From Paludibacteraceae bacterium (GTDB lineage: Bacteria; Bacteroidota; Bacteroidia; Bacteroidales; Paludibacteraceae), in NCBI GenBank assembly GCA_017387515.1, contig JAFOFC010000045.1, positions 1 through 59,265 of the forward strand: a stretch of 59,265 nt of DNA. Direction: 5' to 3'. The notes under the pieces were generated by a model, which was not told the DNA's origin, ran no database searches, and worked only from the letters and a program-made list of their open reading frames with translations. Numbering within the stretch: position 1 is the stretch's first letter; each line of letters starts with the position of its first letter. The translations under genes and the position numbers were made by a program. Below, in pieces: positions 1-59,265 of this stretch.

Positions 1-1
1 A

Positions 2-29
2 GGAGAAAGGAGAAAGGAGAAAGGAGAAA
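2..29. repeat. four tandem GGAGAAA heptamers
   Basis: Four exact head-to-tail copies of GGAGAAA lie at the window edge, so the array may extend further left. The same 15-base core, AAGGAGAAAGGAGAA, recurs in inverted orientation at 2920-2934 and 12924-12938, both in intergenic spacers. No gene is recognisable here. Confidence 0.85.
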
Positions 30-42
30 TTTATAGTTTTTT

Positions 43-118
43 GACTAATCGGTGAATCGGCAAATCGACTAATCGATGAATATTCGACTTTCGACTTGTG
101 ACTTTCGACTTTCGACTA
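43..118. repeat. degenerate GACTAATCG / CGACTTTCGAC repeats at recG 3' end
   Basis: This spacer consists of degenerate units resembling CGACTAAT and CGACTTT. The repeat runs into recG and supplies its stop codon (CTA on the plus strand at 116-118). ATCGA-CTAA-TCGAT (64-77) is a small palindrome. Similar units occur at 6857-6985 and 17703-17729. No classical terminator is visible downstream of recG. Confidence 0.6.
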
Positions 119-2203
119 ACTAATCAAGCTCCAGTTGACGGCATCGGTGGCGCGGTATTTTAGTTGCGACAAAAGCATGGCATGCTGTGGAGTCGCCAAC
201 AAGGGGTCTGCCTGCAATATTTCTTGCACATCGGTGCGTGCTTGTTGCAACACAACGCCATCGTTCGATAAGTTCGCAATGCGCAGGGTAAAAGGCAAAC
301 CACTTTGCATGGTGCCATCCATATCGCCAGGGCCACGCAGTTTCATATCGGCCTCGGCAATGCGAAAACCATCGTTGGTTTCGGTCATAATTTCTAATCG
401 TTTACGCGTATCGGACGACAGTTCGTATTTAGTCATCAGCACGCAGTACGACTGGTCGGCTCCACGTCCTACTCTACCACGCAATTGATGCAATTGCGCC
501 AATCCAAAACGCTCGGCATTTTCTATAATCATCACCGACGCATTGGGCACATTTACCCCCACCTCTATCACGGTAGTTGCCACTAAAATTCGGGTTTGCG
601 CCGACAAAAAACGTTGCATTTCGGCATCCTTTTCGGCCGGTTTCATTTTTCCGTGTACCATCCCTACCTCTACCTCAGCAAAAATCTTTTTCATCGATTC
701 AAAACCAGCTTCTAGGTCTTTTAAATCGGATTTTTCGGATTCTTTGATAAGCGGATACACCACATAAATTTGCCTACCTTGTGCCAATTGTTCGCGCACA
801 AAACGAATTAAATTAGCCCGTTTATTTTCGTACAAATGGTACGTTTGAATGGGTTTTCTACCTGGGGGCAATTCATCAATAACCGACACATCCAAATCGC
901 CATAAACCGTCATGGCTAGGGTACGTGGTATAGGCGTGGCTGTCATCACCAAGACATGGGGTGGACGATGGTTTTTTGCCCACATTTTGGCTCGTTGTGC
1001 CACCCCAAAACGGTGCTGTTCGTCGATAATAGCCAACCCTAAATTGGCAAACTTAACTTCGTCTTCTAACACAGCATGCGTACCCACTAAAATATGCAAA
1101 CTACCGTCTTGCAACGATTGGTGCAACACCGTACGGTCTTTCTTTTTGGTAGAACCCGTTAGCAATTGAATGGTAACGGGCATATCTTTTAACAGATTGG
1201 ACAACCCTTCAAAATGTTGTGTAGCCAAAATTTCGGTAGGTGCTAACAAACATGCCTGATAACCATTGCCTACGGCAATTAGCATAGAAAGCAATGCCAC
1301 CATGGTTTTACCACTGCCCACATCGCCTTGTAACAAACGGTTCATCTGGGTATCGCGCACCATATCGGCCCTAATTTCTTTGATTACTTTTTTTTGGGCG
1401 CCCGTTAGTTCAAACGGCAAGTAATCGCGGTAAAACGTATGAAACGCTTCGCCTACTTGGGGCATAGCATGGCCTTTTTGCTTAGCACGCATCAAGCCTG
1501 CTTGGCGCAAAATAGCCACCTGAATGTAAAACAATTCTTCGTAACGCAATCGTTCACGGGCTTGCTCTAATTTAGCCAAGTTATCGGGAAAATGAATTTG
1601 CCAAAGCGCCTGGTACAAAGGCATTAATCGACGCTTTTGTAACACTTCTTGGGGCAAGGTTTCGGCAATATCGGCAGGCAGTTGTTTCAACGCCAAAAAG
1701 ATAAATTTTTGCAAGGCTTTGGAGTGCAAAAAATGGTTCTTCATCTTTTCGGTGGTATGGTACAAAGGCATAAAACCTTTGGTACGTTCTTCCGACGGAG
1801 TTTCTATTTCGGGGTGCACAAAACTGTACACGCCGTTAAAGTAGTTTGGTTTGCCAAAAACAATGTATTCAGTATTTAGTTGGTAGGCTTTTAATACAAA
1901 GGGAATGCCCTTAAAAAAAATCAATTCGATGGTGTCTTTTCCATCGGTGAAATGGGCAATTAATCGTTTTGCTCGCCCTTCGCCTTTGGTGGTAAAAGCC
2001 ACTATTTTTCCGCGCAGTTGAATGTGGGTGTTATTGGACGATATTTCGGCAATTTTATAAAATCGACTGCGGTCTACGTATCGGTACGGAAAGGTCTGAA
2101 TAAGGTCGTACAAAGAATAAATATCGGCTTCTTTGTTCAAGATTTCTGCCTTTTTAGGGCCCATGCCCGGCAGGTATTTTATATCGGCCTTATACAGATT
2201 CAT
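116..2203 (-). CDS. recG: ATP-dependent DNA helicase RecG
   Basis: RecG is a double-stranded DNA translocase that regresses stalled replication forks and processes Holliday junctions. The 695-residue length is normal. An N-terminal wedge/OB domain precedes superfamily 2 helicase motifs: Walker A GDVGSGKT near residue 295, the DEQH box in IDEQHRFG near 393, TATPIPRTLA, and the C-terminal QLRGRVGRG arginine-finger motif. The start codon at 2203 overlaps the end of ispD by 14 bases, so the two genes are probably co-transcribed with ispD first. The last codons merge into a short-repeat region that provides the stop. Confidence 0.97.
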   Translation of the reverse strand: MNLYKADIKYLPGMGPKKAEILNKEADIYSLYDLIQTFPYRYVDRSRFYKIAEISSNNTHIQLRGKIVAFTTKGEGRAKRLIAHFTDGKDTIELIFFKGIPFVLKAYQLNTEYIVFGKPNYFNGVYSFVHPEIETPSEERTKGFMPLYHTTEKMKNHFLHSKALQKFIFLALKQLPADIAETLPQEVLQKRRLMPLYQALWQIHFPDNLAKLEQARERLRYEELFYIQVAILRQAGLMRAKQKGHAMPQVGEAFHTFYRDYLPFELTGAQKKVIKEIRADMVRDTQMNRLLQGDVGSGKTMVALLSMLIAVGNGYQACLLAPTEILATQHFEGLSNLLKDMPVTIQLLTGSTKKKDRTVLHQSLQDGSLHILVGTHAVLEDEVKFANLGLAIIDEQHRFGVAQRAKMWAKNHRPPHVLVMTATPIPRTLAMTVYGDLDVSVIDELPPGRKPIQTYHLYENKRANLIRFVREQLAQGRQIYVVYPLIKESEKSDLKDLEAGFESMKKIFAEVEVGMVHGKMKPAEKDAEMQRFLSAQTRILVATTVIEVGVNVPNASVMIIENAERFGLAQLHQLRGRVGRGADQSYCVLMTKYELSSDTRKRLEIMTETNDGFRIAEADMKLRGPGDMDGTMQSGLPFTLRIANLSNDGVVLQQARTDVQEILQADPLLATPQHAMLLSQLKYRATDAVNWSLIS

Positions 2204-2861
2204 GCAATAAAATTGTGGCCCATTTTAAGTCAACAGGAGTAGTTATTTTTAAATTAGAGGGGCTACCAGGGGTTAACGTTATGCCATATCCCAACGATTC
2301 GTACACACTCGCATCGTCGGTAAAAAAAGAGTTATATTCTTGATTATAGGCTTCTTTGATTACATTTGACTGAAAAACTTGTGGGGTCTGTACCCGATAA
2401 TACAGCGATCTATCTACACTTTTGTTACCACTTTCGGTTACCATGCGTAGCGAATCGGTTTCGGGCACCACCGGCACACCACTGCCATGGGTAAGCGCAG
2501 ATTCAAATGCTTTTTGTATGGTTGCTACATCCACCAAAGGGCGAACACCATCGTGCACCGCTACCAAAGCATCGTTTGGCACTAATTGCATGGCATTCTG
2601 TACCGAAAAGAAACGCTCAGCGCCGCCACTAACCAACGTAATAGGTTTATCAAAAGCATATTGCTTACACAAATCTTGCCAATAGGCTTGGTGCGCATCG
2701 GGCAATACCAATAGCACCTGGATTTGATTGTCGTACTTAAAAAAAGCATCGATGGTGTGCATCAGCACGGGTTTACCGGCTAACACCAAAAACTGTTTGG
2801 GCACATCCGTCCCCATGCGCTTACCGCTGCCACCTGCTACTATGATTACATATTTCTTCAT
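2190..2861 (-). CDS. ispD: 2-C-methyl-D-erythritol 4-phosphate cytidylyltransferase
   Basis: IspD couples CTP to 2-C-methyl-D-erythritol 4-phosphate in the non-mevalonate isoprenoid pathway. The 223-residue protein opens with the nucleotide-binding loop AGGSGKRMG (about residues 9-17), followed by PKQFL. It also has the conserved HDGVRPLV substrate-binding segment and the DDASVYE and LKITTP motifs of the family. It is the first gene of a likely ispD-recG unit, overlapping recG by 14 bases. The spacer to the divergent DUF2723 gene is 130 bases and holds both promoters. Confidence 0.96.
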   Translation of the reverse strand: MKKYVIIVAGGSGKRMGTDVPKQFLVLAGKPVLMHTIDAFFKYDNQIQVLLVLPDAHQAYWQDLCKQYAFDKPITLVSGGAERFFSVQNAMQLVPNDALVAVHDGVRPLVDVATIQKAFESALTHGSGVPVVPETDSLRMVTESGNKSVDRSLYYRVQTPQVFQSNVIKEAYNQEYNSFFTDDASVYESLGYGITLTPGSPSNLKITTPVDLKWATILLHESV

Positions 2862-2919
2862 AACCGCAAATATAGTGTTTTTTTTGTTTAGGAGGCGATA
2901 TAGTCAAAAATCTATAAAA

Positions 2920-2934
2920 TTCTCCTTTCTCCTT
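2920..2934. repeat. inverted copy of the GGAGAAA repeat core
   Basis: TTCTCCTTTCTCCTT is the exact complement of the 15-base core found at 2-29, and it recurs at 12924-12938. Here it lies just upstream of a -7 promoter box, in the spacer between divergent ispD and the DUF2723 gene. Confidence 0.75.
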
Positions 2935-2942
2935 TATTTTAC

Positions 2943-2950
2943 TAAATTTG
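2943..2950 (+). promoter_or_regulatory. Bacteroidota -7 box for the DUF2723 gene
   Basis: TAAATTTG matches the Bacteroidota -7 consensus TAnnTTTG and lies 42 bases before the chosen ATG at 2992. I see no clear TTTG -33 element. The expected -33 position is occupied by the inverted GGAGAAA repeat copy. Confidence 0.5.
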
Positions 2951-2991
2951 CACCTTATTATACGCAAAAAACAATAAATACCGTATACTTC

Positions 2992-5900
2992 ATGAAACAA
3001 TTCAAGTTGTTTGACCGCATTTTAGGGGGACTTGTGTTCATTATAGCCATGGTTACGTATGGGTTAACCATTGAACCTACCGCTAGCTTTTGGGACTGCC
3101 CCGAATTTATCTCTACTGCCACTAAATTAGAAGTTGGACACCCTCCTGGTGCACCATTTTTTATGCTAACCGGCAAATTTGTCAGTTTATTTGCGTCAGA
3201 CCCTACCCAAATTGCCTATTGCATCAATATGTTATCGGCATTCTTTAGTGCCCTTACCATTTTGTTCTTGTATTGGACCATCACCCACTTAGCACGTCGT
3301 ATTTTGGTGCAAAAAGACCAAGAAATACGTGCTTGGCAACTTATTACCTGCCTAGGCAGTGGTTTAGTAGGAGCATTGGCCTACACCTTTTCTGACACCT
3401 TTTGGTTCTCGGCTGTAGAGGCAGAAGTATACGCCTATTCGTCGTTCTTAACGGCCATTGTCTTTTGGCTGATTCTAAAATGGGAAGAACATGCCGACGA
3501 ACCTCGTTCAGACCGCTACTTGTTGTTAATCACCTACTTAATGGGGTTATCTATTGGGGTACACTTGCTTAACTTGCTAACCATTCCTGCCATTGTTTTG
3601 GTATACTATTATCGTAAATACCAAAATACCAATTGGAAAGGCATGTTGATAGCCTTGTTGGTATCGTTTGCCATTTTAGGCTTTATTTTATACGGTTTGG
3701 TTCCAGGATTTATCAACCTAGCAGGATACGTAGAACTTTACTTTGTAAACACCCTTGGTCTACCCTTTAACTCGGGAGCCCTATTCTACTGTTTTATAGC
3801 GGTTGCTGTGCTTATTTGGTCTATTGTAGAATTGTACCGCAACCAACCCAACCACTTACGCATTAAGATATCATCGCTATTGGCTATTAGCCTTTTGGGC
3901 ATTCCTTTTGTTATGGGCAACTGGTGGATTGGCTTGATTGTAATTGGCTTAATTATTGCCTATTTTGTTCGTACCAAAGAACTTAACATCCGTTTAATGA
4001 GCACGGTTATGACAGCCTTGGCTTTGATGCTATTGGGTTATTCTTGCTATGCGCTTATTGTGGTACGTTCGGTTGCCAACCCTACCATGGACCAAAACTC
4101 GCCCGATAACGTATTCTCGCTTAAATCGTACTTAAACCGCGAACAATACGGCGACAGACCCTTATTTTACGGTCCATACTATTCGTCAGAACCTATTTGG
4201 GTAGTAGACGGACAATATTGTCGTCCCCTATCGACCGAAGGCGAGAAAGTATGGGGCATGAAAGAAAAAACATCAGAAAACGAGAAAGATCAATACATTG
4301 TTACTGATGTAAAAACCAAGCTACAATACGACAGTAAGTTCCAAACCATATTCCCCCGCATGCACAGCAGTACTGGTGACCACCCACGTATATACGAATC
4401 GTGGGTAGACGTAAAGGGAAAAAGAGTTACTTACGACCAATGTGGCTACAAAAAGAATACCACCATTCCTACTTTTGGAGAAAACCTACAGTTTTTCTTT
4501 ACCTACCAATTAAACTACATGTATTGGAGGTACTTTATGTGGAACTTTAGTGGACGTCAAAACGACATGCAAGGGCATGGCGAAGTAACCAACGGCAATT
4601 GGATTACAGGTATTAACTTTATTGACAGTATTTTAGTAGGCGATCAAACCTACTTATCGGCCGAATATGCCAATAACAAGGGACGCAATGTTTACTACAT
4701 GTTACCTCTTATTTTAGGTATTATTGGCATGGTATACATGCTACAAAAAGGCAAAAAAGGGAAAGAAAATTTCTGGTTAACCTTTACCCTGTTCTTTATG
4801 ACAGGCATTGCCATTGTACTGTACCTAAACCAAGGCCCTTACGAGCCTCGCGAACGTGACTACGCCTACGCAGGTTCTTTCTATGCATTCTGTATTTGGA
4901 TTGGTTTTGGCGTAGCGGGATTGGCTAAAATACTAAACGATGCCTTGCAAACCGTGCTAAAAGACAACAACACCGCTACCGTAAAGGCTATTACAGCAGT
5001 TGTTGCCCTACTATTGGCATTGCCCGCTCCTATTTTAATGGCAACCGAAAACTGGGACGACCACGACCGATCTGACAGGTACTTGGTGCGTGATTTCGGC
5101 AAAAACTACTTTAATTCTTGCGATGCCAACGCCATTATCTTTACCAATGGCGACAACGACACTTTCCCGTTATGGTACTTGCAAGAAACAGAAGAAGACT
5201 CGGTTTCGCTAGACACACGTGTTTGCAACCTTTCTTACTTACAAACCGACTGGTACATAGACCAAATGCGTCGTCCAGCCTACCAATCGGCACCACTTCC
5301 TATTACCTGGAAGCGAGCCGATTACGCAGAAGGCGTAAGATCGTTGGTACGTTTAGAAGACCGCATTACTGGCCCTGTAGACTTAAAAGCAGCGCTTGCC
5401 TTTTTGCTAAACCAAGAAGGCACCACCAGCAACGATGTGTTACCTTGCAAAAAATTTAGCGTTCCCGTAAATGTTGACAATTTAATTAAACAAGGAGCCA
5501 TTACCGAAGCCGACCGCGACAAGATTGCGCCAGAAATGATTATCGACCTATCAAACAAGCGTTACATTACCAAAAGCGAGCTAATGATTTTGGAAATGAT
5601 TGCCCAAAACAATTGGGAACGCCCCATTTATTTTGCCGTAACCGTAGGTTCTGACATGCATCTAGGGTTAACCCGTCACTTGCAACTAGAAGGCATGGCG
5701 TATCGATTGGTTCCTTACAAAGAAGCAGGCAAAGAGGGTACCATTTCTACCCGCATCATGTATAACAATTTGATGAACAAATTTGCGTTTGGCGGCATTA
5801 ACAACCCCAATATTTACCTAGACGAGAACAGCGAACGCATGTGCCGTGCCCATCGTCAAATGTTTGACATGCTAATTGAGCAACTCATTAAAGAAGGCGA

Positions 5901-6249
5901 AAACGAAAAAGCCAAAAAAGCCTTGGACTATTGCATGGAGCAAATTCCAGGCACAACGGTAGCACACAATTATTCGTCAGCCTCGTTTGTTGAATATTAT
6001 TACGTATTGGGCGAAAACGAAAAAGCCCAACAATTATCGGATATCATTGGCAATGCAGCCCAAGATAACTTGCGTTACCTAAGCACCTTAAGTTTGCCAC
6101 AACAACGCAGCGCCCTTGATGCTATTACACGTAATTTAGCCTCGGTACAACGTCTTGGACTTATTGCCGAAAAATACAATGTATCCGATTACATCAAGTA
6201 TTACAACATGATGGCCACCTATAGTAACCTATACAGTTTGGCCCAATAA
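2992..6249 (+). CDS. DUF2723 family multi-pass membrane protein (GT-C glycosyltransferase-like)
   Basis: This 1085-residue inner-membrane protein belongs to the DUF2723 family, which is common in Bacteroidota and related to GT-C glycosyltransferases of the protein O-mannosyltransferase type. The N-terminal signature is visible: a first membrane segment, then TIEPTASFWDCPEF with acidic residues and a GHPPGAPFF loop near residue 55. About a dozen hydrophobic segments follow, then a large soluble region and a helical C-terminus. An in-frame upstream extension exists, but the start at 2992 is preferred because it follows the promoter box and begins directly with the conserved MKQFKLFDRILGG segment. 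The precise substrate is unknown. The downstream deacetylase is one base away. Confidence 0.88.
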   Translation: MKQFKLFDRILGGLVFIIAMVTYGLTIEPTASFWDCPEFISTATKLEVGHPPGAPFFMLTGKFVSLFASDPTQIAYCINMLSAFFSALTILFLYWTITHLARRILVQKDQEIRAWQLITCLGSGLVGALAYTFSDTFWFSAVEAEVYAYSSFLTAIVFWLILKWEEHADEPRSDRYLLLITYLMGLSIGVHLLNLLTIPAIVLVYYYRKYQNTNWKGMLIALLVSFAILGFILYGLVPGFINLAGYVELYFVNTLGLPFNSGALFYCFIAVAVLIWSIVELYRNQPNHLRIKISSLLAISLLGIPFVMGNWWIGLIVIGLIIAYFVRTKELNIRLMSTVMTALALMLLGYSCYALIVVRSVANPTMDQNSPDNVFSLKSYLNREQYGDRPLFYGPYYSSEPIWVVDGQYCRPLSTEGEKVWGMKEKTSENEKDQYIVTDVKTKLQYDSKFQTIFPRMHSSTGDHPRIYESWVDVKGKRVTYDQCGYKKNTTIPTFGENLQFFFTYQLNYMYWRYFMWNFSGRQNDMQGHGEVTNGNWITGINFIDSILVGDQTYLSAEYANNKGRNVYYMLPLILGIIGMVYMLQKGKKGKENFWLTFTLFFMTGIAIVLYLNQGPYEPRERDYAYAGSFYAFCIWIGFGVAGLAKILNDALQTVLKDNNTATVKAITAVVALLLALPAPILMATENWDDHDRSDRYLVRDFGKNYFNSCDANAIIFTNGDNDTFPLWYLQETEEDSVSLDTRVCNLSYLQTDWYIDQMRRPAYQSAPLPITWKRADYAEGVRSLVRLEDRITGPVDLKAALAFLLNQEGTTSNDVLPCKKFSVPVNVDNLIKQGAITEADRDKIAPEMIIDLSNKRYITKSELMILEMIAQNNWERPIYFAVTVGSDMHLGLTRHLQLEGMAYRLVPYKEAGKEGTISTRIMYNNLMNKFAFGGINNPNIYLDENSERMCRAHRQMFDMLIEQLIKEGENEKAKKALDYCMEQIPGTTVAHNYSSASFVEYYYVLGENEKAQQLSDIIGNAAQDNLRYLSTLSLPQQRSALDAITRNLASVQRLGLIAEKYNVSDYIKYYNMMATYSNLYSLAQ

Positions 6250-6250
6250 T

Positions 6251-6865
6251 ATGTTTATAGAACAAATGCCCCGATGGGTACGGTGGTTTTATCCCCATGT
6301 ATGGTGGCGAAAAGATGCCCATCAAAAAACATTGTACGTAACGTTCGATGATGGGCCAACCCCCCAGACCACCCCATGGATATTGGACCAATTGGACATA
6401 TTAGGCATTAAAGCTACGTTTTTTTGCATTGGATCCAACGCAGAAAAGCACCCCGAACTGTTGCAAGAAATAAAAAACAGAGGGCATGCCATTGGTTTGC
6501 ACGGGTACAATCACGTTCGTGGGTTATATAAAAACACCGATATCTATTTGGCTGATATCGAGAGGGGAGCGCAATATATTGACACCAAATTATTTAGGCC
6601 ACCACACGGCAGGATAACCCCCAAACAGGCCAACATTTTGGCAAAAAAATACACCGTAGTGCTTTGGGACGTTATTACACGCGATTACGATGCCAGCCTA
6701 AAGCCCGAGCAAGTAGAAAGAATTGCGCTAAAGTATACCCGAAATGGGTCGATTATTGTATTCCACGACTCATTAAAGGCACAAAAAAACATGCAATACG
6801 CCTTTCCACGCGCCGTTAAACAATGGCTTTCAGAAGGATACACCTTTGCAACCCTAAACGACTAA
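6251..6865 (+). CDS. polysaccharide deacetylase family protein (NodB domain)
   Basis: This is a carbohydrate esterase family 4 (NodB) domain protein expected to remove N- or O-acetyl groups from a polysaccharide, possibly peptidoglycan or an envelope glycan. All five motifs are present: TFDDGP (residues 31-36, catalytic Asp and metal Asp), HGYNH metal site, RPPHGR, the WDVITRDYD segment and IIVFHDS with the late catalytic His. At 204 residues it is essentially a bare catalytic domain. I see no signal peptide, so it may be cytoplasmic or membrane-associated. It begins one base after the DUF2723 gene and is probably co-transcribed. Its stop lies inside a CGACTAA repeat. Confidence 0.9.
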   Translation: MFIEQMPRWVRWFYPHVWWRKDAHQKTLYVTFDDGPTPQTTPWILDQLDILGIKATFFCIGSNAEKHPELLQEIKNRGHAIGLHGYNHVRGLYKNTDIYLADIERGAQYIDTKLFRPPHGRITPKQANILAKKYTVVLWDVITRDYDASLKPEQVERIALKYTRNGSIIVFHDSLKAQKNMQYAFPRAVKQWLSEGYTFATLND

Positions 6866-6985
6866 ACGACCCAACGACTAAAGTTGCGAGTAAGCGAGAG
6901 CAGAAGCAATATTCATATTGATTATGCCGAGCGGGAGCAACTTCATGAAATGCGAAGCATTGAATAAACGACTAAACGACTAAAC
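6857..6985. repeat. CGACTAAA repeats flanking an imperfect hairpin element
   Basis: Units of AAACGACTAAACGAC occur at both edges of this spacer (about 6857-6880 and 6964-6985). The left copy includes the last codons and stop of the deacetylase gene. Between them lies an imperfect inverted element with outer arms AAGTTGC (6881-6887) and GCAACTT (6937-6943), and an inner CAATAT/ATATTG pair (6907-6920). No gene is seen in the spacer. Confidence 0.55.
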
Positions 6986-6993
6986 AATAGGAT

Positions 6994-8262
6994 ATGAACA
7001 TTTTACTATTAGGATCGGGCGGCCGCGAACACGCCCTAGCATGGAAAATTGCACAAAGCAAATTAGTAGACCAACTTTACATTGCACCAGGCAATGCTGG
7101 TACTAGCAATGTGGGTATTAACGTAGCCATGAGTGCCGAAGACTTTGATGCCATCAAAGCATTTACCTTGGCCAATAACATTGGTATGGTAGTAGTAGGC
7201 CCCGAAGCTCCCTTGGTAAAAGGCATTGTTGACTATTTTAAAGCCGACGAAGCCCTAAAAAACATTCCCGTAGTAGGTCCTTCTAAATTTGGGGCACAAA
7301 TGGAAGGTAGCAAAGAATTTGCTAAACAATTTATGATGCGCCACGGTATTCCTACCGCTGCTTACCAAGCATTTACCAAAGAAACCCTACAAGAAGGCAT
7401 TGCCTTTTTACATACCTTAAAAGCTCCTTATGTGCTAAAAGCCGATGGTTTGGCTGCAGGCAAAGGGGTGCTTATTTTGTCGAGTCTAGAAGAAGCCGAA
7501 AAAGAATTAACCGACATGCTTAACGGTATGTTTGGCGACGCCAGCGCAACCGTAGTCATCGAAGAATTCTTATCGGGTATTGAATGCTCTGTATTTGCAC
7601 TAACCGATGGCAAAGACTATGTTATTTTGCCCGAGGCAAAAGACTACAAACGTATTGGCGAGGGCGATACCGGTTTAAATACTGGGGGTATGGGTTCTAT
7701 TTCGCCCGTAAGTTTTGCCGATGCCGAATTTATGAAAAAGGTAGAAGAACGTATAGTAAAACCTACTATTGATGGTTTAAACAAAGAAAATATTGACTAC
7801 AAAGGTTTTGTATTCTTTGGATTGATTAAAGTGGACGGCGAACCTTACGTTATTGAATACAACTGCCGCATGGGCGACCCCGAAACGGAATCGGTAATGC
7901 TTCGTTTGCAAAACGACTTAGTAGAACTTTTCCAAGCTACCTTTAACGGTACGTTAGCTGCACAAACCATCAAGCACGACCCTCGTTTTGCAGTAAGCGT
8001 CATGTTAGTATCGGGTGGTTATCCTGGCGATTACGAAAAAGGCAAAGTAATTAGCGGATTAGACCAAGTAGAAGGAAGCATCATCTTCCATGCAGGTACT
8101 GCCCAAAAAGACGGCAACGTAGTTACTGCCGGTGGACGCGTTATGACGGTTAGTTCGTATGGCAATAGCAAAGACGAAGCCTTGGCACAATCATTCAAAG
8201 AAGCCCAAAAAATCAATTACGAAGGCAAATATTTCCGCCGCGACATTGGTTTTGACTTATAA
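6994..8262 (+). CDS. purD: phosphoribosylamine--glycine ligase
   Basis: PurD (GARS) performs the second step of de novo purine synthesis, joining phosphoribosylamine and glycine using ATP. The 422-residue length is standard. The N-terminus [17 protein letters not shown] is the family signature. An ATP-grasp domain follows, with [11 protein letters not shown] near residue 150, the IEEFLSG segment, GGMGSISP, and the metal-binding [11 protein letters not shown] near 290. The start at 6994 matches the family. purT, which does the next step, lies 3.4 kb downstream on the same strand, and guaB is also in the window, but these genes are not in one operon. Confidence 0.97.
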
Positions 8263-8281
8263 TTAACACGCATAGGTAGAC

Positions 8282-9265
8282 ATGTACAAAGGAGCCGACA
8301 ACAAAACCGTTATCACTAACGTGGGAGTGATTATACTTACCATCTTGTGTGCTACTGCAGCATGGATTCCGGCATTTGTCTTTCCGCAAGAGCCCCTACT
8401 TACCCAAGGAGGAGGATCGCTGTATCGTCTACTAACTCCTATCATAAACTATCACCCACACCTTAGCAATACCATCACGTTGGTATTGCTAATGGGTATA
8501 GTTGCTTTACAATGCTGGCATGCCGTTCATTTACGACTAGTGCGCACCCTATCGTTACTACCTGCATTGTTTATTCTGCTATTTACAGGCGTTTTATCGT
8601 CCGAGCATGGCATAAGCCCAGGGGTGCCTGCCGCCATTTGCTTGTACATTGCATTTATGCAAATAATTACCCCTAGCAACAACGAAGAGGCACTATGGCG
8701 TTCGCTAGAAATGGGCATTTTTATTGCGCTATCTAGTTTATTTGCACCCACCTACATCTACTACTACCCTCTTTTTTGCATTGGATTGCATCTCGTTAAT
8801 AAGTTAACGGGCATCAACCTACTAAGCAGCTTAATTGGACTATGCACACCCTACGTATTATGGGTGGGGTTCTTGTTTTTAACCGACCAAATGGCCCTTG
8901 CAAACTATCAATGCCAGGTACTAAGCCATCAGTTTTGTATAGAATGGTTATGGCCTTTGCACGATAGCGTTATTATCATCGTTATAGGCTGTACGCTACT
9001 TATTGCGCTAATGGGATTCTTACACCAACATACCGACCGCATTCATCCACGCGCGGTATCGCATTTTTCTTTTATAGTAGGGCTTGGCGCTTGTCTATTA
9101 AGTTTATTGTACCACAGTGCTCACCACAGCATTGCCCTTATTATTTTTGCTTCGCTACAACTTACCCAATACTTTAACTACCGCAGCAAAAAAATTACCA
9201 CCGTATTCTTCTATACTTTTATTGCCTGTTTACTATTTGTGTACAGCACACAATTTATAGCCTAA
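8282..9265 (+). CDS. uncharacterised multi-pass inner-membrane protein
   Basis: I do not recognise a function. The 327-residue protein is highly hydrophobic, with about nine or ten predicted membrane segments and short polar loops. It lacks a visible signal peptide, catalytic motif or transporter signature. It follows purD by 19 bases and precedes the DedA-like gene by 6 bases, so it is probably the middle gene of a three-gene transcript. It resembles the DUF6427-type membrane proteins of Bacteroidota in size and topology. That assignment is from memory and weak. Confidence 0.7.
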   Translation: MYKGADNKTVITNVGVIILTILCATAAWIPAFVFPQEPLLTQGGGSLYRLLTPIINYHPHLSNTITLVLLMGIVALQCWHAVHLRLVRTLSLLPALFILLFTGVLSSEHGISPGVPAAICLYIAFMQIITPSNNEEALWRSLEMGIFIALSSLFAPTYIYYYPLFCIGLHLVNKLTGINLLSSLIGLCTPYVLWVGFLFLTDQMALANYQCQVLSHQFCIEWLWPLHDSVIIIVIGCTLLIALMGFLHQHTDRIHPRAVSHFSFIVGLGACLLSLLYHSAHHSIALIIFASLQLTQYFNYRSKKITTVFFYTFIACLLFVYSTQFIA

Positions 9266-9271
9266 AAAGTT

Positions 9272-9727
9272 ATGGAAGAAGCCCTCTTATCGCTTGCAAC
9301 CTATGGTTACCTAGGGTTATTTGTGGCCTCTTTTTTGGCAGCAACCGTTTTGCCTTTTAGTTCCGAAATTGTTTTTACCACTTTATTATATACGTCCAAC
9401 TGCAATGTATGGGGATTGGTATGCGTGGGCACATTGGGCAATACGTTAGGAGCATTAACCTGTTATGCCCTAGGAAGAATGGGCAAAATAGAATGGATAG
9501 AAAAATACCTACGCGTTAGTAAAGAAGATATAAACAAGTGGAATGAGCGCATTAAAAAATATGCGCTTGCGGCCTCGTTTTTTACTTTTGTTCCGCTTAT
9601 AGGCGATATAATAGCCGTTTGTGTGGGTTACTTACGTACTCCCCTACCACAAACGGCCTTTTTTATCTTTTTGGGCAAGTTAAGCAGATACCTTGCTTGG
9701 GTGTTTCTTACTTATTGGATTTGGTAA
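9272..9727 (+). CDS. short DedA / SNARE-associated family membrane protein (YqaA-like)
   Basis: This 151-residue protein has the short YqaA-type DedA architecture: an N-terminal membrane segment, the LPFSSEIVFTTLL segment near residue 28, a glycine-rich GTLGNTLGALTCYALGRMG motif near residue 55, a polar helix, and two C-terminal membrane segments. Family members act in membrane homeostasis and as lipid or undecaprenyl-phosphate transporters. The substrate of YqaA-type proteins is less clear. The last 16 bases overlap the 3' end of the convergent Dabb gene. Confidence 0.82.
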   Translation: MEEALLSLATYGYLGLFVASFLAATVLPFSSEIVFTTLLYTSNCNVWGLVCVGTLGNTLGALTCYALGRMGKIEWIEKYLRVSKEDINKWNERIKKYALAASFFTFVPLIGDIIAVCVGYLRTPLPQTAFFIFLGKLSRYLAWVFLTYWIW

Positions 9728-10020
9728 TCAACGCATACGCGAGCCGTTACCACCTTTTTAATATAGGTAGCCGCTTCTACGTGTAATGGGTGTACTTGGT
9801 AAGCATTTAATGCCTCTACACTTTCTAAGGTACAATTCAACACCACGTCGTAATTAGATGCAGGCGTTTCAGGGTGATTGATACCTACTTCGATGCTTAC
9901 TAAACCATCAATTTTACCAGCCAACGACTCTAAACTATCTTTTACCAATTGAGCATTTTCTTGTTTGCTTTTTCCTTCGGCACTTTCGGCAAGTTGCCAC
10001 ATTACTAAATGTCTAATCAT
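9712..10020 (-). CDS. Dabb family stress-responsive alpha/beta-barrel protein
   Basis: This small 102-residue dimeric alpha/beta-barrel protein has the Dabb pattern: MIRHLVMWQL at the start, the LAGKIDGLVSIEVGIN stretch, and a terminal HPLHVEAATYIKK motif. Bacterial members are poorly characterised, and some are linked to stress or to small-molecule chemistry. It ends inside the convergent DedA-like gene by 16 bases. Its 5' region is shared with the divergent aldehyde dehydrogenase gene and contains a 15-base direct repeat that might be an operator. Confidence 0.88.
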   Translation of the reverse strand: MIRHLVMWQLAESAEGKSKQENAQLVKDSLESLAGKIDGLVSIEVGINHPETPASNYDVVLNCTLESVEALNAYQVHPLHVEAATYIKKVVTARVCVDYQIQ

Positions 10021-10026
10021 AATATT

Positions 10027-10144
10027 ACAAAATCATTGTTTATTGGACGAAATTATACCTTTTCTACCTAATTTTCTCTTTTTTTTGCGTGTTTTTTGAT
10101 ACAGAAACAAAAAAAATCACTTTTTTTGCACAAAATCATTGTTT
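10027..10144. repeat. pair of 15-base direct repeats in a divergent promoter region
   Basis: ACAAAATCATTGTTT occurs exactly at 10027-10041 and again at 10130-10144, in the 167-base spacer between the Dabb gene (minus) and the aldehyde dehydrogenase gene (plus). Each copy contains ACAA-N5-TTGT dyad symmetry, as expected for a regulator half-site pair. Binding is inference only. Confidence 0.55.
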
Positions 10145-10150
10145 TTGTGC
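10128..10150 (+). promoter_or_regulatory. GCACAAAA / TTTTGTGC inverted repeat upstream of the aldehyde dehydrogenase gene
   Basis: An 8-base perfect inverted repeat (10128-10135 and 10143-10150, 7-base spacer) overlaps the second ACAAAATCATTGTTT copy. It lies 38 bases before the aldehyde dehydrogenase ATG. A weak -7-like TAATCTTG follows it. It could be an operator or a leader hairpin. Confidence 0.4.
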
Positions 10151-10187
10151 GATAATAATCTTGCAAAACAAAACAATACCCTATATT

Positions 10188-11564
10188 ATGCAAACCATCC
10201 AACAACTTTACACGGCTCAAGGCGAATATTTTGCAGCCGGGAAAACATTACCCATTGAGGCGCGCAAACAAGCACTTACCAAACTACGCAACGTAATTTT
10301 AGCACACCAAAACAACATAGAAAGTGCCCTACAATTAGACCTCAACAAATCAAAGGCAGAAGCCTACATGACAGAAATTGGCATTACATTGGCTTCTATC
10401 AGGCATCAACTAAAACACCTAAAAAAATACAGCAAACCACGCCGTGTAGGGTTAAGTATAACCTCCTTTCCTGCCAAAGGCCACGTAGTGCCCGAACCCT
10501 ACGGCAGGGTGCTTATTATGTCTCCATGGAACTACCCTTTTTTGCTTTGCATGGACCCATTGGTAGCAGCCATTGCAGCAGGCAACTGCGTTATGGTAAA
10601 ACCAGCACAAACCTCAAAACATACCTCCATGGTTATTGCCGACATTATTGCCGCCGCATTTAACCCCGCACATGTGGCTTGCATACCAGGTGGTAGCGAA
10701 AACTGCGACTGCTTATTAGAGCAACGATTTGACTACATTTTTTACACGGGTAGTCCACGTATTGGTAGGCTAATTATGGAAAAAGCCGCCAAGAACCTTA
10801 CCCCTGTTACCTTAGAATTAGGCGGTAAAAGTCCTTGTATCATCGATGCTACAGCCAATGTAGACCAAGCCGTAAAACGCATGCTATTCGGCAAAAGCTT
10901 AAACGCAGGCCAAACGTGCATTGCTCCCGATTATGTATTGGTACAACATGCCGTAAAAGACCAAGTAGTAGAAGCCTTTAAACGATACAGTAAAAAATTT
11001 TGGGGTAAAGAACCTATTGAAAACGAAAATTACCCTCGCATCATCAATCAGCACCATTATAAACGATTAGTAGGTTACTTATCGGAAGGCCAATGCTTAG
11101 CAGGAGGTGGCATAAATGATGAAGCCTTAAAAATAGAACCCACCCTACTAGAAATAGACATCGACGCCGCAAACAACGTCATGAACGAAGAAATTTTTGG
11201 CCCCATTTTGCCCATTATTGAGTTTAATGTAGTAGAAGAAGCCATTAAATTTATAAAATCGAAAGAAAAGCCGTTAGCACTCTACCTATTTAGTAAAAGC
11301 AGCAACGTACAACGCATCTTTACCTATCAAATTCCATTTGGCGGTGGATGTATCAACGATACCATTATGCACATTTCCGAAAAGAATTTACCTTTTGGAG
11401 GCGTGGGAAACAGTGGTATGGGCTCTTATCACGGCAAAGCAGGTTTTGATACCTTTACCCACTATAAGAGCGTGCTGAAACGAGGCACATGGTTAGACCC
11501 TGCTTTCCGCTATCAACCCCTTGGGAAAGTAAAAATGTGGCTTGTTAGTAAGTTTTTACGATAA
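10188..11564 (+). CDS. aldehyde dehydrogenase (class 3-like, NAD(P)-dependent)
   Basis: This 458-residue enzyme oxidises aldehydes to carboxylic acids. The N-terminal Rossmann part contains SPWNYPF and KPAQTSKH cofactor motifs and FYTGSPRIGR. The catalytic pair is clear: Glu in LELGGKSP (about residue 210) and the nucleophile Cys in NAGQTCIAPD (about 243). The compact length and the C-terminus fit class 3 (ALDH3-like) enzymes rather than the 490-residue classes. An upstream in-frame extension rich in Phe and Ile is rejected, and the ATG at 10188 starts the conserved protein. Its physiological aldehyde is unknown. It diverges from the Dabb gene. Confidence 0.93.
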   Translation: MQTIQQLYTAQGEYFAAGKTLPIEARKQALTKLRNVILAHQNNIESALQLDLNKSKAEAYMTEIGITLASIRHQLKHLKKYSKPRRVGLSITSFPAKGHVVPEPYGRVLIMSPWNYPFLLCMDPLVAAIAAGNCVMVKPAQTSKHTSMVIADIIAAAFNPAHVACIPGGSENCDCLLEQRFDYIFYTGSPRIGRLIMEKAAKNLTPVTLELGGKSPCIIDATANVDQAVKRMLFGKSLNAGQTCIAPDYVLVQHAVKDQVVEAFKRYSKKFWGKEPIENENYPRIINQHHYKRLVGYLSEGQCLAGGGINDEALKIEPTLLEIDIDAANNVMNEEIFGPILPIIEFNVVEEAIKFIKSKEKPLALYLFSKSSNVQRIFTYQIPFGGGCINDTIMHISEKNLPFGGVGNSGMGSYHGKAGFDTFTHYKSVLKRGTWLDPAFRYQPLGKVKMWLVSKFLR

Positions 11565-11590
11565 GTACGTTTTAGTAACAACAAAATACT

Positions 11591-11598
11591 TATTTTTG
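11591..11598 (+). promoter_or_regulatory. -7 box for purT
   Basis: TATTTTTG matches TAnnTTTG and lies 23 bases before the purT start, in the 57-base spacer after the aldehyde dehydrogenase gene. It suggests that purT has its own promoter. I see no good -33 element. Confidence 0.5.
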
Positions 11599-11621
11599 TA
11601 GAAATATTTTATTCAATCTGT

Positions 11622-12812
11622 ATGTTAAAGTTAGGAACCACACTATCGCCCATAGGCAAAAAAGCCTTGCTTTGCGGATCGGGCGAATTGGGCAAAGAAG
11701 TTGCCATTGAATTACAACGTTACGGTATTGAAGTAGTTGCTTTAGACCGTTACAACAACGCTCCTGCCATGCAAGTGGCCCACAGAAGTTATACTGTAAA
11801 CATGTTAGATGGCGCTGCGCTACGTAGCATCATCGAACAAGAAAAACCCGACTTTATCATTCCAGAGGTAGAAGCCATTGCTACCCCTACCCTAGTAGAA
11901 CTAGAGAAAGAAGGGTATAACGTAATCCCAACAGCCAATGCAGCATGGCTTACCATGAACCGCGAAGGCATTCGTACCTTGGCTGCCGAAAAATTAGGTT
12001 TACCTACCTCTAACTATAAATTTGCCTCTACACGCGAGGAATTTGATGCTGCTATCAAAGAAATTGGTATCCCTTGCGTGGTAAAACCCATTATGAGCTC
12101 ATCGGGTCATGGCCAAAGTACAGTTAAAAGCGAAGCCGACATTGACGCTGCTTGGAAAGAAGCACAAGAAGGCGGCAGAGCTGGCGCTGGTCGTGTTATT
12201 GTAGAAGGTTTTGTTAAATTTGACTACGAAATTACCCTACTTACCGTACGTCATTCGGGTGGTACCACCTTTATTAAACCCATTGGCCACCACCAAGTAG
12301 ATGGCGACTACCGCGAATCGTGGCAACCACAAGCCATGTCGCCCATTGCCCTAGAAAAAGCAGAAGCCATTGCTAAAGCCATTACCGATGCACTAGGTGG
12401 CTGGGGTATTTTTGGCGTAGAAATGTTTATTTGCGGCGACGATGTTATCTTTAGCGAAGTTTCGCCTCGTCCACACGATACGGGTATGGTTACCATGATA
12501 TCGCAAGACCTTTCTGAATTTGCGCTACATGCACGCGCCATTTTAGGATTGCCCATTCCATCGGTTCGTTTCTTTGGCGCATCGGCATCTAAAGCCATTG
12601 TGGTACACGGCGATACCGACAAAGTGGTATTTAGCAACCTAGAAGAAGTATTATCAGAAGAGAACGTACAAATCCGTTTCTTTGGTAAACCCGAAGTAAA
12701 ACACCATCGTCGTTTAGGCGTGATTCTTGCCACCGACGAAACCGTAGAAAAAGCCCTAGAACGTGCCGAACGCGCCTACGCCAAACTAAAAGTAGAAGTA
12801 TTACCCAGATAA
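11622..12812 (+). CDS. purT: formate-dependent phosphoribosylglycinamide formyltransferase 2
   Basis: PurT formylates glycinamide ribonucleotide using formate and ATP, the third step of purine synthesis, instead of the folate-dependent PurN. The 396-residue protein has an N-terminal [15 protein letters not shown] nucleotide-binding loop (about residues 19-33). The ATP-grasp body carries [14 protein letters not shown] near residue 153 and FGVEMF, and the catalytic segment [13 protein letters not shown] lies near 286. It follows purD at a distance, and PurD supplies its substrate. A degenerate GTCACTAGTC repeat and a terminator follow the stop. Confidence 0.97.
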
Positions 12813-12852
12813 ACTGTCGCTTGTCACTAGTCACTTGTCGCTAGTAGACGTA
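12813..12852. repeat. degenerate CACTAGTCACTTGTCGCTAG repeat after purT
   Basis: Immediately after the purT stop, units such as GTCGCTTGTC and ACTAGTCACTTGTCGCTAG repeat imperfectly. They resemble, but do not match, the CGACTAAT units near recG, the deacetylase and the amylase. Like those, they abut the end of a gene. Confidence 0.45.
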
Positions 12853-12885
12853 ATCACGTCGCGAAGCGAATAAGCAAATCAGCAT

Positions 12886-12919
12886 CAAAAAAATCTCAAC
12901 CTAGTGTTGAGATTTTTTG
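12886..12919 (+). terminator. intrinsic terminator after purT
   Basis: The stem AAATCTCAAC (12891-12900) pairs with GTTGAGATTT (12906-12915) around a 5-base loop and is followed by a T run. A-rich and T-rich flanks make it usable on both strands. It separates purT from topA. Confidence 0.85.
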
Positions 12920-12923
12920 TTAT

Positions 12924-12938
12924 TTCTCCTTTCTCCTT
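12924..12938. repeat. third copy of the GGAGAAA repeat core (inverted)
   Basis: TTCTCCTTTCTCCTT is identical to 2920-2934 and is the complement of the array at 2-29. It sits between the purT terminator and the topA -7 box. Confidence 0.75.
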
Positions 12939-12959
12939 TTTCAACTCTCATTTTTTTTG

Positions 12960-12967
12960 TACCTTTG
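12960..12967 (+). promoter_or_regulatory. -7 box for topA
   Basis: TACCTTTG is a consensus Bacteroidota -7 element, 32 bases upstream of the topA ATG. A T-rich stretch precedes it, and no TTTG -33 element is clear. Confidence 0.6.
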
Positions 12968-12998
12968 CCGCCAATTAACCACAGAAAACGTGTAGATT

Positions 12999-15320
12999 AT
13001 GGGAAAAAATCTTGTTATTGTCGAATCTCCAGCCAAAGCAAAAACCATCGAGAAGTTTCTAGGACCCGATTTTGAGGTTTTATCTAGCTATGGCCATATA
13101 CGCGATTTAAAAACCAAAGACATTAGCATCGATTTTAAAAAACAATACGAACCCATCTACGAAATTCCTGCCGATAAAAAGAAATTGGTAGCCGATTTAA
13201 AGAAAAAAGTAAAAGAATGCGATACCGTATGGTTGGCATCCGATGAAGACCGCGAGGGGGAAGCCATCTCATGGCACTTATCTGAAGTACTAGACTTGGC
13301 AAAAAAAGACACCAAGCGTATTGTATTCCACGAGATTACCAAAAATGCCATTCTATCGGCTATCGAAAATCCACGTCAAATAGACTTGGCCCTAGTAGAT
13401 GCCCAACAAGCACGCCGTGTACTTGACCGCATAGTAGGGTTTGAACTTTCGCCCATTTTGTGGAAAAAAATCAAGCCATCGCTTTCGGCAGGCCGTGTAC
13501 AATCGGTTGCCGTAAAACTAATTGTAGAGCGCGAACGCGAAATTCGCAATTTTAAGGCAGAGTCTAGCTACAAAGTAACAGCTCTATTTACCACCGCCAG
13601 CGGCAACGAGGTAAAAGCCGAATTAGCTAAACGTTTTGCCACCAAACAAGAGGCACAGGCCTTTTTGCAAACATGCAAAGATGCACAATTTAGCGTAAGC
13701 GACGTTACCACACGTCCTACCAAACGCACGCCTGCTGCTCCTTTTACCACCTCTACGCTTCAACAAGAGGCATCGCGCAAGTTAGGTTTTTCGGTTTCGC
13801 AAACCATGTCTATTGCACAACGACTTTACGAAAGCGGTAAAATTACCTACATGCGTACCGACTCGGTAAACTTATCGGCCTTGGCTCTAAACACTGCCAA
13901 AGCAGAAATTACCGCATTTGCTGGCGAAAATTACAGCAAAGTACGCAATTATACCACCAAAGCAAAAGGGGCACAAGAAGCGCACGAAGCCATTCGTCCT
14001 ACCTACATTAGCGAGCATACCATTAGCGGTACCAAGCAAGAAAAAAGTTTGTACGAACTAATTTGGAAACGTACCGTGGCATCGCAAATGGCCGATGCAG
14101 AACTTAGTAAAACCACCATTACCATTGGTATTACAGGTAGCAACGAAAACTTTATTGCCACGGGCGAAGTATTGGTATTTGATGGTTTTTTAAAGGTGTA
14201 CATGGAAGGTCGCGACGACGAAGAAGAACAAGAGGGCACTACCTTGCTACCTGCCTTAAAAGCAGGCGATGCGCTTACCTACCAACAAATTGATTGTACC
14301 GAACGTTTTTCGCAACGCCCTGCCCGCTATACCGAGGCATCGTTGGTACGCAAAATGGAAGAATTGGGCATTGGTCGTCCATCTACCTATGCTCCCACCA
14401 TCAGCACCATTCAAAACCGCGAATACGTAGTTAAAACAGACCGCGAGGGCGAACAACGCACTTATAACGTATTGCGATTGCAAAACGGCCAACTATCAGA
14501 CCTACAACAAACCGAAACCGTAGGCACCGAAAAAGCCAAATTATTCCCCACCGATACGGGTATGGTAGTAAACGATTACTTGCAAGACCACTTTAACTAT
14601 ATACTAGATTATAACTTTACGGCCAACATTGAACAAGAGTTAGACCTTGTAGCCGAAGGCAAAGAAGCATGGAAAACCACCATCGATAATTTTTATAAGG
14701 TTTTCCACCCACTTATCGAAACCTCTAGCAAAGAACGTACCGAACACCGCGTGGGCGAACGTATTTTGGGCATCGACCCTGCATCTGGCAAAGAAGTATC
14801 GGTAAAAATTAGCCGTTTTGGCGTAGTGGCACAAATAGGCAGCGCTACCGACAGCGAGAAACCCAAATTTGCATCGCTTAAAGCGGGTCAAAGCCTAGAA
14901 ACCATCACCCTAGAAGAAGCACTAGAATTGTTCAAACTGCCCCGCACCATTGGCACATGGGAGGACAAAGAAATAAAAGCCAGCGTAGGTCGTTTTGGCC
15001 CTTACATTGCGCACAACGGTTTGTTCTGTTCTATTCCTAAAGAACTAGACCCCATGTCTATTACACTAGAAGAAGCCATCGAACTAATTACCGCTAAACG
15101 CAATGCCGAAGCCAACAAAGTGGTAAAAGTATTTGACGAAGATACCGATATGCGCTTGCTGAATGGTAGATACGGAGTATACTTGTGCAAAAATAAAACC
15201 AACTACAAGTTACCCAAGGGATGCGAGCCTAGCACACTTACCTATCAAGACTGCTTGCAGATTATAGCAGAGGCGGGCGATGCTAAACCAAAGGCAAAAG
15301 GCCGTAAAAATCAAAAATAA
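12999..15320 (+). CDS. topA: DNA topoisomerase I (type IA)
   Basis: TopA relaxes negative supercoils by a 5'-phosphotyrosine strand-passage mechanism. The 773-residue protein has an N-terminal Toprim domain (VIVESPAKAKTIEKFLG, then DEDREGEAISWH near residue 82), the QQARRVLDRIVGFELSP motif, and the active tyrosine in TYMRTDSVNLS near residue 285. The C-terminus lacks the Cys4 zinc fingers of the E. coli enzyme. It carries repeated Toprim C-terminal modules instead (RFGVVAQIG, GRFGPYIAHNG, GRYGVYLCKN) and a basic tail. This form is usual in the phylum. It is a single transcription unit with its own promoter. Confidence 0.98.
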   Translation: MGKNLVIVESPAKAKTIEKFLGPDFEVLSSYGHIRDLKTKDISIDFKKQYEPIYEIPADKKKLVADLKKKVKECDTVWLASDEDREGEAISWHLSEVLDLAKKDTKRIVFHEITKNAILSAIENPRQIDLALVDAQQARRVLDRIVGFELSPILWKKIKPSLSAGRVQSVAVKLIVEREREIRNFKAESSYKVTALFTTASGNEVKAELAKRFATKQEAQAFLQTCKDAQFSVSDVTTRPTKRTPAAPFTTSTLQQEASRKLGFSVSQTMSIAQRLYESGKITYMRTDSVNLSALALNTAKAEITAFAGENYSKVRNYTTKAKGAQEAHEAIRPTYISEHTISGTKQEKSLYELIWKRTVASQMADAELSKTTITIGITGSNENFIATGEVLVFDGFLKVYMEGRDDEEEQEGTTLLPALKAGDALTYQQIDCTERFSQRPARYTEASLVRKMEELGIGRPSTYAPTISTIQNREYVVKTDREGEQRTYNVLRLQNGQLSDLQQTETVGTEKAKLFPTDTGMVVNDYLQDHFNYILDYNFTANIEQELDLVAEGKEAWKTTIDNFYKVFHPLIETSSKERTEHRVGERILGIDPASGKEVSVKISRFGVVAQIGSATDSEKPKFASLKAGQSLETITLEEALELFKLPRTIGTWEDKEIKASVGRFGPYIAHNGLFCSIPKELDPMSITLEEAIELITAKRNAEANKVVKVFDEDTDMRLLNGRYGVYLCKNKTNYKLPKGCEPSTLTYQDCLQIIAEAGDAKPKAKGRKNQK

Positions 15321-15351
15321 TTAAGCAAAATTGTATTTTATATTATAATTT

Positions 15352-15385
15352 ATCAATTTTTCTGCCTCAAGACAGAAAAATTGAT
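15352..15385. promoter_or_regulatory. perfect 13-base inverted repeat between topA and the cupin regulator
   Basis: ATCAATTTTTCTG (15352-15364) and CAGAAAAATTGAT (15373-15385) form a perfect inverted repeat around an 8-base centre. It ends exactly where the -7 box of the regulator gene begins, so it covers the -10 to -40 region. It may act as the topA terminator, as an operator for the XRE regulator downstream, or both. Confidence 0.7.
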
Positions 15386-15393
15386 TATTTTTG
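15386..15393 (+). promoter_or_regulatory. -7 box for the XRE-cupin gene
   Basis: TATTTTTG matches TAnnTTTG and lies 34 bases before the ATG at 15427, directly abutting the 13-base inverted repeat. Confidence 0.55.
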
Positions 15394-15426
15394 CGCTCTC
15401 AAAATTACAGATAATTCATTTTAACT

Positions 15427-15996
15427 ATGACAAATAAAAAATTAGTAGGAGACAAGATTAAAGGCTTCCGCGAAGCCCGCAAAATGTCGCAAGAGGAGTT
15501 AGCAGCCAATAGTGGCCTAGAATTATCGTTGGTTGCCGAAATTGAGGCCAATACCAACATTCCATCGTTATCACCCCTTATTAAAATAGCACGCGCCTTG
15601 GGCGTTCGTTTGGGCACATTCTTAGACGATAGCGATAACCTAGGACCCGAAATTTGCCGTGGGGGCGTTAGCGACAAATGCCTTAGCACCTCTAATACCA
15701 AAAGCCGTTCTAACTCGCACCTAGACTTTATGTCGCTTGCCAAAAGCAAAGCAGGTCGTAACATGGAGCCTTTTATCATCAACATAGAACCCGCTGCTAC
15801 CGATAGCTTGCTCCTATCATCGCACGAAGGCGAAGAATTTATTTACGTACTAGAAGGCCAAGTAAGAATTAAATACGGCCAAACCGAATACGTATTGGAA
15901 CAAGGCGACAGCATTTACTACGATTCAATTGTAGAACACTTGGTGTATGCTACCCAACCTGCCAAAATTTTGGCGGTAGTATATGCCCCATTCTAA
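15427..15996 (+). CDS. XRE-family transcriptional regulator with C-terminal cupin domain
   Basis: This 189-residue protein combines an N-terminal helix-turn-helix of the XRE type (about residues 6-62; [22 protein letters not shown] is split by the turn) with a C-terminal cupin barrel (about 115-185; [30 protein letters not shown]). Such proteins sense a small molecule in the cupin and control neighbouring metabolic genes. The next gene, an acyl-CoA synthetase, starts 8 bases after this stop, so it is the likely target and partner. The perfect inverted repeat in the promoter is a candidate autoregulatory site. Confidence 0.92.
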
Positions 15997-16003
15997 TAGA
16001 ACC

Positions 16004-17665
16004 ATGCAACAACCATACGAACTTTCCACCAGAACCCTAGGCGAATGGGTAGAATATTGGGCAGAAAAAACACCCGATAAAGACTACATTGTATACGCCG
16101 ACCGTGGTTTACGTTTTACTTGGAAACAATTTGACGAACGTGTTAACCATCTTGCCAAAGGTATGCTTGCCATTGGCATTGAAAAAGGCACACACGTAGG
16201 CCTATGGGCTACCAATGTACCCGATTGGCTTACCTTCTTATACGCATGCGCTCGCATTGGCGCGGTTTGTGTAACCGTAAACACCAACTACAAGCAAAAC
16301 GAGTTGGAATACCTTTGCGAACACTCGGATATGCACACGCTTTGCATCATTGACGGCACATGGGAATGCGACTACGTCGACATGACCTATAAAATGTTGC
16401 CCGAGTTAAAAACCTGCCAACGTGGCAAATTGCAAAGCGACCGTTTCCCTAAGATGAAAAACATCATCTACATTGGGCAAGAAAAACACCGTGGTATGTA
16501 CAATACCGCCGAAATTTTGCTTTTAGGCAGTTCTATATCGGACGAAAAATTAATTGAAGCCAAGAAGCAAGTAAGTTGCCACGACGTGGTAAACATGCAA
16601 TACACCTCGGGTACCACCGGTTTTCCTAAAGGCGTTATGCTTACCCACTACAACATCGCTAACGATGGATTCTTTACGGGCGAACACATGGGCTTTACCA
16701 GCAACGATAAATTATGCGTATGCGTGCCCTTATTCCACTGCTTTGGGGTAGTTTTGGCCACCATGAACTGCTTAACCCACGGTTGTACGCAAGTAATGGT
16801 AGAAAAATTTGACCCATTGGTAGTGTTGGCATCCGTTCACCAAGAACGTTGTACCGCCCTTTATGGGGTTCCTACCATGTTCATTGCCGAGTTAAATCAC
16901 CCCATGTTTAACATGTTCGATTTAACATGCCTACGCACGGGTATTATGGCAGGATCGCTTTGTCCTGTTGAGCTAATGCGCCAAGTATCGGACAAAATGC
17001 ACATGACCATTACCAGCGTGTACGGACTTACCGAAACCTCGCCTGGTATGACCCAAACTACCATCCACGATAGTTTTGAAAAACGTTGCACCACCGTAGG
17101 TCGCGACTATCCGTTTGTAGAGGTACAAGTAATCGACCCCGAAAGCGGCGAAATTTGTCCTCCAGGGGTCCAAGGTGAAATGTGCTGCCGTGGTTTCAAC
17201 GTAATGAAAGGATACTACAAAAACCCCAGTGCCACGGCCGAAATCATCGACAAAAATGGTTTCTTACACTCGGGCGACTTGGGCGTAAAAGACGAAGATG
17301 GCTACTACCGCATTACCGGTCGTATCAAAGATATGATTATTAGGGGTGGCGAGAATATCTACCCACGCGAAATCGAAGAGTTCTTATACCACCTAGAAGG
17401 CGTAAGCGACGTTCAGGTTGCCGCTGTTCCTTCTAAAAAATACGGCGAAGAAGTAGGTGCCTTTATCATCTTAAAAGAAGGTGCTAAACTAGAACCCGAA
17501 GATGTACGCGACTATTGCAAAGGCAAAATTGCCCGCTACAAAATTCCTAAATACGTATTCTTTGTAGATAGTTTCCCACTTACTGGTAGTGGTAAAATCC
17601 AAAAATACAAGCTAAAAGAATTAAGCTTAAAGCTTTGCGAAGAACAAGGAATTGAAGTAATATAA
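16004..17665 (+). CDS. AMP-binding acyl-CoA synthetase
   Basis: This adenylate-forming enzyme activates a carboxylic acid, probably a fatty or branched acyl chain, to its CoA thioester. The 553-residue protein shows the P-loop-like [12 protein letters not shown] near residue 190, the GLTETSPG motif near 340, the hinge motif [18 protein letters not shown] near 415, [15 protein letters not shown], and the catalytic C-terminal Lys in [12 protein letters not shown]. An in-frame ATG lies 21 bases upstream and overlaps the regulator gene, but MQQPYELS at 16004 is the more family-like start. It is paired with the XRE-cupin gene and followed by a strong terminator. Chain specificity cannot be read from sequence. 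Confidence 0.92.
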
Positions 17666-17668
17666 TAA

Positions 17669-17702
17669 AAAAGGACCCATTTTAAGATGGGTCCTTTTTT
17701 TA
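17669..17702 (+). terminator. intrinsic terminator after the acyl-CoA synthetase
   Basis: GGACCCAT (17673-17680) pairs with ATGGGTCC (17687-17694) around a TTTAAG loop and is followed by eight T residues. The A run on the 5' side means it can also serve the convergent amylase transcript. Confidence 0.93.
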
Positions 17703-17729
17703 TGACTAATCGACTAATTGACTAATCGG
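17703..17729. repeat. GACTAATCGACTAATTGACTAATCGG repeat at amylase 3' end
   Basis: Three near-exact GACTAATYG units lie between the terminator and the amylase gene and provide the amylase stop codon (CTA at 17722-17724 on the plus strand). The units match those downstream of recG. Confidence 0.65.
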
Positions 17730-20253
17730 TTACTATAATCTTGAACGCGGTTTCGTAGCTTTCAAAGCGCACTACCAACAAGTACAAACCAGCATCAAAA
17801 GCACGCACATCTACCAAACCTTCTTCTGTGAACTTAGGTGCGTAGGTTTGACCCGACAAAGCCACTAATTTTACATCCGAGATTTCTTCTTCGGCATCAA
17901 TCGTTACAAAATCTGATGTTACCGAAGGATAAATCGTAGCTTTAGGCGCTTCTTCTAGTTCGCCAATGCCTAGATAATCGTATTTATTAGGTACAGATGG
18001 CAAGGTATATTTGGTGGCTGTAAATACTTTTACATCGCCTGCAGCAATGCTCATGTTTTTACCGCCCGACAATACTTGGGTGCTACCTGCTAAATAATCG
18101 TACCAGTTATTACCTGTAGGCAAGGTATACGATTGAGTTGTGGTTCCTAAGTTAGCCAACACAAAGATACGGCTATTTCCAGTTCCCCAAATTACGCTAC
18201 GCAACGCTTTACCTGTGCCCAAATCGCTGCTAGTTGGATTGCCTTCAAATGTTTTAGGGGCTAATTTGGTACGCAATTGAATAATTTGACCCAATTTTTG
18301 GTAAGCATTCATACGATCTGCATTTTGGAACCAACCATAGGTTTCTGGCAAGGGTTTAGCATCCGTGTCGTGACAAGGAGATTCGCCTTTGTTTTTATTA
18401 TTACCCGATGTAGCGGCTGCATTAGAACAGAACGAGAAATCGTAACCCAATTCGTCAAATTGGTAAATCATCTGAGGACCATTCAACATAACACACATCG
18501 CTACCGTAGCAGGAACACGTGCCAAACGGGTTTTCTCGTTCGATTTAATGGTTCCATTTCCATAGGTTTTAGCTTTCCAGAAAGGACGTTGTTCGTCGTG
18601 CGAGGTTACATAACTTACATAACCATCGTTATTAGCATTATTCAAAGCATCGCCTTCTTTTAACCAACCCATAGCTACTTGGCTATAAGCATTGTTGGTA
18701 TTTTCCCAACACATCATACCTTGGTTTACATAATTGTTCTTTTCACCGTTTTGTTCGTGCCAGTGTTCCAAAATAAAGTAGCCATCGTTATGAACAGCTT
18801 TTACACCTTTTTCGTAGTAGTGTTTCATAAGCGCTTGACGACCGTTGCAGTTGGTGGTACAGAAACCGTGCGACAAGTCCATACGGAAACCGTCAAATTT
18901 AAATTCTTCTAACCAATAGTTTAGCGCAGCTGTTAAGTGGTCTCTTACATAATCTACGTGCGATATATCATTAAAACAATCGTCAACTTGTCCCTGAGGA
19001 AGGTGTTGTTTATCGTTGTAATAGGGGTTATCAGAGATACCTGCATAACCGCCATAAATCATTTCAAAGGGGTGTTGGCCATTGGTATGGTTGTACACCA
19101 TGTCTAAGATAACCGCAATACCGCGTTTATGGCACTCGTCAATCAATTCTTTTAGGTCGTTTTCTGGACCATATACTTTATCCAACGCAAAATAGTGGTT
19201 AGGAGCATACCCCCAACTTAAGTTACCTTCAAACTCGCAAAGAGGCATAAATTCAATGGCATTTACACCTAAGTTTTCAATATAATCTAATCTGTTTAAA
19301 ATTTCTTTGTAATTGCGTTGTTTAGAGAATGAATTCACCCACAACTCATAAATAACCAAGTTATCCTTATTTGGACGTTTAAAGTTTAAGGTAGCATTGC
19401 TCCACTTAAAGGCTTCTTTTCCCGGTTGCAACACGGTTACATAACCTATAGCACCTTTGGGATAATCCATTAAGGTAGGGTCTTGTTGTTTGGGTTCCCA
19501 TTTATCATCGGGGTGCAACACTTTGGTAGAATAAGGATCTGACGACAAGGTAAACACGCCATCCGATTTTTTAATAGCATATTGATAAGCATATTCTTTT
19601 CCAGGTGTTAAACCAGTAAAAGTATACCAAAAGTAGTTGCCATCTTTATAGCATTGATAATCGTTTGATGCAGTCCAATTATTGGCATCGCAATAAATGT
19701 ACACATTCTTGGCCGTTACACCGCTTTTGCTAGGAGCAATGTACAACGATACGGTTACTTTAGAAGCATCGGTAGCATCGTAAAAAATACCTTCTGTAAT
19801 GCCAGATGGACGTGCTTTTACAGTAGGTTCCTTTTCTTCAAAGTTAAAAGGAAGGGTAATGTCGCCTGTCTGGCTTTTGCCATCGGCTGTACGGAACAAG
19901 ATGTTAATCGCTGTCATGTTTTGACCAGCAGCACAGGTGTAAAAATCTTCTAGCGACGAAATGGTAAATACCCATTTACTGCCCGATTTAGTACAAAGGT
20001 ATTTTGCATGATCAGCACCCCAAGCTGTAGTGCCCCATTCGGGAGCACATTGCCAAGCACCCTTTTCGGTAGTCGTTACACCGGTATAGGCATAGCAATT
20101 TGTTTTACCGGCCATATCTGTACCAGTAGGATCAAATGTAATAACAATTTGACCATCATAATCCAACGGAATTACCGCTGGCGACGTTGTCACGTCTGCC
20201 ATGGCAAATAAACTTGCACACAGCATGGTTACAAGAAGTAATGTTTTTTTCAT
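17722..20253 (-). CDS. secreted GH13 alpha-amylase family enzyme with T9SS C-terminal signal
   Basis: This 843-residue enzyme hydrolyses or rearranges alpha-glucans. A signal peptide (MKKTLLLVTMLCASLFAMA) is followed by two beta-sandwich regions (about 25-290) resembling starch-binding/E-set modules, then a GH13 barrel with all four conserved regions: DMVYNHT, GFRMDLSHGF (nucleophile Asp), FILEHWHE (acid/base Glu) and VTSHDEQ. The last 70 residues match a type A type IX secretion tail: IYPSVTSDFVTID, a central VKLVALSGQ strand, the DVRAFDAGLYLLVV signature and the terminal FKIIVTD. So it is probably exported through the T9SS to the cell surface or medium. The start at 20253 is chosen for the signal peptide; 50 in-frame upstream codons look non-coding. 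Confidence 0.93.
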   Translation of the reverse strand: MKKTLLLVTMLCASLFAMADVTTSPAVIPLDYDGQIVITFDPTGTDMAGKTNCYAYTGVTTTEKGAWQCAPEWGTTAWGADHAKYLCTKSGSKWVFTISSLEDFYTCAAGQNMTAINILFRTADGKSQTGDITLPFNFEEKEPTVKARPSGITEGIFYDATDASKVTVSLYIAPSKSGVTAKNVYIYCDANNWTASNDYQCYKDGNYFWYTFTGLTPGKEYAYQYAIKKSDGVFTLSSDPYSTKVLHPDDKWEPKQQDPTLMDYPKGAIGYVTVLQPGKEAFKWSNATLNFKRPNKDNLVIYELWVNSFSKQRNYKEILNRLDYIENLGVNAIEFMPLCEFEGNLSWGYAPNHYFALDKVYGPENDLKELIDECHKRGIAVILDMVYNHTNGQHPFEMIYGGYAGISDNPYYNDKQHLPQGQVDDCFNDISHVDYVRDHLTAALNYWLEEFKFDGFRMDLSHGFCTTNCNGRQALMKHYYEKGVKAVHNDGYFILEHWHEQNGEKNNYVNQGMMCWENTNNAYSQVAMGWLKEGDALNNANNDGYVSYVTSHDEQRPFWKAKTYGNGTIKSNEKTRLARVPATVAMCVMLNGPQMIYQFDELGYDFSFCSNAAATSGNNKNKGESPCHDTDAKPLPETYGWFQNADRMNAYQKLGQIIQLRTKLAPKTFEGNPTSSDLGTGKALRSVIWGTGNSRIFVLANLGTTTQSYTLPTGNNWYDYLAGSTQVLSGGKNMSIAAGDVKVFTATKYTLPSVPNKYDYLGIGELEEAPKATIYPSVTSDFVTIDAEEEISDVKLVALSGQTYAPKFTEEGLVDVRAFDAGLYLLVVRFESYETAFKIIVTD

Positions 20254-20292
20254 ACAATATGATTTAAGGTGAATAATTTTATTACAATGCAG

Positions 20293-20324
20293 TAAAAGTA
20301 CGTTAATTCTACTAAAAATGCAAA
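20293..20324 (-). promoter_or_regulatory. promoter of the amylase gene with overlapping small inverted repeat
   Basis: On the minus strand, TTTG (20324-20321) lies 20 bases from TACTTTTA (20300-20293), a near-consensus Bacteroidota promoter with one mismatch in the -7 box. ATGCA-N5-TGCAT (20318-20332) overlaps the -33 element and could be an operator. Confidence 0.55.
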
Positions 20325-20427
20325 TCCTGCATTCTATTTTTTGGAAACGATTGTAAGGATAAGCAAGGTAGTCATTCTGCCATACGATTAAACAACGAAT
20401 CATCTAAACAATTAAACAAAAAAATAT

Positions 20428-20435
20428 TATCTTTG
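20428..20435 (+). promoter_or_regulatory. -7 box for cysS
   Basis: TATCTTTG is a consensus -7 element 25 bases before the cysS ATG. The rest of the 207-base spacer between the divergent amylase and cysS is AT-rich, with loose AAACAATTAAACAA repetition. I see no gene or RNA in it. Confidence 0.55.
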
Positions 20436-20460
20436 CAATCGCAACAAGCAACTATACATT

Positions 20461-21927
20461 ATGGAACATAAACTATCAATCTACAACACATTAAAACGTA
20501 AAAAAGAAACGTTTATCCCCTTGCACGATTCGCTAGTAGGGATGTATGTATGTGGACCTACCGTATACGGCGATGCCCACTTGGGTCACGCTCGCCCCGC
20601 CATTACTTTTGACCTTTTATTCCGTTACTTGCAATATTTAGGCTATAAGGTACGTTATGTGCGTAACATTACCGACGTAGGCCACCTAGAACACGATGCC
20701 GACGAAGGCGAAGACAAGATTGCCAAAAAAGCACGTTTGGAACAAAAAGAACCCATGGAAGTGGTACAATATTTCTTAAACCGTTACCACAAAAACATGG
20801 AGGCTTTGCACGTGCTACCTCCTAGCATCGAGCCTCACGCATCGGGTCACATCATTGAACAAATTGCCTTTACCCAAAAGATTTTGGACGCAGGCTATGC
20901 TTACGTAAGCGAAGGTTCGGTTTACTTTGATGTTGAAAAATACAACAAAGATTACCACTACGGCAAACTATCGGGCCGCAACATTGACGAATTGCTAGAA
21001 ACCACCCGCGAATTAGACGGCCAAAGCGAGAAACGCCGCAGCATGGACTTTGCCCTTTGGAAAAAGGCACAACCCGAACACATTATGCGCTGGCCATCGC
21101 CTTGGAGCGACGGTTTCCCTGGTTGGCACATGGAATGCTCTGCCATGGGTTGCAAATATTTAGGCGAAGAGTTTGATATTCACGGCGGTGGCATGGACTT
21201 GATGTTCCCTCACCACGAATGCGAAATTGCACAATCTACCGCAGCATTGGGCAAAGAATCGGCACGCTATTGGATGCACAACAATATGATTACCATCAAT
21301 GGTCAAAAAATGGGCAAATCGTTGGGCAACTTTATTACACTTGACGAACTATTTAACGGCACCCACCCCTTGCTAGCGCAAGCGTATAGCCCCATGACCA
21401 TTCGTTTCTTTATTTTGCAAGCCCACTACCGCAGCACCGTAGACTTTAGCAACGAAGCCTTGCAAGCATCAGAAAAAGGATTGCAACGCCTAATGGAAGC
21501 CTACGATCGCTTGCAAAAATTAAACGCATCGGCTACTTCTACCGTCCAAACAGCAGGTTTGCGCGCAAAACTAGAGGAAGCCATGAACGACGACCTTAAC
21601 TCGCCCATTGCCATTGCTCATTTATTTGAAGCATGCAAAGCCATTAACATGGTTCACGATGGCAAGGCTACCATTAGCCAAGCAGACCTAACCGAATTAA
21701 AAGAAACATGTAAACTCTTTATCGAAGATCTATTTGGTTTGCAAAGCGAAACGGCAAGTGCAGGTTCTAACGATGCCTACAAACAAGCCATCGACCTTTT
21801 GCTGAATATGCGCTTAGAAGCTAAACGCAACAAAGATTGGGCAACATCCGATAAAATTCGCAACGAACTTACCGCCCTTGGTTTTAGCATCAAAGACACA
21901 AAAGATGGTTTTGAGTGGAGTTTGTAA
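20461..21927 (+). CDS. cysS: cysteinyl-tRNA synthetase
   Basis: CysRS charges tRNA-Cys with cysteine. The 488-residue class I synthetase has the zinc-site Cys in MYVCGPTVY, the HIGH motif as HLGH near residue 41, the zinc ligands in WHMECSAM and HHECEIAQ, and the KMSKS loop as KMGKSLGN near residue 280. A DALR-like helical domain and the C-terminal RNEL/DTKDG anticodon-recognition tail follow. It opens a probable cysS-SPOR-YciO-phosphatase-like unit with short spacers. Confidence 0.98.
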
Positions 21928-21941
21928 CTAGAATAGAAAAT

Positions 21942-22439
21942 ATGAACTGTAAAAAATTGCTAGTAGCGGTAGCTTGCATAGTAATGGGAATGGCCTTGCA
22001 AGCACAAACAGGTGTAGTCACCATTCACCAAAATGCCACGTTAGATAGTTTATTGTACCAAGAAAAAAACAAAGAAACTATCACCTTAGCAGAAAAAACC
22101 ATTTCTGCCACTGGGTATCGTGTGCAAATTTATTCTAGCAATGCATCGCGCAAAGCAAAAGAACAAGCGTTTCAGTGGAAAACAGATTTAGAAGAGGCCT
22201 ACCCCGAGCACCACGTATATGTGCAATACCAAGCACCCTTTTGGAAAGTACGTATAGGCGATTTTACCCATTATGCAGAGGCGGTTGTTTGGAGCAACGC
22301 GTTAAAAAAGGCCTATCCTAATGAAGCCAACGAAATTATGGTGGTAAAAGAAAAACAAGTAAAACCCATATACTTGCCAGAAGAAGCCGTAACCGATTCT
22401 ATTGCTACGTCAGAAACCGATTTACTACAACTATACTAA
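21942..22439 (+). CDS. SPOR-domain exported protein
   Basis: This 165-residue exported protein has a signal peptide (MNCKKLLVAVACIVMGMALQA, cleaved before QTG) and a C-terminal SPOR domain at about residues 55-140: GYRVQIYSS, then AYPEHHVYVQYQAPFWKVRIGDF and a second ALKKAYP helix. SPOR domains bind glycan strands of peptidoglycan that lack stem peptides. In this phylum such small proteins often sit in the periplasm without other domains. The ATG at 21942 is preferred to one 27 bases upstream that overlaps cysS, because it begins at the signal peptide. Confidence 0.88.
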   Translation: MNCKKLLVAVACIVMGMALQAQTGVVTIHQNATLDSLLYQEKNKETITLAEKTISATGYRVQIYSSNASRKAKEQAFQWKTDLEEAYPEHHVYVQYQAPFWKVRIGDFTHYAEAVVWSNALKKAYPNEANEIMVVKEKQVKPIYLPEEAVTDSIATSETDLLQLY

Positions 22440-22444
22440 ACGAT

Positions 22445-23053
22445 ATGATTATCAAATTATACGAAGATAATCCCAATCCACGCGACATTAACGACGTGGT
22501 AAAAATTTTAAGAAGTGGAGGCATTATTATCTACCCCACCGATACCCTATACGCTTTTGGTTGCGACATTACCAACGCCAAGGCGGTAGAGCGTATCTGT
22601 GCCATTAAGAATATCAATCCCGAAAAAATGCCCCTATCGTTTGTATGCAGTAACATTAGCCACGTTAGCAACTACTCATTTATTGACAATCAGCTATTTA
22701 AGCAACTAAAATCTTGTCTCCCTGGGCCATTTACCTTCTTACTTAAAGGCAATAGCAACCTACCCAAACTTTTTAAGAAAAAAAACGTGGTAGGCATTCG
22801 TATTCCCAACAACAACATTGCATTAGCCTTGGTAGAAGCTTTGGGCAACCCCATTTTATCATCGTCTATTATAGTAAACGAAGACGAACCCGAATACAGT
22901 ACTAACCCAGAGTTAATGGAAGAACTTTACGGAAGCAGGGTAGATTGCGTTATAGATGGCGGAGAAGGCGAATTAGAGCCCTCTACCATTATTGACTGTA
23001 CAGAAGAGGAGCCCGTTGTAAAACGTAAAGGAAAAGGAATTTGGATTCCATAA
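22445..23053 (+). CDS. YciO-like member of the YrdC/Sua5 family
   Basis: This 202-residue YrdC-fold protein starts with the PTDTLYAFGCDITN motif near residue 34 and contains LPGPFTFLL and GIRIPNN. It lacks the STSAN signature found in the other copy at 29467-30036; the matching place reads LSSSIIVNEDE. That pattern fits the YciO subgroup, which binds RNA and nucleotide but is not the main threonylcarbamoyl-AMP synthase. It lies 5 bases after the SPOR gene and 19 before the phosphatase-fold gene. Its role is uncertain. Confidence 0.88.
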   Translation: MIIKLYEDNPNPRDINDVVKILRSGGIIIYPTDTLYAFGCDITNAKAVERICAIKNINPEKMPLSFVCSNISHVSNYSFIDNQLFKQLKSCLPGPFTFLLKGNSNLPKLFKKKNVVGIRIPNNNIALALVEALGNPILSSSIIVNEDEPEYSTNPELMEELYGSRVDCVIDGGEGELEPSTIIDCTEEEPVVKRKGKGIWIP

Positions 23054-23072
23054 GAAATTGCCTACCCTTATT

Positions 23073-24632
23073 ATGAAAAAAGTCTGCTTTTTGCTATTAC
23101 TACTTATTGGCATTAGCCACTTTATATACGGTCAATCAACCCCCATACCCCCAAAAGTAATTATCGGCATTAGCATTGATGGGCTAAACCACAATTACCT
23201 TACCTTTTTTAAAAACGAGTTATCGACAAAAGGGTTTAAACGCCTTATACAAGAAAGCACCTGCCTAGAAAACGTAGACTACGGTTATCAAAGTGCAGGC
23301 ATGGCTGCCGATATAGCCACCCTTTATACAGGAGCGATACCCTATGTACATGGCATTGCAGGCAACACGTTATTTAATAGAAATGCAGCCAAATCGTCTT
23401 CGATTTGCCTAGATGCCACAGCACACTCGTTTGGATTAAGTCCAGCCTACTCGGCACATCGCCTGCAAGCCTCTACCCTTACCGACCAACTAGACGAGGC
23501 CAGTATGGGCAAATCCAACATTGTATCCATTGCCATAGACCCCACAGCCGCCACTTTGCAAGCAGGGCATACCGGATTAGCCCTATGGATGGACCCCGAA
23601 ACAGGCAGATGGAACACCTCATCATACTACCAAACGGCACTGCCATCATGGGCAGGAAAAACCGCCGACGACTACTTGGCAAACAGATGGGAGCCATTGG
23701 GTATTCCTGCACTATACCATGCTATTAGCACCAGCAAAACCAAAACGTTTGCCTACGATTTGGCACAATTCTGCTACGGAAAGAACAAGTACAAACAGTT
23801 TGCAACCACCCCTTACGCCAACAGCATGGTAGCCGATTTGGCCATGCAGGCCATCCAAAACTACGGCATAGGTAAAGACATCTGGCCCGATATGCTTTTG
23901 CTACAATTCTCGTTGCAACCCCTTTATACGCAAACCTCAGCGCCCATGTCGATAGAGTTAGAAGATGCTTATCTTCGCCTAGACAAAGAGTTAGGAGCGT
24001 TTCTAGACTTCTTAGACAAACATTTTGGCAAAGACCAAGTACTAGTGTACCTTACCGGCACCCGCCAAACCGCTTATAAGCAGCCCAACAACCCCCGCAT
24101 TCCATCTAAATCGTTCTGTACCTACCGATACATGGCCTTGCTCAATGCCTACCTGATGGCACACTACGGCAAACACAATTGGGTATTAGGGGCAGAAAAT
24201 GGCAATATTTACCTAAATCGTAAGCTAATAGAAGAACAAAATAAAGACCTACGCCAAGTACAACAAACTGCCATTAATTTTCTATCTACCATTCCTGGTA
24301 TCATGAATGTTAGCAGTTCGTTTCAACTTAACGCGGCCTTTATAGGAGCGCAACAATTGCGCTATGCTTTTCATGCCAACTCGTCGGGCGATATATTATT
24401 TAGTTTATTGCCAGGTTGGTACGAAGTTGATAAGAACGATAAACCCACTGGGTTTTACTCTCCGTACAACACCACCACTTGCTTGTACTTGTGGGGTTGG
24501 AAAATGCCTGCCACAAAGGTTACAGATAACATACCTGCTACGGCTTTTGCCCCCTCTATGGCACGCTTTTTACGCATTGCACCCCCCAATGCAGCACAAG
24601 GCGATCGCCTACCTATTGATTTGACGGAGTAA
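23073..24632 (+). CDS. exported alkaline-phosphatase-superfamily protein, probable pseudoenzyme
   Basis: This 519-residue protein has a signal peptide (cleaved near IYG-QS) and the overall pattern of PafA-like phosphatases: GISIDGLNHNYL near residue 32, YTGAIPYVHGI near 85, the SIELEDAYLRLD...FLDFLDKHFGK block near 290-320, and a WGWK segment near the end. Compared with active members from memory, the nucleophile Thr position (usual T-G-P-G-H-A) reads Met77 with Ile81 at the His. The DYVGH metal motif reads PLYTQ and the TADH motif reads LTGTR. Only the first metal Asp (D36) remains. It is probably catalytically dead and may act as a binding or scaffold protein. It overlaps the convergent pnuT gene by 20 bases. 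Confidence 0.82.
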   Translation: MKKVCFLLLLLIGISHFIYGQSTPIPPKVIIGISIDGLNHNYLTFFKNELSTKGFKRLIQESTCLENVDYGYQSAGMAADIATLYTGAIPYVHGIAGNTLFNRNAAKSSSICLDATAHSFGLSPAYSAHRLQASTLTDQLDEASMGKSNIVSIAIDPTAATLQAGHTGLALWMDPETGRWNTSSYYQTALPSWAGKTADDYLANRWEPLGIPALYHAISTSKTKTFAYDLAQFCYGKNKYKQFATTPYANSMVADLAMQAIQNYGIGKDIWPDMLLLQFSLQPLYTQTSAPMSIELEDAYLRLDKELGAFLDFLDKHFGKDQVLVYLTGTRQTAYKQPNNPRIPSKSFCTYRYMALLNAYLMAHYGKHNWVLGAENGNIYLNRKLIEEQNKDLRQVQQTAINFLSTIPGIMNVSSSFQLNAAFIGAQQLRYAFHANSSGDILFSLLPGWYEVDKNDKPTGFYSPYNTTTCLYLWGWKMPATKVTDNIPATAFAPSMARFLRIAPPNAAQGDRLPIDLTE

Positions 24633-25191
24633 GCATCATGCGTTTCCAACGCAAATAGCCCGCCACGGCCAAAGCACAATAAATGGCATACAAACCTGCG
24701 GTAATGGGAATACCCTTATAAAAATAAAGCCCTACGGTTACCAAGTCTACGACCAACCAAATCAACCATTGTTCTACGTACTTACGCGATAGCATCCACA
24801 TGGCAACCATGCTTAATGCCGTAGTAAAACTATCTAGAAAGGGCACTTTGCTATCGGTGCAAAAGTACAAGAAGCAAAATAAGGCTACGTGTAGCAACAC
24901 ATATACGCCTGCCAATTTAACACCTACCGGAAAAGGTGTATGGGTAATAGCCAATTGCTTGCCAGCTGGTTTTTTATGTTTCCATACCATCCAGCCATAT
25001 AAGCCTGCTAACACATAATAGGCATTCATCATGGCGTCGGCATACAATCCTTTAGAAAAATAGAGCATACCGTGTACCAATGGCATAATCAGCCCTATCA
25101 GCCACAACCAAATACTGGCTTTGTATTCTAAATACAAATACAACAAGCCCAAGGTTGTACCTACTATTTGCAAAATAAGTGTCCAATTCAT
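24613..25191 (-). CDS. pnuT: PnuC-family transporter, probably thiamine (PnuT)
   Basis: This 192-residue inner-membrane protein has about seven membrane segments, with the family motifs LIMPLVHGMLYFSKG, NAYYVLAGLYGWMVWK near residue 62, WLIWLVVDLVTVGLYFYKGI near 145 and the final AGYLRWKR. PnuC proteins move nicotinamide riboside. The related PnuT moves thiamine. Position decides here: it is the second gene behind a TPP riboswitch and a TonB receptor, so thiamine is the likely substrate. Trapping by a thiamine kinase would be needed, and no such gene is in the window. The gap to the receptor gene is 25 bases. Confidence 0.85.
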   Translation of the reverse strand: MNWTLILQIVGTTLGLLYLYLEYKASIWLWLIGLIMPLVHGMLYFSKGLYADAMMNAYYVLAGLYGWMVWKHKKPAGKQLAITHTPFPVGVKLAGVYVLLHVALFCFLYFCTDSKVPFLDSFTTALSMVAMWMLSRKYVEQWLIWLVVDLVTVGLYFYKGIPITAGLYAIYCALAVAGYLRWKRMMLTPSNQ

Positions 25192-25216
25192 GTTGATTCG
25201 TTGATTTTTTTAGGCA

Positions 25217-27424
25217 TTAAAAGTTAAAGCGTACATTAGCCAATGCATTAAATCCTGCTTGAGGGAAATAATACGCTTCGTCGTAACGTTCCCCGCCATA
25301 AATGGCCGAATAAGCAAAGGCATTGCTACAATACATGCTGTTAAAAATATTATTCAGCAACACGCCAAAACGTATATCGCGTTTATTACCCAAAGGCAAG
25401 GTGTACGATAAATCTACAGACGATGTACAATATGCATCTAACGCTAGATTCTCGTTCATGCCATTGGTAATGTATTGTTTACCCACATACTGTGTACGCC
25501 ATACTCCCCTAAAACCATGGGTATGAAAATCGGCATATACACCGGCAATTACCGATGGCGAGTAGGCAATGGTAGACTGACCTATGTAGTTGGCCTCAGT
25601 TTGCCAGGTATCGTCGTTGTACACGTACTCGGTATAATCGTTAATAACATTTTGGCTTAAGGTTACATTACCCCCTACACTTAACCACGACAATGGTTTA
25701 GCATCGATGGTTAACTCAATACCCCTGCGGTAACTATCATCTACATTGGTATAAAGTGCCTCATAGGTATCTGGATTTTGTGCTCCTGTTAGCACCAATT
25801 GGTCCTTGTACCACATGTAATAAAAATTGACACCTGCCGTTACATACTTGTGCCTAAATTGGTATCCAAATTCTAAATCTAGCAAATGTTCGGCTTTAGG
25901 AAGCTCGCCAACAGGCGCATTGGTAAAGTCTTTACGAGTAGGTTCTCGGTTGGCCAAAGCAACCGAAGCATAAGCCGTATGGTACTTTTCAAACTGATAG
26001 GTTAAACCAATTTTGGGGTTCAAAAAATGAAAGTACTCATCTAGGTTCATTTGCAACATATCGCCTGTAGCGTAATCGTACACATCGTCTTTACCTGTAA
26101 TTTTTTGATTTACAAAACGATACTGAACATCAGCATACACAAAAAAGCCTTTAAAAGCTTGCCAATTTACTTTGGCAAACACATTGCCGTCGTGTTTAAA
26201 CGATGTATTGCGATAATATTCCCTTGGTTGGGTAAAATTACTAGCCGATGCCACCTCTAGCACCTCGCCGTAATGGTCGCCACCATACGTATGCCATGCC
26301 AATCCCATACTTAAATCAACCACCTGGTTGTTGTAGTTTACCGAGCTAACCAACCCGCCAAAATGATTAAACATAGCCTTTTTACGCACCAAATTGCTTT
26401 CTTCTAAGGTGTTACCATCCTTATCCAGCAAATCGGTTAACATGTAGGTGTACAAATCGCGATTGTTTTTATACTGCTGATAATAGCCATTACCATAGGT
26501 ATAATGCAGGGTAGCATTCAATTTCCACAACGCATTAATGCGATGATTCAGCACCAACTGATTGTTGATTTGAACGTAGTTATCGATTTGATCCTTGTAA
26601 AAGCCAATCACATTACCCTCGGCATCGGTAATTTCGCCACAAGGATTGTAGCGACGGTTCTTTTCCATTTGCTCTTTGGTAATACCGTCCCACGCATTGT
26701 AGGTACGCTCTACCCCACCAAACGACAACAGTTTAACCAAGGTATTTTCGCCTAAATAAGCGGCCTGCAGCATATACGACCCCATATTGGCAAAAGCACG
26801 TTCCATGTAACCATCCGAGTAAACGTGCGATAAGCGTCCGTCAACCGCCCATTTGCCACCCAACAAACCAGACGAAACGCGCACCGCCTGCTTATTGGTA
26901 TTAAACGAACCGTACGACATTTCGGCCGATCCGCCAAAACGAGTAGGCAAATTATCGGTGGTCATACTAATGGAACCGCCAAAAGCACCAGACCCGTTAG
27001 TTGACGTGCCAGCGCCACGCTGTATTTGCATAGACCCCACAGACGATAGCAAATCGGGGGTATCTACCCAATACATTTTATGACTTTCGGCATCGTTCAT
27101 GGGCACACCATTGGTAGTAACATTGATGCGGGTACCATCGTAACCACGCATGCGAATATCGGTGTAACCCACCCCTGCTCCAGCATCCGAAGTTGCCACC
27201 ATAGAAGGGGTTAATTGAAGTAAATAAGGCACATCTTGCCCATAATTTTTGGCCACAATTTCGTCGCCACTCACATCGGTAAAAGCTACCGGTGTTTCTA
27301 CATTAACGCGCGTTGCGCTAACACTAATTTCTTCTAAGTCGTACTGTCGTAGTGAATCAACATTTGTTGCCCAACTCATCAAACAGAAACAACCAGAAAC
27401 TGCAAAGCAATAGATTTTTTTCAT
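25217..27424 (-). CDS. TonB-dependent outer-membrane receptor, probably for thiamine
   Basis: This 735-residue receptor has a signal peptide, a TonB-box-like LEEISVSATRVN segment, a plug domain (VPYLLQLTPSMV...GYTDIRMRGYDGTRINVTTNGVPMNDAE region, residues about 60-160), and a 22-strand beta-barrel ending in a terminal Phe (NVRFNF) as required for outer-membrane insertion. The TPP riboswitch directly upstream and the downstream PnuT gene point to uptake of thiamine or its phosphates. The ATG at 27424 is chosen because AAGGAG lies 9 bases upstream. The alternative ATG at 27433 overlaps that site. Confidence 0.92.
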   Translation of the reverse strand: MKKIYCFAVSGCFCLMSWATNVDSLRQYDLEEISVSATRVNVETPVAFTDVSGDEIVAKNYGQDVPYLLQLTPSMVATSDAGAGVGYTDIRMRGYDGTRINVTTNGVPMNDAESHKMYWVDTPDLLSSVGSMQIQRGAGTSTNGSGAFGGSISMTTDNLPTRFGGSAEMSYGSFNTNKQAVRVSSGLLGGKWAVDGRLSHVYSDGYMERAFANMGSYMLQAAYLGENTLVKLLSFGGVERTYNAWDGITKEQMEKNRRYNPCGEITDAEGNVIGFYKDQIDNYVQINNQLVLNHRINALWKLNATLHYTYGNGYYQQYKNNRDLYTYMLTDLLDKDGNTLEESNLVRKKAMFNHFGGLVSSVNYNNQVVDLSMGLAWHTYGGDHYGEVLEVASASNFTQPREYYRNTSFKHDGNVFAKVNWQAFKGFFVYADVQYRFVNQKITGKDDVYDYATGDMLQMNLDEYFHFLNPKIGLTYQFEKYHTAYASVALANREPTRKDFTNAPVGELPKAEHLLDLEFGYQFRHKYVTAGVNFYYMWYKDQLVLTGAQNPDTYEALYTNVDDSYRRGIELTIDAKPLSWLSVGGNVTLSQNVINDYTEYVYNDDTWQTEANYIGQSTIAYSPSVIAGVYADFHTHGFRGVWRTQYVGKQYITNGMNENLALDAYCTSSVDLSYTLPLGNKRDIRFGVLLNNIFNSMYCSNAFAYSAIYGGERYDEAYYFPQAGFNALANVRFNF

Positions 27425-27432
27425 GCTAAACA

Positions 27433-27478
27433 TCTCCTTTTCTTTTGGAAGTTAAACAATAGTGATACACAAAGGAGA
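27433..27478 (-). promoter_or_regulatory. Shine-Dalgarno sequestering hairpin (riboswitch expression platform)
   Basis: On the transcript, UCUCCUUU (plus 27471-27478) is perfectly complementary to AAAGGAGA (plus 27433-27440), which contains the ribosome binding site of the receptor gene. The loop is 30 bases. The 5' arm shares two bases with the P1 strand of the TPP aptamer, so ligand binding and Shine-Dalgarno exposure can be coupled. This is the arrangement expected for translational control. Confidence 0.7.
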
Positions 27479-27562
27479 CGCATTCTTCCCGGTTTCGGCA
27501 TTATCCGTATCCGGTTCAATGGGTATAATCTCAGCCTGAAAGTAAGGCACCCCCTATGGATC
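27477..27562 (-). ncRNA. TPP (THI-box) riboswitch
   Basis: Read on the minus strand, the conserved blocks appear in order: AGGGGGTGCC, GGCTGAGA, TACCC, TTGAACCGGATACGG, and GGATAATGCCG-AACCGGGAAGA. P1 can be drawn between GATCCAT (27562-27556) and ATGCGTC (27483-27477). It lies immediately upstream of the TonB receptor and PnuT genes. The known class turns genes off when thiamine pyrophosphate is bound, so these transport genes should be expressed under thiamine shortage. Confidence 0.96.
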
Positions 27563-27615
27563 TAAAATACAAGCAAAAAAACAGTAAAGGCCTTTTATTC
27601 TTTTTTTTGCGATGG

Positions 27616-27623
27616 CAAAGGTA
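27616..27623 (-). promoter_or_regulatory. -7 box of the thiamine uptake operon
   Basis: TACCTTTG on the minus strand is a consensus -7 element, placing transcription start about 45 bases upstream of the TPP aptamer. The -33 region is T-rich without a clear TTTG. Confidence 0.6.
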
Positions 27624-27666
27624 CATAAAAAATGATAAAAAAGAAGAAAAAGGTAAAAAAAGAAGA

Positions 27667-29436
27667 TTATTCGTCAGAGAATTCTACCAAAACGCTACGA
27701 TAGGCACTAAAAATTTTAGATTTTGAAACATAACCTACATATTTCTTGCCATCTAATACGGGCAAGTTCCATGCATTGCTTTGTTCAAATTTTTTCATCA
27801 CCACTTCCATCGAATCGTTAACATCTACCCGTTCGCGTGGCGACACCATCAGTTTTTGCATATTAAAACGTTGGTACAATTCGGGGCGGAACATGATATT
27901 GCGCACTTCCTCTACCCTAATCTCGCCCAAATAAATACCATCGTTATCTATTACAGGAAATACATTGCGATTGCACACAGACATAATTTTTACCAAATCG
28001 CCCAACATGGCCTCTGGCGCTATGGGTCGCATATCGGTTTCGATTAAATTCTCTGTTTTTAACAAACTTAGCACCGCCTTATCTTTATGGTGCGTTACCA
28101 ATTCGCCTTTTTGTGCCAATCGCATAGCGTACAAACTATGAGGCTCAAAAATATAAATGGTAATAAACGAGAACACCGAAACAATCATCAGTGGCATAAA
28201 TAAATCATAACCACCCGACAATTCGGCCGTTAAGAATATACCTGTTAAGGGGGCATGCATAATACCCGACATCAGCCCGGCCATACCTGCCAATGCAAAA
28301 TTTTGAGCAGGCAATTCTACCCCTATTTGTTGCAATAACAACACCAAAATATAGCCTGTAATACACCCTACAAACAACGAAGGCGCAAACAAACCACCTG
28401 TACCCCCCGCTCCATTGGTTGCTGCTGATGCAAATATTTTAAGTAGTACAATCAGGACAAAATAGCCTATTACAAAGTAAACATTGTAGCGATATTCGTA
28501 AAACAAACTATTTTCTAGCAAACGGGTATAATCCAAATTAAGCAAGCTGTTAATGCTATCGTACCCCTCGCCATACAACGGAGGCAGCAAGAAAATAAGC
28601 AAGCTAAGCAGAATACCACCCAATAGTATTTTTTTCCAAGGTTTTTCTAGCTTTCTAAAAATCCCCTCCATCCAATTCATACCACGCGTAAAATACAGCG
28701 ACACAAACCCACACAGAATACCCAATAGCACGTAATACGGAATCCTATCCAAGGCAAAGGCCTCACTTTGTAATGGGAACATCAATTCATCTCCCATTAA
28801 AAAGTACGATACGGCCGTTGCGGTTACCGACGAGATAAGCAAAGGAACCACCGAATAAAAGGTCATATCTAGCATCAGCACCTCTAGCGTAAAGGCTACC
28901 CCCGTAATAGGAGCCTTAAAAATACCACTAATGGCACCAGCAGCCCCACATCCCACCATCAGCATCAAGGTTTTTTGGTCCATTTTAAAGGCCCTACCCA
29001 AATTAGACCCAATGGCTGCACCCGTTAACACCACGGGCGATTCGGCACCTACCGACCCACCAAAACCAATGGTAATAGAACTGGCCACCACCGAACTCCA
29101 CATGTTGTGCAGTTTTATGATGCTTTTGCGTTGCGAAATGGCATACAAGATTTTGGTTACACCGTGGCTAATATCGTCCCTTACAACGTATCGCACAAAC
29201 AAACTGGCCAATATAATACCTATAATAGGATACAACAAATACAACCAGTTTTCTGAGTAGAAAGTAAAATTAGTAGTAAGAAGATGCTGAATGGCATGAA
29301 TGGCCCATTTTAGCAAACAAGCCGCTAATGCCGTAGAGATTCCCACCAACAAGCTCAAAAAGATAATAAATCGCTGAATGGGGATGTTTCTTTCGCGCCA
29401 CGCCAGCAGGCGATTGTATGTATTACTTCCTATCAT
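27667..29436 (-). CDS. ClC-family chloride channel/transporter with C-terminal CBS pair
   Basis: This 589-residue membrane protein of the ClC family moves chloride or related anions, perhaps in exchange for protons. It shows the selectivity-filter motifs: GSVGAESPVVLTG (the GxExP loop carrying the gating Glu), GAGGTGGLFAPSLFVG (GxFxP), and about 18 membrane helices over residues 20-430. Two CBS domains follow (about 455-580; MLGDLVKIM, GEIRVEEV, GYVSKSKI), expected to bind an adenine nucleotide. It follows the Sua5 gene by 30 bases on the same strand. Confidence 0.93.
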   Translation of the reverse strand: MIGSNTYNRLLAWRERNIPIQRFIIFLSLLVGISTALAACLLKWAIHAIQHLLTTNFTFYSENWLYLLYPIIGIILASLFVRYVVRDDISHGVTKILYAISQRKSIIKLHNMWSSVVASSITIGFGGSVGAESPVVLTGAAIGSNLGRAFKMDQKTLMLMVGCGAAGAISGIFKAPITGVAFTLEVLMLDMTFYSVVPLLISSVTATAVSYFLMGDELMFPLQSEAFALDRIPYYVLLGILCGFVSLYFTRGMNWMEGIFRKLEKPWKKILLGGILLSLLIFLLPPLYGEGYDSINSLLNLDYTRLLENSLFYEYRYNVYFVIGYFVLIVLLKIFASAATNGAGGTGGLFAPSLFVGCITGYILVLLLQQIGVELPAQNFALAGMAGLMSGIMHAPLTGIFLTAELSGGYDLFMPLMIVSVFSFITIYIFEPHSLYAMRLAQKGELVTHHKDKAVLSLLKTENLIETDMRPIAPEAMLGDLVKIMSVCNRNVFPVIDNDGIYLGEIRVEEVRNIMFRPELYQRFNMQKLMVSPRERVDVNDSMEVVMKKFEQSNAWNLPVLDGKKYVGYVSKSKIFSAYRSVLVEFSDE

Positions 29437-29466
29437 TAGTTTTATTTACCAAAACACCTTAACAAA

Positions 29467-30036
29467 TCAAGGTCTAAGAAGTACAAAAGTACCATTTTTT
29501 TCAAATTTGATAATGGAAGAAGGCGATTTTTTTTCATTATCATCTTGCCTAGCCTGCACTACGTAATCAACACCGTTTTTTATAGCATCCGATATTTCGG
29601 CAAAAAAGGCAGGAGTGGGTTCTCCGCTAATATTAGCCGACGTAGATACAATGGGTTTTTTAAAACGCATGCACAATTGCTTAGAAAAAGTTTCGTTGGT
29701 AATGCGAATACCAATGCTGCCATCGCTAGCCAACAAATTGGTCGCAACGTTTCTGCCTTCTGGATAAATAATAGTAAGCGGTTTATCGGCACATTCCACC
29801 AAATCCCACACCACATCGGGCACATCAGTAACATAGGCTTGCACCTTGGCCATGCTATCGGTTAACAACAACATCGATTTGCTATCGGAGCGTTGTTTTA
29901 ATTGATAGATTTTTTGAACCGCCTCGGCATTGGTTGCATCGCATCCTATCCCCCAAACCGTATCGGTAGGATAAAGAATGATACCACCAGCTTGCAAAAC
30001 TTCTACTATTTTTTTTATTTCATCCATCATTCTCAA
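29467..30036 (-). CDS. tsaC: threonylcarbamoyl-AMP synthase (TsaC/Sua5 type)
   Basis: This 189-residue enzyme makes threonylcarbamoyl-AMP from threonine, bicarbonate and ATP for the t6A37 modification of ANN-decoding tRNAs. The YrdC core shows PTDTVWGIGCDATN near residue 21, LKQRSDSKSMLLL, KPLTIIYP, GIRI and the diagnostic STSANISGEPTP near 130. Three Met codons near the start are possible (30036, 30030, 30027). MDEIKKIVEVL is the most family-like beginning. A second, diverged family member lies at 22445-23053. This copy carries the signatures of the active tRNA enzyme. Confidence 0.92.
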   Translation of the reverse strand: MRMMDEIKKIVEVLQAGGIILYPTDTVWGIGCDATNAEAVQKIYQLKQRSDSKSMLLLTDSMAKVQAYVTDVPDVVWDLVECADKPLTIIYPEGRNVATNLLASDGSIGIRITNETFSKQLCMRFKKPIVSTSANISGEPTPAFFAEISDAIKNGVDYVVQARQDDNEKKSPSSIIKFEKNGTFVLLRP

Positions 30037-30061
30037 AAAAAATTGTTAACTTTACCGAATG

Positions 30062-30069
30062 TATTTTTG
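30062..30069 (+). promoter_or_regulatory. -7 box for the recJ-recQ-rnz unit
   Basis: TATTTTTG matches TAnnTTTG and lies 47 bases before recJ in the spacer shared with the divergent tsaC gene. A TTG at 30043 is only 16 bases upstream, shorter than usual. Confidence 0.5.
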
Positions 30070-30116
30070 CAACGGCAAATTTACACATTCTCTCGCTATA
30101 AACAAATAAATATAAT

Positions 30117-31847
30117 ATGCTTCGAAATTGGATTATTAACGAATTAACCGATCAAGAAGAATCATGTAGAAAAACACTTGCACAACAACTCAGAATTTCG
30201 GGCACCTTGGCCAAATTACTTGTACAAAGGGGCATCTGCACCATGCAAGAGGCCAATGCATTTTTCCATCCAGAGATAGGTTTGCTACACGATCCTTTCT
30301 TGCTCAACGACATGGACAAGGCGGTAGAACGTCTTAACCAAGCACTACACCTTAACCAAAAAATTTTAGTCTACGGCGATTATGACGTAGACGGCACTAC
30401 TGCCGTTGCGTTGGTGTACAAATTTTTACAAAACTACACCTCTAACCTCGATTTCTATATACCCGATAGAAACGACGAGGGGTATGGAGTATCGTACAAA
30501 GGCATCGACTTTGCCGCCGAAAACGACATTAAGCTTATCATCGTTTTAGATTGTGGCATCAAGGCTATCGAAAAAGTAGCGTATGCTAAAGAAAGAGGCA
30601 TTGATATCATCATTTGCGACCACCACACGCCCGACAACCAATTACCCCAAGCCGTAGCGGTACTAGACCCCAAGCGCGAAGACTCTACCTATCCTTACGG
30701 ACACTTATCGGGTTGCGGCGTAGGCTTTAAACTTATGCAAGCCTTTGCCATTCAAAACGACATTGAATGGTCTAAGCTAACCCCATTGCTTGATTTATTG
30801 GCCGTTAGTATTGCTTCTGACATCGTTCCCATTACGGGCGAAAACCGCGCACTGATGTACCTTGGTCTTAAACAACTTAACGCATCGCCTTGCGTAGGGT
30901 TAAAAGCCATTATGGAATTATGCGATTTGGTAAATACCCCCATTAGCACCAGCGACATCGTCTTTAAAATAGGACCACGTATTAACGCCTCGGGCCGCAT
31001 GAGTTCGGGCCGCGAAGCGGTTGAACTGCTTATTGCCAAAAACGAAGAAACCGCTCGTCAAAAAAGCGAAAGCATCGATGCCTACAATCAATTACGCAAA
31101 GACTTAGACAAGCAAGCCACCGAAGACGCACGCAAATACATTGATGCTACTCCGCAAGACGAACGCACCTCTTCTATTGTGGTGTACAACCAAGAATGGA
31201 ACAAAGGAGTTATAGGTATTGTAGCATCGCGCCTAAGCGAACACTACTACAAACCTGCTGTAGTGCTTACGCTATCCAATGGCTTTGCAACCGGTTCAGC
31301 CCGCTCTATTTTAGGCTTCGACCTATACAAAGCCATTGATTCGTGCCGCGACTTACTAGAAAACTTTGGCGGACACACCTATGCTGCCGGGCTTACGTTG
31401 CGCCTAGAAAACATTGCCGAGTTCAAAGAACGTTTCCAAAAATACGTAGAAGACAACCTGCACGCCGAGCAACAAGTACCACAGATTGATATTGATGCAG
31501 CCTTGCATTTTGCAGAGATTAACCATACGTTCTTTAATACCCTGCAACGCTTTGCACCCTTTGGGCCCGACAATAACAAACCTGTATTTGTTACCTACAA
31601 CGTAGTGGATTACCAAAAACGTTGCCGATTGGTAGGCCAAGGAAACAAACACATCAAATTAGACGTACGCGATTTAACCGGCGGCCCCACCATGAGTGGC
31701 ATTGCCTTTAATGCCCACGACGCAGAAAATACCATCAAATACATCAACAGTGGTATGCCTTTTCACATTTGCTATACCTTAGAAGAGAATAACTTTAATG
31801 GCAAAAAAAGCATCCAACTGATGATTAAAGACATCAAAATACCTTAA
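30117..31847 (+). CDS. recJ: single-stranded-DNA-specific exonuclease RecJ
   Basis: RecJ is a 5'-3' single-strand exonuclease of the RecF recombination pathway and of mismatch and base excision repair. The 576-residue protein has the DHH-family motifs: YGDYDVDGTTAVAL near residue 80, IIVLDCGIKA, ICDHHTPD near 162 (the DHH motif), and SGCGVGFKL. A DHHA1 domain with GFATGSAR and GGHTYAAGLTL lies near 400-430, and an OB-fold follows at the C-terminus. The gene is followed after 4 bases by recQ, whose helicase feeds RecJ in vitro in other bacteria. Confidence 0.97.
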   Translation: MLRNWIINELTDQEESCRKTLAQQLRISGTLAKLLVQRGICTMQEANAFFHPEIGLLHDPFLLNDMDKAVERLNQALHLNQKILVYGDYDVDGTTAVALVYKFLQNYTSNLDFYIPDRNDEGYGVSYKGIDFAAENDIKLIIVLDCGIKAIEKVAYAKERGIDIIICDHHTPDNQLPQAVAVLDPKREDSTYPYGHLSGCGVGFKLMQAFAIQNDIEWSKLTPLLDLLAVSIASDIVPITGENRALMYLGLKQLNASPCVGLKAIMELCDLVNTPISTSDIVFKIGPRINASGRMSSGREAVELLIAKNEETARQKSESIDAYNQLRKDLDKQATEDARKYIDATPQDERTSSIVVYNQEWNKGVIGIVASRLSEHYYKPAVVLTLSNGFATGSARSILGFDLYKAIDSCRDLLENFGGHTYAAGLTLRLENIAEFKERFQKYVEDNLHAEQQVPQIDIDAALHFAEINHTFFNTLQRFAPFGPDNNKPVFVTYNVVDYQKRCRLVGQGNKHIKLDVRDLTGGPTMSGIAFNAHDAENTIKYINSGMPFHICYTLEENNFNGKKSIQLMIKDIKIP

Positions 31848-31851
31848 TCTA

Positions 31852-33741
31852 ATGCCTCAATACCGTGCTATATTGCAACAATATTGGGGCTATTCGGATT
31901 TTAGGCCGCTTCAGCACGATATTGTAACCTCTATTGGCAGTGGCAAAGACACACTAGGGCTTATGCCTACGGGTGGTGGCAAATCCATCACCTTTCAAGT
32001 GCCTGCCATGGCCAAAGAAGGCATGTGTTTGGTTATTACCCCCCTTATTGCTTTAATGAAAGACCAAGTAGCCAATCTTAAAGCAAAAAACATCAAAGCG
32101 GCAGCTATTTACTCGGGCATGGAAAGTGCCGATATTCAAAAAACCTTTGATAACTGCATTTACGGTCACTACAAGTTTTTGTACATATCGCCCGAACGAT
32201 TAAGTACACGATTATTTTTAGAACGATTACCTCAGCTAGACATTAGCCTAATAGCCGTAGACGAAGCACACTGCATCTCGCAATGGGGCTACGATTTTAG
32301 ACCTGCTTACAGAGCCATTGCCGATTTACGCAAGTTATTACCAGGCGTACCGGTATTAGCCGTTACCGCCACCGCCACGCCTAAGGTAGCAGCCGACATC
32401 CAGTTACAGCTACAATTTGAACATCCCAACGTATTGCGCAAAAGTTTTTATCGCCCCAACTTAAGCTACAGCGTACGCCATACAGAAGATAAATTACAAC
32501 AACTATTACGCATTTTAAACAACGTTCCAGGCAGTTCTGTGGTATATGTTCGCAACCGAAAGAAAACCAAAGAAATAGCCGAGTTCTTACAATCAAAAGG
32601 CATTAAAGCGCACTTTTTTCACGCCGGACTACCCTTATCAGAAAAAGATACCAGGCAAAACCAATGGAAAGAGGGTTCTTGTAGGGTTATGGTAGCCACA
32701 AATGCCTTTGGTATGGGAATTGACAAAGCAGACGTTCGTACCGTAGTGCACATGGATATGCCCGATAGCATTGAGGCTTACTTTCAGGAAGCGGGCCGTG
32801 CGGGTCGTGACGAAAAAAAAGCCTACTGCGTACTTATTTACAACAACAGCGACATTACTCAGGCAAAAAAACGCATCACAGAAAGTTTTCCCGAAAAAAC
32901 ATTCATTGCCGAAGTGTACGAAAAACTGGCCTATTTTTTACAGGTTGGAGTAGGTAGCTGCATGGGCAGTATTTTTAATTTTAACCTAGGCATTTTTTGT
33001 AAAAACTTTAAACTACCGCTACAACAAACCCACCATGCCCTTAAAATATTAGAGCTAGCCGGGTACATAGAATACCACGACGAGTTAGAATTTAAAACCC
33101 GCGTACAGTTTACTTGCGCCCGCCATCAACTATACGACATTCGCCTACATCCATTGGCCGAAAAAGTAATGGGAGCCATTTTGCGTTCGTACACAGGCGT
33201 TTTTGCCGAATTAGTTCCGGTAGACGAAACCACCTTGGCTGATCATGCCCAACTAACCCATCAAGAAGTATTACAAGGACTAATCGAACTTAGCCACGAA
33301 CACATTATAAAATACATTCCGCACCAAAAAATACCGTGCGTTATATATACCCGCGGACGAGTAGATACCAAGCAATTAGTAATTAATGCCGAGGTGTACG
33401 ACAACCGCAAACGCCGATTTGTAGAGCGCATTGACGCCATGGTGAGCTATGCCACCGATACCCAACATTGCCGTAGCCAATACCTATTATCTTACTTTGG
33501 CGAAACCAACTCTGCATCTTGCCAAGCTTGCGACCATTGCCTAAGAAGCAGCAGCAAGCCAGCCGATGTTGCTAGCCAAATTAAAGCCATTTTGGCGCAG
33601 CAACCTTGTAGCATCAACGAACTGATAGAACAAGTAAGTTTCAAGCAATCAGACACCGTAGAGACTATCCGTTTATTGCTTGATAAACAAGAAATTACTT
33701 ATAAAGACCAACGCCTATTCTTGTCACGCTATGAACTTTAA
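31852..33741 (+). CDS. recQ: RecQ-family ATP-dependent DNA helicase
   Basis: RecQ unwinds DNA 3'-5' and works with RecJ. The 629-residue protein has FRPLQHDIV (Q-like motif), Walker A PTGGGKSI near residue 42, the DEAH box in VDEAHCISQWGYDFRP near 140, and helicase domain 2 with MATNAFGMGIDK and QEAGRAGRD. A winged-helix-like region follows at about 380-500. The zinc cysteines (C540, C557, C560, C563; ASCQACDHC) lie after it, not directly after the helicase core as in E. coli RecQ, and no HRDC domain is seen. It overlaps the RNase Z gene by 11 bases. Confidence 0.93.
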   Translation: MPQYRAILQQYWGYSDFRPLQHDIVTSIGSGKDTLGLMPTGGGKSITFQVPAMAKEGMCLVITPLIALMKDQVANLKAKNIKAAAIYSGMESADIQKTFDNCIYGHYKFLYISPERLSTRLFLERLPQLDISLIAVDEAHCISQWGYDFRPAYRAIADLRKLLPGVPVLAVTATATPKVAADIQLQLQFEHPNVLRKSFYRPNLSYSVRHTEDKLQQLLRILNNVPGSSVVYVRNRKKTKEIAEFLQSKGIKAHFFHAGLPLSEKDTRQNQWKEGSCRVMVATNAFGMGIDKADVRTVVHMDMPDSIEAYFQEAGRAGRDEKKAYCVLIYNNSDITQAKKRITESFPEKTFIAEVYEKLAYFLQVGVGSCMGSIFNFNLGIFCKNFKLPLQQTHHALKILELAGYIEYHDELEFKTRVQFTCARHQLYDIRLHPLAEKVMGAILRSYTGVFAELVPVDETTLADHAQLTHQEVLQGLIELSHEHIIKYIPHQKIPCVIYTRGRVDTKQLVINAEVYDNRKRRFVERIDAMVSYATDTQHCRSQYLLSYFGETNSASCQACDHCLRSSSKPADVASQIKAILAQQPCSINELIEQVSFKQSDTVETIRLLLDKQEITYKDQRLFLSRYEL

Positions 33742-34642
33742 TTTAACCATATTAGGAACCGGTTCGGCCATTCCCTCATTTGGTCGATTTTCTAGTGCAC
33801 AAGTGTTACACACGCACGATAAAAGTTTTTTAATAGACTGTGCAGACGGAACCCAATTTCAGCTACGCAAATACAACGTAAAAACCAATCGCATGAACCA
33901 TTGGTTTATATCGCACCTACACGGTGACCACTGCTTTGGTCTAATATCGGTAATCTCTACCTTAGGCATGTTGCATCATACTGGCGACATCTACATTCAT
34001 GCCCACCCCGATTTGCATCCTGTTTTGCAAGCGCAATTGGACTACTTTTGCAAAGACCTACCTTTTAAAGTATATTTTGAAGGATTTAATCCACTAAAAA
34101 ATGAGGTGATATACCAAGACCGCAGCCTAACCGTACAAACCATTCCATTGGTTCACAGCATGCCTACCTGTGGTTTTCTATTCAAAGAAAAAGAAGGTCA
34201 ACCCCACTTGAATCGCGAATTATTGGATTTTTACAACGTAGGCATCGAAGACATTAAACACCTAAAAGAAGGAGCCGATTTTACCACAGAAGACGGACGC
34301 ATTATTCCTAACAGTCGCTTTATCACAGCACCTACGCCTGCAAAAAGTTACGCCTATTGTTCCGACACGGCTTATACAGAGCGTATTATCCCTATTATTG
34401 AGGGCGTTGACGTATTGTTTCACGAAGCCACTTTTGCCGAAGAAGAAGCTTTTCGTACCAAAGCCACCTTGCATTCAACTGCCAAACAAGCCGGCATGAT
34501 TGCCCAAAAAGCACAGGTAAAACAACTCATTATAGGCCATTATTCGGCTCGATATGCTACACTCGACCATCTACTAGCCGAAGCAAAAAGCGAATTTTCC
34601 AATACCATTTTATCGTTTGATGGAATGAAACACGAATGGTAA
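33731..34642 (+). CDS. rnz: ribonuclease Z
   Basis: RNase Z is a metallo-beta-lactamase-fold endonuclease that trims tRNA 3' trailers. The 303-residue protein shows GTGSAIPSFGRFSSAQ, the metal motif SHLHGDHCFGL near residue 60, the PxKxxG-like substrate segment VHSMPTCGFLF, SDTAYTERI and HEATF near 240, and HSTAKQAG near 260. ATG at 33731 inside the end of recQ is chosen, since upstream in-frame codons duplicate recQ sequence in another frame. It closes the recJ-recQ-rnz unit. Confidence 0.95.
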   Translation: MNFNLTILGTGSAIPSFGRFSSAQVLHTHDKSFLIDCADGTQFQLRKYNVKTNRMNHWFISHLHGDHCFGLISVISTLGMLHHTGDIYIHAHPDLHPVLQAQLDYFCKDLPFKVYFEGFNPLKNEVIYQDRSLTVQTIPLVHSMPTCGFLFKEKEGQPHLNRELLDFYNVGIEDIKHLKEGADFTTEDGRIIPNSRFITAPTPAKSYAYCSDTAYTERIIPIIEGVDVLFHEATFAEEEAFRTKATLHSTAKQAGMIAQKAQVKQLIIGHYSARYATLDHLLAEAKSEFSNTILSFDGMKHEW

Positions 34643-34718
34643 ACCCGTTTTTTATAGAATTTAGGCGATACCTTACAAAATTTAACGCAAAATTATAGGA
34701 AAATACAGGCTTATTTTG

Positions 34719-34726
34719 TACTTTTG
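34719..34726 (+). promoter_or_regulatory. -7 box for the guaB operon
   Basis: TACTTTTG matches TAnnTTTG and lies 33 bases before guaB. The 117-base spacer after rnz shows no strong terminator and no purine riboswitch. Confidence 0.55.
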
Positions 34727-34747
34727 CATGCAATAAATTTTCTATAA

Positions 34748-36234
<1,487 letters not shown>

Positions 36235-36235
<1 letters not shown>

Positions 36236-37755
36236 TGAAACGCACATTCCTGATACTTTGCATGGGTTTGACTACAGCTTTGGCTGTAGCTCAAACCCTT
36301 ATTACCATAAATAATAAGGCCATATCGGTAGACGAATTTGAGTATTACTACCAAAAAAACAATACCAACCAAGCGCAACAACTAACGCGCGAGCAGTACA
36401 TGGATATGTTTATCAACTTTAAGCTAAAAGTTGAAGAGGCATATGCTCAAAAATACGATACTGCCTCGGCCTTTCAAAAAGAGTTAGAAGGTTATCGCAA
36501 ACAACTTATTGGTCCATACCTTACCGACTCGGTAAAACGCAATGAATTAGTACAGGAAGCCTATCAACACCTTTTAGAAGACATCGAAGTAAGCCATATC
36601 TTATTTCGCATCGATTTTCCCAACGAAGAAGCACAAGCGTTAGAAAAAGCCCAAAAAGCACGCAAGCGCCTAAAAAAAGAAGACTTTGCTAAAGTGGCTG
36701 CCGAGGTATCAGAAGATCCCTCTGTAGTAGAGAACAAAGGGTATTTGGGCTATACCACAGGCGGACAATTTGTATTCCCCTTTGAAAGAGCGGCATACAA
36801 CCTTAAAGTAGGCGAAATTAGCCAACCCGTTCGTACCCAATTTGGCTACCACATCATTAAATTACACAACCGTCGTCCATCTAAAGGAGAGGTAAAATTA
36901 GCACACATATTCAAAGCCATTCCAGAATACGCCGATTCAACCCAACGCGTTGCTATAGAAGCGGTTACTATGCGAATTTACCAAGCATTAGTTGAAGGTG
37001 CCGACTTTGCATCCATGGCACGCAACAATTCAGAAGACGATACAGCTGCCAAGGGTGGTGAATTGCCTTGGTTAGGCATTGGCATGAGCAACCCATGGAT
37101 AGAGAATGCCGCATTTGCGCTTACCGAACTGGGCCAAATTAGCGAACCTGTACAAGCCCCATACGGTTGGCACATTTTTCAACTACAAGGCAAACGCTCT
37201 ATTCGTCCATTAGCCGACTACAAACCCATGCTTAATACCCAAATTAACATGGACGAACGCCGCAAAGAAGTTTTTCAAAGTTTTATCGACAAACTAAAAA
37301 AAGAATACAAGTTTAAAAAAGGGAAAAAAGACGGAATAATAGCAACCTTTGCCAATCAAGTGCTAACCCAAAAAGACTTGGAAGCATTCTGTCAAGAAAA
37401 ACCACACGGCAACGATTCTATCAACGATTTTATCAATTATAGTCTTTACCAATACGAAAACAATCAACTAGAAACTAAATATCCAGCATTTGGTTACTTG
37501 ATGAACGAATACCGCGAGGGTATCCTGCTGTTCAATATCTGCAACGATCTTATTTGGAGCAAAGCCTCTAAAGACAAAGAAGGTTTAAAAGAATTCTTTG
37601 AGAACAACAAAGAAAATTACCCAGCAGATTATACATACAACAAAGGTCCCGTGGTAAACGACTACCAAACCTACCTAGAAGAACAATGGTTGGCAACCTT
37701 GCGCCAAAAACACACCATTACGGTTCATTACGACGTGCTAAACAAGCTTAAATGA
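36235..37755 (+). CDS. periplasmic peptidyl-prolyl cis-trans isomerase with two parvulin domains
   Basis: This 506-residue exported foldase-like protein has a signal peptide (MKRTFLILCMGLTTALAVAQ). Two parvulin domains follow. The first spans about residues 117-220 (VSHILFRIDFP, FAKVAAEVSEDP, GYLGYTTGGQFVFPFE, FGYHIIKLH). The second spans about 222-325 (VKLAHIFKAI, SEDDTAAKGGELPWLG, YGWHIFQL). The rest of the protein, about 180 residues, is helical and rich in Lys and Glu. It begins on the last base of guaB and ends 4 bases inside the following lipoprotein gene. Its likely role is folding of outer-membrane or exported proteins. Confidence 0.92.
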
Positions 37756-38606
37756 GATTCGTACGCCATATTACCCTAGTCCTAATTTTAGCCTTAGGAA
37801 TAACATCCTGCCAACAAACGTTGCGCGATTTTACTCGTGACGCGGTATTAGAGGTAGAAGGGGTTGTATTATACCAAGACGAAATAGACGATTTTATTCC
37901 AGAAGGCATTAGCGCCAGCGATAGTACATACTTGGTAGAGACCTTCAAAAAACAATGGATAACACGCGTGTTGGTATACAAAATGGCGTACAAAAACATT
38001 GGCAATAGTGCAGAAATTAAACAAATGGCCGATGCTTATCAAAAAGAGCTAACCATCAACCATTACCAACAACAACTCATTGCCGAGAATTTAAACGAAG
38101 TATCAGAAGATTCTTTGATGTCGTACTACCAAAAAAACAAAGAACTTTTTCTATTAGACGAGGCAGTTATTAAAGGCATATTCATAAAACTACCTAGTTC
38201 ATCCATAGAACAAGAAGATTTGGTTAATTGGTTATCCAACACCACCGACGAGAACCTAGAAAACATCATGCGTTACTGTACGCAACATGCTGTTTTTTAC
38301 GAATTCTTTTTAGAATCGTGGACGCCCTATGGCAAGATTGCCCATATGCTGCCAGAATCAGTCGATTCTAACGATCCGGCATTAACTCGCGGCAGCATTA
38401 AACAAGCAAAAGAAGATTACACGTACTACTTGCGCATAACAGGTAAATGCAACGCAGGGCAACCGCAACCCTACGAAATGATTCGCCCCGAATTGCAAAA
38501 CATCTTGTTAAACCAAGAAAAAATCAAATTCATTCAAACATTCCAACAATCATTGTACGACAAGGCCATTGCCAACGGTCAAATAAAATACTTTGAAAAC
38601 GAATAA
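37752..38606 (+). CDS. lipoprotein related to SurA-type chaperones but lacking the isomerase domain
   Basis: This 284-residue protein begins with a lipoprotein signal peptide (LALGITSC, lipidated Cys near residue 19). The remainder is helical, resembling a SurA N-terminal chaperone domain (VLYQDEIDDFIPEG) and a C-terminal segment ending YDKAIANGQIKYFENE. I do not see the HILF or GYHI motifs of an active parvulin. It sits between two isomerase genes in the same operon with 4- and 4-base offsets, so it is probably a chaperone-only partner. Assignment is from context and helix pattern. Confidence 0.75.
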   Translation: MRFVRHITLVLILALGITSCQQTLRDFTRDAVLEVEGVVLYQDEIDDFIPEGISASDSTYLVETFKKQWITRVLVYKMAYKNIGNSAEIKQMADAYQKELTINHYQQQLIAENLNEVSEDSLMSYYQKNKELFLLDEAVIKGIFIKLPSSSIEQEDLVNWLSNTTDENLENIMRYCTQHAVFYEFFLESWTPYGKIAHMLPESVDSNDPALTRGSIKQAKEDYTYYLRITGKCNAGQPQPYEMIRPELQNILLNQEKIKFIQTFQQSLYDKAIANGQIKYFENE

Positions 38607-38610
38607 CTCC

Positions 38611-39954
38611 ATGCAAAAAATCTTCTATATTATTTTATTAAGTTTCTACACCCTTAGCTGTTTTGCCAACAATAAGGTGGTAGATCAAGTTCTGTGGGTA
38701 GTAGGAGACGAACCCATCTTGCAATCGGACATCGAAAACGAGATTGCCAGACGCAGGTACGAAAAAGAAAGCATAGAAGGTAACCCATACTGCGTTATTC
38801 CAGAAAACATTGCCTTGCAAAAACTATTCATAGCGCAAGCAAAACTAGATAGTATTAGCGTACCCGAAGCATCAGTAAGCCAACAAGTAGATGCCAGAAT
38901 CCGCTATTTTATTAGCCAAATTGGATCGAAAGAAAAGGTAGAAGAATATTTTAAAAAGCCCATGGCCGACATTCGTGCCACCATGACCAATGCTGTGCAC
39001 GACCAATTGCTTGCCCAAGAAATGCAACGCACTATTTTTAGTACGGTTAGGGTCACCCCAGCCGATGTAAAACGCTTTTACAACACGTTTCCTAAGGATA
39101 GCATTCCAACCATTCCAGAACAAGTAGAGGTACAAATTATCAGCATATCGCCACGCATTACCTTAGCAGAACAAGAACGCATTAAAAGCCAATTACGCGA
39201 TTTTCGCGAAAAGATAGAATCGGGCGAATACGAATTCTCCACCTTGGCTATTTTATACTCAGAAGACCGTGGCAGCGCCTTACAGGGCGGAGAACTTGGT
39301 TTTATGACCCGTGGTAAATTGGTACCAGAATTTGCCAATACGGCCTTTTCCTTATACGACCCTAAAAAAGTATCGCGCATTGTGGAGTCGGAATTTGGCT
39401 ACCACATTATTCAGCTCATCGAGCGCAAAAACGACCAAGTAAACTGCCGTCACATCTTGCTTACTCCTAAAATTGGCTATGCAGAAAGAGTGGAAGCAAC
39501 CCAAAAATTAGACAGCATTGCTAGCGTCATTCGATTGGGCAATAGCAGTTTCCCCGAAAGTGCCCTTGCTCATTCAGAAGACGAGATGTCGCAACAAAAC
39601 GAAGGTACCATGATTAACATGAAAAATGGCACCACCAAGTTTGAACTACAAGAATTACCCGCCGAAATTGCCAAGGCTATTTATAGCATGGAGGTAGGCG
39701 AAATTTCTCAACCCTTCTCGTACACCGACGAAAAGAACAAAGAACGCATTGCCATTGTACGCCTTAAATCGCGTACCAAGGCACATCGCGCCCACCCCGA
39801 CACCGATTACCAATTACTAAAAGACATGGTAACGGGCAAACGCAACCAAGAAGAACTAGAAAAATGGATTCTTGAAAAACAAAAAGAAACCTACATCTAC
39901 ATTGCGCCCGAATACCGCAACTGCGATTTTCAATTTCCACATTGGGTTAAATAA
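38611..39954 (+). CDS. surA: SurA-like periplasmic chaperone/peptidyl-prolyl isomerase
   Basis: This 447-residue periplasmic protein has a signal peptide, a SurA N-terminal domain (NKVVDQVLWVVGDEPILQSDIENE near residue 21-44, split by the first strand), and two parvulin domains. The first is at about 165-270 (GSALQGGELGFMTRGKLVPEF, FGYHIIQLIE) and the second at about 275-380 (NCRHILLTPKIGYAE, weaker GG motif). It should escort unfolded barrel proteins to the BAM complex. An upstream ATG at 38593 overlaps the lipoprotein gene. The ATG at 38611 gives the better signal peptide. OstA-like follows after 8 bases. Confidence 0.9.
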   Translation: MQKIFYIILLSFYTLSCFANNKVVDQVLWVVGDEPILQSDIENEIARRRYEKESIEGNPYCVIPENIALQKLFIAQAKLDSISVPEASVSQQVDARIRYFISQIGSKEKVEEYFKKPMADIRATMTNAVHDQLLAQEMQRTIFSTVRVTPADVKRFYNTFPKDSIPTIPEQVEVQIISISPRITLAEQERIKSQLRDFREKIESGEYEFSTLAILYSEDRGSALQGGELGFMTRGKLVPEFANTAFSLYDPKKVSRIVESEFGYHIIQLIERKNDQVNCRHILLTPKIGYAERVEATQKLDSIASVIRLGNSSFPESALAHSEDEMSQQNEGTMINMKNGTTKFELQELPAEIAKAIYSMEVGEISQPFSYTDEKNKERIAIVRLKSRTKAHRAHPDTDYQLLKDMVTGKRNQEELEKWILEKQKETYIYIAPEYRNCDFQFPHWVK

Positions 39955-39962
39955 CCAATAGC

Positions 39963-41576
39963 ATGAAAAAACAAACGGTATTTTTCTTACTATTTTGCTT
40001 GCTAACTGCCTTTGTATGGGGGCAAAAAACCCTTATATACCTTGACCATTCCGACAGGCTAGAGTTTGACAAAGAACGATGGCCCGATTGTCAAATAGTA
40101 AACGGTCACGTACAATTTAGGCACGAAGACATGATTATGTTTTGCGACAGTGCCTACTTTTACGACAGAACCAACTACATCGTTGCCCGTGGAAACATCA
40201 AAATGATACAAGCCGACACCCTATTCATCTACGGCGATGTTCTATACTACGACGGCGATGCCAAACTAGCCCGATTACGTCACAACGTACGCATGGAAAA
40301 CAAAGATGCCACCCTGTATACCGACTCGCTCAACTACGACCGAGCCAAAGAGGTGGGTTATTACTTTAATGGCGGACGCATTATTGACAAAAAAGACACG
40401 TTAACCTCTATAAACGGCAACTATTACCCCAAAGAAGAACTGGCCATATTCCAGTACGATGTAGTACTTACCAACCCCGATTTTGTATTAACATCAGATA
40501 CCCTACACTACGCAAGCAAAACTAAAATTGCCACCATATTAGGTCCATCAAACATTGTTTACGAAGATAGTACCCATATATACTCCGAATTGGGTTGGTA
40601 CGACACCGAAAACAACCTAGCCGAATTAACCCTCAACTCGCATGTAAACGACCTTAGCGGGCACCGTATTACGGCAGATACCCTTTTCCACAACCATAAC
40701 ACACACCTATCAGAGGGCTTTCAGAACGTACAACTAAACGATAGCACGCAAAAAATTATCATTACAGGGGGGTATGGTTGGTACAACGACAGCCTGCAGT
40801 CGGCTATGATAACCCAAACTCCTACCCTTATTCAATACGACGATAAGCAAGAGAGCGATTCGCTGTTTGTGGCTGCCGATTCCATGTGGTATTTAGACAA
40901 CGATTCACTACAATACATCAAGGCCTACTACAACGTACAAGCTTGGAAAGTTGATTTTCAAAGCATTTGCGACTCGGCTTATTACAATGGCAAAGACTCT
41001 ACCCTACGGCTGTACGGATCGCCTATTATGTGGAACGATAGCAACCAATTTACCGCCAGCGAAGCCATCGTATACATGGCTAACAACGAAGTAGAACGCA
41101 TTGAACTAGAGGCAGACGCATTTATTTTCTCTAAGGTAGACTCCACCGCTATCAACCAGGTATCGGGTAACAACATTGTGGGGTACCTAAAAGAAAGCAA
41201 ACTATACAAAGCAGATGTAAGCGGCAATGCGCTCTCTGTTTACTTTATAGAAGAAGAACCAGATAGCACCCAAGTTGACGCTCCCAAAGAACCTTCATAC
41301 GTAGGTATTAACAAGGCTGAGAGTAGCGAATTATTCTTATATTTTACAGAAGATAATAAAATTAAACGATTGGTTATGACGCCCCAATCGAATGGGGTTT
41401 TACACAGCCCCAAGAAGGCCAAAGACACCAAAGTTACCCGATTAGCTGGCTACCAAGATCATCAATCGCTACGTCCTACTAGCAAAACAGATATCTACAT
41501 TCCTAAAAAAAGAGAAGCCTTGACAGCAGAAGAACCCGCCGCCAAGGCCCGTAAAAAGCGCCGCAACCGCGATTAA
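39963..41576 (+). CDS. OstA/LptA-like periplasmic protein
   Basis: This 537-residue exported protein has a signal peptide (MKKQTVFFLLFCLLTAFVWG). Repeated beta-strand units of the OstA/LptA jellyroll follow, covering about residues 25-400 (VNGHVQFRHEDMIMFCDSA, ARGNIKMIQADTLFIYGD, LTSDTLHYASKT, and similar). LptA-type proteins form the periplasmic bridge for lipopolysaccharide export. The Bacteroidota versions are longer than the 185-residue E. coli LptA. The C-terminus is basic (KARKKRRNRD). It lies just after SurA-like, consistent with an outer-membrane assembly unit. The end overlaps trpB by 4 bases in convergent orientation. Confidence 0.85.
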   Translation: MKKQTVFFLLFCLLTAFVWGQKTLIYLDHSDRLEFDKERWPDCQIVNGHVQFRHEDMIMFCDSAYFYDRTNYIVARGNIKMIQADTLFIYGDVLYYDGDAKLARLRHNVRMENKDATLYTDSLNYDRAKEVGYYFNGGRIIDKKDTLTSINGNYYPKEELAIFQYDVVLTNPDFVLTSDTLHYASKTKIATILGPSNIVYEDSTHIYSELGWYDTENNLAELTLNSHVNDLSGHRITADTLFHNHNTHLSEGFQNVQLNDSTQKIIITGGYGWYNDSLQSAMITQTPTLIQYDDKQESDSLFVAADSMWYLDNDSLQYIKAYYNVQAWKVDFQSICDSAYYNGKDSTLRLYGSPIMWNDSNQFTASEAIVYMANNEVERIELEADAFIFSKVDSTAINQVSGNNIVGYLKESKLYKADVSGNALSVYFIEEEPDSTQVDAPKEPSYVGINKAESSELFLYFTEDNKIKRLVMTPQSNGVLHSPKKAKDTKVTRLAGYQDHQSLRPTSKTDIYIPKKREALTAEEPAAKARKKRRNRD

Positions 41577-42937
41577 GGTTGCAACGACTGTATTTTAGCA
41601 ATGCTATCGTCTATTAAGTCTTGAGGCACTTCGTAATTGGTCAATCCTCCGTGCAAATACTTTTCGTACGACATCATATCAATTAAACCATGGCCAGAAA
41701 GTTGGAATAAAATCACCTTTTCCTTGCCTTCTTCTTTCGCTTTCAAGGCTTCGCGAATAGCCACTGCAATAGCGTGTGTCGATTCAGGAGCAGGAATAAT
41801 ACCTTCGGCTTGCGAGAACAAAATGCCTGCTTTAAAGGTTTCATCTTGGTTTACGTTTTGCGCCTCGATGTAACCATCTTTTCTAAGTTGACTCACCACA
41901 TTGCCAGCACCATGGTATCTTAAACCACCAGCATGAATACTAGCAGGTTGGAATTCATGTCCTAGCGTGTACATAGGAATAAGTGGCGTATAACCTTCGG
42001 TATCACCAAAGTCGTAGCTAAATTTACCACGTGTCAATTTAGGACACGAAGCAGGTTCTGCTGCAATAAGTCGGATATCTTTTCCTTCTGTCAATTTATG
42101 GCGAAGGAAGGGGAAAGTAATACCACAAAAGTTAGAACCACCACCAAAGCATGCAATCACCATATCAGGGTAATCACCAGCAATTTCCATTTGTTTTTCG
42201 GTTTCAAGACCCGAAATAGATTGATGTATAGCTACATGGTGTAGTACACTACCCAAGCTATAGTGGGTATATTCATCTTTCAAGGCTTCTTCTACTGCCT
42301 CAGAAATAGCCATACCTAAACTGCCCGATGTGCCAGGGAATTGCTCGCGCATTTTTCTACCGATAGCCGTTACATCACTAGGAGAAGCATATACTTTTGC
42401 ACCATAGGTATTCATGACTGCCTTACGATAGGGTTTTTGCTCGTAGCTACATTTTACCATAAATACGCGCAAATCCAATCCAAAGTGCTTACATGCAATA
42501 CTAAGCGAACTACCCCATTGACCAGCACCGGTTTCGGTAGTTAAATGCTTAATACCTTCTATTTTATTAAAATAAGCTTGCGGAATAGCCGAGTTTAGTT
42601 TATGCGAACCCACAGGGCTTACACTCTCATTTTTAAAATAAATCTTAGCAGGTGTATCTAAGGCTTTTTCTAAACCAGAAGCACGTACCAATGGTGTAGG
42701 ACGATAAATGCGGTACAAATCACGCACTTCGTCTGGAATCTCAATCCAACGTTCGGTAGAGAATTCTTGTTTAATCAACTCCTTAGCAAAGATTGGTTCC
42801 AAATCTGCCTCGGTAAGAATCTCTTTTGTTTTAGGATTCAAGTAAGGCATTGGTTTGGTTTTCATATCTGCCACAATGTTATACCAAGATGTAGGCATCT
42901 CATTTTCTGGCAATACGATTTTTTTTGTTGTTTTCAT
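41573..42937 (-). CDS. trpB2: TrpB2-type tryptophan synthase beta subunit (stand-alone)
   Basis: This PLP enzyme converts indole plus serine to tryptophan. At 454 residues it is the longer TrpB2 form, with N-terminal MPTSWYNIVADM and PTPLVRASGLEKAL, the PLP lysine in VGSHKLNSA (K113), ETGAGQWGSSLS, the phosphate-binding CFGGGSNFCG, and a late LSGHGLIDMMSYEKY segment. No trpA or other trp gene is nearby. ATG at 42937 is chosen over a TTG 21 bases upstream, because family homology begins there. The gene is preceded by a trp attenuator (leader peptide with Trp-Trp and terminator), which is strong evidence that it is regulated by tryptophan. Confidence 0.93.
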   Translation of the reverse strand: MKTTKKIVLPENEMPTSWYNIVADMKTKPMPYLNPKTKEILTEADLEPIFAKELIKQEFSTERWIEIPDEVRDLYRIYRPTPLVRASGLEKALDTPAKIYFKNESVSPVGSHKLNSAIPQAYFNKIEGIKHLTTETGAGQWGSSLSIACKHFGLDLRVFMVKCSYEQKPYRKAVMNTYGAKVYASPSDVTAIGRKMREQFPGTSGSLGMAISEAVEEALKDEYTHYSLGSVLHHVAIHQSISGLETEKQMEIAGDYPDMVIACFGGGSNFCGITFPFLRHKLTEGKDIRLIAAEPASCPKLTRGKFSYDFGDTEGYTPLIPMYTLGHEFQPASIHAGGLRYHGAGNVVSQLRKDGYIEAQNVNQDETFKAGILFSQAEGIIPAPESTHAIAVAIREALKAKEEGKEKVILFQLSGHGLIDMMSYEKYLHGGLTNYEVPQDLIDDSIAKIQSLQP

Positions 42938-42973
42938 ATTGTATTTGTTTTTGTTCAATTACTACCCAATTAT

Positions 42974-43006
42974 TAAAAAAAACCGCAGGTGGATGACCTA
43001 CGGTTT
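42974..43006 (-). terminator. attenuator terminator in the trpB2 leader
   Basis: On the minus strand, AAACCGTAGGT (43006-42996) pairs with ACCTGCGGTTT (42990-42980) around the 5-base loop CATCC, with one G-T pair, followed by a run of about six T residues. It sits 37 bases before the trpB2 start, so transcription would stop before the gene when it forms. Confidence 0.92.
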
Positions 43007-43053
43007 ATATATAAACATACATAACACTATCCACCTTTACTGCTTAAAGGCGG
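42980..43053 (-). promoter_or_regulatory. trp attenuator: three competing hairpins
   Basis: Segment 1 (CCGCCTTT, 43053-43046) overlaps the end of the leader peptide and pairs with segment 2 (AAAGGTGG, 43038-43031). Segment 2 also contains AGGTGGAT (43036-43029), which pairs perfectly with ATCCACCT (42994-42987), the loop and 3' arm of the terminator. So a ribosome stalled at the Trp codons covers segment 1, segment 2 disrupts the terminator, and trpB2 is read. With tryptophan present, the 1-2 hairpin or the terminating ribosome blocks segment 2 and the terminator forms. Confidence 0.88.
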
Positions 43054-43088
43054 CGCCACCAAAATTTATGTGCCATGTAAGTATTCAT
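43044..43088 (-). CDS. trpL: trp leader peptide (attenuator)
   Basis: This 14-codon open frame reads MNTYMAHKFWWRRL followed by TAA. An internal ATG at 43076 is an alternative start giving MAHKFWWRRL. The tandem Trp codons lie 3 bases before hairpin segment 1, as needed for ribosome-position sensing, and the length equals that of E. coli TrpL. It lies about 12 bases after the expected transcription start and about 107 bases before trpB2. No homologue is claimed; the peptide is recognised from composition and position. Confidence 0.87.
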   Translation of the reverse strand: MNTYMAHKFWWRRL

Positions 43089-43106
43089 CCTATTTTTGTA
43101 ACGTTG

Positions 43107-43138
43107 CAAAGTTAGTATTTTATCTGAAATTAGCGCAA
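43107..43138 (-). promoter_or_regulatory. promoter of the trpB2 leader transcript
   Basis: On the minus strand, TTG (43138-43136) lies 21 bases before TAACTTTG (43114-43107), a good Bacteroidota promoter. Transcription should begin near 43100, just ahead of the leader peptide. The stretch 43139-43182 beyond it holds nothing I can recognise, before the rpmF terminator. Confidence 0.75.
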
Positions 43139-43182
43139 TTAGTTTGTAATTTTTTTAAAGAAAATACACCACCTTATTGCAA

Positions 43183-43221
43183 CACAAAAAGTTCGAATCG
43201 TCATTCAACAATCCGAACTTT
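43183..43221 (-). terminator. terminator of the yceD-rpmF unit
   Basis: AAAGTTCG (43221-43214) pairs with CGAACTTT (43195-43188). The inner sequence continues the stem with several G-T pairs to a GAAT loop, giving about 15 base pairs, followed by a T-rich tail. It lies 21 bases after the rpmF stop. Confidence 0.8.
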
Positions 43222-43242
43222 ATTTTGCATTACAGCATACAA

Positions 43243-43428
43243 TTAAGCTTGAGCAGTTTGTTCTGCAGCTAATTTGCCTCTGTAGAAACCACATTGGCTG
43301 CAAACAGTGTGTGCAATGTTCAAAGCACCACAGTTAGAGCAAGCTACCAAAGTAGGAGCCACTGCTACGTCGTGAGTTCTACGTTTTGCTGTTCTGGTTT
43401 TCGATTGTCTTCTTTTGGGATGTGCCAT
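43243..43428 (-). CDS. rpmF: 50S ribosomal protein L32
   Basis: This 61-residue protein begins MAHPKRRQSKTRTAKRR and keeps the zinc-ribbon pair CSNCG...CSQCG, so it is the cysteine-containing form. ATG at 43428 is chosen; upstream in-frame codons belong to the yceD end. It follows yceD by 11 bases, the usual yceD-rpmF pair, but the plsX and fabH genes that often follow in other bacteria are absent and a terminator follows directly. Confidence 0.97.
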   Translation of the reverse strand: MAHPKRRQSKTRTAKRRTHDVAVAPTLVACSNCGALNIAHTVCSQCGFYRGKLAAEQTAQA

Positions 43429-43439
43429 AGCTTTTATTT

Positions 43440-43952
43440 TTAATTGTTTATCAACGATTTTAATTGTTCCCAACGGGGATCAATGCTTTCAGCTTTTTCT
43501 CCTGGAGCATATTGTTTTAATTGTGCTTCCATTTCTGGGTCGCATTCACCTTCATCGTGAACAGGACAAATAGGAATGGTTAAAGCCGCAAACTCAAATA
43601 AATACCAACCTAAATCAAACAAATCTTGTTCTGATAGAACCACCAACTCATCGGTTTCTTCGGTTGGATCCACTCCATATTTAACCACCAAATGGTCAAC
43701 GCAATCAACGGGCCAAACCATATTTTCCAAACAACGTTGACATTCAATTAAGATCTCTCCTTCTTGCTCCAACGTTATATCAAATGCGTCCACCACTTTC
43801 TTAATGGTTACCTTTGCTTTTACACAGCCGCCTTTAATATCGTTCTGTTCCAAAGCTTGGTAAAAAGCATCGTCTAACTCATAAGAGAACACGGTAATGT
43901 TATCTTCTAAGTGTTTAAGAGATAGTTTAAACGGATCTAAACAAGCCTTCAT
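43440..43952 (-). CDS. yceD: YceD/DUF177 family protein
   Basis: This 170-residue acidic protein of the YceD (DUF177) family is linked to 23S rRNA accumulation in E. coli and plants. The family pair ECQRCLENMVWPVD (CxRC) near residue 95 is present, with a late acidic stretch DEGECDPEM. It is immediately upstream of rpmF, the arrangement seen across bacteria, consistent with a ribosome-related role. Its start is preceded by a 6-base-pair hairpin (43958-43974) and a promoter. Confidence 0.9.
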   Translation of the reverse strand: MKACLDPFKLSLKHLEDNITVFSYELDDAFYQALEQNDIKGGCVKAKVTIKKVVDAFDITLEQEGEILIECQRCLENMVWPVDCVDHLVVKYGVDPTEETDELVVLSEQDLFDLGWYLFEFAALTIPICPVHDEGECDPEMEAQLKQYAPGEKAESIDPRWEQLKSLINN

Positions 43953-43978
43953 AACGACACTTTTTCTGAAAGTGGATG

Positions 43979-43986
43979 CAAAGATA
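43979..43986 (-). promoter_or_regulatory. -7 box for yceD-rpmF
   Basis: TATCTTTG on the minus strand is a consensus -7 element 27 bases before the yceD start codon. A CACTTT-N5-AAAGTG hairpin (43958-43974) lies between the expected transcript start and the gene and might affect translation. Confidence 0.6.
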
Positions 43987-44026
43987 GTGATTTTTAATTG
44001 AATAGAAAGTTTTTTACGATATTTTT

Positions 44027-45172
44027 TTATGCTTTTTGCAATTCTATCCTAAAAGTAGTACCCACATTTACCTCCGAGTTGCGTACATAAATTCGCCCTT
44101 TATGGTATTCATGGATAATTCTGTATACCAACGACAACCCCAATCCCCATCCGCGCTTTTTGGTTGTAAAGCCGGGACGGAATACCTTAGAAAGGTTCTG
44201 TTTGGCTATACCCTTGCCATTATCTATCACATCAATATAAATCCAAGCATCCTTTGCCGTTAAAAACAAACGAATTTCTCCCTCATCTTCTATAGCATCG
44301 GTTGCATTTCTACACAAATTCTCTATTACCCATTCAAACAAAGGCACATTCATCATGGCATAATACGTACCCGTAGCCTCAAACTTCAAATCAATTTGCC
44401 TGGATATACGTTTACGCATGTATGCTACCGTTCTTTGCACCACCTCGTTTACTTCGGTCAATTCTAGTTCTGCTTTAGACCCTATTTGAGAAAATCGATC
44501 GGCAATAGTGCGTAAGCGATTAATATCCTTCGACATTTCAGGTATCATCATATCGTCAGGATATTGTTGCTTCAAGATCTCAACCCACGCCAATAACGAA
44601 GAAATAGGCGTACCCAATTGATGTGCCGTTTCTTTGGTCAATCCCACCCATACCCTATTCTGTTCTGCACGTTTAGTAATGTACAAGATAATAAGAATCA
44701 TCACAAAAAACAGCAACAACACCATCGAAAGCACAAAGGGGTAATACGTAAGCGCCTTAAGTAATACAGAATCGTCGTAGTAAATGTATTGAGAGAATCC
44801 CAACCCAGTGTCAATCAAAATAGGCTCATTAATTTGCGCATATTCCCTAGCCAAATTCGATAATTCTTGGGGCGTATAATTATCGTTAGGCAGATTACGA
44901 TGAGCTATTACCTGATAGTTACTATCGGCCAAGATAACAGGAATAGTAGTATTGGTAGCCACCACCTCGTTGGCCATGGCAAAATCACCTTCGGGAGCCA
45001 CGCTAGCCAACTGACGAGTAGCCTTGGCCCAAAGTTCCATTTTTACATCCTCCTCTTGCGATAACTCATCAATCAACGTATACGACACCCCCACCGATAC
45101 CAATACAATTAGTATCGCCAGTACAATAAACGTGTACTTAAACGAATTTTGCGAATCGTAGATACTTGCCAT
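44027..45172 (-). CDS. membrane sensor histidine kinase (orphan, PorY-like architecture)
   Basis: This 381-residue kinase has a first membrane segment (about residues 12-33), a roughly 110-residue extracytoplasmic domain, a second membrane segment (about 145-165) and no HAMP domain. The phospho-accepting H184 lies in ETAHQLGTPISSL. N-box WVIENLCRNATDA and glycine boxes DNGKGIAK and GWGLGLSL follow. No response regulator is adjacent, so the partner is elsewhere. The domain order resembles the PorY kinase that acts with PorX on type IX secretion in Porphyromonas, but that identity is only a guess. It is last in the pyrH-frr-Omp85-rsgA line, 49 bases after rsgA. Confidence 0.9.
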   Translation of the reverse strand: MASIYDSQNSFKYTFIVLAILIVLVSVGVSYTLIDELSQEEDVKMELWAKATRQLASVAPEGDFAMANEVVATNTTIPVILADSNYQVIAHRNLPNDNYTPQELSNLAREYAQINEPILIDTGLGFSQYIYYDDSVLLKALTYYPFVLSMVLLLFFVMILIILYITKRAEQNRVWVGLTKETAHQLGTPISSLLAWVEILKQQYPDDMMIPEMSKDINRLRTIADRFSQIGSKAELELTEVNEVVQRTVAYMRKRISRQIDLKFEATGTYYAMMNVPLFEWVIENLCRNATDAIEDEGEIRLFLTAKDAWIYIDVIDNGKGIAKQNLSKVFRPGFTTKKRGWGLGLSLVYRIIHEYHKGRIYVRNSEVNVGTTFRIELQKA

Positions 45173-45221
45173 ACCTTAATAACGAGATTTTTGTAGAAAT
45201 ATTATACAGAATAACAGGCAA

Positions 45222-46124
45222 TTATCGATATTTCCCTGCTGATATATCCTCTAAAATACTTAAATAACTTTGATAACGCGATTGGCTAATTAAATGCGCT
45301 TCTACTGCCTTTCTAACAGCACAATCAGGTTCGTTACGATGCAAACAATCGGCAAACTTACAGTTAGCACCATGCTTAAATATCTCTGGAAAATAATGCC
45401 CTATTTCTGCTGCCTCCATATCTATTAAGCCAAAACCTTTAATGCCAGGTATATCAATCATTCTACCCCCAGCAACAGCAAACATTTCGGCATAGGTTGT
45501 TGTGTGCATACCCGTTTGATGCACCTTTGATATAGCACCCGTCTTTACCTCTAAAGAGGCATCTAGCGCATTTAAAAACGAAGATTTACCCACCCCCGAA
45601 TTACCAGCCAACAAACTCACCTTACCCGCAATTTTCTCTTGCAAAAGAGCCATCCCTTCGCCCGTTACCACAGAGCAAGTTATCACCTCGTACCCTAACG
45701 AACGATACAAATAACAATACCCCTTCAAATATTCATCGTCTGTAGGCAATAAATCCACTTTATTCACCACAATTACCACGGGTACATCGTATGCCTTAGC
45801 CGTCACCAAAAAACGATCTACAAACTCTGTAGGTGTTTCGGGCTGAGCCAACGTTACAAACAAAAATACCTGATCTAAATTAGCCGCCAATATGTGCGAT
45901 TCTTTTGATAGATTTGAAGCCTTGCGGATAATATAATTACGCCTTTCATCAATGGCAACTATCTGTTCCCCCTCTACCTCTACCCAGTCGCCCACAGCCA
46001 ACGGATTGGTGGTACGAATACCTTGCAAACGGAAGCGACCTTTTATACGCGCTTCTACCACTTGGCCACCTATTAGTTCTACCCAATAACGGCTACCTGT
46101 ACTTTTTATTACCAATCCTTTCAT
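45222..46124 (-). CDS. rsgA: ribosome small-subunit-dependent GTPase A
   Basis: RsgA is a late 30S-maturation GTPase with circularly permuted motifs. The 300-residue protein has an N-terminal OB-fold, then NKVD (G4) near residue 120, GNSGVGKSSFLNAL (G1) near 173, TTYAE (G2), DIPGIKGF (G3) near 225, and a C-terminal zinc site CKFADCLHRNEPDC near 257. The order G4-G1-G2-G3 is diagnostic. It lies 1 base after the outer-membrane gene and upstream of the kinase. Confidence 0.97.
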   Translation of the reverse strand: MKGLVIKSTGSRYWVELIGGQVVEARIKGRFRLQGIRTTNPLAVGDWVEVEGEQIVAIDERRNYIIRKASNLSKESHILAANLDQVFLFVTLAQPETPTEFVDRFLVTAKAYDVPVVIVVNKVDLLPTDDEYLKGYCYLYRSLGYEVITCSVVTGEGMALLQEKIAGKVSLLAGNSGVGKSSFLNALDASLEVKTGAISKVHQTGMHTTTYAEMFAVAGGRMIDIPGIKGFGLIDMEAAEIGHYFPEIFKHGANCKFADCLHRNEPDCAVRKAVEAHLISQSRYQSYLSILEDISAGKYR

Positions 46125-46125
46125 A

Positions 46126-47256
46126 TTAAAATGCTTCTGTTGCTGTTATGTAAAATTTTACCTCGCCATCGTTGTTACCTGCCACATCCAATCGCAAATG
46201 CACGCGAGCATCGTTTAATCTAAAACGCAATCCAGCGCCATACCCTACTTTTATCTTATGAATAGAAGGGTTGTACACGTCAAACACATCACCTACCGAA
46301 CAAAAGACAGCCGCCTTTAACCTAGCCCATATAGGGATACGGTATTCTGCCTGCACCATAAACATGGTATTATCGGTATATTTTCGCTCCCTAAAGCCCC
46401 TAATTTGATCGCTACCACCCAAGGTGGGAAGCATCTGAAAGGGAACTTCTTTGCCCAACCGCATATCACAATATACTTGCCAAGCAAATACTTGCCCCAC
46501 CCATGTAGGTATATACTGCCTAAAATCGAGCGTAAGAGCTGTTACAGAATAAGTACTGCCCAAAGCTTGCTGGTAAGTAATAGCCGAGAATTTAAGAAAA
46601 TTAGAAAATTTTTGGGGATAAAACCCATTATCACGGGTATCGTAGGCAAACTGTACCCCTAATCCCAACATAAAATAAGGATCCCAACCTGCCGCACCAT
46701 ATTTTTCTTCAACATAAGGGCGCAAATTAGCCACCGAATCGCTCAGCAACAAGCGTTCACCCCTTACACCCACGTATAAACCTAACATCACATTGGGATT
46801 AAACAAATAAAAAGGTTGCGCATTAATAGCAAAATTCTGTGCTGTATACAGCATATCATCCGCTGGAGGAGTATTGCCTATGCCATAAAAATGATCGGGA
46901 TAATGGCGCAAATTGACATTACCCGTTAGATACATCTTGTTATTAAAGAAATAGAAACGAGGGTTGATATTTATCTTTGCCTGGTTGTTTAGGGTATAAA
47001 TAATACTGCCCGATATACTGCTAATTTTACTCAAATCGTGGCTTTTAAAATAATATCCGCCCGTGGCACCAAGGCCCACACTAGTCTCTTCTTGATAAAA
47101 TCCAATGGGCACAGCAAACCAACTGCGTTTTACCGCAGGCGATGATAGTTGTTGCAACATTTCTGTTGCATTAGCAAGAGAATCCGCCTTCTCTACAGAA
47201 AGGGCGGATTCCATAACACATATAATTCCTATGAATAATAAAAAGAATCTTCTCAT
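46126..47256 (-). CDS. Omp85/BamA-family barrel protein without POTRA domains
   Basis: This 376-residue exported protein has a signal peptide (about residues 1-20), followed by a surface-antigen (D15) barrel with strands such as GLGATGGYYFKSHD, LGLGVQFAYDTRDNGFYP and PFQMLPTLGGSDQIRGFRE (the conserved RGF loop), ending in a terminal Phe. BamA and TamA carry periplasmic POTRA repeats. None fit in the short N-terminus here, so it is a barrel-only member. The task is unknown. It lies 8 bases after frr and 1 base before rsgA. Confidence 0.87.
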   Translation of the reverse strand: MRRFFLLFIGIICVMESALSVEKADSLANATEMLQQLSSPAVKRSWFAVPIGFYQEETSVGLGATGGYYFKSHDLSKISSISGSIIYTLNNQAKININPRFYFFNNKMYLTGNVNLRHYPDHFYGIGNTPPADDMLYTAQNFAINAQPFYLFNPNVMLGLYVGVRGERLLLSDSVANLRPYVEEKYGAAGWDPYFMLGLGVQFAYDTRDNGFYPQKFSNFLKFSAITYQQALGSTYSVTALTLDFRQYIPTWVGQVFAWQVYCDMRLGKEVPFQMLPTLGGSDQIRGFRERKYTDNTMFMVQAEYRIPIWARLKAAVFCSVGDVFDVYNPSIHKIKVGYGAGLRFRLNDARVHLRLDVAGNNDGEVKFYITATEAF

Positions 47257-47264
47257 GAAAGAAA

Positions 47265-47825
47265 TTAAACCGTCATGATTTCTTTTTCTTTTTCGGCCAC
47301 CATTTCGTCTATGCGTTTAATAAACTTATCGTGTACCTTTTGAACATCGGCTTCGGCATCTTTTTCTACGTCTTCGGGCATACCGTCTTTGATTGATTTT
47401 TTTAGTGCATCAATGGCATCACGACGGGCATTACGAATGCTAATTTTAGCATCTTCGCCTTCTTGCTTAGCTTGTTTTACCAAACCTTTACGACGTTCTT
47501 CAGTTAAAGGAGGAATGCACAAACGAATCAATTCACCATTATTCTCGGGAGTAATACCCACTTCAGAAGCCATAATAGCCTTTTCAATCTCTCTAATCAA
47601 CGATTTCTCCCAAGGTTGAATAGCAATGGTACGCGCATCAGGAGTAGAAATAGAGGCCACACCCGACAACGGAGTCATAGCGCCATAATACTCAATTTTA
47701 ATACCATCTAAAATACGGGTATTTGCTTTACCTGCACGAATACGTGCCAATTGTTCGTCTAAGAATAGCAACGAGCATTCCATTTTTTCGGAAGCCTCAT
47801 TCAAATTTTGTTTTATATCTACCAT
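47265..47825 (-). CDS. frr: ribosome recycling factor
   Basis: RRF splits post-termination ribosomes with EF-G. The 186-residue protein has the domain-I helices and the [28 protein letters not shown] segment broken by the hinge, [16 protein letters not shown], the [16 protein letters not shown] helix, and the final [18 protein letters not shown] helix. It lies 10 bases downstream of pyrH, the common pyrH-frr pair. Confidence 0.98.
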
Positions 47826-47835
47826 AATCTAATTA

Positions 47836-48543
47836 TTATCTTGTTACCAATGTTCCAATTTTTTCACCACGAAGCACTTTGCCCAAGTTGCCATACACAT
47901 CCATGTTAAACACATAAATAGGCAAGTTATTTTCTTTGCACATGGTGGTAGCCGTTAAGTCCATTACCTTTAAGTTGCGGTTGTAAATTTCGTCAAAAGT
48001 AATGGTATCAAATTTTTCTGCTGTAGGATCTTTTTCTGGATCGGCGGTATAAATACCATCCACACGCGTACCCTTTAACATCACATCTGCTTTTACCTCA
48101 ATACCACGCAACGAAGAACCCGTATCGGTTGTAAAGAAAGGATTACCAGTTCCACCCGACAAAATCACCACCTCGCCAGCTTCTAAGCATTGAATGGCCT
48201 TATCGCTGCTATAATATTCACCAATAGGTTCCATTCTAATGGCAGTCAACACCCTATTCTTAACACCAACAGCCGTCAATGCAGAACTTAAAGCCAAACT
48301 ATTAATCACAGTAGCCAACATGCCCATTTGGTCGCCCTTTACCCTATCAAATCCTTTAGAAGCACCACTAAGGCCTCTAAATATATTACCTCCACCAATA
48401 ACAATGGCTACTTGCACGCCCAATTGAGCGGCTTCTTTTATCTGTTGAGCATAATCTGACAATCGATTTGAATCAATGCCATAGCCTTGGTCGCCCATAA
48501 GCGACTCTCCGCTCAATTTCAATAATATTCTTTTAAATTGCAT
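47836..48543 (-). CDS. pyrH: uridylate kinase
   Basis: PyrH phosphorylates UMP to UDP. The 235-residue amino-acid-kinase-fold protein shows RILLKLSGESLMG at the start, VAIVIGGGNIFRG near residue 50, DQMGMLATVINSLALS, GGTGNPFFTTDT near 135, DVMLKGTRVDGIYTADP, and a late VFNMDVYGNLGKVLRGE. The ATG at 48543 is preferred over a TTG 9 bases upstream. It heads an operon pyrH-frr-Omp85-rsgA-kinase, with its own promoter upstream. Confidence 0.98.
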   Translation of the reverse strand: MQFKRILLKLSGESLMGDQGYGIDSNRLSDYAQQIKEAAQLGVQVAIVIGGGNIFRGLSGASKGFDRVKGDQMGMLATVINSLALSSALTAVGVKNRVLTAIRMEPIGEYYSSDKAIQCLEAGEVVILSGGTGNPFFTTDTGSSLRGIEVKADVMLKGTRVDGIYTADPEKDPTAEKFDTITFDEIYNRNLKVMDLTATTMCKENNLPIYVFNMDVYGNLGKVLRGEKIGTLVTR

Positions 48544-48583
48544 AACCAACAAAATGAGTTATCAATACATACATCGTAAAGCA

Positions 48584-48614
48584 CAAAGGTAATAAATTAA
48601 AGTTGAATGTACAA
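48584..48614 (-). promoter_or_regulatory. promoter of the pyrH operon
   Basis: On the minus strand, TTG (48614-48612) lies 20 bases before TACCTTTG (48591-48584), a close match to the Bacteroidota consensus. The transcript leader is about 35 bases. Confidence 0.75.
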
Positions 48615-48634
48615 CGGTAGTTGTTAGGATGACA

Positions 48635-48668
48635 TAAAAAAAGGAAGTTGATTTTCATCAACTTCCTT
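48635..48668 (-). terminator. terminator of the ribosomal protein operon after rplQ
   Basis: A 12-base-pair stem (AAGGAAGTTGAT at 48641-48652 with ATCAACTTCCTT at 48657-48668, 4-base loop) is followed on the minus strand by a run of T residues. It closes the long ribosomal operon 20 bases after the rplQ stop and insulates the pyrH promoter. Confidence 0.95.
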
Positions 48669-48687
48669 CCATCTATGTAGTAATAGA

Positions 48688-49170
48688 TTATTCTGCGCTT
48701 TCTGCAGCTGGAGCTTCTTCAACAACAGCTTCTTCTGCTTTAGCAGCTGCTTTTTTACCAGCACGACGTGTTTTGGTTTTCTTTTTACCAGCAGCATCTT
48801 TAAGTAAGTTTTCGTTGTAGTCAACAAGCTCAATAAAGCACATTTGAGCAGCGTCACCCAAACGGAAACCAGTTTTTAGAATACGGGTGTAACCACCAGG
48901 ACGATCACCTACACGTTGAGCGATTTCGCCGAACAACAAAGTTACAGCTTCTTTATCGCGCAATTCAGCAAAAGCCAAACGACGTGAGTGAGTTGTATCT
49001 TCTTTTGCACGGGTAATGATAGGTTCTACATATTTACGCAATTCTTTAGCTTTAGCCAAAGTGGTGGTAATTTTTTTGTGTTTTAGAAGAGAAGTTGCCA
49101 TATTAGCCAACATAGCGCTTCTATGAGCAGTTTTTCTTCCTAAGTGATTAAATTTTTTATTGTGTCTCAT
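48688..49170 (-). CDS. rplQ: 50S ribosomal protein L17
   Basis: L17 lies near the peptide exit tunnel. The core [21 protein letters not shown] to LVDYNENL (about residues 1-118) matches the family. The 160-residue protein adds a Lys/Ala/Glu-rich C-terminal tail of about 40 residues ([20 protein letters not shown]...). Such tails are common in this phylum and look disordered. It is the last gene of the operon, 5 bases after rpoA. Confidence 0.98.
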
Positions 49171-49175
49171 CGCAA

Positions 49176-50162
49176 TTACTCTTTATCTAATTTATACTTT
49201 GTGATATCCATGCCAAATGACAAGTTTAGTGATTCTAATTTGGCATCTAACTCAACCAATGACTTTTTACCGAAGTTACGGAATTTAAGCAAATCGTTAC
49301 GATTAAACGATACCAATTCAGCCAATGTTTCAACATCAGCAGACTTTAAGCAGTTTAAAGCGCGAACCGATAGATCAAGGTCAACCAATTTGGTTTTAAG
49401 CAATTGACGCATGTGCAATGCTTCTTCATCAAATTCTTCTGCACCTTCAGAATCGCTAAAGTCTAAGGTAATTTTTTCGTCAGAGAACAACATGAAGTGA
49501 TGAATCAAAATCTTAGCTGCCTCTTTCAATGCTTCTTTAGGATTTACCGAACCGTCAGTAACAATTTCGATCAACAATTTCTCATAGTCGGTTTTTTGTT
49601 CAATACGATAGTTTTCGATCGTATATTTAACATTCACGATAGGAGTATAAATTGAATCGATAGGAATTACACCGGTATCTTGGTTAGGCATACGGTTTTC
49701 GTCAGCAGGAACATATCCACGACCTTTGTTGATGGTCAATTCCATGCGGAACGAAGCCGATTCATCCAAAGTACAAATCAATAATTCGGGATTTAAAACG
49801 GCGAAACCATTCAACGAAATATCGCCAGCTTTAAAATAAGTAGTATTGGCTACATCAATCGTTACTTTCTCAAAATCAGCACCTTCTACCAATTGTTTGA
49901 AACGAACTTGTTTCAACGCTAAAATGATGTTAGTAACATCCTCTACAACACCAGGAATGGTGTCGAACTCATGATTAACCCCTTCTATTTTTACAGAAGT
50001 AATAGCAAAGCCTTCTAGCGACGAAAGCAAAATGCGGCGTAATGCATTACCAATGGTAATACCAAAGCCTGGTTCCAATGGACGAAATTCAAATTTTCCA
50101 TTAGAATCATTTGCTTCGAGCATAATAACTTGCTCAGGTTTTTGAAATGGTAATAAAGGCAT
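49176..50162 (-). CDS. rpoA: RNA polymerase alpha subunit
   Basis: RpoA dimerises to scaffold RNA polymerase and contacts promoter DNA and regulators. The 328-residue protein has the N-terminal domain ([25 protein letters not shown] near residue 26, broken by turns; VEGVN loop) and the C-terminal domain with [22 protein letters not shown] and [14 protein letters not shown] near residues 265-310. Length and ends are normal. It sits between rpsD and rplQ as in most bacteria. Confidence 0.98.
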
Positions 50163-50171
50163 AATTTAAGA

Positions 50172-50777
50172 TTATTTAGAGTAAAGTTCAACGATTAATT
50201 GTTCCTTGATATTTTCAGGGATATCTGCTCTATCAGGCATGTGTAAGAATTTACCGCTTTTAGAGGCAGCGTCGAATTCAATCCAAGGATATTTGCTGTG
50301 GTTAAATCCAGATAATGAAGCTTCGATTACTTCTAACGATTTAGCTTTTTCGCGAACAGCAACAACATCACCAGCTTTAACTTGGTATGAAGGAATGTTT
50401 ACTACAGAACCGTTTACTACAATGTGTTTGTGGCTTACCAATTGGCGAGCAGCAGCACGAGTAGGAGCAAATCCTAAACGATATACTACGTTATCCAAAC
50501 GAGATTCCAACAATTGCAACAACACTTCACCAGTAATACCTTTGGTACGAGTTGCTTTAGCAAACAAATTGCGGAATTGTTTTTCTAGCACACCGTAGGT
50601 GTATTTTGCTTTTTGTTTTTCTTTTAATTGAACACCGTATTCAGAAGTTTTTCTTTTACGAGAGTTACCGTGTTGACCGGGAGGATAGTTTCTTTTTGAC
50701 AACACTTTATCAGCACCGAAGATGGGTTCACCAAATTTACGGGCTATTCTAGTTTTAGGTCCAATATATCTTGCCAT
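50172..50777 (-). CDS. rpsD: 30S ribosomal protein S4
   Basis: S4 is a primary 16S rRNA binder that nucleates 30S assembly. The 201-residue protein begins [21 protein letters not shown], without the zinc-knuckle cysteines found in some forms. It carries the S4 RNA-binding domain [34 protein letters not shown] near residues 87-120. The C-terminal LIVELYSK ending is typical. Gap to rpoA is 9 bases. Confidence 0.98.
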
Positions 50778-50810
50778 TTTATTTACAATTTAGAAGTTTA
50801 ACAAATTAGA

Positions 50811-51200
50811 TTATACTCTTCTTCTTTTAGGAGGACGACAACCATTGTGTGGCAATGGAGTAACGTCGATGATTTCGGTAACTTCGATACCAGCACCATG
50901 GATGGTTCTGATAGCCGATTCACGACCATTACCTGGACCTTTAACGTATGCTTTTACTTTGCGCAAACCTAAATCGTAAGCTACTTTTGCGCAGTCTTGA
51001 GCTGCCATCTGAGCTGCGTAAGGGGTATTCTTTTTAGAACCACGGAAGCCCATTTTACCAGCAGACGACCAAGAAATTACTTGACCTTCAGCATTGGTGA
51101 TGGTAACGATAATATTATTGAACGACGAATAGACATGAGCTTGGCCTGTTCCGTCTATTTTTACTACTCTTTTTTTGGTAGCAGCAGTCTTTTTAGCCAT
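50811..51200 (-). CDS. rpsK: 30S ribosomal protein S11
   Basis: S11 lies on the 30S platform near the Shine-Dalgarno helix. The 129-residue protein has [46 protein letters not shown] and the final [16 protein letters not shown]. Its order after rpsM and before rpsD is the expected one. Confidence 0.98.
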
Positions 51201-51233
51201 GTGTTTTCTAATTTAACTGATTTGACAAATTAA

Positions 51234-51614
51234 TTACTTAGTTGCTTTTTTCTTGTTTGCAACAGTTTTCTTTTTACCCTTACGAGTACGAGCGTTGTTT
51301 TTAGTACTTTGACCGCGCAAAGGCAATCCCAAACGGTGACGGATACCACGGTAGCAACCGATGTCCATTAAACGTTTGATGTTCAATTGAACTTCAGAAC
51401 GCAAATCACCTTCTACTTGATACGAAGCACCAATGATGTCGCGGATTTTCGATGCTTGATCGTCGGTCCAATCTTTCACCTTGATGTCTTTGTCAATACC
51501 AGCTTCTGCTAAAATTTTAATAGCACTGCTTCTTCCTATTCCGTAGATATAGGTTAAACCTATTTCACCTCTTTTATTTTGAGGTAAATCTACTCCTGCA
51601 ATTCTTATAGCCAT
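51234..51614 (-). CDS. rpsM: 30S ribosomal protein S13
   Basis: S13 sits in the 30S head and contacts the P-site tRNA and L5. The 126-residue protein begins [20 protein letters not shown], has the helix-two-turn-helix around [12 protein letters not shown], then the [25 protein letters not shown] basic tail. It follows rpmJ by 23 bases. Confidence 0.98.
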
Positions 51615-51637
51615 AAACTATGATAAAAAATTAATAA

Positions 51638-51754
51638 TTAACCTTGACGTTGTTTTTCTTTTGGATTCTTTTTGTTGATTACATAAAGACGTCCTTTTCT
51701 TCTAACGATTTGACATTCGTCAGAACGTTTTTTAATAGATGCTTTTACTTTCAT
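51638..51754 (-). CDS. rpmJ: 50S ribosomal protein L36 (zinc-free form)
   Basis: This 38-residue gene reads [17 protein letters not shown] at the start and ends NPKEKQRQG. Of the zinc-ribbon Cys/His residues only one Cys (C14) remains, so this is the zinc-independent form. It lies between infA and rpsM, the universal position, and is too short for usual gene-length cut-offs. Confidence 0.96.
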
Positions 51755-51771
51755 TATAGTAATATATTTGG

Positions 51772-51990
51772 TTATTTGTATCTAAAAGAGATTCGTCCTT
51801 TAGTTAAATCGTAAGGCGACATTTCTACTTTTACTTTATCACCTGGTAAGATACGAATGTAGTGCATACGCATTTTACCTGAAATATGCGCGGTAATTTC
51901 GTGTCCATTTTCTAATTCTACACGAAACATAGCGTTCGATAAAGCTTCTACGATAACGCCGTCTTGTTCAATTGCTGCTTGTTTTGCCAT
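51772..51990 (-). CDS. infA: translation initiation factor IF-1
   Basis: IF-1 blocks the ribosomal A site during initiation. The 72-residue S1/OB-fold protein begins [17 protein letters not shown] and contains [31 protein letters not shown] and [11 protein letters not shown]. The start overlaps the map stop by one base. Confidence 0.98.
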
Positions 51991-52766
51991 TATTTTTGAC
52001 TTAAAACTTCTTCTACGTACTCAAAAGTTGATAAAATAGATGCATCCCCTTTTTGAATAGCAATGGTATGTTCAAAATGCGCCGAGGGTTTTCTGTCTAT
52101 AGTACGTATGGTCCAACCATCACGTTCAAAAACAATTCCTCTGTTACCCATGTTGATCATTGGTTCAATGGCTATTACCATACCTTCTCTTAGTTGCAAG
52201 CCCTGACCGCGCTTACCGTAGTTAGGAACCTCTGGGTCTTCGTGCATATTACGACCAACTCCGTGTCCAACCATTTCGCGCACTACAGAAAAACCTGCGG
52301 CTTGGCAATGTTGTTGAATGGCATAACCAATATCGCCTATGCGATTACCATGTCTTGCTTGTTCAATACCTTTGTAAAGTGCTTCTTTGGTGGTATCTAA
52401 TAATTTCTTGACCTTAGGATCAACGTTACCTACACAAAACGTATAAGCAGAATCACCATAAAAACCATCAATAATAGTTCCACAATCTACCGATACAATA
52501 TCACCATCTTTTAATGCATAATTAGATGGAATGCCATGTACCACCTGATCGTTTACCGAAACACACAAGGTATTAGGGAAACCCTGGTATCCTAAAAAAC
52601 CAGGTAAAGCACCATTAGAACGGATAAAATCTTCGGCGATTTTATCCAATTCTAAGGTGGTTACTCCTATTCTGATTGCTTTCGCAACCTCAGCTAAAGT
52701 CTTACCTACCAAAACGTTGCTTTTTCTAAGCAACTCAATTTCTTCGGGAGTCTTTAGGTATATCAT
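51990..52766 (-). CDS. map: methionine aminopeptidase type I
   Basis: MetAP removes initiator Met from proteins with small second residues. The 258-residue protein shows [11 protein letters not shown] with the first His, the metal Asp residues in [19 protein letters not shown] broken by the turn, [20 protein letters not shown], and the late metal Glu residues in MVIAIEPM and HTIAI. It sits between secY and infA, the usual position in this phylum. Confidence 0.98.
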
Positions 52767-52771
52767 ACTTC

Positions 52772-54109
52772 TTAATATGCGGCAATTGAGCCGGTGCGAC
52801 CTTTAATACGTCCACTACTCATTAAGCCATCATAGTGACGGTTTAACAAATGGCTTTCTACTTGTTGCAAGGTATCCAATACTACACCTACCATAATCAA
52901 CAAAGAAGTACCGCCAAAGAACTGTGCAAAGGCTTGACTCACACCAAACATTCCTGCAAAGGCAGGCATAATCGCAACAATGCCTAAGAAAATAGAACCA
53001 GGCAATGTAATACGCGACATGATGGTATCAAGGTATTCGGCTGTTTTTTTACCAGGTTTAACACCAGGTATAAAACCATTGTTCATCTTCATATGTTCCG
53101 CCATTTGAGTGGGGTTCATGGTTACTGCGGTATAGAAATAGGTAAACGCAATAATCAAAATGAAGAATACAAAGTTATACCAAAATCCGTTAACATCCAT
53201 AAATGCGAGTGCAAAGTTACTAACATTTCCGTCAGTTGCAAAAAAACCTGACAAAGAAGTTGGAATTAACATCAAAGCTTGTGCAAAAATGATAGGCATT
53301 ACACCTGCTGCATTCACTTTTAATGGAATATATTGACGAACTCCACCATATTGTTGGTTACCTACAATACGTTTTGCATATTGCACAGGCACTTTACGTA
53401 CACCTTGTACCAACAAAATACTAGCTGCAATTACCAACAACAAGAATACGATTTCTGCCAAGAACATCACCAAGCCACCAGCAGCTTCGTTCAAACGCGA
53501 CATATATTCGCCCATTAACGAACGGGGGAAGCGAGCAATAATACCCACCATGATGATAAATGACACACCGTTTCCAATACCTTTGTCTGTGATGCGTTCG
53601 CCCAACCAAAGCACAAACATACTACCAGCTGCCAAAATCAAGGTAGAGGTAATCATAAAGAAGTTGCCTTGAGGAAGTGCTGCACCCACTTGGTATTTAA
53701 TAGAAAGCAAGTAAGCAGGACCTTGGAACATCAATAGCAATACGGTCAAATAACGAGTAATTTGATCCATTTTGCGACGTCCGCTTTCGCCTTCGCGTTG
53801 CAATTTTTGGAAATAAGGAATGGCCATGCCCAACAATTGCACTACGATAGATGCCGTAATGTATGGCATAATACCCAATGCAAAGATGGATGCATTTGAG
53901 AATGCACCACCCGAGAACATGTCTAACAACATCATCAAACCGCTATCGGCAGACGAGCCGATTTCGTTTAAAACGGCTACGTCTACACCGGGAAGAACAA
54001 TATACGAACCTAAGCGATAGATTACTACAAAAAAGAATGTAGTAAGCAAGCGGTTTCGCAATTCTTCTATTTTGAAGATGTTTTTAATTGTTTCAATGAA
54101 TTTTTTCAT
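52772..54109 (-). CDS. secY: protein translocase subunit SecY
   Basis: SecY is the channel of the general secretion pathway. The 445-residue protein has ten membrane segments, with RLLTTFFFVVIYRLGSYI near the start, the plug-region GGAFSNASIFALGIMPYITASI, KVNAAGVMPIIFA, and the C-terminal YFYTAVTMNP loop. It lies 9 bases downstream of rplO and 5 bases before map in the spc operon. Confidence 0.98.
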   Translation of the reverse strand: MKKFIETIKNIFKIEELRNRLLTTFFFVVIYRLGSYIVLPGVDVAVLNEIGSSADSGLMMLLDMFSGGAFSNASIFALGIMPYITASIVVQLLGMAIPYFQKLQREGESGRRKMDQITRYLTVLLLMFQGPAYLLSIKYQVGAALPQGNFFMITSTLILAAGSMFVLWLGERITDKGIGNGVSFIIMVGIIARFPRSLMGEYMSRLNEAAGGLVMFLAEIVFLLLVIAASILLVQGVRKVPVQYAKRIVGNQQYGGVRQYIPLKVNAAGVMPIIFAQALMLIPTSLSGFFATDGNVSNFALAFMDVNGFWYNFVFFILIIAFTYFYTAVTMNPTQMAEHMKMNNGFIPGVKPGKKTAEYLDTIMSRITLPGSIFLGIVAIMPAFAGMFGVSQAFAQFFGGTSLLIMVGVVLDTLQQVESHLLNRHYDGLMSSGRIKGRTGSIAAY

Positions 54110-54118
54110 AGTAACGAA

Positions 54119-54565
54119 TTATAAAGTTACCACACTACCACCAGCTTTTTCGATGGCTTCGATGGCTGCTTTAGAGAATGCGTGTGCACTCACTTCTAGT
54201 TTAGCGGTCAACTCACCTTTGGCCAAAATTTTAACCAATTGTTTTGAAGAAATGTAACCAGCTTCTACTAAATCAGAAACAGAAACTTTGTCTAAGTTTT
54301 TAGCAGTAGCCAAGTCTTGCAATACAGACAAGTTGATAGCTTTGTACTCTACGCGATTGATGTTTTTGAAGCCAAATTTAGGCAAACGACGTTGCATAGG
54401 CATTTGACCACCTTCAAAACCAATCTTTCTCGAGTAACCAGAGCGAGATTTAGCACCTTTATGACCACGAGTAGAGGTACCGCCCAAACCAGAACCAGAA
54501 CCACGACCTACTCTTTTACGTATTTTTACAGAACCTTCTGCAGGTTTCAAATTACTTAAATCCAT
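54119..54565 (-). CDS. rplO: 50S ribosomal protein L15
   Basis: L15 is a late-assembling 23S rRNA-binding protein. The 148-residue sequence starts MDLSNLKPAEGSVKIRKRVGR, has the glycine-rich GRGSGSGLGGTSTRGHKGAKSRSG extension that threads into rRNA, GGQMPMQRRLPKFGF, and a C-terminal domain ending GGSVVTL. It lies between rpmD and secY. Confidence 0.98.
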   Translation of the reverse strand: MDLSNLKPAEGSVKIRKRVGRGSGSGLGGTSTRGHKGAKSRSGYSRKIGFEGGQMPMQRRLPKFGFKNINRVEYKAINLSVLQDLATAKNLDKVSVSDLVEAGYISSKQLVKILAKGELTAKLEVSAHAFSKAAIEAIEKAGGSVVTL

Positions 54566-54593
54566 GTCTCTTTTTGTTTAAATGTAAAAAGAA

Positions 54594-54770
54594 TTATTTC
54601 ACAACTACAACCAAGTGTTTAACTTTGTTGATCATACCCAAGATTTGTGGAGTATCTTCTTTTTCTACCACCGAGTTCAATTTTCTTAGACCAAGGGCAT
54701 CCAACGTTCTTTTTTGGTCGATAGGAGCGCCAATGCGACTCTTTACTTGTTTAACTTTAATTGTTGCCAT
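54594..54770 (-). CDS. rpmD: 50S ribosomal protein L30
   Basis: This 58-residue protein begins [16 protein letters not shown], contains [14 protein letters not shown], then [17 protein letters not shown] near the end, the L30 pattern. It lies between rpsE (8 bases after its stop) and rplO, the normal position. Confidence 0.96.
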
Positions 54771-54778
54771 CGTATTAA

Positions 54779-55300
54779 TTATTTACCGGTGAACACTTTT
54801 TCCATAGAAACGCCACGCTGTTGAGCAACAGTGTAAGCATCTCTTAATTCTGATAGAGCTAAAATAGTAGCTTTTACCAAGTTGTGAGGGTTAGAAGAAC
54901 CTTTAGACTTAGCCAACACGTCGGTAATACCAACGCTTTCCAACACAGCACGCATAGCACCACCAGCTTTAACACCGGTACCAGTTGTTGCAGGTTTGAT
55001 GAAAACTTCAGAACCACTGAAACGTGCAATTTGTTCGTGAGGAATAGTTCCTTTCAATACAGGAACTTTGATCAAGTTTTTCTTAGCTGACTCAACTGCT
55101 TTAGCAATGGCAGCTGTTACTTCACCGGCTTTACCAAGACCCCAACCTACAATACCGTTTTCGTTTCCAACAACAACGATAGCAGCGAAGGTAAAGGTAC
55201 GGCCACCTTTGGTAACCTTAGTAACACGATTAATGGCTACTAATCTATCTTTTAACTCACTTTCGTTCGTTAATCTTACTTTGTTATTTTTTTCTGCCAT
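54779..55300 (-). CDS. rpsE: 30S ribosomal protein S5
   Basis: S5 contributes to decoding accuracy and mRNA helicase activity at the entry channel. The 173-residue protein has [43 protein letters not shown] (split by the turn), [17 protein letters not shown], and [15 protein letters not shown]. It follows rplR by 5 bases. Confidence 0.98.
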
Positions 55301-55305
55301 AATAC

Positions 55306-55662
55306 TTAAAATTTAAGTCCTGCTTTACGAGCGGCTTCAGCCACTTCTTTAACTCGACCATGATACAAGAAACCGTTACGGTCAAATACTACGGTTTCGA
55401 TACCAGCTGCGATTGCTTTTTTAGCAATCATTTCGCCAACTTTTGCTGACTTTTCAGTTTTGGTCATTTTTTCTTTGATACCAACCGAAGATTCAGCCAA
55501 CAAAGTTTTACCTGAACCATTAGCAGCGGTGTCGTCAATCAATTGAACATAAATTTGGCTATTGCTTCTGAACACCGACATACGAGGTCTTTCGGCAGTG
55601 CCCGAAATTTTACCACGAACACCAGCCTTAATTTTTAATCTTCTTGCTATTTTATCTGTCAT
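55306..55662 (-). CDS. rplR: 50S ribosomal protein L18
   Basis: L18 binds 5S rRNA with L5 and L25. The 118-residue protein begins [21 protein letters not shown], includes [19 protein letters not shown], and ends [20 protein letters not shown] plus GLKF. It is 16 bases downstream of rplF. Confidence 0.98.
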
Positions 55663-55678
55663 GACGTTGCGTTTTTAA

Positions 55679-56233
55679 TTATTTGGCACCTGCTGATTTA
55701 CCAGCTTTTCTACGAATTTGTTCGCCTACGAACTTAATACCTTTTCCTTTGTAAGGTTCAGGTTTGCGGAACGAACGAATTTTTGCACAAACTTGACCCA
55801 ACAATTGTTTGTCACAACTTTCTAGAGTAACAAGAGGATTTTGGTTTCTTTCGCTCTTGGTTTCAACCTTAACTTCGTTAGGTAATTTCAAGAAAATGTT
55901 GTGAGTATAACCCAAAGCGAATTCAATTACTTGACCTTGGTTAGATACACGATAACCTACACCAACCAATTCAAGGGTTTTTTGATAACCTTTAGATACA
56001 CCAACAACCATGTTGTTAATTAAAACGCGATACAAACCGTGCATAGCTTTGGTTTGTTTTTCGTCGTTAGGACGAGTACAAACAACTTCGTTACCGTTAA
56101 TTTCTACAGAAATAATAGGATTGATAGTTTGTTTCAACTCACCTTTAGGACCTTTAACGATCACTTCGTTGCCGTTAACAGTAACTGTTACGCCGGCAGG
56201 TATGCTGATAGGTAATTTTCCAATTCTAGACAT
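55679..56233 (-). CDS. rplF: 50S ribosomal protein L6
   Basis: L6 lies near the GTPase centre. The 184-residue protein starts MSRIGKLPISIPAGV; an upstream in-frame extension is rejected, and the ATG at 56233 has an AGGAGG site 9 bases upstream, one of the few clear Shine-Dalgarno sites here. The C-terminal signature PEPYKGKGIKFVGE and basic KAGKSAGAK tail are present. Confidence 0.97.
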   Translation of the reverse strand: MSRIGKLPISIPAGVTVTVNGNEVIVKGPKGELKQTINPIISVEINGNEVVCTRPNDEKQTKAMHGLYRVLINNMVVGVSKGYQKTLELVGVGYRVSNQGQVIEFALGYTHNIFLKLPNEVKVETKSERNQNPLVTLESCDKQLLGQVCAKIRSFRKPEPYKGKGIKFVGEQIRRKAGKSAGAK

Positions 56234-56250
56234 CTTTCTATCCTCCTCAA

Positions 56251-56646
56251 TTAATAAACATAACACAATACTTCACCACCCACGTTCAATTCGCGAGCTT
56301 CTTTGTCGGTCATTACACCTTTAGAGGTAGAAATGATAGCGATTCCCAAACCGTTCAATACACGTGGGAGATCTTTGTGGCTTGCATATTTACGCAAACC
56401 AGGAGTAGATACACGCTGTAATTTTTTAATAGCGTTTACTTTGCCAGCTTTGTCATATTTCAAAGCCACTTTGATGGTACCTTGAGGACCATCTTCTTCG
56501 AACTTATAGTTCAAGATATATCCTTGCTCAAACAAGATCTTGGTAAGTTCTTTTTTCAAATTTGACGCAGGAACCTCTACCACTTTGTGACCGGCTTTGA
56601 TTGCGTTGCGCAAACGCGTCAAATAATCTGCTATTGGATCTGTCAT
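56251..56646 (-). CDS. rpsH: 30S ribosomal protein S8
   Basis: S8 binds the central domain of 16S rRNA and in other bacteria represses the spc operon. The 131-residue protein begins [20 protein letters not shown] and ends with [27 protein letters not shown], split by the loop. It lies between rpsN and rplF. I could not identify a mimic of its rRNA site. Confidence 0.98.
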
Positions 56647-56717
56647 AAGTTAAAAATTAAATTAATCAGGACTGCCCTGACAATATTTAGTTATACTTTC
56701 TTTTGTTTGTTTTTTGA

Positions 56718-56987
56718 TTACCAGCTTGCTTTTTTAACACCTGGGATTAAGCCTTTAGAAGCCATTTCGCGGAATTGGATACGTGACAATCCAAATACAC
56801 GCATATAACCTTTAGGACGACCAGTGATTTTGCAACGGTTGTGTAATCTGACCGGAGATGCATTTTTAGGAAGAGCTTGCAAAGCTTCATAATTGCCTTC
56901 TGCTTTTAGTTGTTCTCTTTTAGCAGCATATTTGGCAACTAATTTTGCTCTTTTCACCTCGCGGGCTTTCATTGATTCTTTTGCCAT
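56718..56987 (-). CDS. rpsN: 30S ribosomal protein S14 (zinc-free form)
   Basis: This 89-residue S14 is the long, zinc-independent form: [21 protein letters not shown] at the start, [34 protein letters not shown] and the end [11 protein letters not shown]. Only one Cys is present and no CxxC pair. It lies 10 bases after rplE. Confidence 0.98.
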
Positions 56988-56997
56988 AATCTATTCC

Positions 56998-57540
56998 TTA
57001 TTTTTTAAAGGGTAAACCAAATTCTTTCAACAAAGCGTAAGCTTCTTCGTCGGTTTTAGCCGAAGTAACAAAGGTAATGTTCATACCCATGATTTTAGAA
57101 ACAGCATCAATGTTGATTTCTGGGAAAATAATTTGTTCTTGGATACCGAAGGTATAATTACCACGACCATCCATTTTGCTGTTGATACCTTTAAAGTCGC
57201 GGATACGAGGCAATGCAACGCGTACCAATTTTTCTAGGAATTCGTACATTTGATCGCGACGAAGGGTAACACATACACCAATAGGCATTTTTTTACGCAA
57301 CTTAAAGTTAGAGATGTCTTTTTTAGAGTAAGTTGCTACAGCTTTTTGGCCAGAAATTGCGGTCATTTCGTTGATTGCAATTTCGATGATTTTTTTGTCT
57401 GCAACTGCTGCACCTAAACCTTGGTTCAAAACAATTTTTTCCAAAACAGGCACTTGCATGCTTGATTTGTAACCAAATTGTTTCATCAAAGCGGGAGCAA
57501 TGCGTTCTACGTAATCTTTCTTTAAACTAGCGGTATTCAT
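56998..57540 (-). CDS. rplE: 50S ribosomal protein L5
   Basis: L5 binds 5S rRNA and contacts S13 and the P-site tRNA. The 180-residue protein has [16 protein letters not shown], the [24 protein letters not shown] region, [20 protein letters not shown]-type RIRDFKGI, and [11 protein letters not shown]. Its start overlaps the rplX stop by one base. Confidence 0.98.
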
Positions 57541-57854
57541 TATTTAATTTCCTCCCCTGTTGTTTTAGCGTAACGCACTGATTTGCCATCCACTTTTTTA
57601 CGACCAATACGAGTAGGTTTGTTGTTTTTGTCTACTACGTTTAGGTTAGAGATGTGAATGGGAGCTTCTTTTTTCACGATGCCACCTTGTGGACTTTTTG
57701 CATTAGGTTTGGTATGTTTAGATACCATATTTACACCTTCTACGATAGCACGTTGTTTTTCAACTTGTACTTCTAAAACGCGAGCGATTTTACCTTTATC
57801 ATCGCCAGCGTTTACATAGACGGTATCACCTTTTTTGATGTGTAACTTTGTCAT
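57540..57854 (-). CDS. rplX: 50S ribosomal protein L24
   Basis: L24 is an early 23S rRNA assembly initiator. The 104-residue KOW-domain protein starts [21 protein letters not shown], carries [18 protein letters not shown] and [17 protein letters not shown]. Its stop shares one base with the rplE start, and rplN lies 21 bases upstream. Confidence 0.98.
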
Positions 57855-57875
57855 CTCAGAATTGTTTTTTTCGAA

Positions 57876-58241
57876 TTAAAGTACTTCAGGTGCTAACGAA
57901 ACAATTTTCATATTAGTTGCACGCAATTCTCTGGCTACAGGTCCGAAAATACGGCTGCCTCTCATTTCGCCAGCTCCGTTCAACAACACGCAAGCGTTGT
58001 CATCAAAACGGATGTACGAACCATCAGCACGTCTAATTTCTTTTTTGGTACGAACTACCACTGCCTTAGAAACGGCACCTTTTTTAGTATCACTTGAGGG
58101 GATTACCGATTTAACAGCCACAACAATAATGTCCCCTACTGTGGCATAGCGTTTGCCAGTACCGCCTAATACGCGGATACATAGCACTTCTTTTGCGCCA
58201 CTGTTGTCGGCTACGGTAAGTCTTGATTCTTGTTGTATCAT
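57876..58241 (-). CDS. rplN: 50S ribosomal protein L14
   Basis: L14 forms part of bridge B8 and binds the silencing factor RsfS. The 121-residue protein starts [20 protein letters not shown] and contains [29 protein letters not shown] and [11 protein letters not shown], ending IVSLAPEVL. It lies 3 bases after rpsQ. Confidence 0.98.
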
Positions 58242-58244
58242 GGT

Positions 58245-58496
58245 TTATTTTGCTTTTTCGATAATTTCAATCAATCTCCATCTTTTGAGTTTACTCAATG
58301 GACGAGTTTCCATAATTCTTACCGTATCACCAATACCACATTCGTTGTTTTCGTCGTGTGCGTGGTATTTTTTTGTCTTGTTTACGAATTTACCGTAAAT
58401 AGGGTGTTTTTCTTTCCACTTGACAGCAACTGTAATGGTTTTGTCCATTTTGTTGCTTGATACGATTCCTTGTCTTTCTTTTCTTAGGTTTCTCAT
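58245..58496 (-). CDS. rpsQ: 30S ribosomal protein S17
   Basis: S17 is an early 16S rRNA 5'-domain binder. The 83-residue OB-fold protein has [40 protein letters not shown], and [20 protein letters not shown] near the end. Short gaps to rpmC (13 bases) and rplN (3 bases) fit one transcript. Confidence 0.98.
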
Positions 58497-58509
58497 ATCC
58501 GGTGTATTA

Positions 58510-58704
58510 TTATTTATTAATTTCTCTTTGACGCAACTCGGTTTCTAAACGAGCAATGGTTTTGCGTGTTTCACGAATTTGACTAGGATTGTCAAGCGGA
58601 GAAATAGCATGGCTCAACTTTAATTTAGCAAGAGTAGCCTTTTCGCTTTCGAGTCTTTCTACAATCTCTTTGTCTACTAACTTTTTAACTTCTGCTGTTT
58701 TCAT
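58510..58704 (-). CDS. rpmC: 50S ribosomal protein L29
   Basis: L29 lies beside the polypeptide exit and helps form the docking site of trigger factor and SRP. The 64-residue helical hairpin contains [24 protein letters not shown], split by the turn, and ends [11 protein letters not shown]. It is 5 bases after rplP. Confidence 0.97.
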
Positions 58705-58709
58705 ACTAT

Positions 58710-59144
58710 TTACGCATTTTCAGATTCATAATCGTAGTCACGTCTTACTACAAACTTGGTAGTAATTGGAAGTTTTTGAGCAGCCAAACGCAATGCTTCT
58801 TTAGCAATTGCAAATGGAACGCCTTCTACTTCAAACAACATACGGCCGGGAGTAACAGGAGCTACATAGCCTTCTGGGTTACCTTTACCTTTACCCATAC
58901 GTACGTCAGCAGGTTTTTTAGTAATTGGTTTGTCAGGGAAAATTCTTACCCATACTTGACCTTGACGTTGCATGTATCTGGTAACTGCAATACGAGCCGC
59001 TTCAATTTGACGACCGGTAATCCATTTAGATTGCAAGGCCTTTATACCGAAAGATCCAAAAGCCAATTGGTTACCACGACCAGCGTTGCCTTTCATGGTA
59101 CCCTTTTGGGGTCTTCTGAACTTTGTCTTTTTAGGTTGTAACAT
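58710..59144 (-). CDS. rplP: 50S ribosomal protein L16
   Basis: L16 positions the A-site tRNA near the peptidyl transferase centre. The 144-residue protein begins [19 protein letters not shown], has [37 protein letters not shown] and [20 protein letters not shown]. The rpsC end lies 20 bases upstream. Confidence 0.98.
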
Positions 59145-59164
59145 AATTTCTTGAAATTAACAGA

Positions 59165-59265
59165 TTATTTTTTTCTCTTTTTAAAACCTTTGCCATTGTT
59201 ACCAGCATTAGAGTGGTTTTCTTTGGCGTTGGTAAATTGAGGAGTAAGGTCTTTTTTGCCATAAA
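59165..59265 (-). CDS. rpsC: 30S ribosomal protein S3, C-terminal fragment (runs off window)
   Basis: Only the last 33 or so residues are visible, ending with GKGFKKRKK and a TAA stop at 59165-59167. The sequence is Lys/Asn-rich and not diagnostic by itself. Position directly before rplP, where rpsC always lies in this operon, and the basic tail support S3. The rest of the gene lies beyond the right edge. Confidence 0.7.
   Translation of the reverse strand, partial: YGKKDLTPQFTNAKENHSNAGNNGKGFKKRKK

Follow-up and report, generated by a model that had tools for sequence, protein, structure and literature searches.

Genomic Context and Structure of the Leader

The window, i.e., the whole stretch of 59,265 nt analyzed here, originates from a gut-type Paludibacteraceae bacterium (GCA_017387515.1, contig JAFOFC010000045.1) and carries a trpB2 gene preceded by a short leader, both on the minus strand (Table 1). 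The encoded protein scored above the cut-offs of two trpB2 families (NF009057, 704.8 bits against 366; TIGR01415, 615.4 against 518.85) and below that of the TrpB1 model TIGR00263 (155.7 against 392.45), in agreement with an earlier note on this DNA, which had named TrpB2 as the regulated gene. Its start was taken to be the ATG at 42937, and a TTG at 42958, found in a mechanical list of open reading frames, was set aside. At its 3' end trpB2 meets a convergent OstA-like gene (39963-41576, plus strand), the two stop codons overlapping by 4 bases (41573-41576). The small upstream neighbor is presumably the gene for ribosomal protein L32, judging from its sequence. This gene has a terminator-like hairpin of its own, so the terminator of the leader need not belong to it.

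Table 1. Features of the trpB2 leader and its surroundings; positions are those of the window, and sequences are read on the minus strand.
Feature	Position	Strand	Details or evidence
trpB2, TrpB-like PLP enzyme, 454 aa (regulated gene)	41573..42937	-	NCBIfam and PF00291
Intrinsic terminator	42975..43006	-	11 bp, 43006-42996 with 42990-42980; 5-nt loop CATCC; T8 at 42982-42975
Antiterminator target ATCCACCT	42987..42994	-	Loop (4 bases) and start of the terminator 3' arm (4 bases)
Segment 2	43029..43039	-	TAAAGGTGG (43039-43031), paired with segment 1; antiterminator strand AGGTGGAT (43036-43029)
Leader frame MNTYMAHKFWWRRL*, 14 codons	43044..43088	-	Translation; TGG TGG at 43061-43056
Segment 1 CCGCCTTTA	43045..43053	-	Overlaps the last codons and the stop of the leader
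Promoter-like TTG-N21-TAACTTTG	43107..43138	-	TTG 43138-43136, 21-nt spacer, TAACTTTG 43114-43107
Second terminator-like hairpin	43188..43221	-	Scan; 3' of the upstream small gene
Upstream neighbor, 61 aa	43243..43428	-	Translation

The earlier note had described a complete tryptophan attenuator ahead of trpB2, and its elements were recovered at the positions that it had given. Translation gave the 14-codon frame with its tandem Trp codons, and the stop codon indeed lies 5 bases ahead of segment 2. In the minimum-free-energy fold segment 1 pairs with segment 2 over 9 bp, while the antiterminator strand, which begins 19 nt past the last Trp codon, is the exact complement of its target over 8 bases. 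The 11-bp terminator with its T run was picked up independently by a terminator scan (-14.7 kcal/mol). The fold of the leader was better than that of 200/200 dinucleotide shuffles (z -3.85), and the antiterminator helix reached a shuffle p of 0.013 when two loop bases were required. The promoter-like element is likewise present at its site. It resembles TAnnTTTG, the Bacteroidetes -7 box, and this motif was found close to the leader start in 23 of the 37 leaders assembled below, against 34 of 740 mononucleotide-shuffled regions. A promoter scan of the window came out empty because the consensus that it sought was that of E. coli.

Recurrence of the Leader Upstream of trpB2 Homologs

We collected 110 loci with trpB2 homologs (L010-L119), which, after removal of five with short upstream sequence and eight duplicates, left 97 distinct upstream regions. 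The scan of these regions asked for a frame that opens with ATG, is no longer than 45 codons, carries two Trp codons separated by one codon at most, and has a terminator within 150 nt downstream. Such a combination was detected in 36/97 regions, compared with 0/485 dinucleotide shuffles and 3/364 regions upstream of other open frames in the same loci (frames of 120 aa or more taken mechanically, not annotated genes). Leader frames in relatives include MNLYIANKFWWRRL (L091), MNLYMAHKFWWRRL (L093), and MKNMVNNMQWWWRPN (L011). Terminators are common and a frame of 14 codons is short, which would favor an ordinary terminator beside a chance small frame, but in view of these counts, the separate hairpin of the upstream gene and the finding that relatives have kept both leader and stems, the window leader is not a chance arrangement and that explanation has a negligible probability.

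One further leader (L027) was added by hand, giving a set of 37 and leaving 60/97 regions with no such leader. The scan is conservative; L029, which has one Trp codon, L059, with the spacing W..W, and L109, which lacks a T run, are likely further leaders that lie outside its criteria. Farther away in the phylum, a search of 247 genomes supplied 29 more trpB2 loci, its best-scoring ones, and a leader with a terminator was accepted in five of them (L148-L151 and L153). The antiterminator is strong in L149 and L151, weak in L153, absent in L150 and oddly placed in L148. Another distant locus, L145, passed the scan and was rejected as it looks spurious.

Leader presence changes 13 times on a TrpB2 tree of the 97 rows, which is a quick tree with mixed branch supports. 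In Candidatus Enterocola intestinipullorum (L032), the interval from the L32-like gene to trpB2 showed no leader, which was likely lost there within a leader-bearing clade. Four leaderless relatives of Dysgonomonas (L023, L025, L037, and L038, or 4/60 leaderless regions) show a TrpG-like motif of the GVQFHPE type within 1500 nt upstream of trpB2, which may therefore belong to a trp cluster in these genomes. No TAnnTTTG was detected in L013, L016, L099, and L102, where the L32-like frame ends at most about 20 bases from the leader start, so that leader and trpB2 may be read-through products of the L32-like gene. In L017, a Cobalamin riboswitch (102.1 bits) at 5126-5330 follows the trpB2 match at a distance of about 0.8 kb.

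Pathway Context and Probable Role of TrpB2

The assembly that contains the window (1.76 Mb, 87% complete) has trpB2 as its single TrpB-type match (E ≤ 0.001). No match was found in it for TrpA, the IGPS/TrpC domain, the TrpE domain, or TrpB1, and with the assembly 87% complete an absent gene could lie in a gap. The searches for TrpA, TrpC, and TrpE detected each family in 14/14 control genomes. Within the same genus, the leader was present in all seven genomes without TrpA over the cut-off and without IGPS whose trpB2 upstream region was recoverable (G000, G151, G152, G155, G157, G158, and G161, the window's own genome included). Among the six with both TrpA and IGPS it was present in three (G149, G159, and G160) and lacking in G154, G162, and G163. 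This tally omits G153, where the gene is truncated, and G150 and G156, which gave no trpB2 match. Across 35 genomes classed by hand, the leader occurred in 13/17 TrpA-less against 7/18 TrpA-bearing genomes (Fisher p 0.04 with kinship ignored, G153 dropped and G002 omitted, the addition of which gives p 0.049 or 0.023), an association that we hold to be weak because relatedness is uncorrected and some of the genomes are incomplete.

The recurrence of this predicted tandem-Trp control in many Bacteroidales, among them genomes in which neither TrpA nor TrpC was detected, favors tryptophan synthesis through the salvage of indole. The simplest role for trpB2 would be to make tryptophan, probably from such scavenged indole. 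The function of TrpB2 is disputed, and a role as serine deaminase has been hypothesized (PMC1854888). The attenuator could then be real and the enzyme do something else, e.g., deaminate serine, with tryptophan as a mere signal of the amino-acid state. We consider this unlikely, since the TrpB2 proteins tested had poor serine deaminase activity (PMC1854888), the predicted control acts via Trp codons, and the TrpG-like motif lies near four leaderless trpB2 genes.

Antiterminator Helices across Relatives

The best helix between the sequence past the Trp codons and the terminator, with its position left free, took in at least two loop bases in 34/37 leaders. When two loop bases were required of real and shuffled sequences alike, it was better than 95% of the shuffles in 29/37. 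A clear antiterminator was not found in six of the 37 leaders (L013, L019, L108, L050, L065, and L116). The other 31 could be classified by the part of the terminator that is paired, namely the loop and the 3' arm in 14, as in the window, and the 5' arm and the loop in 17. The arm in use changes three times among these 31 rows on the same quick tree of 97 rows with mixed supports. Between clades the helices are wholly different and still complementary (AGGTGGAT/ATCCACCT, AGGAGGGT/ACCCTCCT, GTCGTGAG/CTCACGAT, TGTGAGC/GCTCACG, and TCGTGAACAATG/CGTTGTTTACGA). The antiterminator strand begins 13-21 nt past the last Trp codon in 32/37 leaders, while the distance from that codon to the leader stop ranges from 6 to 51 nt. 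Segment 2 is therefore placed with respect to the stalled ribosome that the model predicts, and not to where the frame ends.

Pairs were counted on eight leaders (A2) taken from a MAFFT alignment of 13 (A1), as segment 2 was out of register in several A1 rows. There, the antiterminator was paired in 95.3% of cells, against 34-50% in slid versions, and hairpin 1:2 in 87.5%, against 44-58%. Together with the 36/97 leaders, this indicates that the tandem-Trp frame and the stems are conserved in relatives, a point on which the earlier note had made its reading depend. The covariation for which it had also called is less clear. Pairing beats the slid versions for both helices, but two-sided changes are few, one pair in the antiterminator among the eight sequences (equalled by 232/500 shuffles) and two pairs in hairpin 1:2 (matched by 104/500), and covariation within so close a clade is thin because the sequences are close. 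During the building of a covariance model from these leaders (R1, see below), RNAalifold selected the antiterminator helix, with the terminator at a disadvantage as its 5' arm was out of register in two A2 rows. Sequence and comparison show the leader with its stems and spacing, the matched antiterminator changes between clades, and the lone gene downstream.

Predicted Switching and Proposed Mechanism

The growing transcript was folded step by step, either unmasked or with a mask over the 10 nt that follow the Trp codons. For the window, the masked transcript gave an antiterminator probability of 0.94 with 2 of the 11 bases of the terminator 3' arm transcribed, 1.0 with 4-6, and 0.21 with 8. 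With segment 1 available (unmasked), it was at most 0.03 at the steps printed. When segment 2 is free, the finished terminator wins at equilibrium (P 0.99 with 10/11 bases of the 3' arm). Antitermination thus has to be kinetic, and in these models an antiterminator on the 3' arm is workable only as a kinetic competitor. RNA polymerase covers roughly the last 13-14 nt of the RNA. With the polymerase on the U run, about half of the 3' arm would consequently be out, which is the phase in which the antiterminator is predicted to dominate. With half of this arm transcribed, the masked probability was at least 0.9 in 30/31 classified leaders, and the unmasked one at most 0.1 in 13/31 and at least 0.5 in 8/31. 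The difference reached at least 0.3 in 22/31, a clear switch in folding. Since the helix was chosen for its complementarity, high values under the mask are to some extent built in, and the fall with segment 1 present is the informative part. It is this folding that predicts a switch between the alternative structures.

On the mechanism that we propose, when charged tRNA-Trp is ample the leading ribosome would clear both Trp codons and reach the stop 5 bases before segment 2. Segment 2 would then be either under the ribosome or paired in hairpin 1:2, letting the terminator form and stop transcription ahead of trpB2. When tryptophan is scarce, the ribosome would stall at UGG UGG and mask segment 1, leaving segment 2 free to grab first the emerging terminator loop (AUCC) and then extend into the 3' arm (ACCU). 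This would delay the terminator enough for RNA polymerase to clear the U run, and the TrpB2 so made would probably join serine to scavenged indole. Ribosome stalling and tryptophan as its signal are what the Trp codons and their spacing suggest.

A real tryptophan leader could also have its decision taken elsewhere, for example by ribosome-coupled read-through, by Rho, or by control of trpB2 translation. The equilibrium advantage of the finished terminator would fit this, as would the 8/31 classified leaders (unmasked probability at least 0.5) for which a clear switch was not predicted and the six without a clear antiterminator. However, the helix has been swapped wholesale between clades with complementarity retained, and RNAalifold selected it, though with the terminator handicapped in A2. 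We regard a decision elsewhere as quite improbable. The features of a tryptophan attenuator are in place, i.e., a short translatable tandem-Trp frame upstream of a Trp gene and, in the window and in its relatives, a mutually exclusive hairpin 1:2, antiterminator and intrinsic terminator. Recurrence, spacing, and the alternative helices all support the reading of the earlier note, and this lone trpB2 is very probably controlled by a ribosome-mediated transcription attenuator responding to tryptophan.

The window leader is real, conserved, and mechanistically ordinary in kind. What is new is its target, a lone trpB2 in a genome without detectable TrpA, TrpC, TrpE, or TrpB1, its recurrence in relatives, its position beyond the reach of Rfam, and antiterminators that swap the terminator arm. 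A wider view, to which we give roughly even chances, is that an attenuator class across part of Bacteroidota, largely outside Rfam, couples stand-alone TrpB2 to the charging of tRNA-Trp, that many of its hosts have shed the remainder of the pathway and live on the indole of their neighbors, and that its antiterminator is seeded on the apical loop of the terminator, with the invaded arm switched in evolution. If this is true, attenuator searches that presume pairing with the 5' arm would overlook the 3'-arm form. Moreover, control of trpB2 through Trp codons would make indole salvage directly testable, and a loop-seeded, arm-switching antiterminator would be a natural test of how late antiterminators can form and still win.

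Comparison with Known Leaders

The authors of a 2010 report knew of leader-peptide systems demonstrated in no phyla other than Proteobacteria and Actinobacteria (PMC2965389). In a B. thetaiotaomicron transcriptome study, short frames in long 5' UTRs were said to recall attenuation leaders, and its main text does not contain the word "tryptophan" (PMC7366714). A second such paper contains none of the terms sought (PMC10994844). The literature matches listed included no description of a trpB2 attenuator from Bacteroidota, and the additional files of PMC2864571, which discuss motifs such as Bacteroid-trp, may mention one.

Rfam, searched at gathering and at permissive settings, has no family that covers the window leader. 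Eleven weak matches overlay the leader region, and the highest bit score among them belongs to the trpB motif RF04312, whose terminator was aligned. This family, described in Firmicutes and Fusobacteria and sometimes found before trpB, has a hairpin with its right side possibly acting as antiterminator, followed by a terminator (PMC11109978), much like the arrangement in the window. It is listed as a strong riboswitch candidate, with a classic attenuator still possible (PMC11109978). The window leader could by analogy be a ligand-binding riboswitch or a protein-binding leader instead of a leader-peptide system. We judge this highly unlikely, as RF04312 remained at 24.3 bits in the window (E 0.32), where its gathering score is 59, and was absent at E up to 2 from 12/12 loci of the window's clade, and the conserved parts are the tandem Trp codons, their gap to segment 2 and the alternative helices (an aptamer core was sought through Rfam). 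Across 149 genomes of the same order, weak matches to RF04312 occurred in 8, none of them over the cut-off. Seven of the nine weak loci were scanned (L001-L003 and L005-L008), and a tandem-Trp leader with a terminator was found in none of these seven.

The enterobacterial trpL leader (RF00513) shares with the window leader a tandem-Trp leader peptide, a hairpin 1:2, an antiterminator, and a terminator with a U run, although the window scored 16.1 bits against a cut-off of 41 for this family. In trpL the antiterminator pairs with the 5' arm of the terminator, whereas in the window it takes four bases each from the loop and the 3' arm, and the target is a single gene. The earlier note had singled out this pairing as a departure from trpL. 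The pairing is real, but it is no local oddity, being the type of 14/31 classified trpB2 leaders and of all seven RF01692 loci discussed next.

RF01692, the "Bacteroidete tryptophan peptide leader RNA" (Bacteroid-trp), was introduced in PMC2864571, where a table rates it as probably RNA, probably cis-regulatory, and probably no riboswitch. The suggestion of the earlier note that such attenuators are less well described in this phylum than in Proteobacteria therefore has to be qualified, since this family is already in Rfam, although Rfam misses the window leader. RF01692 matched 7/61 relatives, four of them over the cut-off, and each of the seven loci is followed by a TrpB1-type match in the same orientation, unlike the lone trpB2 that follows the window leader. 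Both share the phylum, a tandem UGG leader, a terminator, a gap of 17-19 nt (19 in the window), and an antiterminator on the loop and 3' arm. A scan requiring two loop bases found the latter in 7/7 RF01692 loci (L120-L126; in L124 and L125, GTCGTGAG pairs with CTCACGAC), and this feature is consequently not special to the window. The RF01692 model as aligned ends at the 5' arm of the terminator, which leaves the pairing with the 3' arm out of it. It gave no match in the window leader up to E 10 and none in 11 relatives when E values up to 2 were allowed, and only one of 20 other trpB2 loci passed it (L044, 49.2 against 49). Our own model R1, built from eight leaders of the window's clade with the window included, found a single site in the window's genome, the leader itself (part of its training set). 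It also matched the RF01692 site in G183 and leaders before TrpB1 homologs in G020 and G018, in which no good antiterminator was found by the scan requiring two loop bases. Even though the window leader misses the gathering score of RF01692, the two are best seen as one extended group.
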